Positions 1 to 64,000 of a stretch of DNA of 64,000 nt are shown here, piece after piece. The stretch comes from Polytrichum commune (Eukaryota; Streptophyta; Polytrichopsida; Polytrichales; Polytrichaceae), in assembly GCA_950295325.1 (NCBI GenBank), contig OX485807.1:16269001-16333000 (forward strand), read 5' to 3'. Position numbers and translations under genes: made by a program. The stretch's first letter is position 1. Each line of letters starts with the position of its first letter. The notes beneath the pieces were generated by a model that was not told where the DNA came from, made no database searches, and was given only the letters and a program-made list of their open reading frames with translations.

Positions 1-742
1 TCGGGTACAAACTTTTCCTATGCCTAGGAAATGTTCTCTATCGTTACTCCCAAGACCCTCATAGACTACTAAACAGTAATGGGGCATTATTACATTTAAG
101 TTCATTGTTTCTATTTGGGTTGCTCAATACTAATTGTAAACTGACTAAGTAGTATCACCAACACTAAATGAGAACCTCACATAATATTATAGGGTGAAGC
201 ACTTAAACACACCCTAAATCCCAATATTTATCACGTTATTAACATCATATTAACAAAAATAATCAATTTATTAAAAAATTATTAGCCCATTCATTCGTAA
301 TGACACTAAATTTTGCATATAGTGGGGATGGTATTTAATGTCACTGCAGTGACTTTTTCAATGACATTTTCTATGAATAACTTTACAAATATTGTCATTG
401 CAACTTCCTTCCAGTTCATCCAAATGTCATGTACTAAAACAAAGTTTGGTACATTGTGCATCTTAACATTTATGTAATGTAATATTGTCACAAATGATTA
501 AGATTATTGTGAAAAATCACTTAGTAAGCGACAATCATTGCAAACATTGTAAATCTACCATTCTTCAAAAAAATCATAAGGAATGACAAAGAATGTAAGG
601 TCCACATTTAGTGTCGATGACACTACATGAGTGGTTTAAAATTAGTAATTGAGCAAGACGATTAGAATTGGTGACGTTAAATCCAAAATGTAGTGTAGTT
701 TTGAAAACTTACATACTATAATAAAATAGTGATTAAAAGTAA

Positions 743-909
743 CATAACATTATTCAAATCCATAACAGTGTTCTATGGGACTGACAGTATTCCACCCAAC
801 ATTCTCTGATATTTCCCAGATTCAGTCTCAATGTGGGGAATAGTGGGGGATATTCCATAGAATATTGTCAGTCTTACAGAACATTGTTATGGATCTGAAT
901 AATGTTATG
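743..909. mobile_element. MITE, family A (long TIRs starting CATAACATTATTCA)
   Basis: A 167-bp foldback. The first ~50 bases, beginning CATAACATTATTCAAATCC, recur as an imperfect reverse complement at the other end, which closes with AATAATGTTATG. There is no coding capacity. A near-identical second copy lies at 10277-10444 and a degenerate right half lies in the first CDPK intron near 38650-38727. The target-site duplication is not clear, so the superfamily is unassigned. Confidence 0.8.
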
Positions 910-2300
910 AACGCACTCCCATGAATAAAAAAATCATCTTTCTTGCCCAGTTCGCCTGGTCTTGAAGTTGGGACCAGTTCACGAGTATAACATTGTTTTG
1001 TTACACCCAGTCATTGGCAAAGCTAGAAAATGCCCATAAAATGTCCCTCGCTAGTGGGAGGCAATCACTACTCACTTGCACCGTCATAAAATTTGCGCGT
1101 TCATGATTTATAACGTTACAACTACTGTCACGTGTTAGATGATTTCCATCCAACTTTCAATCATCCATGACAATATTTTCATCACATAATCCTAGGATGC
1201 AAAACACACCAGACTTTGTTTCAACAATTGACATGGATTTTATCCAAATTTCAATCATCCATGACAACTCTTGTAAACTTATTCATAAAAGTGTCATTAG
1301 GATTATTACCACGGTATTATTATAAACTGAATACCACGTGACACTAAAATACACTATTTAGTGTACTTCTTAACATTCCAAAAATGACTTGGTCCCATTC
1401 GCGCCAATGACATGACCATTTGTCAGCATCTAAACTTAGTGTGTCCGGGCCTTCATTGTAGTGGTGGTCAAGGATAGCCACTAAACTAATAAACTACTAC
1501 TAATCCTGACACTAATCTTGTATAATTAATCACTTTAATCTCCAAATTATGCAAGTTTATCTTGATACTTATTACTGCTGCTGATGAGATGACTCATATG
1601 GGAATCAAGGAATGGATATATGGCAAGTGTCATTAAGATCCATCACAATATTAGAGGGTGCCAAACTCCTTTTATATTTGATGTTCTTGGGCAGAATTTA
1701 GCCGGAGTGGATTGCTTGTTGAGCAAGTTACTTTGGTTCCTGTGTACAAGTTTGGATCGAAATGAACAAAAACGATTTTTTTTTTCAAAGTTTGTGAAGC
1801 CGAAAGGTTCATGGGACTGAAAGTGCATCAAGATGGTTTCAAACCGGTTGAGGGGCTGATCACACCGGCCAGTTCAGACATCATCCATCGGCATCTCTGG
1901 TTATAATAATGTGAAAAGTAGTGGGCCAACGTCTATTTCTAAACATAACCCCCAACAATTTCACGGCTGGAACTGGACATAAAGTTTGGTGTGATCAGGG
2001 CATGATGTCTTAGGGTTGGCAGATTGTGGTAGAGATTCATGTCAACTTGTTTGGTCCAATTGAAAGAAAGACTCGAGGCACCCCAACATTACATTCTCAA
2101 ATAGTGATGGAACTTTTCTCTAATCTACTGTACATGGAGGGGCAGTACTTTTTGTTTGTGACTGGGAGACGGTTCCGGCCACGAGAAAAAACTCCGCCCC
2201 TCCCATGTGAATTGTAGTGTGAACTATAGCTCGAGTTCGACACTTACACATGATATTAAGGGAGTTTGTAGAATATGTATATACCTCAAATTAAGAAGAA
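910..2300. other. Gene-free AT-rich DNA with dispersed repeat fragments
   Basis: No reading frame here looks like a protein. A ~35-bp stretch around 1845-1880 (core GGGGCTGATCACACCGGCC) recurs inverted near 41372-41405 in the first CDPK intron, so at least part is a dispersed repeat. Bases 1-742 are similar, with nothing recognisable. Confidence 0.5.
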
Positions 2301-2304
2301 AAAA

Positions 2305-2400
2305 ACCGAAAGATGTCAACATGTAACCAGTCAGGCTTGGAAACACCAGGATCTCAACCGATTATGCCCAAAAGTCTCCCCAGACACCAATTTCAATCTA
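2305..2400 (-). repeat. Partial copy of repeat family D (CCGGTTACATGTTGACATC type)
   Basis: On the minus strand this matches the left part of the small element found at 42748-42976 and 44419-44639: the GGGGAGA edge, then a GGTTGAGATCCTGGTG-like core, then the ACATGTTGACATC block. It is truncated and is followed by an 11-base G run near 2410. Confidence 0.6.
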
Positions 2401-2639
2401 AAGGGGAAATGGGGGGGGGGGGTGAGTGGACATTACAAAGTTTGAGGTTTGCATGCTCGGCAACATGGCATGTTGGGTGCTATTTGTTGCAATTGATGAA
2501 ACATCCATCACATTATATTTATTTATGAAATACATTTTTTTTTTAAAAAAAAAATCCTTGATTGCCCTTGCTGTATAAAACAAGAAAGCCCGTGCCCCTC
2601 TCATGTAGTGAACTTGAGTTTGAAGTACTTATTATACTC

Positions 2640-3200
2640 CTCAAGACTTGAAGCTTCCCATGCGATAATGAACTCAAGATTGAAAAATACTTATTACACT
2701 CCTCGAGATCTGGAGCTTACTTATGTGAAACCTTGTAGATGTAAACAAATGGCATGTGGAGAAATTTGATTGCGAAATCAATGAAAGCTGCAAATGTCTC
2801 AAAATTTTGAGCTTAAACACCGTGTTAAACCATGTAAACTAAAAATTATTGTAATGGACATCGACAATACCTATTTATACTAGAGATCCGGAGCTTAGCA
2901 TGTAAAAAAATCCCACATATCATCATGCAAACTTACTTAACATCATGGTGAAGAAATATGAGTGCCAAATTGGCGAAAGTTGCATATGGTGTCTTGAGAT
3001 ATGGAGCTTACCCTATAAACTAAAAATTTAATGGTGTGGAGATTGAATATACTTCAAAGTATACCTACTTGATACATGGAGCTTAATAAACTTAACTCTT
3101 GTGAATATGCAACAAAATGGCATGTGGAGAAGTGGAGAGACTATGAAAATGATGAAAATTGCAGGTGGTGTTTTGAGATCAGAAGCCTAATTTAACAATA
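2640..3200. repeat. Degenerate tandem repeat with GAGATCTGGAGCTTA-like unit starts
   Basis: Four diverged units share the order: GAGAT-x-GGAGCTTA, a run of AAACTTA/TGTAAAC words, GGCATGTGGAGAA, then GAAA(G/A)TTGCA and TGTTTTGAGATC or similar. Spacing is roughly 130-190 bases and irregular. No coding potential. Confidence 0.45.
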
Positions 3201-3240
3201 ATAATGCATAGACACTTAGCCATGTAATTGATGCAGAGTT

Positions 3241-4153
3241 GACCTAACCTAGGAGCAACAAAAAGGAGGGTGGAAGGAAGGGAAGATAGATACTTTGTGG
3301 GATGACGGATCCCTCATCCTTATGTAAGCATGAGAGAGAGAATTGTTGCATACAAGTGTATCCCTCGTCCATACAACATAATAAAAACTCGACCATTGAT
3401 GTATATGTGGTTGTATCATCACAAAACATTGAGTTAGTGCAATGGCTCTCTAATGAAAGAAGGCAAAGTGTCATATAAGTATACCACTCACACAAGAGGA
3501 ATTGCCAACTTCAATTGGCAATTAACACGTAATTAATGCTAGTCTTATTGTGATTATGGTCGATGGTGATTATCTCAAGTTGGTCGTCATTAAATGAGCT
3601 TCTTCGAAATTTGGGGGTGACAACTTGAGATGGCCACCATTGGCCATAAACACAAAAAGAGACAAACATTGGTTATATGTTGTCATCATCACTTCAAGTA
3701 GGCAAGCCCTCATGTGTGAGTGATATAATTTAGCAAGGGTCAAGAGATGCTCGGTTTGTTGAAATGCTCGATATTCCTTGTGGGTTACATGTGTTTCTTT
3801 GGGTAGTCATTGAATGTTTGCCCAAGTTTTGCCTCTCATGCGAGTCTTGGAGTAGAGGGCAAGAAGGAGTTGTTGCACACAAGCATACTTCTTGTCCATC
3901 CATGTTAGAAACATGTACCTTGTAGGTTAGTGGTTATTTGATCTCAACTGTGTGCATCAATTATATCATGTTCCTTGATGAGCATTCTAGCTACTTATGA
4001 CATCTAGGTAAACAATTATATTTTCATTACAAAGCTATAGCAATTATATGTAACTTCCAATGATAACCCACTCTAATAGGTAATATTGGTGTAGTAGAAA
4101 ACTTTGTCCCAAACTTCACAATTCCAAATGCATGACATGCTTAAAATTCATTT

Positions 4154-4192
<39 letters not shown>

Positions 4193-7100
4193 GTAGATAG
4201 ATAGATAGATAGATAGAATCTTCAAGCATGTTAATTGGGACCACAATTCTACAAATGGTTGCCATACATGCGGCTGCATGGATGAATGTTCAGGACAACC
4301 ATGGAGAGGGAAGGCGAACCGAGAGAGGGTAAGATGAAAACACTAATTTTCAGCCAAATCAAACCCTTAATCAATGAATCACTTTAATGAACTTAGATTG
4401 GGATGATTCAACAACCAACTACTAGTACCCCCTCGGCAGGTTATAGAAAACCACCCCGAGAACCCCACGCAAGGGGTGATGTTTCGTAAGACGCGTCGAT
4501 GAAGAGAGTGAAAACCCTAATTGTTTATGGAGAACCCAAATATTTCCATCGTTGACCAAATCGATGCCTAAATCAAGTCGAATTGGTATGTTGAGATTAA
4601 CTTAGGATAGATAGGCAATTCACTTGTAGAGAAAATCATGGCAGGTGCCGGGGAACAAAATCCCCATGCCGGCCCCTTGCTCCTACAATCTTGCGGATTT
4701 GGACTACATCCACCCTTTGAATTGGTAGCCATGCTAAAACCCTACTAAACAAAGAAAGCCTCCTTAAATCACTACGTACAAACACAACCCTTGATTGTAG
4801 GGCTGAGGTGGCCGCCACGTCATCGGTGGTGGGGTACGATACAAGGGGAGGTGTGGAAGGTGAGCCCGGGGGAGTTTATTAGTTGAACGGGTGTCATCAA
4901 TTTAACCGCCGGGGACGTTTGGAATCATGTGCCATGTGGCACGACCCCTTCGGACGAGAAAGAAAGCATGGAGAGAATGAGGCGCCATAATAAGTACACA
5001 CGATTCATGCCACCTCCATATATACTCCCCTCCCATCATGCGTCCGAGATATTTGTCCTCCTCATGTCTTTCGTAAGTCTCCCCGAGTACACATGTAAAC
5101 GCACCCTTCCTTGCTTGGCCCAAACTTCATGGTTTCGGTATTAGTTTTGGTTTTGATTGGCTTTCCCATGTGGGAAGAGACCTAGTGGTGGTTTCGAAAT
5201 TGGTCAATTTTGGTAGTCGACCAATACCAGCCACGTATGTGATGTGATTCGGAAGTGTTAGTGCCAGCAACTCGTTCTTCGAGTGGAGTCTAGTCCGGGT
5301 TGCAAGTGATTAGCTGATTTCAAGTGGTCTCTAAACATGGGCCAAAATTTGGCCTCAGTTGAACCACCAACAAGAATTAGCCATGTGTGCAAGATAGTAG
5401 AAGGGGCAAAACCAATAGTGCCATGACACGTGTCTTGATTTTGAGTGGTAAAGTGAGGTGAAACGAGCGGCTTAAACGAGCGGTTATGGCAATATGTTCA
5501 TGCCAACTTTTGGCTTCCAAAATTCACAGTGTTTTCAATTCAAGGAATAAAGTTACGGAATAAATTACAATCGTCATGTTTTCTATCTTTCTACATGGGA
5601 AAAAATTGCATTGCCTTACACTTCTCTAGACCTGGCACAAAACCTCTTAAGTGATCGGGTTACAAGTGCCTCTACTTTAGTCCTCGGCACCTTGGCACCT
5701 CAAATGCCAACATGGACCTATTGATGCCAAGTCTTCCTCCCAATTTCCAGCCCATGTGAACGGGGCCCTTGCTAAAGAACATGAGTTGAATGAAACCACC
5801 CCAACCAAATAGCACGTGTGACGTGGTTGATATCAAAAGGATCACAAGAAAATTTTAATTGTGATAAATGAAGTCAACTTTATGCTTTGGTGATACAAAC
5901 ATCAAATCCATATGTGTTGGAAACATTAGATAAAAAAAATTGATCCAAACTTGATGTCACATTTTGAACGGCTGCAACCGAGTGGAACTTTTAAAGATCC
6001 ATGCATGTCATGTGTGTGTATCTCGTTGTTTTTTTTTTATAAAAAAAAATGAGGGTTAGTTAACCTAGTAGGCATGTACGAGTGATGTAATTGGGTTAAT
6101 AAAATCTTGATATCTTATGATTGTCTAATCAAGGTTTCTTACGTGATCTAAAGTGGTCACATAATTCTTATTGGAAATTTGAACATAAGACTAAAACCAT
6201 CCAATCTTGTTGAAATATGCTCAATTTCTGCTCATAAGATTATTCAACAAGCTCATACACTTGGGCGGGCCATGAAATCAAAAAAAATTGTTTGGAAATC
6301 CCACAACTTTTCACCCTATGCAAACAACAATGTTAGCATGGTGTGGAGAAGCGTCTATCTTGTTGACTAATGTTATGCTTGTTGACGATTAAGAGATTCA
6401 AAATGAGTTTCATGACTTCGGAGTAGGTTAAAATCTTCATTTATAAGTTGATGTGGTCACAATCAATTGTATATTAACATACAACATCTCTCATCCATTC
6501 AACTCCTCCATTTCATTTGTGAGGTTCATTGATCCTAGTTACCAATTAAAAGGCCCGCCACGTATCTTATAAGTTGCCTACATGTGTTGGTGGTGGCCAA
6601 TAGTGAACATGCGAACTCCATTCACTGCCACCAATAAGTGTGGGTGAAAATCTAATTCGTTGGCAAAAAACTTTTCCCATACATGGGAGAATTTTCTTTG
6701 TTGTTACCCTACATAGTCTGGTTGTTACCTTACGTAGCAGGGCTTTGTTGATGCTCACCCCCACAATCTATTGAGTACAAGATTTCAATCTGCCATTATT
6801 TTAAATTATTTTAAATTAGTTATGAATGTTCAAAGTCTAGGTTATATGCTTGCTAAACCTGACCCAGAAGTAGATCCGATAGCAACATCAACAAAGTACA
6901 TCCAAGAAGGTGTTTTGTGAACTATGAGAGCCTTCCATTAAGCTAACACGTTGAGTTTAGAAGTTCACCTACATATCACCAAGGCACTTAAGGTCATGTT
7001 TTGGTGGTTTTCATTGGTGTTGACTTTTGCCCTATATACCTCATGTTGTTACTCAACCCATATCTCCACTGCTTTAAAAGAAATGATTTGTTTGCTATTC

Positions 7101-9390
7101 AACATCGATGTAATAAAAACTTGTAATTTTTTATTATTAAAAACACAAAAAATCACACCAAACCTTCATATTCAAAATGATTCATTCATTCATTTAAATG
7201 AAAAATTAGATCAAACTGATATTCCAAATGTTGTAGAATTAAAAACTAGAAGCATCTCTCGCAATTAATTCAAGAAGGAGGTCTTCCTTGTCCACTTTTG
7301 ATGCTTTTTATTTCTCAATATAAATTTTTATAATAGCCTTTTGGTGTGCTATTCTATCTTGGAACTCTTGATTTTCTTAGTTTTAATTTTGACATTGTTT
7401 TATTAAATAGCACTAAAATTATACCAAAATAATTATAATAATTATAATTGTAAGTAAAATCATAAATCTTGACAATTCATATCATGTGTACATGGTTCCT
7501 AACCTTTAAAAACCTACAACGTGTAAGAATTACTATTATACTACGGTGTCAACTAATTCTTCTCATTTAGTACACTTACTTGTTTATTCGACATATATGA
7601 CTTTGACAAATAGTGGTGTATCAATCATACCATGTTTACTATATGTTTATTGAAGTGATTGACATGATTGAATTAAATTAAATTTAAACTACACCAATTA
7701 CAATATTTAGCATCACATGCGTAATAGTGTCATTTACCTTGATTTGAGGCATATGCTAGGTTCCAATGATGATCGACAACTTCACCATAAGTTTTAGCTC
7801 ATGACACTTGGCGTTCAAGGGCGTTAACTAATATCTTGGCATGAGTATGTTTAATAATGTCATGAGGTGCATGCCTATGTTACACAATGGTCTACAGATT
7901 GTCTGAAGTCTACATAGATGACACTTGTCATTAGTGTGTGCAAGAATATCTTCTGCTAGCAAACTAAAGTGTAAACACACGATACTTGCCATTAGTATAC
8001 CCAAAAATATCCTCCCCTTGCAAACTATCAAATTAAGTCTGTACCACGATTGGCTCATGGTGTGCTACCTTTTTCTAGATGAGAGTGCAATTTTACTAAA
8101 ACACCAGCAAATGCTTACAAGGCATGATGGTTATATCCAATCATTACCACTGGTTTAAAAAAACTTCACAAAGAGATTCCTTGTTGTTGGGAGTCATCGA
8201 CTGGCCTCACCACCAGCATGTGTGGGCAAGGTTTTAATTAAAATCGGCTAGGGTTAGACACTCAACCATTTGACCTAGGCCCCTACCATTATTACACAAG
8301 GTGAAAACACATGCAATTCTTTTTAAACTTGTAGTTGTTTATGAATAATATGAACCAAAAATTAGCATTCAAAGCCCCAAATTAGTTTTGAGGGACCCAC
8401 TTCAGATGAATAAACCACAAATGTGCAGGAATCATGTTTTTACTACCTTGGTAATACTGATAGGGGGGCACATAGAGAGGCAATTATTGTATATGAGCAT
8501 ACCTCTCATTCATCCAACATAAAAAAAAACCCAAAGTAGTGTGCATCCCTAAGTTTACGTCATTCAGGTGACGTGACACACATGTTAGCTTCAAAGACCT
8601 TGAATTAACCTATTCAAGGTCAACAAATCCACAACAAACCTATAGGGATCAAGATTTTATGTCGGATGGATAAAAGATACACTCAAATAAGATAACTCCC
8701 TCTTTCCATAGGGGCCTAGCTCAAGAGAGGTTGGCTATGAAACCCCATCATCTAGTCATTGATGCCAACCTCAAGTTGACGTCATCTTCTCTCTCTCTTT
8801 CTCTCTCTACTTAACTTCAATCCCATCTAAGCAACATCGTATCAACACATGGTATATGATTGTTCCATGCATCATTCACTATATGCAAGAAAACAAAAAA
8901 CCGCCAAAATAATATTATTGAATAATATCACGATCATTATTATTAATGAACATTGTTCCAAAGAGACCTTTTCCTTGTAAAGGACTTCTCCGGTTTCACC
9001 CTCACAAATGCACGCGGACTGAGTCAGGCTTATCCTAGTCCTAGGTCCCCTAGGCACCAAGTTGGCTTGCCCGTGGGAAATGTTTCATTCCCTGCCCGTG
9101 CCTTTGCCGACAGAATAAAACTCCCCGGGCAGACGCGGGTAGGCTGCCCGGACTGGTGACTGGTGACTGGGTACTCGTAGCCCGGTGGACTGACGCGTCG
9201 GCCCCACCACGGCCACGTGGATGGCGTGGCGCAATACGTGGAGGTTGTCTGGACTCTCTGAACGGCACTTGAGTCGGTCGTGCCCATCACATGTTCCCAA
9301 TGTGTTCCCAATGGAGTCCTAGGTCAACATCAAGAGTGGAGGTCAAGTTACAATGGTGCTGTAAAATCTTGTAATGTCCGCTACACTAAA
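3241..9390. other. Gene-free repeat mosaic with microsatellites
   Basis: No supportable gene in about 6 kb. It contains a CA dinucleotide run at about 4156-4190 followed by (TAGA)n to about 4217. A block at about 7700-8010 is related to blocks at 13660-13940 and 23585-23770. A block at about 8460-8620 is related to 56340-56480. A G/C-rich patch at 9005-9300 has open frames on both strands, but none resembles a known protein. Confidence 0.5.
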
Positions 9391-9394
9391 ACAT

Positions 9395-9530
9395 GTGGTT
9401 TAGGGTTGGGTTTCCATGTAGGTTGCTCAGCCACCAAATTCTAGTGGAAACGTAGATTCGACCTAGTGAAATCTACATATCGACTAGAATCTGGTGGGCG
9501 AGTGGCTGACAATTGAAACGGACCCTTGGT
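9395..9530. mobile_element. Small foldback element (MITE-like hairpin)
   Basis: The left arm, with GCCACCAAATTCTAGT and CGTAGATT, pairs imperfectly with the right arm, with AATCTACAT and ACTAGAATCTGGTGG. The outer edges (GGGTTGGGTTTC and the reverse complement of GAAACGGACCC) also pair. This makes one long stem over about 130 bp. A decayed MITE is the simplest reading; a small-RNA hairpin cannot be excluded. Confidence 0.5.
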
Positions 9531-12500
9531 GTGGTCCCTGGTGCACACTATTCATCATCAAGGCACACTAATTTTCTTGTGACTATTTGGTAGTAATTAG
9601 GTATAGTGATATGTGAAATTGGATTGTCCCGCGTTATTGTATTGACATCCGATGCTATTTATGATATTTACTATCACAATAATGAGATTTAGTAATTGTT
9701 ATTGTATTGTGGTGTTGTATGGTTATTAAATGAACAATGTTATGAAGTATTGTAATTTGATTTCGACCCTAGGTAATGTGCATGGGTGAACATGCAACCT
9801 AATTGTAGATATCAATTTAGAGAGAGTGTCGCGTGACACTTGGAGCTACATGACAACTCAGGAAGACCGCTCTAATTAACATGGCACGACAATTTAAATG
9901 CCACACTAAATTGTGAATGTACCGTAGTTCAACACTTCTCTTGTGTTAATTGAAAGCCCATTAAAAGAGAAGTGGTGAAGTACACTAAACTCATGAGGGT
10001 CATCGTTGAGTAAAAAGAAATGGTTGAGAACGATGAAATGTTCTCATTTGAGAGAAATGTTTTTCGAAGAGTGTTGTCGAGAATAGAAACAAAGGTTGAA
10101 ATTGTTGAAAGTAGGTTGGAACATGCTACCGAATGTCACCATAACGAGATTAGTTCATGGCTCCCGATAGATTAAGAAGCACATACGTGAATCCATAAAC
10201 TAGGGTTTTGTTTTGGGGAACAGGGGGAAAATAATAATAAAGTGTGAGATGAAAAATATCCACTTTTTACAAAGAACATAACATTATTCAAATCCACAAC
10301 AGTGTTTATGTGGGACTGACAATATTCCACATAATATTCATGGATATTCTCCATGTTCAATCTGAATGTGAGGCATACCCGAAAATATTCCATGGAATGT
10401 TCTTATTCCCACAAAACATTGTTATGGATCTGAATAATGTTATGAAGAGGCATAGGGTTTCTTTCTAGTAGAATAAGGCATGCTATCCCTATATCAACAT
10501 TTGTTGAATATACTTATAACGGGAGGAGTTTCTTATTGGACAAAACATTCAACTAAATTTGGTGGACTTCATTAGGTTAGAAAGAGAACATGAGAGAGCC
10601 CCTCTTAAGAGTGGTAGCAAGGGGAGAAGGATATTGGGCCACTTATTTTGAGAGAACCATTCATCACATTGAATTTATTAGTATCATAAAATTGTGGCCA
10701 TATAATTGAATAGAATCCCATGAACATGTCATCAAATTATGCTTTAGTTGGACAACTGTGAGTGACACACTATACTTAGACGGCACGTGAAGAGAGAGAG
10801 AGAGGCTTATTCAAACTTGAGAGTGCAAGTAGAACACTAGTTTTATTTGTTGAGAGGGTCACGGAATGGCCGACATGACATGACCATGGATATTCAATAC
10901 CTCCAAGCTTCAAGTCGGTGCACAAGAAGAGTCAAAGGCAATATTTGCACGCCAATTGTAAGTGGATGTCCTTGGAACCAATTAGGCAAAAGACCGGGTC
11001 GCCGTGAACGAAAGCCTAGCTTTGGGGTAGGCTTGATTGAAGGTTGCCTCATAGGAAATGTGTGGCCGGCCTTAGTACCCCTCCATCATCATATAAGAAA
11101 CTTAAGATTACTTGACTTTGGGACTTGAGAGTCGCCACCGACATCTTGTGATGCTTGACATTTGTTGGCCGACCGGGGTGAAACCTCTACACTTGGTTTG
11201 GTTTTCTAACACCTATTGCTGGGGTAATAGTATAAAACATGGGTCGGTTGATGGTTCATCCCAATTTAAATACAGTAGATTGATTTGGGGGTTTCGATCC
11301 TGATTTGATAATTAGCGGTTTCACTATTTTATCCCCCAGTTTGCCTTTCTCCCTTGGTAGGTGTCGTGAGCATTCACTTCTCTGATTTCATGTTATAGCA
11401 TGTATCCACAATGGTTTACATTTATTGAATCAAATAAAATCAACAACATAGGTCAATGCCTACCAAACATATGTAGACATGTTCATCGGCTTTCCTTTGT
11501 TCTCTTTCTCAAACGGGCATACGTCAATGCATGTGGACATGTGCATGTGAAAATCATTCTTGAGCACTAATTATTCAATGGTTAATATCTAGCTGAAGAC
11601 ATATCATGAGAGCTATTTGAGCACGAATGTTGTGTTATTCTTGGACCCACATGACTGGCAATACACTCTAACCTCCCTAACATCATGCTTGCGGAAATCA
11701 AAGTGCATGTGATATTAAGGAGGTATGCAGTGTTAACATGGATGCATGATAATAGAGAGCTACTGTAGCATGTGACATTATGGAATAACACAAAGTCAAC
11801 ATTGCAATAATGACAATGTATGACAACATGACGCGTATGAGCATGTGGTTTGAATTCTTTGGTGGATTACTATAATGTCAAAACCCATGATACATGGGAG
11901 TGACATGTGACAACAAGGAGGGATATTTAAATTGAGCACATCCGTTCCCTAGGTTTAGGGACATAAGAGAAGGAGGTACATTATGGAGGGTGATATTTAC
12001 GGAGGTTAGGGTGTACCGACTTAGTAATGTTATGCAGGGTAGCATTTTAAGAATCATACTATGTGATTGGAATTCCTACGAGGTTGAACAATGGAGTTTG
12101 ATCAAAGAGTGAGAAAATCATGGGTTTGATCCTTCTTTACGAAAAATTTCTATTAAGAGCCCACTAGCTCATCATGTTTCAGAGCCTATTTTGAAAGTTT
12201 GGGACCTTCTCTTTCCACCTCTCAAACTTTGAGAGAATTTTAGGATCTAAAAAAGGGTATGCGCATGGGACCTATTGTCATAAATCCCGGATCAGCATGT
12301 GCAAGGCTAGTTTGGCCCCACCCATCCCAGTAGGACAAGCTAGAAAGCAAGGTTTTAATAACCCGACACCACTCCTTGTGGATAATAATTTCAGCATTAA
12401 GAAAACTTAGATGACTTTGTGTTAATTCTCACAAACTCATGGTTTGGAACTAAACCATGGTTTCATCCAATTTACTTTACAAATAACTCTAATATGTTGA

Positions 12501-12806
12501 AAACAATGTTGATAGTAACAAGTAGTTAGCTAGATGTTTGAGTTAGCACATGGAAGTATGTTCCACCTTAAATGATATGTTGAAACATTGATTGAACATT
12601 TAAGGCTAGTCAACCGCATTTTGAGACGTTGAGACAAATTTATAGTAAGGCAAAAAGCGCCTATAACATACACTTTAAACACTTGAGGCCTAGGCTTGAT
12701 GTGCCTGAGGAATTTCACTGTAAAGTCCACTTTCTTTGCAAGTCCGTAAAGAAGTGAATGCATGTAATTCCATGAAATGTTGACATCATTTGAGTTAGAT
12801 ATGTTA
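9531..12806. other. Gene-free DNA apart from one MITE copy
   Basis: Apart from the MITE at 10277-10444, I see only AT-rich sequence and short open frames with no recognisable protein features. Confidence 0.5.
10277..10444. mobile_element. MITE, family A, second copy
   Basis: This 168-bp copy aligns end to end with 743-909: the same CATAACATTATTCAAATCC start, the same GGGACTGACA block, and the same TGTTATGGATCTGAATAATG end. Conservation of both ends makes these the element boundaries. Confidence 0.8.
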
Positions 12807-12808
12807 TA

Positions 12809-13093
12809 CTTCCTCCGTTCCAAAATTGATTGTCCTACTTTTTAACTTTGACGAGATTAACGTCCGCTGACCATTGGCCAAGTAGTTGTAAGTACGACTC
12901 TTAAAATAGAAAACAACAACTATTCCGAAATGCCCCCAGAAGTTGCGGTGTCGAAAGACTTCTTGATATAGAAAGTTTGACATGAAAATATTTGACTTTG
13001 AGACTCAAATTTCTAGCGAGGCAGATAAACCGGACAATCATTTTGAGACAACAAAATCCGGGAAGTAGGACAATCATTTTGGGACTGAGGGAA
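12809..13093. mobile_element. Stowaway-type (Tc1/mariner) MITE with TA target duplication
   Basis: The left end CTTCCTCCGTTCC continues with AAAATTGATTGTCCTACTT. It is mirrored by the reverse complement of GTAGGACAATCATTTTGGGACTGAGGGAA at the right. The dinucleotide TA flanks both ends (12807-12808 and 13094-13095). CTCCCTCCGT-like termini with TA duplications are the hallmark of plant Stowaway elements. Length is 285 bp, with no coding capacity. Confidence 0.85.
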
Positions 13094-13097
13094 TATG

Positions 13098-16000
13098 AAT
13101 GTCATTTTATTTTTTTTGGCGACAAGGAGTGATTACATAGCCCCCCCCCCCCCCGCCCCCCAAGTTGATAATGTCGAGGGTTGACATCTTGTCTATTTCA
13201 TCCAATGAGATGTGGGTTCTTATCCTTAGATCAATATCACGAGTATTCACATTGAAGCACGTAGTTGCATGTTTTGCGACATAAAGTTAGGCATCGGGAT
13301 AGGGCCGCGAATGCAATTGGACACTCCTACACATGGAGTTATTTTTGAAGCGATAAGGCATAGATTAGTTACACTCAACTATACTTCAACTATATTCTTT
13401 TTTCTCGTGTTCCAAAGTTGGCAAGGTGTAATCATTCGTGAACCCTTCCTTATTCCAAAATGTAGAGCTAGGCAGTCTCAAGTCTTCCTCCAACTAGATC
13501 ACAAGGCTGATATTAGCTGCTACTCGCAGAGGCCATTGCACTCCCTTTCTATAGGGAATTAGCCTTTTTGACATCGGAATTTGATGTACTTGTAGTTTCC
13601 ACAAACCTTTGGCTAATTCATAGAAGTCTATAATCAATTTCATTCCAATTCAATTTTCCAAATACATTGTTGTAGACCTTTATAGTATTTAGTATCACAT
13701 TCATAATAATTCCACTTTACCATGTTTTGAGGCGTATGCTCGGTTACATTAACAACCAACTTCTTCACCATTAGTGTCACCTCGTGACACTTGGCATGAG
13801 TATGTTCAACAATGTTATGAGGTGTATGCACGTGTTACATAATGGTCTACAAATTGACGAAAAATGTACACAAATGACACTTCCATTAGTGTGCTCAAGA
13901 ACACCTTCCCCTTTGCATTCTAATATGCAAAACTATCATCTCAAGCATCCCAATGTGCTACCGCTAAATGTCATGATGTAAATAGCTCGTCAGTTTTAAA
14001 AACTTACTTGTTTTGATAAGTAGAATCATATTGGCAATCGACAAACGTGACATTTTAAAACCTGTGGGCTTCTAGTTTTGGTCCTTTGCAAATAGTGTAC
14101 GTGACATTGAATACCATAAAATGGTGTAGCTCCCAACATGATTCTCACTTTAGGTCTAAACAACCTAAGGTAGATGGGCCTTAAGTGGCTCACTCTCTTA
14201 ATCAGACCTGTATACTTGATTCGTATGTGGTTCGGTGAGGATCAAAGAGCAAACATCATAAAGACATGCACATGTTTAAAAGAGATTGGACTAGACCTTC
14301 AAATATTAACAACTACTCTACACTCAATAGCAAACAAAATTAGGAGGACCTATGTATCCAGTTGAGAAATCAACAAACATGCATTTCTGATAACCATACC
14401 TAAACCAAGGGAAGTCTGGCTTTCAATCCCAATATTGTAGATGTTGCATCATAGGGTTGGTAATGCAACACAAGGTTTGTTGTGTAAAATCTAACTGGTA
14501 GAAGTTGGAGAACATGAAAAACAAGAATACGGTAGAACCGTGAGGCTTCGTCCTTTACTATGAAAGACTACAACTGCAGTTGTCCACTTTGCTCATGCCA
14601 GTCCATGGCTATCTACTAAACCTATAACCAGACCTTTCTTGGGATTTTGTGCACCTTCTTCTCAAATGCAGGTCAAGGACTGAAGCTTACTCAATTATTA
14701 CCCAAAAAATTCAAAATAAAAAATTAACAAGTGCCAAAATAACTATAGTTAACTAGATTTTTTCGATACATTTTAGGCAACAATTGTAGTTAACATCCAC
14801 ACTACACTGGACCAAAAATAGCTAAAAAAGTAACATTCAAGTGTGAACGCAAAATGGTTTGGGAATTTGCTCTTGAAACAGAGAAGTTGATGCATAGTCT
14901 TTGTCCCACACACAAAGCCAACAAACCGAAATAACACCCACATACCTTAAAAGGGTTCGATATTGTAAGCTAGAATAATAAACACTTGCACCGGAGCCCA
15001 TGCGAACATGAAAGAGGACTCATGAAGCATAAATCTAGATCCTGCATGAACAGCTAGGACCTAGGTCTCGTGCTTCCAGAACATGCGGAGGGGCCAGCCT
15101 GGCGGCCAGTTGGTCTTATTACTAGATACTACTCCTCTGTTGGTAGCCTTTGCCCCGTCGACGTGGCAGCATCATCGTATGGTCAGAATCGAGGCGTCCC
15201 CCTAGGTCGGACCGATCCAACGGCCCACAATCAGCCACGACTCTCTGCTAGGACGGCCAATGAGAATGCAGCACAAGAATCTGGTTGGTTGGTACGTAGT
15301 GGTCCCAATATTGGTTGCATGGCAGTCCGGATACGGTGTATATATACGGATATGGATACGGTATATCATACATACGACTGGATTAGTCGGTATGGTTGGT
15401 GAGATTCGGGGCTACTACTAGTTAGAGCCCACGTGGTATCTATGCTCCTCCATTGACATGTGCATTTATTGGCTTGCCCCACACTACTATGTATCCACAT
15501 TCCACACTATTTTGGATCTTTATTGTAAAGTAAGGAAGTATAGTGATTGGGACTTTTATAGTGGTGTTATATGGATGAATAAACAAAGGGATGAGTTTAT
15601 GTGATATGGTGTTGGACTTGGGTGAAGAGGCGACTTGTTGGGGAGGGTGACCTAATTGCACGTACTAGTGTAGGTAAACGCCACCACTAGGAGGTGAGGA
15701 CGCACAAAGCCATTCTATAGTATGGATCCTATTTTTTTTTTTTTCATTCTAAGAATGGGTTTAGATGTTTTGGATAAGATACCTCCTAAAGGTCAAGAAT
15801 GGTCGTTTAAAAAAAGAATCTAAACAATCACCTATGATTGTCCATACCGATTACATGTTTGTGGTATGATATTTTGAGTTGGAACTTGTGGACAGTTGTA
15901 ACTTTGTGTGAAGAATCCTAACTTACAAGCATGCCATCCGTACAGTCAGACTCACCTTAGGATGGACATGCTTTTCTTTATTAAGCTGTTGAATTGGGGA

Positions 16001-16750
16001 TGATGTTTTTAAGACGGTTTCAAGGAGATTTGGACTTGTGCTTCTAGGGGGTTGAGGTATGTGGCCCTATTGCGGGCACTTCCATCCCTAGAGAAACTCT
16101 AGAGACAATCCGAAATTATTTCATTAGGTTAGCATTTATGAATTAGGAAGATTGTCATTTCAAATTGCAAGATCGGAGTTGAGATGTAAAGGTTGTAAGA
16201 GGTCAAAGTGAAGAGTCTTGTTCTATTTAGATGATCCCGTAGGCCCTCCCAATTGTGTTAAGTATTGAGCTCATATATCTAAACGTATCCTCCAACCTCA
16301 TCGTAACACACACATTTTTAGTGTTCATTCTTAACTTACAGTCCATTCCACACATGCACCACTCAAATACATGTGTATGATTACTAAGAGTGACCACCGA
16401 CCACTCAACCACCTTACAAGAATCCCCACCATTCATCATAAACGAATTTATGCAAATGCAACGTAACATGAGCCAATTTCATGACATCATGGGCCAAAGT
16501 TTTGTGGTGTCCGTGAAATCTCACCCCATTGCAGTGGGCAGATGGAAAAACACAACAAGCCAGTCCTATTTTATAACCTCAAATTTCACATTTAAGCAAG
16601 ATAGATAGATAGAAACTCCGGTCCCTTTTAAGGGGTTGGCGTGAATAAAGTGTCCGTTCGTAATGCCAATGACCCGATGCCCACCGGACAAGGGTACATT
16701 GGGACAATACTACTCTCCCCTTTCGAGGATGGACACTATAGTGACACACT
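13098..16750. other. Gene-free repeat mosaic
   Basis: A C-rich homopolymer run lies at about 13141-13160. The block at 13660-13940 is a copy of a family also at 7700-8010 and 23585-23770. The block at 14165-14470 resembles 29510-29790, and 16100-16200 resembles 30330-30430, so these are dispersed repeats. A 110-codon open frame at 15070-15402 has no family features and I do not call it. Confidence 0.5.
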
Positions 16751-16849
16751 ATACTAGTTCCTAGCTAGCCACTAGTGCCTTGAAGATACCGGACATGGTA
16801 TCCACCCAAAGGGCTTTGAGGTACCCATACAACAAGGTCCAAAGACCCC

Positions 16850-16970
16850 CCACCATAGTTGGGTGGACTAAGGTGATGAGCACCACGCCGGCATGGGGAA
16901 TAGAACCCACAACCTCCTCATTGGGGGCCATGAGCCCTAACCACCAAGCCAAGGCCCGTGGTGCCTCACA
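16850..16970 (-). mobile_element. tRNA-derived SINE-like sequence
   Basis: Read on the minus strand, this has a box-A-like TGGCTTGGTGGTTAGGGC, then about 30 bases later a box-B-like GTGGGTTCTATTCCCC. That is the spacing of a RNA polymerase III internal promoter in a tRNA head. There is no cloverleaf good enough to call a functional tRNA. Short unit repeats with CCCTCATCCA-type words follow at 17045-17150. Confidence 0.5.
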
Positions 16971-16999
16971 TTTAAGCAACTATATATTGGGATCCAATT

Positions 17000-19880
17000 G
17001 GAATGAATCGATAGCCCTCAACCTAATAGGAGGCTCGTTTTCCAAGATGCCCTCATCTAATGTGGATGAAGTTACCAATACCCTGTGACCAATGCCCTCA
17101 TCCACTTCGGACGAGGTGACCAATGCCCTCATCCAAAGTGGATGAGGTGACCAAGGCTCCACGAGGCTCAAATAACTGAGAGCTTCTAGATAACCGGGGC
17201 TCAAGCTACGGAAGAGTTCGTACCCATGCACCACGAGGCTTGGAGCCCCATAATTGGAGCTTCAAATAACTGCCCGCTCGTGTATTGGTCAGCTGGGCAG
17301 GTTGTCATTTTTCTGAAAAATCAAAAAAAAAAAATTATAAAAAAATTTCCACCGCAGTGGGCGGCGGGCGGGGTGCACATGATTGCCCGAAGTCAGCGGG
17401 GCAGCCAAATTGGCGGATGGTTTTTCTCCGGCCGTTTGCATGATGCCATATCTAATGAATCTGGGCAGTTAGGTCGAGCTTTCAATTGGATGGAATAGGT
17501 TAAAGGAGCAGATACAATATATGGTGGCAGTAGTAGTAGTAGTACCACCACAAACAAGAGGAAAAAAATTACGGTCACAATGCACCAAGTTCGGGCCCAT
17601 ATTGATGGATGCGAAAATTTCGAAGCCGGTCAGAAAAGATCTTACAAAGTGCCCGTGTGCTTCAGATCGTGTGCAGACAGGTCAAGGGAGTGTACTATGA
17701 GTGTGTGAAGCTTTGTTAGGCAGCAGTGACTAATAAGGTGGATTGGTGGTAAACCCCATCACTTTGAGTGCGGGAGCAAAGGTACTAGGTATCATTAGAG
17801 TTTTTAAAGCGAAATTCTGAGTGATTCTTGTTCACAATCGACAAGGGATCCCGATTTCCAATGCACTAAAGCTCGTCTTATTTGAAACCCGTATGCAAAA
17901 GTTAGAAGGGCTTCCAAGTTTTGATTGGCAAGTGTTTTGAAAATCGACATGTGGGGGTTTTGATGTTGGAGGTAGTGGACAATCTCGTAAACCAACGTGC
18001 AAGTACTTGTTTGTTTGAGGTGTTTGTTTTGGGTGGGATGTTGGGTTTAGCACCGTCGATCTGACATGTAAGGGTGACTTTTGTGGTGGTTAGGGCTTCT
18101 CCACTTCTACACACTCCACAACGTCCCTGGAGATGGTTGGTGGAGGGTTTTTTGGTGATGCCAACCGCAAATTTAGTCCTGGGAGGGGGGGAGTTTCCAT
18201 CCACGTCACCTCTCACTGCCCTTGAGAGCCCACGCCCTCTCTCTCATGAGGGAAACCACCGTTGAGCCACTTCATGTCTTCTTCCGCCCCCAATTCAAAT
18301 TTGAACACTCACATATATGCATTATAAATAAGTATATGTTTGTCATACCGTCCAAATCTAGAAAGGAATCAAAACATTACTAGTTGCCCCAACTTGAGAG
18401 CTTCAACTTTGCGATTGTTCGATCTTCTCAAATTTTGCTAGAACAAAGAAAGTTGTCTTTCCAAAGCTTCATGATGAAATTGGTTTTCACATACAAGTGC
18501 CCAATTGTAAAATATGTTGGTCATAGTGAGTTAAATTGCCCTTGACATCAATGGTGGTATGAAAGTTCCAAGTTTATTGGAATGCACCTTGGGCATAAAG
18601 GGTTAAACAAGCCTACTTTTGCAAGCATGCTTGTATAGGAGGTATTCTCACACGTTGATTGGGTATAGCGAGGATTGATCTTGTTCCAAGCTACTCCTTC
18701 CTTCCCCAAAGGCTAGGCCCTTCTTCCTCCCTTCTAAATTTTGGTTCAAGTGGTGCGGTGGTGGTGGTGGTGATGATGAATTTTATCATAGAAGATTGCA
18801 AATTATGGATCCATGGTTAAATTCATGGATTCAAGTTAAGTATGTTCAATTTCAAAGGATGGCCCAACATGAGAGGAAGCCTATCCTTCCAAAATTCCCA
18901 ACACTAGGGGCGCAACTTACACCTTACACTATTACAAAATGTGGTCCTATAACACATTTCCCAAATGAGATGGACGGTCATTGCAAGATGGCCCCATTTA
19001 CATGGGTTGAGTCCAATCTATGATATTTGTAGATTGGACTTGGAATTATAGATTGGACTTGAGACATGTATTTGGGGTCATGTCCTAATGACCACCTGCA
19101 TCAAATGGGAAGTGTGTTCTAGGCCCCACAATCCTAGTAGTGATAGTGCCGAGTAATGTCATATCCCCATCAATTGCTTACTATTTTGTTTGCTAATAAT
19201 AATATTAATGGTCATCGCTTTCTGAGTGATGGTTTTAGCACCATCTACCTTAACTCCTCTTGCCCCGTGCAACACTTGGCGGTCATCACCCTTTCCTCAA
19301 TTCGGTAGACTACTTATCCCAATTAGTGCGTGTGTAACTATTCCAACTTACACTGTGGTATAACTATTTAATGAGAGTGCAATATTCTACCTAGCAAAGT
19401 CATTTATGTTCTATAATGTCCTAACAAACAACCTATCGAGCTTTCGTCAATAAAAATTGAACTCTTGAGTAAGATGTTATTGCACTGCGTACTTCCAAAT
19501 AGTAACACACACTAAAGGAGAGGCATCTATAACTGATAAAATAAGAGAGTTTGCATATGTTTAGGAGGAGTAATACCAGAGAAGATGTGTTTCTCTTGCG
19601 AAGAGAAGCAAATTCTAAGGTGAATGCAATTAGTTTAGATAAAATTTCACGAACACGGAAATTGCTACAAGTTTCGAAGCGTAGAATTTAAAGTTACACA
19701 TAGTTGATTGATTTACATGTTAATCCATAACCACTCATCTTAATGCTACTTCTTGACTACGACAATTGTCAAAACTCTGATGAAAGTAAGACGATCAATC
19801 ACAAGCCGCCATCACATAAACTTTAAACTTCACTTTGTTCACCTAAAACAAAACAGATCTCATCAATGCCGGCATTACAT
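17000..19880. other. Gene-free DNA with short tandem units at the left edge
   Basis: Three degenerate ~45-bp units centred on GATGAGGTGACCAA(T/G)G occur at 17045-17155. The rest shows only short open frames on both strands. No protein family is recognisable. Confidence 0.45.
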
Positions 19881-20160
19881 GACCCGGTTATGAGCGGTTA
19901 AATGGACCCGGTCGACTATGGTGGCCTCGGCCTTTAATTGGCACAATCAGTGTTGTAAAGGGGGTTACACTGCCCGTTGGCTGCCGGTACTTGTACCTTG
20001 GGCCAAACAACCAGCACTTGTGTGTCCCAAGAACGGCGTGACAGATGTGAAAAGCTGTGGCCACTGCAAGGTAAGGCTGATCACTTTGTGACACGGAGCC
20101 AGTGACAGACACATGTATCACATGCGTCCTAATCAGCCACCCCATATAGAACATACATAT

Positions 20161-23100
20161 AACACTTAACGTACGTGAACAGGGGACACACCGCCCACTT
20201 CAATTCCGACTAAGACAACGATGGCTTTCTTTCAGCATGCGGATGGCGGGGGCAACCCTAACTTATTATTAGCCCACAACCACAGTTCATAGGAACGGAC
20301 AACTTGCAAAACATCATCCACGGTTATTAACTTATAGGATGCCTACACTTACTGGTGTGGGCGATGATCCAACGGCTCTTACTAATAAGGGTTGTTTTTA
20401 GGGTTGGTTTAGTCAGTGGGAGCCATTGGATGTAACCGGTGTTGATAAGAACTATTCACCGATGTTGATATAACACTTAACGTACGTGAACGGGGGATGC
20501 CCCGCCCAGTTTGATTCCGACTAAGGGGCGGTTTACACTATGGACCATGAAGTTGGACCAGGGCTCTGCAAGGCAGCTGATTGGCTCTTGAAGTTGTCCT
20601 GGGACAACTTCGGTTTACACTAAGGAAAAAATGGCAGAGGGACCATGGAGGTTGAGGTCCCCAAAATATAATTTTTAAGGCCTAATAAATGCACTGACAT
20701 GGTCCAACGGGTTTTGCGTTGAGAGAGGCAAGAGAGGTGGTCTGGTAGGAAAAGGCAAGGGCCCATGTCAAAGAAATGCCATTTCAAGAATGTTTTAATG
20801 AATCTACCTTTTATATGCCTTAATTATATTATAGCCCATGAGACATACCAACACTATCTTGCCCTACCCTTTAAACCCGCTTACACGTGTTTCATCAAAC
20901 AACGCGGGACATCTAGAACTCAAGAATTCAAGTGCAAATTTGTTTTTTTGGTCTACCAGCTGCAATGTTTGGAATTTGGAGGCATGTAATATACCGTTGG
21001 AAAGGTCTTGAAAATACCTTTCCAACGGTATATTACACGCCCCAAAATGTTTAAAAACTACAGTTGCAAATAATAAAGAAAAATACATAGTCGTTTAGTG
21101 ATTGTAGATCAGGGTGGTCAAAAGAAGCGCAATGGGAAATCTTCTAACATTAATTATCAAAGAATTGAAATTTAGTGTTGAGCAAGGTTGGGTGGTAACA
21201 ACATTAGATATAATCAAACACTAAATATCCTATTTAGTGTAGTGAAACACAAGGTACATGTCACATGTACAATTGAATCGCTCATTTTCTTTTTGTAAAA
21301 ATTGTTGTGAGAAGATTTGCAAGCCACATCTTCGACACATTTAACAAGAAGTGAAGATAGTTGAAGCCTAAGAGATGACAAGAGAATGATCAAACTTTAA
21401 GGCGAAAAGAAGAAAAAACTAATTGACAAGATAAGTGAAGGCATGTGCAGGCAAATTGAAGTCAACAAAATGGTCAAACTTCATTTTCCCCCAAAACTGC
21501 CCTTTTTGGGCTTATATTAAAAAATCAGCACATCCACTTCTTGCCGCATGGTCATTCTTCATGGTCCACATTCGGTTTACACCTAGTGAAGGGCCCATGA
21601 ACCATGAAAACTAATATTTTAGTAACTCGGACCATGGAAGTCATCCCATGAAGTCGTCCCATGCAAAATAGGCCTCTTACGTGGGACGACTTCATGGTCC
21701 ATAGTGTAAACCACCCCTAAGACAACGTTGGCTTCCTTTCAGCACGCGAACGGTTGGGCAACCCTAACTTATAATTAGCCCGCATATGGAGTTCGTAGGA
21801 GCGGACAACTTGCAAAACATCATCCACTGTCATTAACTTATAGCATGCCTACACTTACTGGTGTAGGCGACCATCGAACGGCTCTTATTAATAAGGGATG
21901 TTTTTAGGGTTGGTTTAGTCAGTGGGAGCCATTGGATGTAACTAGTATTGATAAGAACTATTCACCCATGTTGATATAACACTTAACGTACGTGAACGGG
22001 GGACACCCCGCCCACTTCAATTCAGACTAAGACAACGTTGGCTTTCTTTCAACATGCGGATGGCGGAGGCAACCCTAACTTATTATTAGCCCACAACCAC
22101 AGTTCATAGGAACGGACAACTTGCAAAACATCATCCACTGTCATTAACTTATAGCATGCCTACACTTACTGGTGTGGGTGACCATCCAACGGCTCTTATT
22201 AATAAGGGTTGTTTTTAGGGTTGGTTTAGTCAGTGGGAGCCATTGGATGTAACTAGTATTGATAAGAATTATTCACCGATGTTAATATAACACTTAACGT
22301 GCGTGAACGGGGGACGCCCCGCCCACTTCAATTCCGACTAAGACAACGTTGGCGTCCTTTCAGCATGCGAACGGTTGGGCAACCCTAACTTATAATTAGC
22401 CCGCAGCTGGAGTTCGTAGGAGCGGACAACTTGCAAAACATCATCCACTGTCATTAACTTATAGTATGCCTACACTTACTGGTGTGGGCAACCATCGAAC
22501 AACTCCTATCAGTAGAGACCACTTTTAGGGTTGGTTTAGTCAGTGAGAGTCATCGGGTGTAACCAGTGTTGATAGGAACCATTCATTTATGTTGATATAA
22601 CACTTAACGTACGTGAGTGGGGGATACACCGCCCAACTTGTTTCCGACTAAGACACCGTTGGCTTTCTTTCAGCATGCAGATGGTTGGGGCAACCCTAGC
22701 TTATGATTAGCCCGTAGCCGCAGTTCATAGGAACGGGTAGCTTGCAAAACATCATCCACGGTCATCAACTTATAGCATGCCTACACTTACTGGTGTGTGT
22801 GACCATCGAACGGCTCTTATTAGTAGAGACCACTTTTAGGGTTAGTTTGGTCAGTGAGAGTCATTGGATGTAATCAATGTTAATAAGAACCATTCACTAA
22901 TGTTGATATAACACTTAACGTACGTGAGTGGGGGACACACCGCCCAGTTTGTTTCCAACTAAGACACCGTTGGCTTTCTTCCAACATGTAGATGGTTGGG
23001 ACAACCCTAACTTATAATTAGCATGTAGTTGCAATTCATAGGAACGAGTAGCTTGCAAAACATCATCCACGGTCATTAACTTATAGCATGCCTACACTTA

Positions 23101-23575
23101 CTGGTCTGAGCGACCATCGAACGACTCCTATTAGTAGAGACCACTTTTAGGGTTGGCTTAGTCAATGAGAGTCACTGGATGTAATCAATGTTGATAGGAA
23201 CCATTCACCAATGTTGATATAACACTTAACGTACATGAACGGGGGACACACCGTCCAATTTGTTTCCAACTAAGACAACGTTTGGTTTTCTTTCAACACG
23301 CGAACGGCTGGGCAACCCTAACGTATAATTAGCCCATAGGCGTAGTTTGTAGGAACAAACACCTTGCAAAACATCATCCAAGGTTATTAACTTATAGCAT
23401 GCCTACACTTATTGGTTTGGGCGACTGTCAAATGGAACCTGTCAGTAGAGACCATTTTTAGGGTTGGTTTAGTTAGTGAGAATCATTGGATGTAACCAAT
23501 GTTGGTAGGAACCACACCAATGTTGATATAACACTTAGCGTACATGAACGGGGGACAATCCACCCAATTCGTTTC
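20161..23575. repeat. Tandem satellite, ~311-bp unit, seven units plus a partial one
   Basis: The marker AACACTTAACGTACGTGAAC or close variants starts at 20161, 20472, 21978, 22289, 22599, 22910, 23221 and 23530, giving periods of 309-311 bases. Each unit also carries GCATGCCTACACTTACTGGT and TAGGGTTGGTTTAGTCAGTG. Unit 2 is split by the element at 20525-21717; removing it and one TAA restores 310 bases. Units grow more diverged towards the right end. No open frame is conserved between units. Confidence 0.9.
20525..21717. mobile_element. PIF/Harbinger-like non-autonomous element inserted in the satellite
   Basis: The left end GGGGCGGTTTACACTATGG, followed by ACCATGAAGT, is repeated in inverse at the right end (ACTTCATGGTCCATAGTG then TAAACCACCCC). 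TAA flanks both ends (20522-20524 and 21718-21720). A 3-bp TAA/TTA duplication with G-rich termini is typical of PIF/Harbinger. The 1193-bp interior has no transposase. It contains a perfect palindrome near 20990-21037 (core CCGTTGGAAAGG) and a block at 20940-21150 that is shared with the CACTA-type MITE in CDPK intron 2. Confidence 0.85.
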
Positions 23576-23584
23576 TATGTCTAT

Positions 23585-23770
23585 GTTATGCAATGATCTA
23601 CAAGTTGACTACAATGTACACAGATGACACTTACCATTAGCATGCTCAAGAATATCTTCTCCTTGCATACTAAAACATAAATGCAAGACACTTGCCATTA
23701 GTAAGCTCAAGAATATCTTCCCCTTGCATATTAAAATATAAACGCATGACACTTGCGCATTTGGCGGGCA
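23585..23770. repeat. Dispersed repeat fragment
   Basis: Words such as TATGTTAxxxAATG(G/A)TCTAC and GACACTTxCCATTAG are shared in the same order with 7860-8010 and 13800-13930. The block begins directly at the end of the satellite. Confidence 0.5.
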
Positions 23771-23835
23771 CGACACTTTCATACCTCTAGGGATCTAGTT
23801 TAGGCCCTTCGCAAACAACCCTAACCCTAAATACC

Positions 23836-24175
23836 AATAACAGTGTAGTTACATATGAATTGGTCGAGTTTGAGAACTAACCGGTTGAAGTTCAAGACTA
23901 CAAGAAAATTATCGATCACTTTAGAAGAATATAGGGAATATATTTTCAATTAATAAAACCAACTGAAAGATCACAACATGTAACTGGTTGGACTTGGAAA
24001 CACTAGGATTTTGACCAATCATGCCCGAAAATTTCTCCGGACACGGCTTGATATATTTTGGTTCTCCTTTATTATTCAAAGATAAAATGATCGATAATTT
24101 GCCTAAAGTCTTGAACTTGAACTGGTCATTTCTCAAACTCAACCGGTCCATCTGTAACTAGCGGTTGGATCTGAC
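23836..24175. repeat. Two copies of repeat family D in opposite orientation
   Basis: 23836-24040, read on the minus strand, is a near-complete copy of the family seen at 44419-44639. 24085-24175, on the plus strand, is a second partial copy sharing GTCTTGAACTTGAACTGGTC and CAAACTCAACCGGTCCATC. Both are degenerate. Confidence 0.6.
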
Positions 24176-24268
24176 CGTTCTTAGATCATTGCATTTAAAT
24201 AGAAACAAACAACTAAATAAACATTGTTGTGGTAACATAGGAGGGATGAAGGTATTGTTCCAGAGTGA

Positions 24269-24759
24269 GGGCCACTTCACACACAAGGCTGAAGGCCCCT
24301 GACCATGGCAATGTAAGAGCTCTCATTGGTCGAAAATGCAAAGACCGTCCAAGTTCACTTCACACTAGGAGGTGAAGGCCTAAAGGCCCACCTCCAAGAG
24401 GTGGGCGTGACGCAAATTCCAGGAGACCATGACTTAAAAATTTTTTTTTTTCCAGCATGACAAATTTCAGGACAAATTCCAGAACAGATTCCAAGACAAA
24501 CAAACACCACCAAATAATTTTCTAAAATTGATAGAGTTTTTTTGAGACATATTGTATTAAACCAAATCCTCCCCTCTTTTTCCGCCAACACAATATGCAA
24601 TGGTCCCGCAACATGGTCTATTCTCACTTCACACTATGCTTGAGGGCCCATGACTACATAAAACGGCTTTCCCAACACCCATGGTCCGGCCTTTGGATGA
24701 GAGTCAAGGGTCCTCACCATTACAAGGTCACGGCTCTTGGCTCATGTGTGAAGTGGCCC
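24269..24759. mobile_element. MITE, family B (GGGCCACTT termini), PIF/Harbinger-like
   Basis: The ends GGGCCACTTCACACA and TGTGAAGTGGCCC are inverted repeats, and TGA flanks both sides. Two further elements with the same termini are at 31546-31909 and 56840-57319, the latter with TAA on both sides. This 3-bp duplication pattern fits PIF/Harbinger. Length is 491 bp, with no transposase. Confidence 0.75.
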
Positions 24760-24769
24760 TGAGTGTTCT

Positions 24770-25780
24770 TTGTGATGGTCTGAAAAGGCCAAGTGAGACT
24801 CTGGGCCACAATCATTCAATGGGGGTTCAATAAGGGGGAATGACGTAGATGTTGTGTTGGCCACGTGGGCATTCCTCAACTGCCAAAACCCCAACTTATT
24901 CCAGCTGGCAGACCGATTGACTTTGCCAGCACTTCACAGTTGTCCAGACCTAACATACAGTTGGCACCTTCGCTCATTGTCATGCCAGCTTGGAGGCTAT
25001 GTATGTATATATGCATTCAAACACACACATGGTTATGTATTTGAGCTAGTATATATATATATATGTATGTATGTATTCACAATAACATGGCTTGGGGTTC
25101 ATGGCATCTATGTGAGCTCATTTTTGTAACAAAACATTGTCATGGATGAAAAAAAATTGATTTAAGTTGCACACACAATATAGTCAAATCAGAAAGGTGC
25201 CGAGGGTTAAGGTAGCTATTGAGTGACACCAAATTCATGAATATGATAAAGTCTATGCTCGTTTACCATAGATTTAAAGAAAACGAATGTTTGCTTATGA
25301 TTAGTGCATGCCACATGCTTGTCAGTGACTAGTACCAAGTGTCGACACTTTTAGTGGTTAGTGTTAGGTGCTGGTACTTTAGTGAATAGTACCAAGTGCT
25401 GATATTTTTAGTGATTAGTGCCAAGTGATGGTACTTTAAGTGAATGGTGCCAAGTGCCGAGACAAGCAATGCTTCATAGATCTTTTGGTAACACTAATTC
25501 ATAGCGTAAAGGACTTTAATATCACCTTCACTAATTTCCCTCACTCACTAATCAATATATTAAGTGTAGTGTAAACATGCCCTGACTTCTTCCAAAAAAA
25601 AAAAACATGTTCATTTCACCTGATGTCCACCCTCAAAAACCTCAAATTTGTGATTGATCGATTGTTTTTTTTTATTGATTTTAAAAAACAACTCTTTGCA
25701 CATTGGTGCACTTGTTGTGGTCCTCCTTGCTACAAACTTGTTTTAGAGTTGCCTTCAAGGCTCTAGTGACCAATCACTTC
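24770..25780. other. Gene-free DNA with a short AT microsatellite
   Basis: A TA/TATG run lies at about 25048-25072. Degenerate repeats of AGTG(A/C)-xAGTxCCAAGTG occur at 25330-25460. No gene is recognisable. Confidence 0.45.
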
Positions 25781-25784
25781 TAAA

Positions 25785-25995
25785 ATGGTCCGAGATGACC
25801 CTCAACTACTACGTGATAGTGGAGAGGTAACCATTTCCGAATGAAGTGGTTGGTAGTTCGATTCCTGCTGTGAAATATTGTCTCTGCTTGATGGGAAAAT
25901 AGGTAGGTAGGTAGGAAGCCAAAAGCCCTCCCACCGCAAGGTAGGTAAAAACCCCACCCTGCATCAAGAGGATTCTTGAGCAGGGTAGGGCCAAT
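25785..25995 (+). mobile_element. tRNA-derived SINE, family S1
   Basis: It starts GGTCCGAGATGACCCTCAAC, carries a box-B-like GTAGTTCGATTCCTGC, then continues TGTGAAAT and a TACTTGATGG-type block. The same order of blocks occurs inverted at 27925-28210 and, shorter, at 58565-58680. A conserved 5' head with an internal pol III box and no coding frame is what a SINE looks like. Confidence 0.65.
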
Positions 25996-26559
25996 GGGCT
26001 CAAATTCACATTGGATTACTTGATGTTGGTTATTTATTTATTCATTTCCAAAATATCAACCAGTGTTTGACCATTTTGACACAAAATATAATATGGTTTG
26101 ACATGTAGTAGATGAGGGTGTCTGTCCCCCTTTTCCTACTACATTGATTATCCCAATTAGTTACTACTCGGAGTAACATAGTGCACTAACAACTTACTCA
26201 AGAGTTCAATTTGTACTAATGAAAGTTCAATAAGGTCGTTCAGACACAAATGACTTTGCTAGGTGAAATATTACATTCTCATTCAACAATTATAGCACTA
26301 CGTAGCTCCAAATAGTAACATGTACTGATTGGGATAATGAATGTACTGCATAAGTGGACAATAAAATAGGAATCCTATGCATTAGACTACTACTCCATGA
26401 TTGAAAACCTTGTAACTTACACTTGATGCCGGTTCATATGGGGTCCCAAGTCCTAGGTCCCAAGTCACTTCAGGTCAATCCGTGCAGTCTTAGCCATTGA
26501 GAGCATGGAAGTTGGAACTTACCACTTCACATGGGATCCCAAGTCCCTAAGTCCCAAGT

Positions 26560-27560
26560 ACATGGAAAACACTCTTTGGAGGTGAGGCTTGGGGCTTGTG
26601 TCTAGAGTTGGGTCAAACAAAAAGCTAGACTTGACTCTCAACACGAGCTCTGCGAATATTGTTACATAGAATAATCAAGATCCGAATTCAATGGTAATCA
26701 ACCATATTTTAATGGTTCCTTTGAGGCTCAAAAGTTGGGACTTGGCCTCCATGTTGGGACTTGCTATCGCGAGGAGGACTTGGGACTTGGGATTTGGGAC
26801 CCCATGTGAACTGGCTCCTTATTAATATTGTGTCAATCAAGTGGTGAGTATGGTGGAAGGTTGAAGCCAGTAGTTGCCATCGTGATAGGTGACGAGGCTG
26901 TTGATTGTGCTTTGAGGCCGTTCCCAACTTTGAGGCCCAAAAGTTGGGACTTGGCCTCCATGTTGGGACTTGCTATCGTGAGTAAGACTTGGGACTTGGG
27001 ACCCCATGTGAAGCGGCTCCTTATTAACAATGTTGTGTCAGGCGGTGAGTATGGTGGAAGGTTGAAGCCAATAACTGCCAACATGGCAAGTGACGAGGTT
27101 GCCGACTGCGCTTGGAGGCCGTTCCCAACTTTGAGGCCCAAAAGTTGGGACTTGGCCTCCATGTTGGGACTTGCTATCGTGAGTAAGACTTGGGACTTGG
27201 GACTTGGGACCCCATGTGAAGTGGCTCCTTATTAATGATGTTGTGTCAGGTGGTGAGTATGGTGGAAGGTTGAAGCCAACAACTGCCAACATGGCAAGTG
27301 ACGAGGTTGCCGACTGTGCTTGGAGGCCGTTCCCAACTCTGAAGCTCAAAAGTTGGGACTTGGCCTCCATGTTGGGACTTGCTATCGTGAGTAAGACTTG
27401 GGAGTTGGGACCCCATGTGAGGCGGCTCCTTATTAATAATGTTATGTCAGGTGGGGAGTATGGTGGAAGGCTGAAGCCAGTAACTGCCAGGTTGGCAGGT
27501 GACGAGGCTGCTGACTGTGCTTGGAGGCCGTTCCCGACCGCCAGGTGGAGGGACACTTGT
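26560..27560. repeat. Dispersed repeat whose ~205-bp core is tandemly amplified
   Basis: GGTGAGTATGGTGGAAGG or a close variant recurs near 26843, 27044, 27252 and 27453 (period about 201-208). Each unit also has GGCCGTTCCCAACTTTGAGG and TTGGGACTTGGCCTCCATGT. The flank at 26560-26830 matches 56080-56335, so a longer dispersed element supplied the amplified core. Long open frames here on both strands (up to 172 codons) follow from the repeat period and are not genes. Confidence 0.8.
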
Positions 27561-27924
27561 GTGTTGTCACCTTACCAACGTCCCCAAACTCAAACCTAAT
27601 AATCTCCTTTGTCCACTCCGACGGCTCCTTACACAGTCAACATTGTCTGCCGTTCTGACAACGGCGGCTGCCTACTGTAGGTAATAAATACAAACACCAA
27701 AAACAACCCAATGGGTCTCCTAAAGGTTCCCCTAAAATCATTCTCCATGCCAAGCAACGAGACAGATTACTGGATACTATTCCCCTGTAATTTGGCAGTA
27801 CGAAGTTATGAACAACGTGTCACCTCATTCCACACTAAAAACGTCCCCACAAAATGACCTATAACCGTAACGTACCGCTTATCCAAGCAACGGTAAGTGT
27901 TCCACAACACCTACTGAGGGGGAG

Positions 27925-28210
27925 GGTGAAATCTCGGTGCTCTGTTGGCCCTGCCCTCCTCAAGAATCCTCTTGGTGCATGGTGGGGTTTACTGCCTACC
28001 CTTTCGGTGGATGGGCTCTTGGCTTCCTACCTACATAGTTTTTTTTGTTTTGTTTTGTTTTGTTTTTGTTTTTTGTCTTTTGTTTGTTTGTTTGTTTTCC
28101 ATCAAGTAGAGAGAAGATTTCATAGTGGGAATCGAAGTGACAACCATTTCATTTGGAAATGGGTACCTGTTCATTATCACCCGGTAGTTTAGGGTCATCT
28201 CGGACCCAAC
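27925..28210 (-). mobile_element. tRNA-derived SINE, family S1
   Basis: On the minus strand it starts GGTCCGAGATGACCCTAAAC, has the box-B-like CACTTCGATTCCCAC, ACTATGAAATC and CTACTTGATGG, then the same distal block as 25785-25995 (AAGAGGATTCTTGAG). A T-rich run at 28040-28100 interrupts it. This is the longest of the three copies. Confidence 0.65.
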
Positions 28211-28214
28211 TTGT

Positions 28215-31200
28215 ACAATTTAGTGTTTGTGACGATCGTGTATGTTGCATGTGAAAATGTTGGGAATTCATTAGGATTCAAATTAGTTAGGATAAAAAAT
28301 GACTCCGAAAGTGGCATCAAAAGATGTTTGTTTAATCTCCTTGCGATTGAGTTGGGGTGAATTGATTATTGACCTATAGGAAGTAGGTCTAATCTCGTGA
28401 GACTGAGTTGAGATGAATTGACCATGATAGACATGGTGGCCACGGATCTTAAGCCTCCTCATACGACATTTCTCAAGGGCAAAGCTTCCTAGTAGCCATG
28501 TAAAAACTCATCTCTCTAGAAAGTGAACTACATTTTGACTCATAAATTACTTTGGAAAAATGAATTGACCTAGAGAATAGTGTCGAATCCTCCAATATCA
28601 ATCGAATGGGGCCCCTTTGGAATGAATCAACCATGGATGAACCTAGGAGGGACAAGTTTTGACTGGACCCCGCCTTTTATCCACGATGGATGAGTTTGCG
28701 TGGCTAGTGGAAACCTGGGCTGACCTTGTACATGTTTTAAAAAAAACTTATACTAGAGGACTCGATTGTACATAACATTGCTCAGCGTTCAACTCTCGTT
28801 CTGCGGGCCCTTAGATATAAGAGTGGGATGCTCGAAAAGCTACATAAGAAGAATTTGATTTAGACTGAACTCCCAACATCCCATTGTCATATTCCGAGGC
28901 CCATGTCATTGAGTGATGTTATGTACTATGGCATCTTAAGAAATCCCACATCACTGCTGCCTTGGATCTTTGGATGAATCATAAAAAAATATTAATGAAT
29001 GATGCAAGCATAGGTCATATGATGCCACCATAATAGCCTTGCCCCATTACTTCTTAGATTTTGGATGCAACCCCAGCTTTGGAGCTTGTGGCCAAGGGTT
29101 ATTGGGGAACGAGTAACTAAAGGTAGGTGGGTCTTAAATGGTGAAGTTATCTGACTAAACTACTTCTCGTAGGATATGAAACACGCGATTAGTACGAGAT
29201 GGTTAGTGAATCCAAATCGTGGCCATAGCCACTTTCCTCATGATTTTTAAAGCTCAAATGAATATCTTATTCGTCAACAAAGTGAAGATTTTTTGTGCCC
29301 ATTAAATGGTCATATTTCCAATCTCTTTCAACCACATGTTTTTTGGGTATCTGTTCTTGGAGTCGCACCAAAACACATAGCACTCAAATACATGTGTCAT
29401 AATAAGAAACGTTATCGAATAAGGGATGTCTACCATAACCATTGGCAAATGGAGATTAAATAACAATCTAGTAGGCCATGAGGAAGCGGGTGCTAAATCA
29501 ATTACTTATTTAGCTCAACACCTATAATGGATTGGTGTTTGGTTAGGTAAGGATCAAAGAACAAACACCTTAAGCACACATGTTTAAAATAGATTGAACT
29601 ATGTTTGCAAATTTAACAAACAACTGCTCCACACTTAAAAACAATGAACATTATTGGGGAGGATCCACGTATGCAGTCAACGAATCAACAAACGTGCACT
29701 TGTGATAATCATAACTAAATCAAGGTGGGTCCGATTTTCAATCTAGTTTTCATTGCCGTTTCATCGTAGATTTGTTGATGCAACACAATTTGGAGACACA
29801 ATACAATGAATAGTAGATGGAGAACCAAGAAATAGGAATAGAGTGACACCCTCATACCGTACCAGGTGGGCGGCTAATCCACATGATACTATGCATGCAG
29901 CCTGCACTTTGTCATACAGTGGTGGCTCCATGTGGAAAAAAAAAATATCAGTCTTCTCCTATTTGTTCTGTACTTACAAATTGCTGTGTTGGCAGGACTG
30001 ATATTTGAATCCGAGCTTTGGATGCTGATAAGGTACTAGAATGGAGTCCTGTTGCATTCCAACGGGCTCAAACAGTTTGAAAATATAAACTAAAGTTCTG
30101 CAATAACAACGCTTGCGTGTTTGATAAGATTTCGTAGGTTGCAATGTGAATGGGGCATTTACGCTTGTTTCTTTTGAACAAGGTTTGAAGGATGTGAACA
30201 GGCTCATTGGAATAGGTTCAGTATGATAAAATCGTGATGGTTGAATGTGATACTTTGCGATAAATGAAACAGATGTGGTTCTATTATGGGTGGGCACTCC
30301 ACGATTGAATTTTGGTCGTTGGGATTGGATTGGGAATGGTCTCATTTGGTTAGTAATTGCAAATCATGCAAATTATCATTTCAAATTCTAGAATCAGAGT
30401 TCAAATGCAAGAGTTGCAAGAGGTCAGTCAAAGATCCTCTTTTTCCTCTTGCAACAATCTCACAAACCTCCTGGTTGTGATGGTATGCCGTATACTATGC
30501 GGAACATAATGAAGAATAGTAACCACATGAGGCCCCACATATGTCTATTGTGAAATCCTTAATTAAGCCTAATTTGGAGCATTCCATTTCCAAGGGTCGA
30601 CCTCATGCCAAAGATGTGTAATAAAGTACAATTTGAAGACCTGATTTAAATTTGACTTCCAAGAGAGAGTAATGAAGGATGAATTTCAAACTATATCCAT
30701 TAGTTGGAATGCATAACATTGTCATTGATTGTCACCAGATCATTTTAGATGCATTTGTTTAAAGAAAATTAATTATACCTTCAACAAAGGTTGAAAATCA
30801 CACAAACTCTGATTTGATTGCCTAATATTGCAACCTGCATAACATGGTTGAAGATGGATAAGGAGACATCATCTCAAGACACTATTTACATTCCCCACAT
30901 AATAGATTTTGTAATAAATGGAAACTCTAGGGATCATTCAGAGAGATTACTTTTAAGAAAATGTTCACGAGTTGAATGCATGCAGTGAGATTAGAATCTT
31001 GTAGTGAACATTTTTATATGTGTAAATGGGAGGAAAACAAATTCAGTAGAAGAAAGCCTTGGAGCCCAAAGCAAGCAAACGTGTTGATCACACTGACCTC
31101 TCATTTTGGGAGGTAAAGAGCACTTTCAAGTTCAAGTTCGATAAGGTGTTAAATCTATCTGCTCAGGCTGAACATTATTTGAATAACTTCCTATTATTCT

Positions 31201-31545
31201 TCTCCGAGTATATGATTGCAATAAAAAGTTCTGGAATTTTACGACTTGAATTGAATGGTCCTCATAAAGAGCAGGAATGCAACTCGAAAACACGCACTGC
31301 AGGTGGATGCAGCCAAATAAAATAATCCCCGAGCACTCGGCTGATTGAAATGAAGAAACAGCAGAGTGTGTCATATCTGCTGTTTTTAGGGCCTCCGGTA
31401 TGTTACGATTGCTACATACAGTGATATGAGCCTGAGCTTGTACTCAAAGGGTCCATGGGACAATCTTGTGTTCATGGAGTTGAGGAGGTGTTTAGTGGGT
31501 ACCATGGGAAATATTGGCAGGCAGGGGACCTGCTTTCTAAATTAA
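28215..31545. other. Gene-free repeat mosaic
   Basis: Blocks at 29510-29790 and 30330-30480 are diverged copies of 14165-14470 and 16100-16200. The block at 29160-29440 resembles 40270-40560 in CDPK intron 1. Open frames at 29974-30345 (-) and 31059-31325 (+) show no family features and no splice context that I can defend. Confidence 0.45.
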
Positions 31546-31909
31546 GGGCCACTTTACAGTAGAGCTTGAGGGCCTAAGGGACCAGGCAAGTTTGAAGACC
31601 TACATGGCATGTAATAGATGATGTTCATGATCTACCTGATTTTGGATCAAGCCCGCCTCAAGGAGGTGGGTCTAAAACCAAAACTGGGAGACCATGACAT
31701 TTATTGTGCAGATGAGCCCACACGAATAGGATGGTGTTGAAATATGATTTGGTTGAGAGTCTGGTCGTGTATGTTTTTCTACTACACTTGGAAGGCCTGT
31801 GACCACAGAAAATTCAATTTCACATTTCCAAGGTGCGGCCTTCTGTTGAGTTTCAAGGGCTTGTCACAATCTTATGTTCATGGCCCTTGGCCATAGTGTA
31901 AAGTGGCCC
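31546..31909. mobile_element. MITE, family B, second copy
   Basis: Termini GGGCCACTTTACAGT and ACTATGGCC-type/AAGTGGCCC are inverted. Flanks are TAA on the left and TTA on the right, so the duplication is imperfect or the boundary is one base off. Length is 364 bp, non-coding. Confidence 0.65.
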
Positions 31910-32081
31910 TTACCCGTCTCATTCTACTACTGATGAATATACAATTGTCAAGTGGGAAGATATAAAATGGTTTAGAGTGAAGACTACGCTGTGAGTTGAA
32001 CTTTCAATTGGCAGGTTCAGGAACTCTGTGTCGGTGTCCAATCTGTCTCAGAAAGGATCTTCAATTTGGAAAATCACTTGC

Positions 32082-35000
32082 TTAGTCATCGTCACTGTCA
32101 TCAAGATTCACCAACATGCGACTTTCCCACACAGCTGTGTTTATCTGGCGAAGCTCATCAATGTCTTGCCAAAGACGACTATCACTCACTAGTTTCCTTT
32201 CTGTCAACAACGCCTGACAACCTGCACAACTACAATAGGCTCACTCTCCCATCTCAAATGGACATTACAAATGAGATAATGGATGCGAGGAGGCCTGCCA
32301 CAGGCCGTAGTAGGCGCCCAACCAATAGAGCCATGGTAGTGGTGAGGTAGATATATTAGGTGCGTACCACAACCCGTGGCAAGGTGACATGTGTCCATTA
32401 ATGGACGTAGTGGTCAAGCCACGGCAAAATAATCAATTACCATGAATAGTAGTGCCTCCTCGTATCCAATTAGGAATAGACATGTCAAAGAAGTTAGTTC
32501 ACCTTAGCACTAAAAACTAGGTGATGGATGTGAGGAGCCATGGCACGGGCTGTAGCAAAAGCCCAACCAGCCAATTGAGCTGTGATAGTAGCGAGGTAGG
32601 TATCGGGTGCCTACTACAACCCATAGCAAGGCGACATGTGACCATTACCGGACGTAGTGGTCAAGCCATGGCAAGGTCATCAATTAAGGTGAATATAGTG
32701 CCTCCTCAAACCCAATTAGGAATAGACACGTCAACAAAATTGCTTGGCTTGATCACTAGGAGCTAGGTAATGGATGCAAGGAGCCGTGCCATGAGCTGTA
32801 ACATGTGCCCAAGCAACCAATTGAGTTGCATGAGGTGCGGTAGTGGTGAGATAGGTATTGGGTGCCTACTACAACTGGTGGGGGGCGACACGTGTCCATA
32901 ACTGGATGCAGTGGTCAGGCCATGGCAAGGTCATAAAAAAGTACAGTTAATAATGTGCCTCCTTATATCCAATCAAGAAAGACATGTCAACAAAGTCACT
33001 TGGCCTCACCATGACGAACTAGGTGATGAGTGTGAGGAGCCTTGGCACGGGCTGTATTAGGCACCCAACCTACTGAGCCATAGTAGCGGTGAGGTAGGTA
33101 TTGGGTGTCTAGTATATAGCCGGTCATGCAAAAAAATGACACAAAGTGAAACATGGAAGACCATATGTTGGTTGGCCATTATCAGAAGTCGACATCTGAT
33201 AATAAGCCTACACAAAGCACATTGTAAGGGAGAAAATTATGGATTGGTGAGTACCTGCAACAGCGCACAGGCAGATGGTATCTTTCTCTGAGGTGGCGAT
33301 GTAATGAAGTGCAGAAGCTTGTTCGTAGATGTGCTCACACTCTTCACTGCAATTAACATAGAAAAATGAGGTCTGTTAATGTACTATTTACAAGCAAATT
33401 ACATTTTCTTGTGACATCGCACCGTGTTCAAAGATCTCAATGTGAAAGTGGCATAAAGACTGAAATTGCACCTGTGAGCTCTCTGTTGGTTTTAGACATC
33501 AACAACTGATCAAAGTGAAACAAATACATAAAAACCTACATTACATGGCCAGTCCTGGATTCTCATTCTTAACTCTTCCTACAAGTATGTACCTGTCCTC
33601 TTTCACCAGGAAATCTGCAAAAGGGGGAGGGTATTATTGCTCAAAACAATATCAAGAGGGGCCTCACCCTGTGAAGTGACATTTTACTGAATGGAAAGTC
33701 TCATGCTTCTAAGGTGGATGTCAATATTTCTCAATCTTGAAAATGACTTCTTTCTTCTTGTGGAACCTTTCTAATGCTCACGACCTGGGACATGCAGTTT
33801 TGCTGCTTCTTGATCTGGTTACTATATGCAAATGAAGGGAGGAACCCTCAAAAATAAAATGAGCACACAAATTTGAAGTGACCTTGTGTGTAAAGACACC
33901 CAACCTGCGTACAGGGTATTCAAGGTCGACCACCGGCTTGCCACTGATAGGGCAGATGACATTCAGCACGGAGTACATTGAGTCTGTTAAAAGCACATCA
34001 ATTTCCTCTTCCTCTTCCTCCAGCTGCTTCCCAGACTTTCGACAACAGAACTGCAGTTGTTGTAACATCGAAAAGAGAAATTGTAAGTACGAAATGGTGA
34101 TGATTATATGTGTATTTCACAAACCTCAAAATTGATAGTTACTAACAACAAGCAATCACAAACAAAGAGAAACAGGAAAAAAAAAAAAACACAGAAAAAG
34201 AAAGAAAGATTACAGGTGATGGAAAAGAGAATCCTTACATGGCACCTGGTCTTTCCCTCATCACAATAATTATAACCTTGTAGCCCTCCACAACCATCAC
34301 TGGCTACCTGCGTCGTCGCGTTCTTAACATCTCGAGATTCAGGTAACCCTGTTGTGGTGCTTGCCAATTGGCAAGATTTTCCGACCTTTTGACAATTCCT
34401 TGAAGAATTGTCAGTCACGGAGCCAGCCGTTGAAGAAGATTCTGAATTGTCAGTAGGAGATTCGACTGCTATTAGTTTATTTGACTTTGTGTCGTTCACG
34501 TCGAGATCACACTCCTCATCATCATGGGGTAATGTGGGGCGGACATACTTCTCCTCCTCCTCTTCTAAGCGTTTCTTCAACTCCAGAAACTCTGGATGCC
34601 TACTGCTTCCACTTTCATGGACACTATCATCAGTTTCCGGACCCTCGAGAACAAACTTGACATGAAAATCTTGGAGGAACTTTTGTTGCCTCTCGGTCAA
34701 CCCGTGAACCTGACCTACCTCTTTTCTCACCAGTGCCGGTTTCACATCCAATCCAACATTATCAACGCCTTTGAGTTTTCTACTTTGCCTCACAACATCA
34801 ACAACATCATCATTTTTTTCACCCTCTTCATCAAGCTTTGGGGTTTGGTCTATGTTGCAAATTACTTCAGCTTTTACCTCCTCTTCTTCGACGTCAACTT
34901 TTGCGTCACCTGCATCACATACATTTTCGACTTCCCGTTCCTCTGCTGATTTCAGTGCCTCATTTTGCCCTATCAGTGGCTTATTGCACTCCTCTTGAAC

Positions 35001-35123
35001 CAACCGCAGTCTTTGAAGCCCCTCGATATCTTCCAACTTAACATTGTCATCGGATTTCATCACTTTGTCTTGGAGCTTTGTGTCCATCACCAATTCTTCT
35101 ATCTCCTTGCCCGAACCCTCCAT
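32082..35123 (-). CDS. MMS21: E3 SUMO-protein ligase, MMS21/NSE2 family (SP-RING), four exons
   Basis: Exons on the minus strand: 35123-34239, 34050-33905, 33346-33255, 32221-32082. Boundaries are GT/AG, phases 0, 2 and 1 agree, and they give about 420 residues ending LDDSDDD. MMS21/NSE2 attaches SUMO within the SMC5/6 complex during DNA repair and, in plants, supports meristem growth. Residues 328-334 read CPISGKP; the zinc ligands are Cys347, His349, Cys371 and Cys376 (ECEH, then CAVAGC), with each joint split by an intron. The spacing matches the family. Exon 1 (295 residues) is acidic and glutamate-rich, about 170 residues longer than the usual N-terminus, and I do not recognise the SMC5-binding helices in it; its ATG has a good context (AAAATGG). 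Intron 3 is mostly satellite. The SP-RING assignment is firm; exon 1 is less so. Confidence 0.8.
32277..33125. repeat. Tandem ~245-bp satellite inside the last MMS21 intron
   Basis: Unit starts with GTGATGGATGTGAGGAGCC-like sequence fall at 32277, 32521, 32766 and 33012, with periods of 244-246. Each unit also has GGTAGGTAT-xGGGTGCCTAC and GTAGTGGTCAAGCCA. About 3.5 units fill some 80% of the intron between the exons at 33255 and 32221. Confidence 0.85.
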
Positions 35124-38100
35124 TTTGTCAGTCTGTCAGTCTTGTGATTAATATACCATCCTGTGAACAATCTGCATGGATACGAACAGAGTGAATACAA
35201 ATGTTGATGTAAAGAACAATTCCCAAACGTGGAGAAAGTTGGATGTAAGATTTGATAGAACACACACACATACAATTCTGGCTTGGTTACAATTCTTATT
35301 ACATCTTCCAATGTCTTCTGAGCCCATTTTGGGCATATTGCTGAAGAACCTCATAAATCCTCACAGTATAATTCAATGAAAGAGGTTTCAGCATTGAAAT
35401 CACTTCGTTCCAAAACCACAACAGGAAATCAAGGGGTCACAGAGATCTTTATCTCTTTTAATTTGATATCATCAACAGACAAAACATGTCATAACATCAC
35501 CAACAGATATGGTAAACAAACTCCCAACCCCAAGCATTCTATGTAAAGCATGGTATACGAATGTGAGAATATCTATGCTAGAGGTATCCAAACAAATACG
35601 AAAAACCCACAAATTTGATTTTTGTATGACACAAACTGACACATTCTATGCAAAGCATGATATATGAATGTGAGAATATCTATGCTAGTAAGTTAGGTAT
35701 TCAAACAAAGACAAAAATAAAGCTCACAAATTCCTCTTATGTTATGCCACCTCAAATGAGCTTTCCTGCTGCTGTTGTTGTTGTTGTTGTTGTTGTTGTT
35801 GCTGGGTGAAAATGATACAATCTGCGGTCTTATCACTGGGTGGGATTATTAAATTCTTGAAAGGAAAGAGGCTAAAAGGGTAGGGTTGAGGTTTTGAAGA
35901 CTCTTTGGAGGGCAGATTCAAAGAGGCGCCAGGTTTGAGGAAAGATGAAGAGGAGGCCTTTCTGTGTCCCAGAGTGTTCATTGGCAGGCAATCGGTTACA
36001 TCCCAAATTCCAGTTACCCATTTCCTCCACATTGCTCCAAACAAATTCAATCATTCACATGATGATAACTTTTTTTGCAATTTGGGTGATTCGCATGAAT
36101 CAAATCAATGCAAATCTAATTTGCGCTGGACGAACGAACCAACCAACCCTAAAACCCTCACAGTAATTAATTGGTTGGTAAGCCTTGATTTTACCCTAAA
36201 TCATCATCATCGATATTCGTCGTAGGGTTCGAGGGCACATGTCCTCCTCAATTCGGCCTCTCAAAACTTTGATCGCCAAAGTTGTGCGAATTTACCCTCC
36301 TCGAGAAGTCGACGTTCCAGTGGATAACATCAAAATCCTCCTCCTCCTCTTCCTCCTCCTCCTTCTCCAATGTTTACAATCTTTCAATGAAATGCTGTTC
36401 GCATTGTTTAAAGAACAATAACGGCTTCCAAATTTTTTAGGTTGACCCGAAATGCAACACACCATGGGACTTCCACCCTCGCCATGTCCACGACAATTCA
36501 AACAATCATGTGTTCCTACATCGATGTATTCCCCGGAGAACAGAAAGGACAAGAAAAGCAAACCTCAAATCATGTGACCTAAGAAAGAAATGATGCAGGT
36601 TTATAATCATCGGCTAAGCCTCCTCTCAAAAATTGCAACATCGTGGAAACAAGGATACCATCAGGAATAAGGAAGAGAGAGAAGAAGCTCCTACCACCTC
36701 TGCAGACAGGATCAAATTATGATCGATGTCGTATCTGAGAAAGTAATTCACTTTAAAAAATAAATTATTCCTGCCTGAAATCACACATCATGCTCCACCT
36801 CCGCAACATTAGAGTTAGCCCAAAATCATTACAAAAGTCACAGACTTAGTTTAGGTCACAAATTGTGTCGGTATTGTAGCGGCTATATTGCACCTCATCT
36901 CGATTCTTTTGATGTAAGGGACTTCAAAAATTTGTAGTATATGCACCTGATGTGCAATTAATTGATTTTTGTTTCTACCATGTCTAGGTCAATTTGCTAA
37001 GCTAATCCTGCAAACTACTAATCCAAATGGACTCCAAAAATAGGTAAAATCAGCCATTGGGCTGGTTTAAGCACCCTCTACTGTATGCAATAACTTACAT
37101 GTGCACAGACATGGGTAATGCTGTCTAGTTATTTAAATGGTTGAATAATTTACCTTACTAGAGTGTGATCATTTTCACTGGGATCTGGAATAAATTGATC
37201 ATTTTGTTAATTAAGTGGAGTTTCCAAATTTTATGATGACAGGGCACAGGTGCGGACGAGAGGCGCTGCCTGTAGCAAAGAGAGGCATGACACCCAAATC
37301 GGTCCCATCTACGTTGGTGATGGGACATTGCGAAAGACACTCTTCCACAGCTCTTAAATGGGAATCTGTGAGCTCCCTTCAATTCTTTCTTGTTTCTATT
37401 TTTATATGAACCAAACTGCTAAGAGTAGGCCCCTATTTCCAAAACGATTTGTCTCCAGAGTTTGAACATGCCCTAACCCGAAACGCATCAGCAGTGTAGC
37501 TCCGTACTACCCTATACCTATATATAAGATGCCTCTAGGCTCTATCAACAAAGTCTTTGTTGGCTGGATTCAAAGAAAAATGGATGCAACGAGAAACAGG
37601 AAAAACCATCGTTTCCAGAACCATTTTGAAATCTGGGCATAACTGTAAATTTGATGTAACTTAATTATTGTTACTTCGTCTGAAATTTTGTTGCTGTGAT
37701 TTGGAGTTTGGAGACTATGTGATAACCGAGACTCAGCATGATAGCTCCATAATTGATATCAGACTTGCCTCTCTCTATATATGATGACTCCAAGAAAGTG
37801 GTGTGGAGGGGAAAAAAAAACCCAAAAAAAACCATGAAAATTCAAGTTACCCATCATTCCCCAAACGGCAAAATTATTGCAATGTTTGAGCGTGTCTATG
37901 GATATGATATAACTATAGTTCCATTGTCTGAAAGGAGACATACATACACACGCACATACATGCAGGTAGGTATCTTGAAGAACAAAGATTGGCTTCAATT
38001 CTTGAAATGGCTTTCAAATGCTTAGAAATGGCTCCAAAATCAACTAGTTCAAGCTTAATTATGATCCGTAATAATGACACCATAAATGATTTTTAGTATG

Positions 38101-38228
38101 TAAGATTCTAGTACATACATACTAAGAATCGACCATCGCTTCATTCTGCTCCATAGTATCCGATGCTATGATCAATTACTCGTAATGACCCATTTCTGCG
38201 ATGAAGCGATTAATTAACCCTTGGCGCG
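35124..38228. other. Intergenic region between divergent MMS21 and CDPK genes
   Basis: The two genes point away from each other, so both promoters should lie here. I see a glutamine-codon (TGT)n tract at about 35767-35804, a (TCC)n tract at 36330-36370, and a duplicated ~55-bp block at 35530-35585 and 35640-35695. A TATA-like CTATATATAAG lies at about 37517 and may belong to the kinase. Short open frames at 35742-36050 and 36292-36561 (both -) could be upstream exons, but I cannot tie them to anything. Confidence 0.45.
35766..35804. repeat. Trinucleotide repeat (TGT)n / (CAA)n
   Basis: About 13 uninterrupted triplets, preceded by GCTGC. On the minus strand they would read as polyglutamine in a 102-codon open frame that I do not otherwise support. 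Confidence 0.85.
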
Positions 38229-41200
38229 ATGAAGACGATTGATTTATGTGACGCCGCAATGTGGTCAGGCCAGAGCAAGGGCGACGATGACCTTGAGATT
38301 GTGCCTACCAAGGTGCAAAAGTTCAAAACCCAGAAATCGGCACAAGTGGAAGGGGTGGTGCAAGCGTTGAAGGCAGCGGGCACGAAGACGAAACCGAAAG
38401 GGGGTATCACATCCTGTGTGTTGCAACGGGAGACGGAGAATCTGAAGGATTTGTACACTCTTGGGAGGAAACTGGGGCAGGGCCAGTTCGGAATCACCTA
38501 CTTGTGCATCGAGAAGGCCACTGGCAATCAGTACGCGTGCAAGACGATCGCCAAGAAGAAGCTGGTGACACACGAGGACGTGGCCGATGTGCGGAGGGAG
38601 CTTCAGATCATGCACCATTTATCTGGTACTCCACTCTTCAAACCTCGTCGAATATGTGGGGAATATCCGGGAATATCACGTGAAATATTGTCAGTCCCAT
38701 ACAACACTCTTATGGAATAATGTTATGTGGAGATTCATTTTACAAAAATATAGGTATAGATTGGGTATGTTTCAAGCATATCTACCAAATATATGGAATA
38801 TCCCATAACCAGGGTATTATTATACTTGGATTTATGCATGCACTTTGGGACAATTCCAACCGCCGATATGACGTGCACCAGAGTTCGGGAAGTTTTTGAA
38901 GCCTTAGTGGCTAATTGCCGGTAGTTGCTACGAAGGGTCGGATTTTTTCCAATTTACATCGGCAAGAGCCGGTCTTTTGTAAAATCAATCGGCCAATTGC
39001 CTATATTTTCATATTTTCATTGGCCAATATCCGATTGAATGGAATTCATATCGGCACTAATTGTTTAAAAAATGTATGAAAAGTTACTAGAAATCATTTC
39101 TTAGTACAAAATCTTGAATAAGTGAAAAGAAAGGCATGTTCAAAACTTTAAATTTGAAGAGTTAATATCCTTGGCAGGAATTGAACCTAGCAATGCCTTC
39201 ACCGCTTAAAGGCCAAGGGTCCCCCAATTCTTCATAGAAGCAATTGGATTTGGTCATGGAAAGGTTGCATAATTCAAAAAGTTTAAGGTTTAGGGTACTT
39301 CCTCAAGTGCATCATCAGATGCCCCAGACAAATAGCGCTTTGGATTGCTATACAAATAGCGAAACTTAGCAACATCCTTCCAAAGATCTAGAGCACTTGT
39401 TAGTATTTGAAATTTGAATACTTCTTCCGGTTGAAATCCAGTAACTCACAAGAAGAATTAGCTACATTTCCAGGACATTTTCTGGCCCATCGGCTAATTG
39501 CTGGAGGATTGAAATTATAGTCGGATTACCATCCGATGGATGGAAATTTGGACCGGCCATGAGGGGAAATTCATCGGCTGATAATGAACTAGCCGTCGGT
39601 TTTCCCCGACCATTGACGTGCACTAGATTGCAGAACTACACAAATATGGTGGTTGGAGGACATGGAATACAAACGATAGAAGTTGTGGTTGTTGTCGTTT
39701 GATGTTTTTGTTCCCATGAGTGCACATCCCTTGATTGTTTTTGTTCGAGTGGTTTGTCCACATATACTTACGTGTCAGTTCCATGAAACTGCACATTACT
39801 TCAAAGCCTTGCTGAAGAAAAAATAAAACACCCGCTTATCGCACGTGCCACACCAAGATTTGATTTAGTGTGGCATTACAATTGGTGTGTTGTGTTAGAT
39901 TAGAGAGCTCTTTGTGACTTGTCATATAGCATCAAGTGTCATATGGCGTCCTCTCTAGTTGTCACCCAATGATTGCAAGACAATTAACGTAGATCATGAT
40001 GAATGGTGTGGGCCACACTAATTTATGACGTTTATTGTAGGTGACATTGACGAGCTCAAACTTCCTAACGTTATTTAATAAGTGGGGAGAGCACGTTCTC
40101 CCCATGTTCTCTTTCTTTGGGAATTTTCTTCGTTACATTCACTTTGATTCTAGATAAAAGTGCACAAACTTGCATATTTTAGCTTCATTTGTAGCTTGAA
40201 GTTGAAGTGAATGGGAGGGAAATAGTAGATTTTATTAAGGTATGTGTGCCTTCAATGAACAATTTAAGCTCTGAACCCACTTCTTATAGGTTATGAAATA
40301 CGCAATCACTCAGTGTGAGATCGTGCCTGTAGCCATTTTTCTCATAATATTTGGAGCTTATATATATATATATATGTCATTGTCAAAGGAAAAATTCTCT
40401 TTCTTATTGAATGATCATATAAGTCTCCCCCCAATATTATGTCTACTAATAAGCCTAGAATGCTAAATGTACATAGTCCAAATTCTTTAAACACATGTTT
40501 TTTTGGTGTGCACTCTTAGATCCACACCTAACCACACACCACTCAAATATAGGTGTTTGTTGAAAATGCGAAACTGAATTAGGTATGCTTACCTTAAGTG
40601 GAGAGAGAATGTCTTCTCTTCTTGAGATAATCTTAATTGATTGCATTTTGATTCTACAATAGAAATGCACCAGACAAAAAAAATCTATCAATTTTAGCCT
40701 AACTTTGAAGTGGATGGCATAGTAAAGTAGGTCTTGTTAAGGTATGTGGATGTAAATCAAGGCATTTTTAGCTTTGCACCCACTCCTCCTAGAACAGTAT
40801 ATAAACATGCAATCGGAATGCAATCTTCATTGTGATCTTTGAAACTTGTGGCATGCGTTTGGTGGGCCAATAGTAAAAGATATCAAGCCCTTACTTGCAT
40901 GTGCCTACGATGGTGGAGCTTTGGTCCCTCCTCCATTGGGGTTTGATGTTCAAGTTCATGGCCAAACATCTATCTATCTATCTATCTTACTTCGTGTGTG
41001 TGTTTCCACGATACAACCACAACATTTATCTATCAAGTCTTATGAGCTTGAAATGAGTTGTATATGTGCAAGTGGAGTTGACACAATCAAATGATCTGGA
41101 GAGTAAGGTAGATGGTGCTCAAACCAACACCTCACCCGAAACCAACACCCAAAAATCTTGTCCAAGATCTAAACTCACGACCTAAGAATGCGAGCAAGAT

Positions 41201-44200
41201 TTCAGGACGTTGGTTTTGCCCCACAAGAATGTCCACGATCACCTCATGCCCGATCACACCAAACTTTCCATCCTATTCCAACCGTGGAATTGTTAGGCAT
41301 CATGTTCAAAAAGAGATGTTGGCCCACCACTTTTCACACTATTACAAATCGGAGATGGCGACAGATGGTGTCTGAACCGGCCGGTGTGATCAGCCCCTCA
41401 ATCAACGTCAAGCTCCCGTGTTGGTTCCCGTGTTGCCAATACATACTTCAAACACTCATAACATCCGCATACGGGATTCAAATAAAACACAGTAAAGTTG
41501 GGTAATTTGACCTATGGTACCTATATCTTAAAAAAACTCATATAATCAGGTCTTTAACGCAATCCCATGCTTCTGAAAGGAATATTCATTTCGTATACAA
41601 AAATCACATTCTTTGTTGGAAGGGCTCCAAGAAGTTCCTACGTTACAACAAATTATATCAGTCGAGATTGGACTCAAATGCATTATAAGTGATTACAACA
41701 ATCAGGGCCATATAAATACGGGAGTTGCATACCCGGGCAGGCCACCTACCGATACAACCTTCAAACACTCACAACATCCGCATACGGCATCCAAACGACA
41801 CACAATTTAGTGCGTCGGAATCCAAGAAGTTCCTACATTACAACAAATTATATCAGGCGAGATTGGACTCAAATGCATTATAAGTGATTACAATCAGGGC
41901 CTTATAAATACGGGAGTTGCATACCCGAGCAGGCCACCTACCGATACAGCCTTCAAACACTCACAACATCCGCATACGGCATCCAAACGACACACAATTT
42001 AGTGCGTCGGAACCCCCTCCTCAATCGCTCGCTCATGATCCTCCTCCACCGCGCTCGCTCGCTTCCTTCCTTCCTCCCTTCCTCCCTTCCTCCCTCCCTC
42101 ACTCGCCACCCCTCTCCCTCTTCCTCTCGCAGGCTACCCGAGCATCGTGACCATCAAGGGCGCGTACGAGGATGCGCTCGCGGTGCACCTGGTGATGGAG
42201 CTGTGCGCGGGCGGCGAGCTGTTCACGCGCATCACGAAGAAGGGCCACTACAGTGAGGCGGCGGCGGCGGAGGCGACGCGCACGATCGTGGGCGTCGTCG
42301 AGGTGTGCCACTCGATGGGCGTGATCCACCGCGACCTGAAGCCCGAGAACTTCCTGCTGCTCGACGACTCCGACGCGGCGCCGCTCAAGGCGACCGACTT
42401 CGGGCTGTCGGCGTTCCACCGGCCGGGCGACGTGTGCCGGGAGGTCGTGGGCAGCCCCTACTACGTCGCGCCCGAGGTGCTGCGCAGGCGCTACGGCCTC
42501 GAGGCCGACGTGTGGAGCGTGGGCGTCATCGTGTACATCCTGCTGTCGGGGCTGCCCCCGTTCTGGGCCGAGACCGAGAACGGGATCTTCCTGGAGATCG
42601 TGAAGGGGAAGCTCGACTTCGAGTCCGAGCCGTGGCCCAGCATCTCGCCCCAGGCCAAGGACTTGATACAGAGGATCCTCACCGCCAACGTCAAGAAACG
42701 GCTCACTGCTCGTGAGGTGCGCCCCGTGTGGTCGTTGGTTTCAGTGATGGGGGAGATTTTTGGGCATAACTGGTTGAGATCCTGGTGTGTCCGGCAAGTC
42801 CGACCGGTTACATGTTGACATCCTCCGGGTTTCCTATATGAAATTGGGGTATATTCTTCCATAGATTCTTCTAGAATGATTCCTCGGTAATTCTCCTGCA
42901 GTCTTCAACTTCAACCGGTTATTCCTCAAACTCAACCGGTTCGTCTGTAACTAACTGCCAGTTCTCCCCAATCATAGGTTGGTTTCCAATTGGGTCAAAG
43001 ATCCTAGTGTTTCGTTCCCGAGTTCTACCGGTTACACGCGTCAGCGTCTTTCGGTTGTTTCTTTGTTTTATGATTTGAGGTGTGTTCTATAGATATATTC
43101 CCCTAAAAACGATGGGTATTGTTTCCTCTGAAGTCTTGAACTTCAACCGGTTGTTTCTCCAACTCAACTGGTTCATCTGTGACCAGCGGTGGGTTCCCCC
43201 CCCCCCCCCGCATTCACTAGTGGAAAACATTGCGAAAAAGAAAATTGCAATCGTTTTTCCATTGTGGTTCTTTTGACCGACCTGCTCTGCAGTCGCTAAA
43301 CGATTACAAATTTGTTTTTTTGGTTTACCAACTGGAATTTCAGGAAGTTGGGGCTTGTAATATACTGTGAGAGAGGTCTTGAAAATACCTTTCCAATGGT
43401 GTATTACACACCCAATAAATTTTAAAATTACAGTTGCAAAGTAAAATAGAAAAAATTATAGTCGTTTAGTGATTGCAGAGCAGGGTGGTCAAAAAAATCG
43501 CAATGGGAAAACAACTGCAATTTTTTTTGCATAGTTTTATACTAGTGATTGAAGTGGCTATTACATGACTCCACGTCACCGTAGCTGACTAGATCAAAAT
43601 CCATTTGGAGCTCTGATCTCATCCTTTAGTGACGAATTTAGCATGATGTTGGCAAGGGTGGTTCAAACCCAAGCCCTTCACCCGGATCTCATGGGAGCTA
43701 TGAGGTAAAGTTGCCTTAGGTTGATGATGGTGTTGGCAAACTCAACAAAACTTTCATGCTCATGAGCTTTGCATTAATAACTTGCACCACCCACCCACCC
43801 ACTCACTCACTCACTCTTTTCGACGCGATCACGGCGGTTACATTGTAGGTGTTGAACCACCCGTGGGTGCGTGACAAGGGAGTGGCGCCCGACAAGCCCA
43901 TCGACTCGGCCGTGCAGACGCGGCTGAAGCAGTTCTCGGCGATGAACAACATGAAGAAGCTGGCGATCCGGGTGATCGCGCAGTCGATGTCGGAGGAGGA
44001 GATCGCGGGGCTGCGCGAGATGTTCAAGATGATGGACGCGGACGGCAGCGGCGCCATCACGTTCGAGGAGCTGAAGGAGGGGCTCCACCGCGTGGGCTCC
44101 AACATGCGCGAGGCGGACATGCGCGACCTCATGGACGCCGCCGACGTCGACAAGAGCGGCACGATCGACTACAGCGAGTTCCTGGCCGCCACGATGCACA

Positions 44201-46174
44201 TGAACAAGGTAATCAATCTCATGCCCGTAGTTCTCTTCTCTAGCAGCTTGGGCATCTTTTTGCTTAATAATTAATCAAAGTGCATAAGTAATGTCCCCTC
44301 CCCACCTAACTTTACCAAATAACCAAAGTTTTTTCTAAAACCCGGGTAAAGCTCCCTCGGTTATAGGGGAGGCATCCGGCTATCCCAATGCACCTACAAG
44401 AATTTGCTTCGGAGTAGTGATCGGGGAGATTTTTGGACATAATCGGTTGAGATCCTGGTGTTTGCAAGTCCAACCGGTTACATGTTGACATCCTCCGGTT
44501 TTCCTTTATTAAATTGGGGTATATTCTATAAATTCCTCTAAAATGATCGGTAATTTTCCTGCAGTCTTGAACTTCAACCGGTTATTTCTCAAGCTCAACT
44601 GGTTCATCTGTAACTAACTGCCGGTTCTCCCCGATCATTGCTCCGGAGATTTTTGAGTAGGTTTTAGTTAAGTAGCTTTTACACATGTTCATGGTTTTAT
44701 CTACCAAGCAATGAATGTTGGATAGTTTTTGTCCCATCCCCAAATCCCTTACTACTCGTCTATCTTACCATCGGTTTTTGTTAATGGAGCTCCTCATGCC
44801 CTCATAGCTAAGACTAAAAAGCAACCAATCACAAGGGCGGGAGGCGAAACTTTTAAAAGTCCTATATTCTTGTCTCATGTCTAGGTACCGATGGGAGGGT
44901 CGGTGCTTGGGGCTTAAAACCTCCACTTTTAAGCCATGCCACATCATTTGCCAACTAGGCTCGGCACTAAATAATGTCAATGGTGTGGAGGCCGTGTTTT
45001 CAAAACCAACTTTTAGGCTTCGCTAAAGTCAGGTGGGGAGGGGGCATAAGTTAGGCAACCCAAAAACTAATATTCCAAAATTGGGTAGATTCAAAAAGTA
45101 ATTTAAAATAAGTTAGACATTCATCCAAGTCATTTCAATAATTCATGGATGGCTTTCCTAATTTCATCTATGGTAGCTACGATTAATCTAAACGCTTCTC
45201 TTAACCAACATTCCTTACCCTAAAGTTTGTCTTTTACTTGTATGTCACTTGTTGAAGTTATTTGATGCTACTTTGTTGGATTCCAGTGAATATCATTTGC
45301 ATTATTGTGATTCTAAACACTCAATGGAAATTAATTTCTCAAAAATTTGGCACCGTCAAACTTAGTTATCTTCTGCCCAAACTGCTAGAGAACTACAATA
45401 TTTATATTAAAGTAATTTGGACCAAGGTTTAGTCTAGGATCGTAATCTATTGAATCGACTCCATAAACCCATTTCAAAGTCACATATGAGCTTGTCGCTA
45501 TGATCAAGGTGAAGTCTCTCTCTCTCACTCGCTCGCTCGCTCGCTCGTTTAGTGGGATCCTTAAATAAAATATGTGAAGATGATCACGATGATATCAAAC
45601 ACGACGATCCTCATTATTCATCGGTCGATTATACAGATGCTTAATTGAAAGAGTAGTACTTTGGTACTTTTCATCATTTTTTATCAGTATCATCTCATTC
45701 GAATTATCATCGTTGAGGAGTCACATGTCTCCCGTTAAAAAAAGTTGATGTATCGAGAGCGTACCAACAGGTCCGCCCATAGAATCGATCGATCGAGGCA
45801 ATCAACCAAACCAAAAAGCCTCGATCGCTTTTGCAAAGCACGTCAATTTCATAGACTTGAAGACGTACACACACTGCACTTGCCATGGATGGCAGGTGGA
45901 GCGCGAGGAGAACCTGGTGGCCGCGTTCCGCTACCTCGACAAGGACAACAGCGGGTACCTGACCACGGAGGAGCTGCAAAGCGCGTGCGAGGAGTTCAAC
46001 ATGGGCGACGTGAAGATGGAGGAGCTCATGCGTGACGTCGACCAAGACAACGACGGGCGCATCGACTACCACGAGTTTGTGACAATGATGCGCAAGGGCG
46101 ACACCGCCGGGGGTGTCGCGCCTCGCAAGACGAAGGCTGTCGAAGCCACCTTCAACTTCGCCGACGCCATGAAG
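38229..46174 (+). CDS. CPK: Calcium-dependent protein kinase (CDPK), four core exons
   Basis: Exons 38229-38625, 42133-42716, 43849-44208 and 45896-46174 join in frame (phases 1, 0, 0) into 540 residues. The protein is a Ser/Thr kinase activated by Ca2+ through its own calmodulin-like domain. An N-terminal variable region (1-75) is followed by the kinase: glycine loop GQGQFG (83-88), Lys105, HRD 198-200, DFG 221-223, APE 245-247. An autoinhibitory junction (about 336-370) precedes four complete EF-hands whose loops start at 390, 426, 462 and 496, each with Asp at position 1 and Glu at 12. There is no Gly2, so no N-myristoylation. Exons 2-4 have nearly all G/C third positions; exon 1 is less extreme. 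The frame runs past 46174 to a stop at 46229-46231 if the intron is retained; otherwise see the candidate exons to 47606. Confidence 0.93.
38640..38727. mobile_element. Degenerate MITE, family A, right part
   Basis: GAAATATTGTCAGTCCCATA and the end AATAATGTTATG match the right arm of the copies at 743-909 and 10277-10444. It starts about 15 bases after the splice donor of CDPK exon 1. Confidence 0.55.
39170..39235 (-). mobile_element. tRNA-like fragment (SINE head or decayed tRNA) in CDPK intron 1
   Basis: On the minus strand there is TTGGCCTTTAAGCGGTGAAGG, a box-A-like block, and about 14 bases on GCTAGGTTCAATTCCTGCC, a box-B-like block. The distance is shorter than in a normal tRNA, and I find no acceptor stem, so a functional tRNA is unlikely. 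Confidence 0.4.
41626..42012. repeat. Tandem duplication of ~195 bp just before CDPK exon 2
   Basis: Copy 1 (41626-41820) and copy 2 (41821-42012) both run from TCCAAGAAGTTCCTAC to TTTAGTGCGTCGGAA and differ at only a few bases plus a 3-base gap. High identity means a recent event. The second copy ends about 120 bases before the splice acceptor and is followed by a CTTCC-rich pyrimidine tract. Confidence 0.9.
42748..43200 (+). repeat. Two adjacent copies of repeat family D in CDPK intron 2
   Basis: 42748-42976 is bounded by GGGGAGATTTTTGGGC and AGTTCTCCCCAATCA, which pair as terminal inverted repeats. A second, more diverged copy at about 42985-43200 repeats CCTAGTGTTT, ACCGGTTACA, GTCTTGAACTTCAACCGGTT and ends at a C-run. 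Copies elsewhere: 44419-44639, 23836-24040 and 2305-2400. Confidence 0.7.
43215..43547. mobile_element. CACTA-type (En/Spm) MITE in CDPK intron 2
   Basis: The element begins CACTAGTGGAAAAC and ends GTTTTATACTAGTG, with ~90-bp terminal inverted repeats and ATT on both sides (43212-43214 and 43548-43550). CACTA termini with a 3-bp duplication define the CACTA superfamily. The 333-bp body is non-coding. Its centre, with GGTCTTGAAAATACCTTTCC, also occurs inside the element at 20525-21717. Confidence 0.9.
44419..44639 (+). repeat. Repeat family D (MITE-like) in CDPK intron 3
   Basis: It starts TGATCGGGGAGATTTTTGG and ends GGTTCTCCCCGATCA, an inverted pair. The interior carries ACCGGTTACATGTTGACATC and CAGTCTTGAACTTCAACCGG. 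This is the best-preserved copy and the best guide to family ends. I could not define a target duplication. Confidence 0.7.
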
Positions 46175-46376
46175 GTGAGATCGTTTGATTCCCCCGTCGC
46201 TTTGCATCCAAGTTATATGGTGGTAACATGAAAAACGTCTCCTAATTTGCCGATTGAAAGAAGGTTAAAGAGATGGCGTCGATGTTGTTAATTTGGCGTG
46301 GATTATGTATGGTGTTGTTTGATCTTCAATTTTCTATAAGCCTATTGTAACTAAAGAATTTTGCCTTTTTGCAAAG

Positions 46377-47606
46377 GTGAACACTTTTGAGCAAATACGG
46401 GTAAGCCGCCTTGTCGATAACTTGCACTATAATCTCTTTAATATATTGTCAATTGACAAATCAAGGATTTTTTTTGTTTTTTTTGTTTTTTTTTGTTGTT
46501 GTTGCACTTGGCTTCATAGCATTTGATTTATAACAAAAGTTTGATGGCATGTTTGTCCCTTCATTTCTAACCAAAATTGCTCGTTATCCATTGATGAAGT
46601 CACGTTATAGAGAGCCTCATTTTAGAGCCCTTTGATAGATAAGTGTTTTTTGTATCTATCGGGCCGAAGCTCCCAGGAAAACCCTCTATAACATAATCAT
46701 CAATGGGTGAGGAGCAATTTTGGTTATTGACGAAGACACAATCGGGGACAATCATGCCGTCAAACCCCCATCCAATCTTTAGAAAGCTACAAAAGTTGAT
46801 GATAGCGAGATTTTTTGGGCAATCATGTGGCCTTGTTCTTATTTATCTTTCAACAAGCAGCTAGTCAAAAGAGTGCTTTGCCCTAGCATTATATATCTTG
46901 CGCACATGACCAATTTTGGTCCCGGGGAGGGCACTCCATTATCAAGTTGAAAACCATGTGCGAAAGAAGTTTGCTACCCCTATATTATATGCCATAGATA
47001 ATTTTAAAAATTATGATATTTTTTCTATATATACATATCCATTGATAATATTTTTTGTATATTTTTTGAAATTTTTAGTCATCTCCATTTTTTCTAGTAA
47101 TTTTTTTACTTTAATTTTGCGTCATTCTAGTTAGAAACAGTATATTTTCTAGAAAAAACAAATTATCAAATTTGGTTATCAATTTTTACTATGTCAATCA
47201 ACTTGACATGGAGTGCCCTCCCCGGGATTTTGGTTGATTGTTTGACCAAGACCAAATTTTGACTCATTTTAAAGACCACTTTACATTAACAATCACTTGC
47301 AGTTAGACTCCACTCGAGAAGTGAGTTACTAACACCATATGTGGCCGATTCTAGTTGGTTGTCAAAGTTTGGCTTTTTTTAAAGACCACCCTAGGTCTCT
47401 TCCCACATGACAGAGCCAATAAATCATAACAAATTCCAAAGTGTGACTCAATCCGAATAAATAACTTGATGTAAATTAGTGTTGTAACAACGCATTTGCA
47501 GATGCAAGAAAGAGCACCCACAAAGAAGGCACTTGGAAGAGTGGTGCCTCCGAAAGAAAGCAAACCGTTGCCCCCAGCCAACTTAGAGTGGTTGCCGGAT
47601 ATTTGA
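46377..47606 (+). CDS. Candidate C-terminal CDPK exons (46377-46400 and 47502-47606)
   Basis: After the donor at 46175, a 24-base mini-exon (acceptor GCAAAG, donor GTAAGC; residues VNTFEQIR) and an exon at 47502-47606 (acceptor ATTTGCAG) both keep phase 0 and end at a stop, adding 42 residues ending LEWLPDI. The last exon is lysine- and proline-rich and lacks the strong G/C third-position bias of the core. The agreement of splice sites and phase is suggestive, but I know no CDPK tail like this. The alternative is retention of the intron and a stop at 46231. Confidence 0.35.
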
Positions 47607-47609
47607 TTT

Positions 47610-48100
47610 TACTATAAACTTCTTTCAAATGACGCGTCATTTTGTAACAATATCTAGTACTTGCACCCTTTATGTTTAACTATGTTTGAGGGAGGCCAAG
47701 ATTATGAGAAACTCTCAAATCACTTGTAAATTACTTAGGAGTTGAGGATGCAAACCTTTCATGTGGACCTTTCAATTCACAAATTCTTGTAATTGGAAAA
47801 ATGAGGGATAAAGTGTATGACTAATCGACCTGGTTGCCTTGCTATGATTGGGTTGATCATCCATCGATCATAATAACTTCAAACTCGATATAACGAAGGA
47901 GGATGGATGTCCTCCATGTGAACACTCTTGATCAAGAGTTTATGAGGATTTGTCAATGATCAATGTCCACTTATATTTTGTATCTTTTATATACTTATAT
48001 AGGGTCTTGGGTCATCCCGCCATATAGTCCACTGACTTTTTGGATGTTGAAACAATGATAGTGTGATTGCAAGTGTGGTCATTCTACAATTTTTCAAAAT
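47610..48100. other. Gene-free DNA downstream of the CDPK
   Basis: No gene is visible. If the last candidate exon is real, the 3' untranslated region and polyadenylation site lie at its left edge. Confidence 0.4.
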
Positions 48101-48997
48101 GTATAGTAAAATTAACATTAATCAATGAGAGTTTACAATGTTGGCTTTTCACTCCCCTCACAACCTTCCATTTCTAACCTTTTGGCATCCATATACACTT
48201 CGCTTGATCCATACACACGAATTATAGACGAGAGAACAAGAAACAAGAAAAGACAAATGGGGAGCAACAACCTCACACACGAGCAATTCTCTTGCACATG
48301 GATCATCCCAACTAGGAATACAATAAAATGAGTCAACGACGACACATCCTCAACACCCACAATCTAACATGCGACCATAACTTTTCACTTGTAAACAATT
48401 TTCTTTGCAAACAATACAAAATAACAGAACAGATGAATACACAAACAACAATAACTTATTATAATCATTAGACACAAGATTTGTATGCCCACCCATCAAA
48501 GCATCCCAACTCACCCTCATTATCCAAGAATGCAACCCCGACAAAGACATACAAGCCACACAACTAATCATACAAATACAACTCCAAAACACTCTAATCC
48601 CTGATTACACCAAAACCTACATAACTACCATGACAAAAAAAAAAAGAGGCTAATATGACTTTGGGATCAACACTCATACAACATATGCACCCACCACCCC
48701 AAACTTTTGAAACCAAACTAGTATGGTTCTCGAATAGATACACCACCATACTACCAAAGAAAAAATAAAAATAAAAATCCAAACACACCCTTCCCATAAA
48801 CCAATGCCATAGTATCCACCCCACAATAATCAATCCCATCATCAAATCGTTTTAACTCACACATTCATACTTTTCCCCAACCCTCACATGGCCAACCCCC
48901 CTCAAGGGATACACCTCACCCCACCAAAAAGACATAATATTCAACTCACAAGGCAAGGCAATATCCTCACAATGGAATGGTGCAAGATACATACAAA
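48101..48997. other. C/A-rich flank left of the retrotransposon
   Basis: G is strikingly rare on this strand while C and A are abundant (words such as CCAACCCTCACATGG, ACCACCCC, CAACACCCAC). The same skew returns at 54132-55540 on the other side of the insertion, so it was one block of about 2.3 kb before insertion. No intact gene is readable on either strand. A decayed element depleted of C on the minus strand is one reading. Confidence 0.5.
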
Positions 48998-49027
48998 CAG
49001 CTCACGTTCCCTATTGGTGGGTGAACA
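48998..49027 (-). repeat. 28S rRNA fragment (30 bp) at the 3' end of the retrotransposon
   Basis: An identical 30-base block lies at 54099-54128 on the element's other side. On the minus strand it runs TGTTCACCCACCAATAGGG to GTGAGCTG, which I recognise as the 28S rRNA segment around the A-loop. Beyond it, at 48997 and lower, the sequence is not ribosomal. Confidence 0.85.
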
Positions 49028-49911
49028 TAGTCGGGGTTCGGGGGGTGGTCGTGCGGAGGGTAGGTATCTTAGGTTAATTCTCCCTTTTGCCGTATCCATC
49101 CCCGAATCTACACTAATGCCCTTTAGTGTTGGGGGGGTTCTCGTCTCTCGGGCCTCCTTGGACGGCTTACCGGGGCCTCGTTGGGTTATTTCCTAACGAG
49201 TTAGTCCTAGTGTTATCTTTCACTAGGTTTTAGAACGGGCTTTGTTCTAAGGGCAAATATTCGGTTGTCCTCTTTATTTATGTATAAATTGAGACTTTTT
49301 ACACATCTCCCGGTAGGTGGTTGGTGCCGTCCTTGGTTCGGGACGGTCCTCACCTCCGCCGAGACGGGTCGTGGACCCCGACCTAGTCTTAACTTTATAA
49401 AATGATTGACTAAGGCCCGGAGGCGGATTTGAGAACCTAAGCTGATCTAGACCTAGTTATATGGGTGGCTGGACGGATGGCCTTATTGCCTATCCGTCCG
49501 TCCTCCCGAACTCTTAGAGTAAGCATTACTCTAAGCCGTAAAAGACATGCCTTTTACGACTACTTTATTACTCTAAGATATTTGGATTTACGGCGGTGCT
49601 CTTTGCGCCCATCTAGCGGCGTTATTTAGCACTTTGTAGTAATATTTGTCGATTTGTGTTCGGTTCGGCATTTGAGGTTGTTCCGCTGTCGCTTCTCGTG
49701 ATTGGACCTCCCATTCTTCACGTTGCCGTAGATTCTCGCAATATTTAAAATACTCCCTTCTAAGCCATCGGCAATGTGGGACCCACGTTCCCGCCGCTTC
49801 ATTCGGGAAATTTCAACGTCGATTGTGGAGCTGATCGCGTACTATCCACAACTTGTGGTTGTAATTGCCTATCACCTGGATGATCTGATGGATCACCCAT
49901 GACGTTTGCGC
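49028..49911 (-). other. 3' untranslated region of the R2-like element
   Basis: About 880 bases with no protein signal and no A-tail at the junction with 28S sequence. It contains several foldbacks, for example CGTAAAAGACATGCCTTTTACG near 49537-49558. In R2 elements the structured 3' region is what the protein binds to start reverse transcription; the same role is inferred here. Confidence 0.6.
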
Positions 49912-50607
49912 TTAAGGTTGGAGTTCGCGCAGGACTTGTTTAATCGAGGCCGGTATGGTTCCCATTACTCCAACTATCATCGCGCGGAACCGCACATCAC
50001 TATGCGGGAACCTACGGCAAAATACATCGACTAGCTTGTTGTACTTATCCGTTTTTTGCCGTTTAGCCAACGCGATTGCGTTGTCCATTGTAACCGAGAT
50101 CTCCCATATCTCGATTTGATGGTTTCGTCGAATCATCTGCCCGTCGTCGCCTCGCCTCGCCGGGGGCTGATATTGAAATATCAGGTCGGGCCTTCGACTT
50201 GTGATTTGGGCATCATTCAAGATGTCCGGGAATATTAGGGCATTTTCTGCCGGAATGCCCCACGTATTTTCGGCCATCCAAATTTGGAACGAGTCGAGCC
50301 TCCCGAGTTTATCTTTCTCCGCTCGTAATTTTATCCAACAGTACAATTCGCACACTACCTTGTCGTGGCGTTTGGTGCGGATTGCCTCATATAACGGATA
50401 TCTACACCTGCAAAATAAGTGTTTGACCGTTTCTCTCTTCCGTTCCCGGCAGTTGTCACAGAAAATTTCACCGCGTCTCATCCAGGTTGTTACTACCAGT
50501 AGTACATTGAATGCCGCGGCGATCATCGTTTTGTATTCAGGCATGCTTAGGCTCGCGGTCCGGATCCATTTTCGACTTCCCGCGGCGTGGGCCCCACTAT
50601 GCGCAAA
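49912..50607 (-). pseudogene. R2-like ORF, C-terminal part: CCHC knuckle and restriction-like endonuclease
   Basis: This is in the same frame as the preceding segment, separated only by a TAG at 50608-50610. A CDNC…H…C knuckle (C-x2-C-x9-H-x4-C, followed by basic residues) precedes RPDLIF, EIWEISV and a K-x2-KY motif, the order seen in the PD-(D/E)xK endonuclease of the R2 clade, which nicks the target for primed reverse transcription. Catalytic-type residues look intact. The frame ends at a proper stop at 49912. Confidence 0.82.
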
Positions 50608-51405
50608 CTACTTCGAGGCGATATTCTCGACAATTTCCAATCCGTCTCGATGGTATACCGCCTTTTTCGTATACGCCTTCAGTTCTAACTTCGCCATTTC
50701 TAACCTCTTTTGCGCATTTGGACCCGTCACGTCGCTGAATAATCCAATGACTTTTACCCTTTCAAGCCCTTCGAGGTCCCCGTTGCGGATGTCCACCTTA
50801 ACTGGGCCATCCGCCGTGATTCTTACCCCAAGGGCTTGACATGCGTGGTATAAAAATGCCATGTAAGTCCGGCCTTTACCCTTACCCCGCGTTCCGATTT
50901 TACGCCTTGCCTTAGGGTCCGTCTGGGTTGGCTCCCAATACGCCAAATTTTTAGTCTTCGTATTCTTGTCGCGTACGGTGTTGCCGTACACCAGGTCCCA
51001 GTCCATGAAAATCTTGCCTTGCGGGGCCCGCGGGATTCCAGCCGCCACGCGTGCCTCTTCCACCATATGCCGAAATATGATTCGTATCTGCGGGTCGAGA
51101 TTGTTTACGAACGCGTACGCCGTATTTACCAACATTGAATCCCGTATTGTCCGGAAATTCGGTAACCTTAACCCGAGATGATCCGTGCTCATCTCGAGTT
51201 GCCGTTTGCCCCCTCTTCGAGATGGCCATCCCAAAATCCGCCTCGCCGCGCCGTGTTGGATCATGGTTGCCTCATCCAAGATGTAATTCGGCGGCGGGTT
51301 CATCGGACAAAAGATTTCTATCAACGGCCGCGCTGCCTGAGATAAGAAATCCAATTTTCCCGCGTAATGGAGTTTATGGATGCGCGGGGTATCTAATTGA
51401 GTCAC
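50608..51405 (-). pseudogene. R2-like ORF, thumb and linker segment
   Basis: The frame picks up after a shift near 51424-51437, next to a run of four G's; in the shifted frame LAKFKARVTQ leads straight into this segment, which a true thumb region should do. It contains HYAGKLDFL and a long basic linker before the TAG at 50608-50610. Nothing is missing in length compared with R2-type proteins, so only point damage separates the pieces. Confidence 0.75.
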
Positions 51406-52016
51406 CCTCGCCTTAAATTTGGCGAGGGCCCCTTACCTTCGTGGGCCTTCCGTCGTTCGTCATCCGGGCTCCGCAGCAACGACGGCTTTTGATTGGTCTT
51501 TGCGGATGCAGGGGCCTTATGTTCCCCTAGATACTTAAAGGTTTCGTAACCCGCGAGCTGTGGGATTGCCTCGCCACAAAGGTTGAAGTTGGCTAGTTCC
51601 ACATCTTTCCCTCGTCCCCGTACGAACTCCCGGCCCCAATACGCACATTTATGGATGCCAAACCGCATTCCCGACCACTCGGCAAATTTGATTTGAATTG
51701 TCGTCATTTTACGTATTTCCTCCTCCATATCGGTGACGTGCACTTCGTCATCCATATAATCCATTCTTTTCACCTCGATTTCCGTTATCGCATATCCGCG
51801 GCATTCCCGTTCAATCCATTTCGCGACCGTTTCCTTAACGACCGCGAAGATCAAAGGATTGATGGTATTATCTTGTGCTACCCCCCTCGTTATCGTAATC
51901 GTTTCTGATGCCTCGCCATTTACAATTAATCTTACTTGATTACCCAATGCCGTCTCTTTCCACATGTTACGTAGAATCGGGCAAATGTATAAAATGTCAA
52001 TCGTTTTTACGATCAA
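51402..52016 (-). pseudogene. R2-like ORF, reverse transcriptase palm with YMDD
   Basis: This holds the RGVAQDNTINPLIF segment (motif B) and YMDDEVHV (motif C, catalytic Asp pair), then a WSGMRFGIHKC block typical of the next motif. Most non-LTR enzymes have Gly where this one has Asp in QDN. It is joined to the upstream segment by a frameshift close to 52016-52030: both frames run up to the overlap without loss of conserved sequence. Confidence 0.85.
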
Positions 52017-53302
52017 ACCAAGGGTAGCGAGGTAAACGCTCCCTTAAAGTCGGTAAATAGGCAATATAGGTTGTTTTTCCTATGCCTACTATCCTCCAAA
52101 ATTGCCGTAAGTTTGAGGTTCGCATCCCGGGAGCCTGCCACTCCCGGATTTACCCCCATCTGAAAAGTAAAGGGCATATGTATATACGCCCCCCGAACCG
52201 TTTCCCGTATCGTCTCGTACACCACGAAAGTGATGTACTTGCTGAAAATCTTAAAGAACACCGGCAATAAAGTTACCGGCCGTAAATTTGGAGCTTGTGT
52301 ATTTGGTGCTCCGGGTTTCGGGATATAGAACACAAATCCTAGCTTATAGGCTGGATAGATTAAACCTAGTTTAGTCTGCAGGCTAAACGTGTGGATTAGC
52401 CACATTATGAGGGGCATCTTCTCGCATTGCCGTAAAGTTCGATACGTGATTTGATCGTATCCCGGCCCCCGGTTCCCATCACCCTCTCGTAAAATCCGCC
52501 ACAGATTCTTTATTACCAGGTCGTTTACATCATTTTCAAGCGGCTCGATGCGGAACGGGGTCCTTGGCGCCACTTCATTCTGCCATAATGCCCTTAAGTA
52601 TTCGTCGCCCCTCGGGAACGGGGCGACTTGCTCCGCCGTCATAACTTCTCCCGTAAAACTAGGGCGGGCGAAGTCATATAACTCCGCCGTCGTGGCCTCC
52701 ACATTGGCCCGACTCGCCCCCCCCCCTCCCTCGTACATCCAGCGGTGGAACTTGTGTACCGAGCCAATGTATTTTCGGTTCAATGCGGCTTTACCTTCGC
52801 GGTGTAATCTGTTTACGGGGCGTTCGTCTTCGCGTGGCTCCTCTGCGTTGACCCCCCGCATCGACGTCGCCGGCCAGTGTTTTACCGTCCCGAAGATTCT
52901 AGTTGCCGCTAGGTTGAGGAGCCACCGTACTACCATATCTACCTTCTCCCCTTTAATGACATCCATTTCCCTTTCTGCCTTTGCCAACTGTTTAAGGCCA
53001 TATTTAAATATGGCCTTAGTCACACCTTTAAACCGTTTCCGTGTTTTCGGTTCAAAATTCTTTACCATCGCTGCCGGTCGAAAACGTAAATCTTCGATGC
53101 TTTCATTATTCCGTAAGATCATTGCCATCTTCATCTTGAAGTCGGCAATGATCGTGTTATCATTTGTCATATCTCCTACTACCGGTTTTGTGGTCCATCG
53201 CATAGCCCGTCCAATTTGGCTATGCATGGCCCGCCATTCCCTATTCTTAGGCGTCCAGTCTCCCTCCCGAAGGTCGATCCGTGCTCTCTCCTCCGGTGTC
53301 AT
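52013..53302 (-). pseudogene. R2-like ORF, N-terminus and first RT motifs
   Basis: 429 codons from an ATG; an in-frame TGA two codons upstream supports this start. Residues 15-35 (WTPKNREW … MRW) could be a Myb-like DNA-binding motif, as in R2. I find no C2H2 zinc fingers here or in the 180 bases upstream, which most R2 proteins have. RT motifs follow in order: RGPGYDQITYRTL, IPKPG, NLRPVTLLP, QMGVNPGVAGSRDANLKL and FTDFKGAF (motif A with its Asp). Confidence 0.82.
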
Positions 53303-54059
53303 CTTACCTCATACCTACATCCCACTTTCTTTTGGTTAGTAATTTCCGCTTTTTACGCAGCTGCGCCTAGGTTGGTCCTAAGTGTACTCTCACTAACCCC
53401 GCCTACTCCTAGGCTAGTTCAAGGTATCTCCTCAATCTCGTTATGATTTCTCGCAAGTATGTGGTATCTATAACTTCGGTAATTCCCCGCTTGTGGTAAC
53501 TTGGTAATTCCCCTCATGTGGTAACTTTTTTCCGGTAACTCCCTCCTCTATTGTATCCCCTTTGCCTTTGGTTTTGCTTCTTTCCCCTCCTTGTCCCTCA
53601 TTCCTTCCGAAGGGAGGAATGAGTAACATTTTACCGTCCTCTATTGTTTCCCCTTTACCTTCTATCTTGCTTCAATTTACCTCCTTTGCCTCATTCCTCC
53701 CGGAGGGAGGAATGAGTAGCATGTAGCCGTCTCTTTGCCCTCATTCCTCCCGAAGGGAGGAATGAAGAGCCTTTTACTAGTCCTTATGTTTATCGAAATT
53801 CCTCTTGGGGTGGCAACATTATTAGTTGCTCCCTTTCTTATTCATTTCGTAAATTCTCTTCCACCCCCCTTGATATCGTGAGCATATTAACCTCTCCCTC
53901 GGGTACGGGATGGTTCTACTTAGCGGGGCGTCTTTTCTTCCTCTTTGTTTAAGTGATTGTTATTTTCATCAGCCCGGGGGGGGCCTCGAACTTGGATTGT
54001 TCGGACGCACTTTAGACCGCGGAGATAGGCTAGGCGCTATGACCACCTCCGCATCAATG
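53303..54059 (-). promoter_or_regulatory. 5' region of the R2-like element with three repeated hairpins
   Basis: Three 26-27-base palindromes, CTCATTCCTCCC with a 3-base loop and GGGAGGAATGAG, lie at 53597-53623, 53690-53716 and 53740-53765. Next to the 28S junction an inverted pair, CTCCGC (54047-54052) and GCGGAG (54019-54024), closes a stem of about 22-base loop. R2 elements often begin with an HDV-like ribozyme at this place; that role here is inference only. Confidence 0.6.
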
Positions 54060-54113
<54 letters not shown>

Positions 54114-54131
54114 ATTGGTGGGTGAACAATC
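54060..54131 (-). rRNA. 28S rRNA gene fragment (72 bp, peptidyl-transferase-centre region) at the 5' end of the element
   Basis: On the minus strand it reads from GATTGTTCACCC through GAGCTGGGTTTAGACCGTCG and GTGAGACAGGTTAG to TTTTACCCTACT. This is continuous eukaryotic 28S sequence from the A-loop helix into the peptidyl-transferase-centre strand. Element sequence starts where 28S would continue with GATGACAG. It is a fragment, not a functional rRNA gene. Confidence 0.88.
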
Positions 54132-55540
54132 AAACAACAACACATGAGATACATTGGGTTAGGTTGCCCACCGAAGAAAGCCCCCATAATATCTTAATAA
54201 TGACCCTAAATCATAAAGATTGGACACCCCAAACACTATCACCCAAAAATCACTAGACATACATACTATTGCCAAAATCCCTCCAAACACCCTCATATAC
54301 CCACCTGCTCCACAATGGCCCACTTACTACATTCAACACAAAATCACTCTCATCACAATCATGTGCACACACAACCAAGACACCCCCACCCACCCAACAC
54401 GCATTTGCACCACAACTACAACAAGCCATGCAAGAAGCCCATAGCTTAACAATACCAACACACAACCCAACCATTACCATAAGACTCTAACAAAATGGTC
54501 AAATTCCCCAAACAGACTTTGTGGATTCCAATATATATGCAAGCATAACTATACATCATATGGCTAGCCCTAGCCAACATTCAAAACCTCCCCCATGACA
54601 TCCACATATTTACTAACAATCTCAATAGTAAATACCACATAAACAACCACATCCGACGACCACCCACCCATATAACATCTAGACAAATTCCTTATATCCT
54701 TCATAATACATCTCACCACATGGTTCCAACATAAAATCACCATGCAAAAGGTCAAATCACACACATGCATTTTGAGCAACGCAGAAGCAAACACACTCGC
54801 AAATGATGGCACCCTCAAAGACTCCTTTGGCCATGTACCACACATAGCACAAACAATGTCCTCTAGACTAGCCAAACCTCTATTCATCAAGAAACCCCAC
54901 ATGCATACTAAAAAACTTACAAATCTTTTCATCCAAAAATAATATACAAGACTAACAATCAATTAGGCCACCCTAAAATTCCAATATGTGGAAATGGATT
55001 AGCAATGACGTCCACATTGACCAAAAATTGTCAAACCACGTATGGAAAACCTCACACACTAATGCCTAGATAACACAAACATCAAAAATCTGATTTTCCC
55101 AACACATTGATAATCATAGAGAAAACTTATTTTGGCCCCACATACACACAATCCCCAACGGCACACTTTGCAATGAAAACGTCAAAGACACATGACCACA
55201 CCTACCATCTCTATGCGAAAACAAATTTCTCAAAGGACTTGAAATAGCAAGACACAAGGCCGCCGTTTATTAACTAACAAACCTACTCAAATCACACATA
55301 CCTACAATACACTACACCTCACATTCATTATTGCTAGCACAAAAAATAACACGCTCCACAACAACACCATCCCACCATCGATGCTTAGATGTACATGCTT
55401 AGTGAAACTTAGACCAAACATCATCTACATAAAAGGCGTAGCATTCAAACAAACCAAACCATCAATCCCCATGCCCAACCTCTCCATCCAAATTATCAAA
55501 ATCACATTTAGACATGGTGATTACATTGACCAAGGTATCG
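54132..55540. other. C/A-rich flank right of the retrotransposon
   Basis: The continuation of the G-poor, C/A-rich block at 48101-48997 (for example CACCCCCACCCACCC near 54382). A 130-codon open frame at 54570-54962 (-) is a by-product of the skew and shows no family feature. No gene is supported. Confidence 0.5.
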
Positions 55541-58500
55541 AAACCAATAGATAGATAGGTAGGGGATTGTTAAATTAATCATACACTGGTTAAAACAACC
55601 ACAAAGACGCATCATGTGGTCACATTGCTTAGTGACACCACCAAATGCAAATGCTTTAGAGGGTAAGGCATGATGCTCATCGAGTATAATTCGTTCTCTT
55701 TCTCGTAGTGAAGAAGTTATTTCCTTCCGGATAAGATGGAATGGGAATTTACTTCACACCACTCATACTAAATCAAGGGGAAACATGAGTATAGATCACG
55801 GAACTACACAAGTACTAAATCACGGAGTATAAATCCAAGAGCTTCACATGTAACTAGCGCAACACATCTAGGAGTATAGATCTAGGAGCTACACATCTTC
55901 CTCACACAACAAAGTCCTAAACCCTAAATTCATACACTCCACAAGCAATCTTCAAAGCACTTCACAAGGGGGGCACTTACAACCTAACAACAACACCATG
56001 CCACATTCAAAATAAAATGAAAAATGAAAATAAAAATCTCATTTTATTTTGTTTTATTTATTTTTAGACAGAAGGCCAACGTTCAAAACACTTTTGGAGT
56101 GAGGTTTGGGACTTGTGTTGAGAGTTGGGTTGAGCAAAAGCTAGACCCAACTCTAAACACAAGTCCCGCGAATATTTTTGCATACAAATAATCAACATCC
56201 AATTTTAATGATAGTTAACCATATACCAATGGTTTCTTGAGGCTCAAAAGTTGACATGACTTTGTCTCCATGTTGGGACTTGCTAACATGAGTGGGGCTT
56301 GTGATTTAGGACCCCATGTGAGTTGGCCCTTACTTGCGGTGAAAAGGAAATAATAACATATGAACATACCTCTCCTTCATCCAACATAAAAGCTCTAAAA
56401 AAGTGTGCATCTCATACGTTGCTTTGTATAGTTTGATTTGACACCAACATTAGCTTCAAAGACCCCGTAGTTTATAGGATGTAGTTCACTTGAGATGAAT
56501 TGTCTACACATGGATACTCGCGGTTAACTTACGTCAATCTCTCATGGGCATGTTGTGAAAAACTTAGTGAACTTTAAACAATGCTTGTGACATACACCTT
56601 CTGCATCATTTAAAGTATCTCCACTACTTTCCCTACATCCCACTCCAACATCATTTGGGAGGAAGTGGAGGCACATTGATTGCCCTTGCATCCCACCGTA
56701 TTTCTTTCTCCCTCCGTTTCGAGAAGTAAGTAAATTTTAATGAATCCTTGTGACATCAATCAATCATGCACCTTTTGCAGCAATTAGGGCATCTCCACCA
56801 CTAATTAATTTGAACTTGAAATTATGGGAATGCAATTAAGGGCCACTTTATACACGGCTTGGGGCTAGCCCGAGCACCGGTTCGATTCATGTCTTTTAAG
56901 CCCTCAATCCGGTCCCACTTTATGAATTTTTGTCGGGTTCAACATTGTCACATGTAAAGGATGAGGTCCAATTCTAGGGTCTAATGATCTTGAGGGTTAA
57001 GTTTCATGGAGAGGATAGGAGAAGAATTTACCTTCTAGAGATTGACGGTCAAGATGAGCCCAATCCAATGGATGAGACCAATTTGGCCCATGTTGAGAGT
57101 TCGGGCCGAGGAAAAGCTCGTCCCGATTGCTTCAAGCCAACGCGATGGTTTGGCGCCATCATTATGCCACCTAAGTCACCACATGGGATGAATGAGTGTT
57201 CGGGCCAACCCCTAGTATAAAGCCCTTGGGCAAGATTTGATGAAACCAAGCGATCCTATTGGCCCAAATTATGAGAGTTCAGGTTGGCTCTCAATCCGGC
57301 CCCAAATATAAAGTGGCCCTAAATATAGTGGAAATCTTATTGAGCACATGAGAAAATTAGGTCTAACCCAACACTCATCAATGGACAGAGAACACAACAA
57401 GCGATGTGAAAACCACCAATCAAATATCCTTGTGTCCAATTTATTAAAAGTTAAATTGAGATGAATAAACCATCACCATTGGCGCCATGAGGTTACACTC
57501 CAGAATTAAGGAAGTTGATGATTTCTTCATGATATAACCGTTATCTTCTCATGCCTTCAATTTGAACTGTCAATGTCCATGACATGATGGTTCACAAGGG
57601 GGGTTGTCCAAATGATTATGTCCAATATCCATGCTTCAATCCTCCAACCCTCAGAGATTACTTCCTACATTGATATCACCTAAATATCATGGGTTGAACA
57701 TAAGGTGGGTAGAAAACACCATTGGGGTCGCCCTCAATAAGTTTGAACCTACAATTATGTATAGGAATTTAGGATTCTTCTTTGGCTTTAAAGCCGCGAT
57801 TGCAATATCCAAACCATCCTTGCATTTGTTACTTGGTGAAGGCAATGCAAAGTTGAGATTCATGCTCAGTTCATAATGAGCATTCAGTTCATTGATGGCA
57901 TTTTATAAACACATCTACTATAGAATGCAACATGGGCGTTGAGGATGTCAGTTGGAGAACTACACAATACACCGATGCACAAATATGGACCTGTGGGACA
58001 TTATTTCATATGCACGGGTACAATAAACCAACACAACACTTGTCATGGTCTTTGAAGCTAATTATGATATCTAATCAACTAAAAATAACAATATTTGGGA
58101 TGCATACTAGTTCAAGGCTTTTATGTTGGACGAATAAGTAGTGTGTTTTGGCAACGATTACTAAGTTGAGGAAGAGGAGACGTTGTGAGCAAAGGTGATT
58201 TGGTTTTAGAGGTTTACTTGGGCATCCTCTTCGCATGTACTAGGCTGGTGAATGTTGGGTGGTGTTTGTAACAATGGACAGTGTGTTCGGTGAGCTTGTG
58301 TTGGGCGTTTTATTTTTTGTTGTTGTTGTTTTGAGATGTGCAAACATGAACTTCATTAGAATTGACATGAACTTCAAAGAATTAGTATGTGTAATTACTT
58401 TTATCAGTAAAGCTAGGCCTCGTGCTGACTTGTCTTCTTTAAGAAATTTCTTTCCTAAAATATTTTGCAAAGGATCACGCTAATTAAGTGAACTCCCAAA

Positions 58501-58560
58501 TAAGGGACCCACATAAATAATAAGAGGTACGGTCATATGTGATAATTCCCTCTCTCCTAT
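55541..58560. other. Gene-free repeat mosaic
   Basis: 56080-56335 is a dispersed copy of the element flanking and feeding the tandem repeat at 26560-27560. 56340-56480 resembles 8460-8620. Otherwise only AT-rich DNA with short open frames. Confidence 0.5.
56840..57319. mobile_element. MITE, family B, third copy with TAA target duplication
   Basis: GGGCCACTTTATA at the left and TATAAAGTGGCCC at the right are inverted repeats, and TAA flanks both sides (56837-56839 and 57320-57322). Length is 480 bp, with no transposase. Together with 24269-24759 it defines the family as PIF/Harbinger-like. Confidence 0.8.
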
Positions 58561-58564
58561 AAGT

Positions 58565-58680
58565 TAGAGGTTAGTCCGAGATGACCCTAAACTATGGTGA
58601 AGAGATACCCAAATCTCAAGGAAGAGGTTGGCAGTTCAATTCCCGGCTATGAAATCTCCTCTTTACTTGACAAAAAAAAC
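58565..58680 (+). mobile_element. tRNA-derived SINE, family S1 (short copy)
   Basis: It shows AGTCCGAGATGACCCTAAAC, a box-B-like GCAGTTCAATTCCCGG, CTATGAAATC and CTTTACTTGA, in the same order as 25785-25995, ending in an A-run near 58673. Confidence 0.6.
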
Positions 58681-58689
58681 TTGCCAAGT

Positions 58690-59892
58690 GGTCACCTGCT
58701 TCTTGTGCTTTGGCACCGACCTGTTGGCCTTCTGTCTCAAAAAAGAAGGAAAAAAAAGTTAGAGTTTTAAATTTTCACCAGTCCCCCAACTGCCACGAAT
58801 CCCAAGCCCTCTTTCAAATGTACCAAGCGCCTGGACTGTCCATAACCGCCAAGATGTCAGTCCTGATACCCGTAATATGCCAAGGAAGATGCTCCGGAAA
58901 AGCTTCCTGTTTCGCAGTCACGCTACCTGCCTCAAGAAACTAATCTGCCCCAGCGGCTCCTCCGCAACATACTTACCAACTACTTACAAAAGTGGGCAGT
59001 GGGATTGATGATTCGAGCACTTGTGCTACAAGAAAGGAATGTATGAAATGCTGTTGGTGACGCATTCCTCAGAAATTATGGCGGCATGGCACACACTTGG
59101 TGCCATTCTCTCATCAACTCTTTTTCCCATCGTGATTTGCCGAGGCAAGTAAGTAAGTAAGTAAGTTCTGAGCGAATTGCTTCTTCGGCTATTTGTCTTT
59201 GGCGCCAGACCAGAGGCGGCGACAGCAATTTTTATTTCCCTTTCGAAGCTTTTCATTTTCATTTTCTGTCCTTATCCGATAATGATAACGGGCGAGTCTC
59301 TGATAACTTACTCGAGTTGCGTGTATGTGGAGGTTGCTTGTTTATTTGGCTCATTGAAAAGGTAAAGAAGGTTGGGAGTGGAGTCTTCATAAATCTTGCT
59401 AACCATTTCAAGTTTCAGTTTCAGTAGCTGTGCGTGGATCGCCTTGTTGGGTCAGTCGGCTTTGTGCAGGTTTAGAGGACTTTGCGAATTCCAAGGATTG
59501 CTGATCGGGAAAAAATATTAAAAAATAAAATAAATCTTCGTCACTGTGGGTTAGGCCTGGATGATCTCATTAGGTTGATGCTGTGCTTCCACATTGGCTT
59601 TGTAGGTTTGTTGATTGACTGGAAATTTCTGGATTCAATTTCAGGAATGAGACCAATGCCATGGCTGTTTTGAGGTTGGGAAGGAGTGGAGTTCACATCA
59701 TCGGAACTTCATCACAATAAGAAACATCCATCCTGCCCTGCCCGAGAAGTGAAACCGATTGTGGGAATAAATTCTTGAGACCAGGAGGTGGCATTAGGTG
59801 CTCTGTTTCTCACTTACAAGTGCGCAGCCGAATCGGAATCGCAGGAAAGGTCCCCTGTTCGAACGATATTTGGTTTTGAGGATTTTGGTGCA
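58690..59892 (+). promoter_or_regulatory. Upstream region and probable 5' UTR of the purple acid phosphatase
   Basis: No gene is visible. GGTAAAGAAGG at 59361 and TTTGTGCAG ending near 59469 could bound a 5' UTR intron. The 35 codons in frame before the ATG contain no other ATG. Confidence 0.35.
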
Positions 59893-62800
59893 ATGGAGTT
59901 TGCAAGAGGGAGGTTATTGGTGGCTCTGTCTTTGCTGCTCCTGATGATTGGTGTGGGTTTTGGCGATGCGCACAAGAGCATTCCCACAACTTTAGAAGGG
60001 CCATTCAAGCCGTTTACTCGGGAGTTGGATCCCAATATGCGTCTTGGGAGTGAAGACTTGCCGCAGTATGATCCTCGTGTTGTCAAGCGGGCGGCTGCCA
60101 TCTACCCCGAGCAAATCACTCTTGCGCTCTCCACTCCGGACGCCATGTGGGTCTCTTGGGTCACCGGTATGCGATCATATCAATTCTCACACAGCTCAAA
60201 ATGTTTCTTAGCGGAGGTTAAATCTGATATCGCTGAAATTGCTAAAGTGTTTTTCAATTCCCTGAATGTGATTTATGGACATAAGATGTGCAAGCGGATT
60301 CTGAACGAATTGGGCACTGGGGATTGTCCGGTGGCCGCAGCGTCTTTGATCTTTACTTGATTCATTAGCACTAGTACCCCTCTCCCATGCCAAAAAAAAT
60401 TAACATAGGGGAAAATAAGAAAGGATCCGCGTCATGTTGGGTTTATGTGATTTCGGATTGATTGTGATGCAGGGGATTCTCAGATGGGTCCAAAGGTGAC
60501 ACCGCTGGACCCCTCTACTGTGAAGAGTGTGGTAGAATATGGAACTGCCTCCGAGACCTATGACCAAAGTGCGAATGGTACATCCGAGGTCTACAACCAA
60601 TTCTACCCTTTCCCTGACGTGCTGAATTATACATCTGGTATCATCCACCATGTCCGCATCACAGGTACCGCTTAACCTGCTCTTCTTACCGCATTGTATA
60701 GTTAGTGCTACAAAGAGATGGCTGCTGCAGCATGTGAGGTGTTTTCGGCCTGTCTATATATATACATATACATGTTTTGTCATTCATGGGAGACCTTAGC
60801 TCCTGTGAATTATGCTGCATACACACGACCATCACTTTATAGATTTCATATGGTGACTTGGTAGGTCTTGGGTTCCCATATCGCTGTAGGATTCATATGA
60901 TGAATCAGTAGCTCTTGGGTTCTCATGTCGCTTTAGCATTCATATGGCGAGTTGGTAGCTCTCGGTTTCCAATCACTCCAGGTTTCATATGGTGAATTAG
61001 TAGGTCTTGGGTTCCTACATTGCTTTAGGATTCATATGGTGAATCAGTAGCTCTTGGGTTCTCATATCACTTTAGTATATCACTTATATGGGAGTCGGTA
61101 GCTCTTGGGTTCTCACATCACTTCAGTATTCACCAACTCGGTAGCTCTTGGCTTTACATATGGTTCCACTTTATGGTTTCCCATAGCCGCAGACCTGAGC
61201 TTTTTTGAATGATGTCTATTTGCAGGTCTTCAACCAAACACATACTACTACTACAGGTGTGGGGATCCAACATTGTCGGCTATGAGTGGGGAGTACGTCT
61301 TCAAGACTATGCCAGAGCCAGGCCCTGCAAACTACCCCACTCGAATTGCTGTAATTGGAGACCTAGGGCTGACGTACAACTCGACGTCAACAATTGACCA
61401 TCTCCGTCAGAACAATCCTGACCTCGTGCTTCTGGTCGGAGATTTGTCATATGCAAATTTGTACATCACAAATGGAACAGGAAGTGATGACTATGGCCGG
61501 AGTTTTGGGGAAACAACTCCCATCCACGAGACTTATCAACCTCGTTGGGATATGTGGCAAAGGTGTTTTTTTTGCCCTCTGTCTATCTATGAAGCAGCAT
61601 AGATTCATCATAAAAACTTGAAACCTGGTTTTTTTGGGCCCTTTAACAGACAGTCACATGCTGTTAATAAAGTGCCACAGCTGCTTCTTCATTTTTTATG
61701 CATTGTCAGATCTGTCACATTTCTATTATAATCTTACAGGTGTTTTTATTTGGCGTGTGCAGAATGATGGAGCCCTTAACGTCAGAAGTTCCTCTGATGG
61801 TGATAGAAGGCAATCATGAGCTGGAACCTCAAATCAATAATGAATCATTTGTGGCTTACAAGACCAGGTTCGCAGTGCCTTCTACAGAAAGTAACTCGGG
61901 CACCAGTATGTATTACTCCTTCAATGTGGGCGGCATCCACATTGTGATGCTTGGTGCATATGTCGACTTTAACAAATCCAGTAAGTCTGAATTTGTCCTT
62001 AATGTTGCACCATATGGCCAGGTTGAAATTTGACTGGAATGGGTTCTGTAAGTTAATATGTGGTTTGTAGCCTCAAAGTCACATTTCTGAACTGCAAGAG
62101 AAACGCTTTTGAACTTGATTCTCTGGAGTTCGCATCATTGCGGAGGAATTCAGCCTTTTGATGTTGAGTTGATCTGGTTTCTAGTTTGTATCCTTACATT
62201 ATCAAATCTCATTAATCGTTACAAATGTAAACAGGTGAGCAATACTCATGGTTGGAGCAAGACCTTGCAAAAGTGGACAGGAGCGTAACACCATGGATCA
62301 TTGCCTTGACACACCCTCCGTGGTACAACAGCTACCTTTCACACTACCGAGAGGTTGAATGCATGCGGCAAGCTATGGAAGACCTCACTTATCAGTATGG
62401 CGTTGATTTATTTTTTCATGGCCATGTATGAATATCTCAACCCTCCAGACCAGCGTCTATTACTCAATACTTTCTGGCGTGGTTGTCCATACTTAATTGA
62501 CTAAATAATCTTCCAAAATTAGTTTCACATGCATTTGAAACGTCTAGAATTACTGAGGGGGTGGAGTTGCATATGCCATCGTCCACCTTAGTTATCATGA
62601 AGTAATATGTTATTGTTAAATTTTTGTGCATGTATTTGTTGAAACTAGAAAATTGAAGCAGGTTTTCATATTCTTTTCTGTTTTTGCAGGTGCACGCTTA
62701 TGAGCGTATCAATCGCCTCTATAAGTACAAGTATGATCCATGTGGTCCAGTTTACATTACAGTTGGGGATGGAGGAAATCATGAGAAGCTAGCAGTGCAG

Positions 62801-63474
62801 CATGCTGATGAGGAGGGTCTTTGCCCCATTCCGACAAAAACACCTGATAAGAACTTTGAGTATTTGAGTGGATTCTGTGGTTTCAATTTCTCGAATGGCG
62901 AGTTTTGCTGGGATAAACAGCCTGACTGGAGTGCTTGGCGAGATAGCAGCTTTGGACATGGCATTATAGAGGTATTAAATAACTTCTTTTATTTTCACTA
63001 AAGCTCAAATCTCTACATTCTGCCAAGCTCTTCTGTATGTTAACCAATTTTAATCAAGGAGCTCAAAAACTTACCCTCAAGAGGCCAGCACTTGTGAGAA
63101 GAATAGTTCACCTTGACTAGCTGAATTTTTTTTACACCTTAGGCTTGAGATCCTCATAGCATTCTTTTTCTTTGGCCAAATATTGAGTTTTGAGACTAGA
63201 TGAATCGACAGACTCAATATTTAATTTCTCAAGGAAGGAATTCGTACTCTTCATTATTACTAAATACATGTTTCAAACTTGACTTTCCCGATATGGTATC
63301 TAATACCTGTTGTTTGAACAGGTGGTGAACAGCACACACTTGTTGTGGACATGGCACCGTAATCAAGATCACTATGATGAAGTTGTGGGAGACCAGATCT
63401 ACATTGTGCGTCAACCTGAGTTTTGCAGTAATCAAAATGTTATTAGGATGTCCACAAGTTTTGCAGAGGGTTGA
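59893..63474 (+). CDS. PAP: Purple acid phosphatase, PAP15/PAP23-like (phytase group), seven exons
   Basis: Exons 59893-60166, 60473-60664, 61226-61562, 61763-61980, 62235-62425, 62690-62971 and 63322-63474 have GT/AG borders and consistent phases, giving 548 residues. Residues 1-25 are a signal peptide (basic start, then LLVALSLLLLMIGVG), so the enzyme is secreted or vacuolar. Family members hydrolyse phosphomonoesters with an Fe-metal pair; this subgroup includes phytases. All five metal motifs are present: GDLG (200-203), GDLSY (227-231), GNHE (284-287), the His of ALTH (367) and GHVH (403-406). The N-terminal IPTTLEGPFKP and C-terminal GDQIYIVRQPE blocks place it near Arabidopsis PAP15/PAP23. 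It is the first ATG in frame. Full-length, no damage seen. Confidence 0.95.
60843..61165 (+). repeat. Minisatellite of ~47-bp units in PAP intron 2
   Basis: TTCATATGGTGA-like unit starts at 60845, 60892, 60939, 60983, 61031 and about 61082, each followed by GTAGCTCTTGGGTTCTCAT. Six units of 44-51 bases fill most of the intron between exons 2 and 3. Confidence 0.85.
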
Positions 63475-64000
63475 GTGTAACTAGTGATACATAGCCAAGA
63501 GAGATGTGCAGCAGTCCAAGCTCTTGACATTCTTTTTGTGTTGTCAAATTTTGTTAGAGAGATTTGTAGGAGATTTAATCATTTGAATTTGAAGGCTTAT
63601 ATAAAACCCAGAGGTAATGAGAGTCTACCTGTTTGTACACTAGGTTAATGGTTTTACTTGGTTCTGAGGTTGGCTCCAGTATAACAGAGTATTTAAGGCA
63701 AACATTGTCAATACACCCTCTGCACGTTTTATCTTTTCATTTGAAGGTTAATTCTGGGAGTAGCCTTCTTTGGCAAATGTGGACATTGGCGATCAAAGTG
63801 AGTGTGATTTACATAGCTACAACAGCTGCGTTGATCTAATTAGTGTGGAGTTCTCAGTTAGTGATACTCAGTGATGCTGGACGTCTCTAGAGCTACTCAC
63901 TATCTCACCTTGCTTATCACTCCAACGGGGGATGCATGTACATGAAGCCAAATCTACTAAACTGGTCTATATTTGCAGAACTGAGAATTGTTAACACCAC
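63475..64000 (+). other. 3' untranslated and downstream region of PAP
   Basis: Nothing recognisable as a gene follows in the remaining 526 bases. The 3' UTR of the phosphatase must lie in the first part. Confidence 0.4.

Follow-up and report, generated by a model that had tools for sequence, protein, structure and literature searches.

An RLE-type non-LTR retrotransposon family in Polytrichum commune with a probable home in the 25S/28S rRNA gene

A stretch of 64,000 nucleotides of Polytrichum commune (contig OX485807.1, positions 16,269,001 to 16,333,000), here called the window, carries on its minus strand, from 54059 to 49028, an RLE-type non-LTR retrotransposon with an element proper of 5032 bp. 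It is likely, and held with good confidence, that this is a member of a land-plant family whose home target is the 25S/28S rRNA gene, with the copy in the window being a dead ectopic integrant of an rRNA co-transcript. The 28S pieces found at the ends of copies suggest the ribosomal genes as the home of the family. The lifestyle of jumping elements in rRNA genes has so far been described mostly in animals. In the accessible text of a 2022 review the LINEs of land plants are given as L1 and RTE only (PMC9033089). Among the matches listed in a search of literature titles and abstracts, none concerned a land-plant LINE that lives in rDNA or is of RLE type; most subscription journals and the Repbase reports lay outside this search, and a catalogue entry may exist. 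If plants do host such an RLE lineage living in rDNA, the lifestyle of R elements would reach beyond animals, and the family would offer plant rDNA biology a natural system of insertion into rRNA genes and a site-specific integration enzyme whose evolutionary origin is a plant genome.

The element and its protein domains

The following features were assigned to the element:

49028..54059, minus strand: element proper, RLE-type non-LTR, dead copy, bounded by 28S junctions common to other copies
52013..53308, minus strand: frame piece 1, covering the N-terminal region and the RT as far as motif A (PDB matches to 8c8j and L1 ORF2)
51402..52043, minus strand: frame piece 2, RT motifs B and C (RVT_1, 1.6e-6)
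50608..51432, minus strand: frame piece 3, thumb/linker region with TAG at its end, running on into piece 4 in copies L010 and L011
49912..50607, minus strand: frame piece 4, CCHC knuckle and restriction-like endonuclease (hhalign against R2 RLE)
49588..49812, minus strand: C-terminal frame tail, after stops in the window copy, contiguous in L010 and L011

The end points 49028 and 54059 had been given in an initial annotation and proved exact: the element sequence starts at these bases, directly inward of the flanking rRNA. The order of RT, CCHC knuckle and RPD..E..KY motifs described there was also recovered on the minus strand (by RVT_1, the knuckle and hhalign against R2 endonucleases), while its description of the frame as near-intact was generous. 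The frame in the window is dead, with two frameshifts and at least two in-frame stops, and its pieces run along the minus strand from 53308-52013, 52043-51402 and 51432-50608 to a TAG, followed by 50607-49912. Its start is common to L009 and L011, and in the younger copies L010 and L011 the frame extends about 110 residues past the TAA of the window copy.

Frame piece 1 (431 aa) matched PDB entry 8c8j (2.7e-6) and L1 ORF2 chains (6.6e-6 and weaker); it matched no Pfam family, and hence no N-terminal APE. Frame piece 2, with YMDD in the region of RT motif C at 51758-51747, matched R2Bm 8gh6 best in the PDB (1.3e-4), followed by L1 (8.1e-4). The RVT_1 match scored 28.4 bits on the window piece, under the cut-off of 29.6, and 54.0 bits on copy L011, over that cut-off, which identifies the RT as LINE-type. 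No N-terminal zinc finger was found, with Pfam giving no match and no Cys preceding the RT; there is no cysteine among the N-terminal 250 residues of the frame in the window, where R2-type N-terminal motifs were looked for. An N-terminal Myb may still be present in the window element. Neither APE nor RNase H was detected in the frame pieces of the window or of L010 and L011, and the 3' end of the element has no poly(A).

The knuckle (CX2CX9HX4C at 50460-50404) lies before the endonuclease. It has no R between its first two Cys, a residue present in many RLE clades, and it is one residue longer than the spacing CX2-3CX7-8HX4C stated for RLE elements in the accessible part of the source (PMC5678591). 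The RPD..E..KY stretch runs from 50193 downward, with RPD at 50193-50185. Plain HMMER gave no match for the C-terminal endonuclease. A profile comparison of the C-terminus, proposed in the initial annotation with HHpred and carried out with hhalign, matched this stretch to three R2 endonucleases of the PDB with a score of 33.9 (P 1e-4, probability 58%) and with PD and K..Y aligned; none of 60 column shuffles reached this score (best 17.2) and the reversed profile scored 13.0. On this profile match a C-terminal restriction-like endonuclease is predicted for the window element.

Ribosomal RNA pieces and the insertion locus

Both ends of the element border on rRNA pieces, which in turn are flanked by the two parts of an interrupted LINE:

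54060..54131, minus strand: 5'-terminal 25S/28S rRNA piece, GATTGTTCACC...TTTTACCCTACT, 72 nt (Rfam)
48998..49027, minus strand: 3'-terminal 25S/28S rRNA piece, TGTTCACC...GTGAGCTG, 30 nt (direct repeat)
48216..48981, plus strand: left flank, decayed dual-endonuclease LINE, L072 residues 1468-1724 in two pieces (tblastn joint E 1.4e-28)
54134..55539, plus strand: right flank, same decayed LINE, L072 residues 1735-2284 in pieces (tblastn joint E 2.3e-14, 4.2e-42)

The 5' piece was matched by Rfam LSU_rRNA_eukarya (81.4 bits, E 8.1e-20 over 54055-54150). The 3' piece is an exact repeat of part of it, forming a 30-nt direct repeat (48998-49027 and 54099-54128), and the two pieces overlap within one 28S stretch. 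Neither the flanking 28S pieces nor the LINE hosting the element were part of the earlier reading of this DNA. That the 30-bp repeat is simply a target duplication of the usual kind was considered and rejected because 28S continues beyond the repeat at the 5' end, because tail lengths differ among copies and because a pre-insertion relative has no rRNA.

A search for copies by their 3' end, in which 28S was not required, returned 11 copies besides the window. Three of them reach the 5' end (L009, L010 and L018), and 28S was present in all three. A 3' 28S tail was found in five of the 15 copies with a 3' end read (30, 59, 27, 21 and 41 nt, with at most three mismatches each), two of which (L048 and L044) came from a search for that very junction. 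All five tails begin at TGTTCACC, directly after CCCGAC(T/A)(A/T), and across other copies the tails range from 0 to 59 nt with an identical first base. The 28S pieces at the 5' end stop at CCCTACT in the window, L009, L010 and L061, all of which have the inner 5' junction in common, and near GGTTA in L018, L048, L057, L059 and L062. These junctions, read in copies outside rDNA with no rDNA copy seen, imply that the home site lies in 28S rDNA and that the target duplication there measures 56-69 bp, a long duplication like that of the rotifer element R9. With TGTTCACC and CCCTACT as its junctions, this probable site differs from the R2 site in 28S, AAGGTAGC. The assembly was scanned with the R2-site pattern (up to two mismatches) for rDNA units, whether intact or carrying an element, which gave five matches, all in fragments; the genome holds many dispersed 28S fragments, and rDNA appeared in the assembly as fragments only. 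The home site had to be inferred because no occupied rDNA unit was found in the assembly.

It could also be proposed that the 28S-like stretch is a fixed part of the 5' end of the element, with dispersed insertion being normal and rDNA not being the home. In favor of this, all copies read sit outside rDNA arrays and most 5' pieces begin within about 10 nt of each other. It is nevertheless considered unlikely, as 28S-matching 3' tails of 21-59 nt occur independently and all begin at one fixed 28S base, and subfamilies differ in their 5' junction (CCCTACT or GGTTA). Furthermore, the 28S piece is about 96% identical (95.7-96.9% in L048 and L018) against 67-71% for the bodies, which is expected if the piece is renewed from rDNA.

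The insertion in the window occupies a single point of the LINE, at which only some ten bases are missing. L072, an open relative of this decayed LINE which carries APE and RNase H domains, has no rRNA at the insertion point; therefore both rRNA pieces of the window arrived with the insert, and the window copy would represent a retrotransposed rRNA co-transcript. At L048, 91 bp of non-rDNA is duplicated around the insert (score 147, reached by none of 200 shuffles, best 29), and in L018 a block of 21 bp lies in register with a duplication of 64 bp, a result reached by none of 200 shuffles. No outer duplication was found at the window, L009 or L010, nor at the 5'-truncated copies L011 and L012. 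The two sides of the window insertion scored 41 with flanks of 250 bp (the best shuffle gave 37), though away from the insertion point, and 26 with flanks of 160 bp, a score reached by 11 of 200 shuffles. An rDNA orphon with an element inside, relocated through recombination instead of retrotransposition, would account for 28S on both sides and fits with the many dispersed 28S fragments in the genome. This is very unlikely given the single point of insertion with so few bases missing, the duplication at L048 and tails that differ in length from the same starting base.

A possible integration route and the 5'UTR

With a home in the 28S gene as the preferred reading, the element would nick between GGAT and TGTTCACC, with reverse transcription primed at the nick. 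The second strand would be cut 56-69 bp downstream, by which the target bases TGTTCACC...CCCTACT would be duplicated. Copies resident in rDNA would be transcribed along with the rRNA, and trimming of the co-transcript may occur close to where the duplicated bases begin, with a ribozyme-like structure formed between 28S and 5'UTR as a possible agent. The window copy would have arisen when such a co-transcript integrated ectopically into an old dual-endonuclease LINE, and it is now dead. Two features of the 5'UTR were recorded:

53992..54033, minus strand: segments antisense to the 28S piece (duplex energy)
53541..53777, minus strand: palindromic minisatellite with three copies of the CTCATTCCTCCC..GGAGGAATGAG motif

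The antisense segments are CTAGCCTATCTCCGCGGTCTAAA at 54033-54011 and GAACAATCCAA at 54002-53992. Over the first 150 bases the duplex energy had a z of -4.6 relative to dinucleotide shuffles, with none of 300 as low. The antisense 5'UTR is seen in other copies too: among nine copies, seven had an energy that no shuffle out of 300 matched, the exceptions being L062 (one shuffle as low) and L059 (nine). This pairing of 28S and 5'UTR resembles the P1 stem of R2 ribozymes, for which the accessible text describes pairing between 28S and the element at the 5' end (PMC3774820). For an HDV-type ribozyme, Rfam on 301 bases gave LSU rRNA only. A TGATGA sequence considered as box C/D or hammerhead was dropped, most other copies having CCGATGA or CCAATGA. 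A hairpin (GGCC..GGCC, GGC..GCC, GGCTTA..TAAGCC) past the antisense segment is visible in A3.

It is possible, although on balance doubtful, that the family represents a long-lived land-plant lineage of rDNA retrotransposons, separate from R2, with its own 28S site, a duplication of 56-91 bp and host 28S supplying one half of an RNA fold by which the transcript is released. If so, host rRNA would be both the target and part of the processing signal.

Placement, relatives and distribution

The initial annotation had regarded the element as an R2-clade-like RLE element in a land plant, of which the RLE-type non-LTR assignment was upheld and the R2 clade was not. In a tree of 12 rows (three R2 RTs included; R4, NeSL, CRE and Hero sequences absent) the RT fell outside the three R2 RTs (97/95), and AU tests rejected neither a grouping with R2 (p 0.14) nor one with the dual-endonuclease LINE (p 0.26). 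With 12 rows the placement is not decisive. As to an RT inside L1, named in the same annotation as evidence against its reading, host L1s and human L1 form a group without the element (95/94), and the element and L1 make up one side of the best tree with weak support (76/79). That tree, the top RT BLASTP match to human L1 (81.6 bits, with 70.9 for R2 9nl2) and a weak zf-RVT match (0.0022 in L010, below the family cut-off) would suit an ordinary plant L1 or RTE in which the endonuclease motifs arose by chance. Such an origin is extremely unlikely in view of the N-terminal piece without an APE domain, the RLE profile match, the absent poly(A) end and the L1 group that leaves the element out.

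Among known systems, the L1 and RTE LINEs of land plants share with the window element a LINE-type RT and the host group. They differ in their APE endonuclease and in A-rich or TTG-type tails, as far as the accessible texts describe them (PMC9033089, PMC3747384); no N-terminal APE was found in the window element. A likeness to the Dualen/RandI dual-endonuclease LINEs of green algae is seen through the dual-endonuclease LINE of the same genome, both in RT BLASTP (74-80 bits) and in the RLE (hhalign 34.5, best of 60 shuffles 24.5), but neither the APE nor the RNase H of that group was found. The RLE is homologous by profile to that of R2 (R2Bm, avian R2), whereas the probable 28S site is another one, the duplication there would be long, the N-terminal zinc finger was not found, YMDD stands in place of F/YADD and the RT lies outside the group of three R2 RTs.

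R9 of bdelloid rotifers has RT plus RLE, and a figure of 126 bp is reportedly given for it. It is described, in the accessible text, as a member of the R2 clade with a 28S site other than the R2 site (PMC5035012). The window family resembles R9 in a probable 28S site off the R2 site and in a probable long target duplication, and differs in its plant host, in the 56-69 bp of that duplication and in that no R2-type zinc finger was found. The planarian LIN9/24/26_SM elements, which target 28S according to the available part of a paper on RLE-type elements (PMC4640811), are set beside the window family by description only.

Single-protein pattern scans gave 44 matches in genome contigs and three in viral contigs, none of them confirmed. 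The endonuclease search located matches to the element at some two dozen sites, and all seven of the large scaffolds, which measure 42-78 Mb and make up 406 of the 408 Mb of the assembly, have such matches; therefore the element is not contamination. Pfam SAM_LFY, which we take to be LEAFY, a plant-specific family, exceeded its cut-off at four places on C1 and C7 and in none of 14 control genomes, a weak control as those named are prokaryotes. Animal contamination or recent horizontal transfer from an animal, in favor of which stands rotifer R9, a 28S element off the R2 site (PMC5035012, in its accessible text) with a long duplication (according to a title in the reference list there), is hardly credible for an element so spread over a LEAFY-bearing genome. 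No evidence was found for the horizontal transfer raised in the initial annotation: longer alignments to other copies range from 94% down to about 67% identity, a spread that points to long residence.

Reading frame, domains and placement of the RT

The element and its reading frame, read in the copy within the window, are arranged as follows:

54059-49028, minus strand: non-LTR retrotransposon, 5032 bp
53308-52013, 52043-51402, 51432-50608 and 50607-49912, minus strand: reading-frame pieces
49812-49588, minus strand: C-terminal tail of the frame, after a TAA

The frame had been described as near-intact in the initial annotation, which is generous for this copy: two frame changes, one TAG and the TAA before the tail interrupt it. 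Copies L010 and L011 have no stop at the TAG place or in the tail and are frameshifted elsewhere, and the frame start position is common to L009 and L011.

The element protein contains the RT catalytic site YMDD, a CX2CX9HX4C knuckle and a C-terminal RPD..E..K..Y domain. The Pfam family RVT_1 scored 28.4 bits in the window piece, under the cut-off of 29.6, and 54.0 bits in L011. A match of the C-terminus to R2 endonucleases was not recovered by HMMER alone against PDB; hhalign comparison of the family profile with three R2 endonucleases from PDB gave a score of 33.9 (P 1e-4, probability 58%), against 17.2 for the best of 60 column-shuffled profiles and 13.0 for the reversed profile. By this profile evidence the element is an RLE-type LINE, as first proposed. 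A zinc finger is usual in R2 (PMC13188248); none of this type was found in the element, as the first 250 residues of the frame contain zero cysteines and no Pfam family was found in the first frame piece.

The R2-clade membership that had been proposed together with the endonuclease type is not shown, as the RT by itself leaves the clade unsettled. In a 12-row RT tree, composed without any R4, NeSL, CRE or Hero sequence, the element formed a long branch that fell outside both L1 (95/94) and the R2s (97/95), the same placement as in an earlier RT tree. Element and L1 formed one side of the best tree with weak support (76/79), and AU tests rejected neither a grouping with the dual-endonuclease LINE (p 0.26) nor one with R2 (p 0.14). 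The RT profile matched PDB entry 8c8j, judged by its sequence to be an L1 ORF2 chain, at 41.4 bits and R2 (9nl2) at 40.5 bits. BLASTP with the RT gave 81.6 bits to human L1, 80.1 and 74.3 bits to the dual-endonuclease LINE of the same genome, and 70.9, 51.2 and 46.6 bits to three R2s.

28S rRNA at the element ends

The window copy lies between two rRNA pieces and, beyond these, two parts of another LINE, which were compared with L072, a locus elsewhere in the assembly:

Directly before the element: 25S/28S piece, 72 nt, GATTGTTCACC...TTTTACCCTACT (Rfam LSU_rRNA_eukarya, 81.4 bits)
Directly after the element: 25S/28S piece, 30 nt, TGTTCACC...GTGAGCTG, an exact repeat of part of the 72-nt piece
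48216-48981, plus strand: decayed LINE, left flank, matching L072 frame residues 1468-1724
54134-55539, plus strand: decayed LINE, right flank, matching the L072 frame from residue 1735
L072:886-7998 (scaffold C5, from 33407885), plus strand: open dual-endonuclease LINE frame, 2371 residues, continuing past the stretch examined

Both flanks belong to a single decayed dual-endonuclease LINE, the target of the insertion. In the alignment with L072, about 10 bases are missing from the empty site, a gap within the alignment uncertainty at 30-50% protein identity, and no rRNA is present there. Both rRNA pieces therefore arrived with the insert, for which the window copy is the clearest test.

The 3' ends were read in 15 copies (window, L009-L019, L048, L044 and L060). 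Five carry 28S tails of 21-59 nt (window 30, L012 59, L018 27, L048 21, L044 41), each beginning at TGTTCACC with 0 to 3 mismatches, a proportion that is not a frequency because L044 and L048 were found by searching the 3' junction. The other ten have 0-5 matching 28S bases at the 3' end, or an earlier end. At the 5' side, the 28S piece is present in nine copies with a readable junction, stopping at CCCTACT in the window copy, L009, L010 and L061 and near GGTTA in L018, L048, L059, L062 and L057 (mutated). L057, L059, L061 and L062 were found by 28S search and L048 by the 3' junction search; among 11 copies from a search with the 3' end only, the three that extend to the 5' end all have the piece. 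The 5' pieces start within about 10 bases of the start point of the 3' pieces in 7/9 copies, those of L009 and L061 being shorter. Compared with the window's, the 28S piece is 96.9% identical in L018 (64 nt) and 95.7% in L048 (47 nt), above the 67-71% of the bodies, as would be expected if the rRNA part were renewed from rDNA each cycle.

It should also be noted that 28S stretches occur in other repeats. In a dispersed repeat on scaffolds C1, C2, C3 and C7 (L022-L028, L031, L032) they end at CCCTACT(C/G)ATG, followed by non-rRNA, with two stretches 365 bp apart in L024/L031. At least two further dispersed families (L029, L030, L033 and L034-L039) contain roughly 300 bp from the 3' part of 28S, and open frames are present in L027, L029 and L034. 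A 28S piece around the R2 site is located within what resembles, on visual inspection, a MULE-type transposase gene (L051:1500-1620).

The L072 frame contains an APE domain (Exo_endo_phos_2, 9.7e-8), RT (1.4e-32) and RNase H (1.3e-14) by Pfam, and ends with a CCHC and an RLE-like region (hhalign to R2 RLEs, P 6.8e-5, probability 63.5%). With these domains it is a land-plant dual-endonuclease LINE of Dualen/RandI-like type; the available text of a 2015 survey gives Dualen/RandI for green algae only (PMC4438587). An RT length of 801-807 bases, as in L072, was found in 13 of 150 RT matches scored; three of the 13 loci were read, only L072 well beyond the RT.

Putative home site and 5'UTR pairing

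From these junctions we infer where the home site and the cleavage sites lie and that the 5' end is processed. The RNA would be copied from a 28S gene in which CCCTACT precedes the element and a second TGTTCACC follows it, and such a gene would carry a 69-bp duplication, or 56 bp in the older subfamily. Duplications have been described for R8, R9, R4 and CRE elements (PMC3636483); R9 has a second 28S site (PMC5035012), and planarian LIN families are reported to target 28S (PMC4640811). No rDNA unit holding the element was seen in the assembly, and the R2-site pattern with up to two mismatches gave five matches, all read as fragments, with no intact rDNA unit by this search.

Outside the rRNA, L048 has a 91-bp non-rRNA flanking duplication (score 147, reached by 0/200 shuffles, best 29), and a 21-bp block in L018 fits the register of a 64-bp duplication (0/200 shuffles). 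Flank comparison detected no outer duplication in the window copy, L009 and L010, nor in the 5'-truncated L011 and L012. For the window copy, flanks of 250 bp gave a score of 41 (best shuffle 37), but away from the insertion point, and the 160-bp flanks scored 26, reached by 11/200 shuffles. At the 5' junction of L048 (190-226), a telomere-like filler of 37 bases (CCTAAACCC-type) separates the 91-bp duplication from the 28S piece.

Within 150 bases of its 5' end the element has stretches antisense to the 28S piece: GAACAATCCAA is complementary to TTGGATTGTTC at the presumed nick site and CTAGCCTATCTCCGCGGTCTAAA to the middle of the piece. The core CAATCCAA of GAACAATCCAA is kept in seven of the nine copies (window, L009, L010, L018, L048, L061, L062) and absent from L057 and L059. 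Against 300 dinucleotide shuffles per copy (simple rejection method), the 28S/5'UTR duplex energy had z values of -3.3 to -5.4 in 8/9 copies and -2.2 in L059; the number of shuffles reaching the observed energy was zero in seven copies, one in L062 and nine in L059. The predicted pairing resembles the P1 stem of R2 ribozymes, in which upstream 28S pairs with the element (PMC3774820). Rfam recognised no HDV fold at the 5' end.

Copies in the host genome

The window belongs to a scaffold of 52.9 Mb in an assembly totalling 408 Mb, 406 Mb of which is in seven large scaffolds. The family SAM_LFY, not known outside plants, was above the Pfam cut-off at four places in the assembly and in 0/14 control genomes, the three named ones being prokaryotes. 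Searched in six frames, with 150/544 candidates scored, the endonuclease piece had 37 matches, which fall at 25 places including the window, located on all seven large scaffolds and small contig C50, whose match equals one C4 place in score and length; the weakest place has 31% identity across 64 residues. Across the last 301 bases, 11 other copies are 99% down to 71% identical to the window copy, and in longer alignments the three closest are at 94.4, 94.0 and 92.9%, L012 at 74.5% and the remainder at 67-73%. On this genomic distribution and range of identities the element is an old resident and not the contamination that had been considered, and there is no sign of a recent transfer, the horizontal origin offered initially as an alternative. 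The available text of a land-plant element review gives only L1 and RTE as LINEs (PMC9033089), and no land-plant counterpart was among the literature matches listed; Repbase was outside this scope and a catalogue entry may exist.

Elsewhere in the window, protein-kinase and EF-hand pieces at 38214-46228 (plus strand) were interpreted as a gene for a calcium-dependent protein kinase, purple acid phosphatase pieces occur from 61213, and six 311-bp units form a tandem array at 21717-23575.
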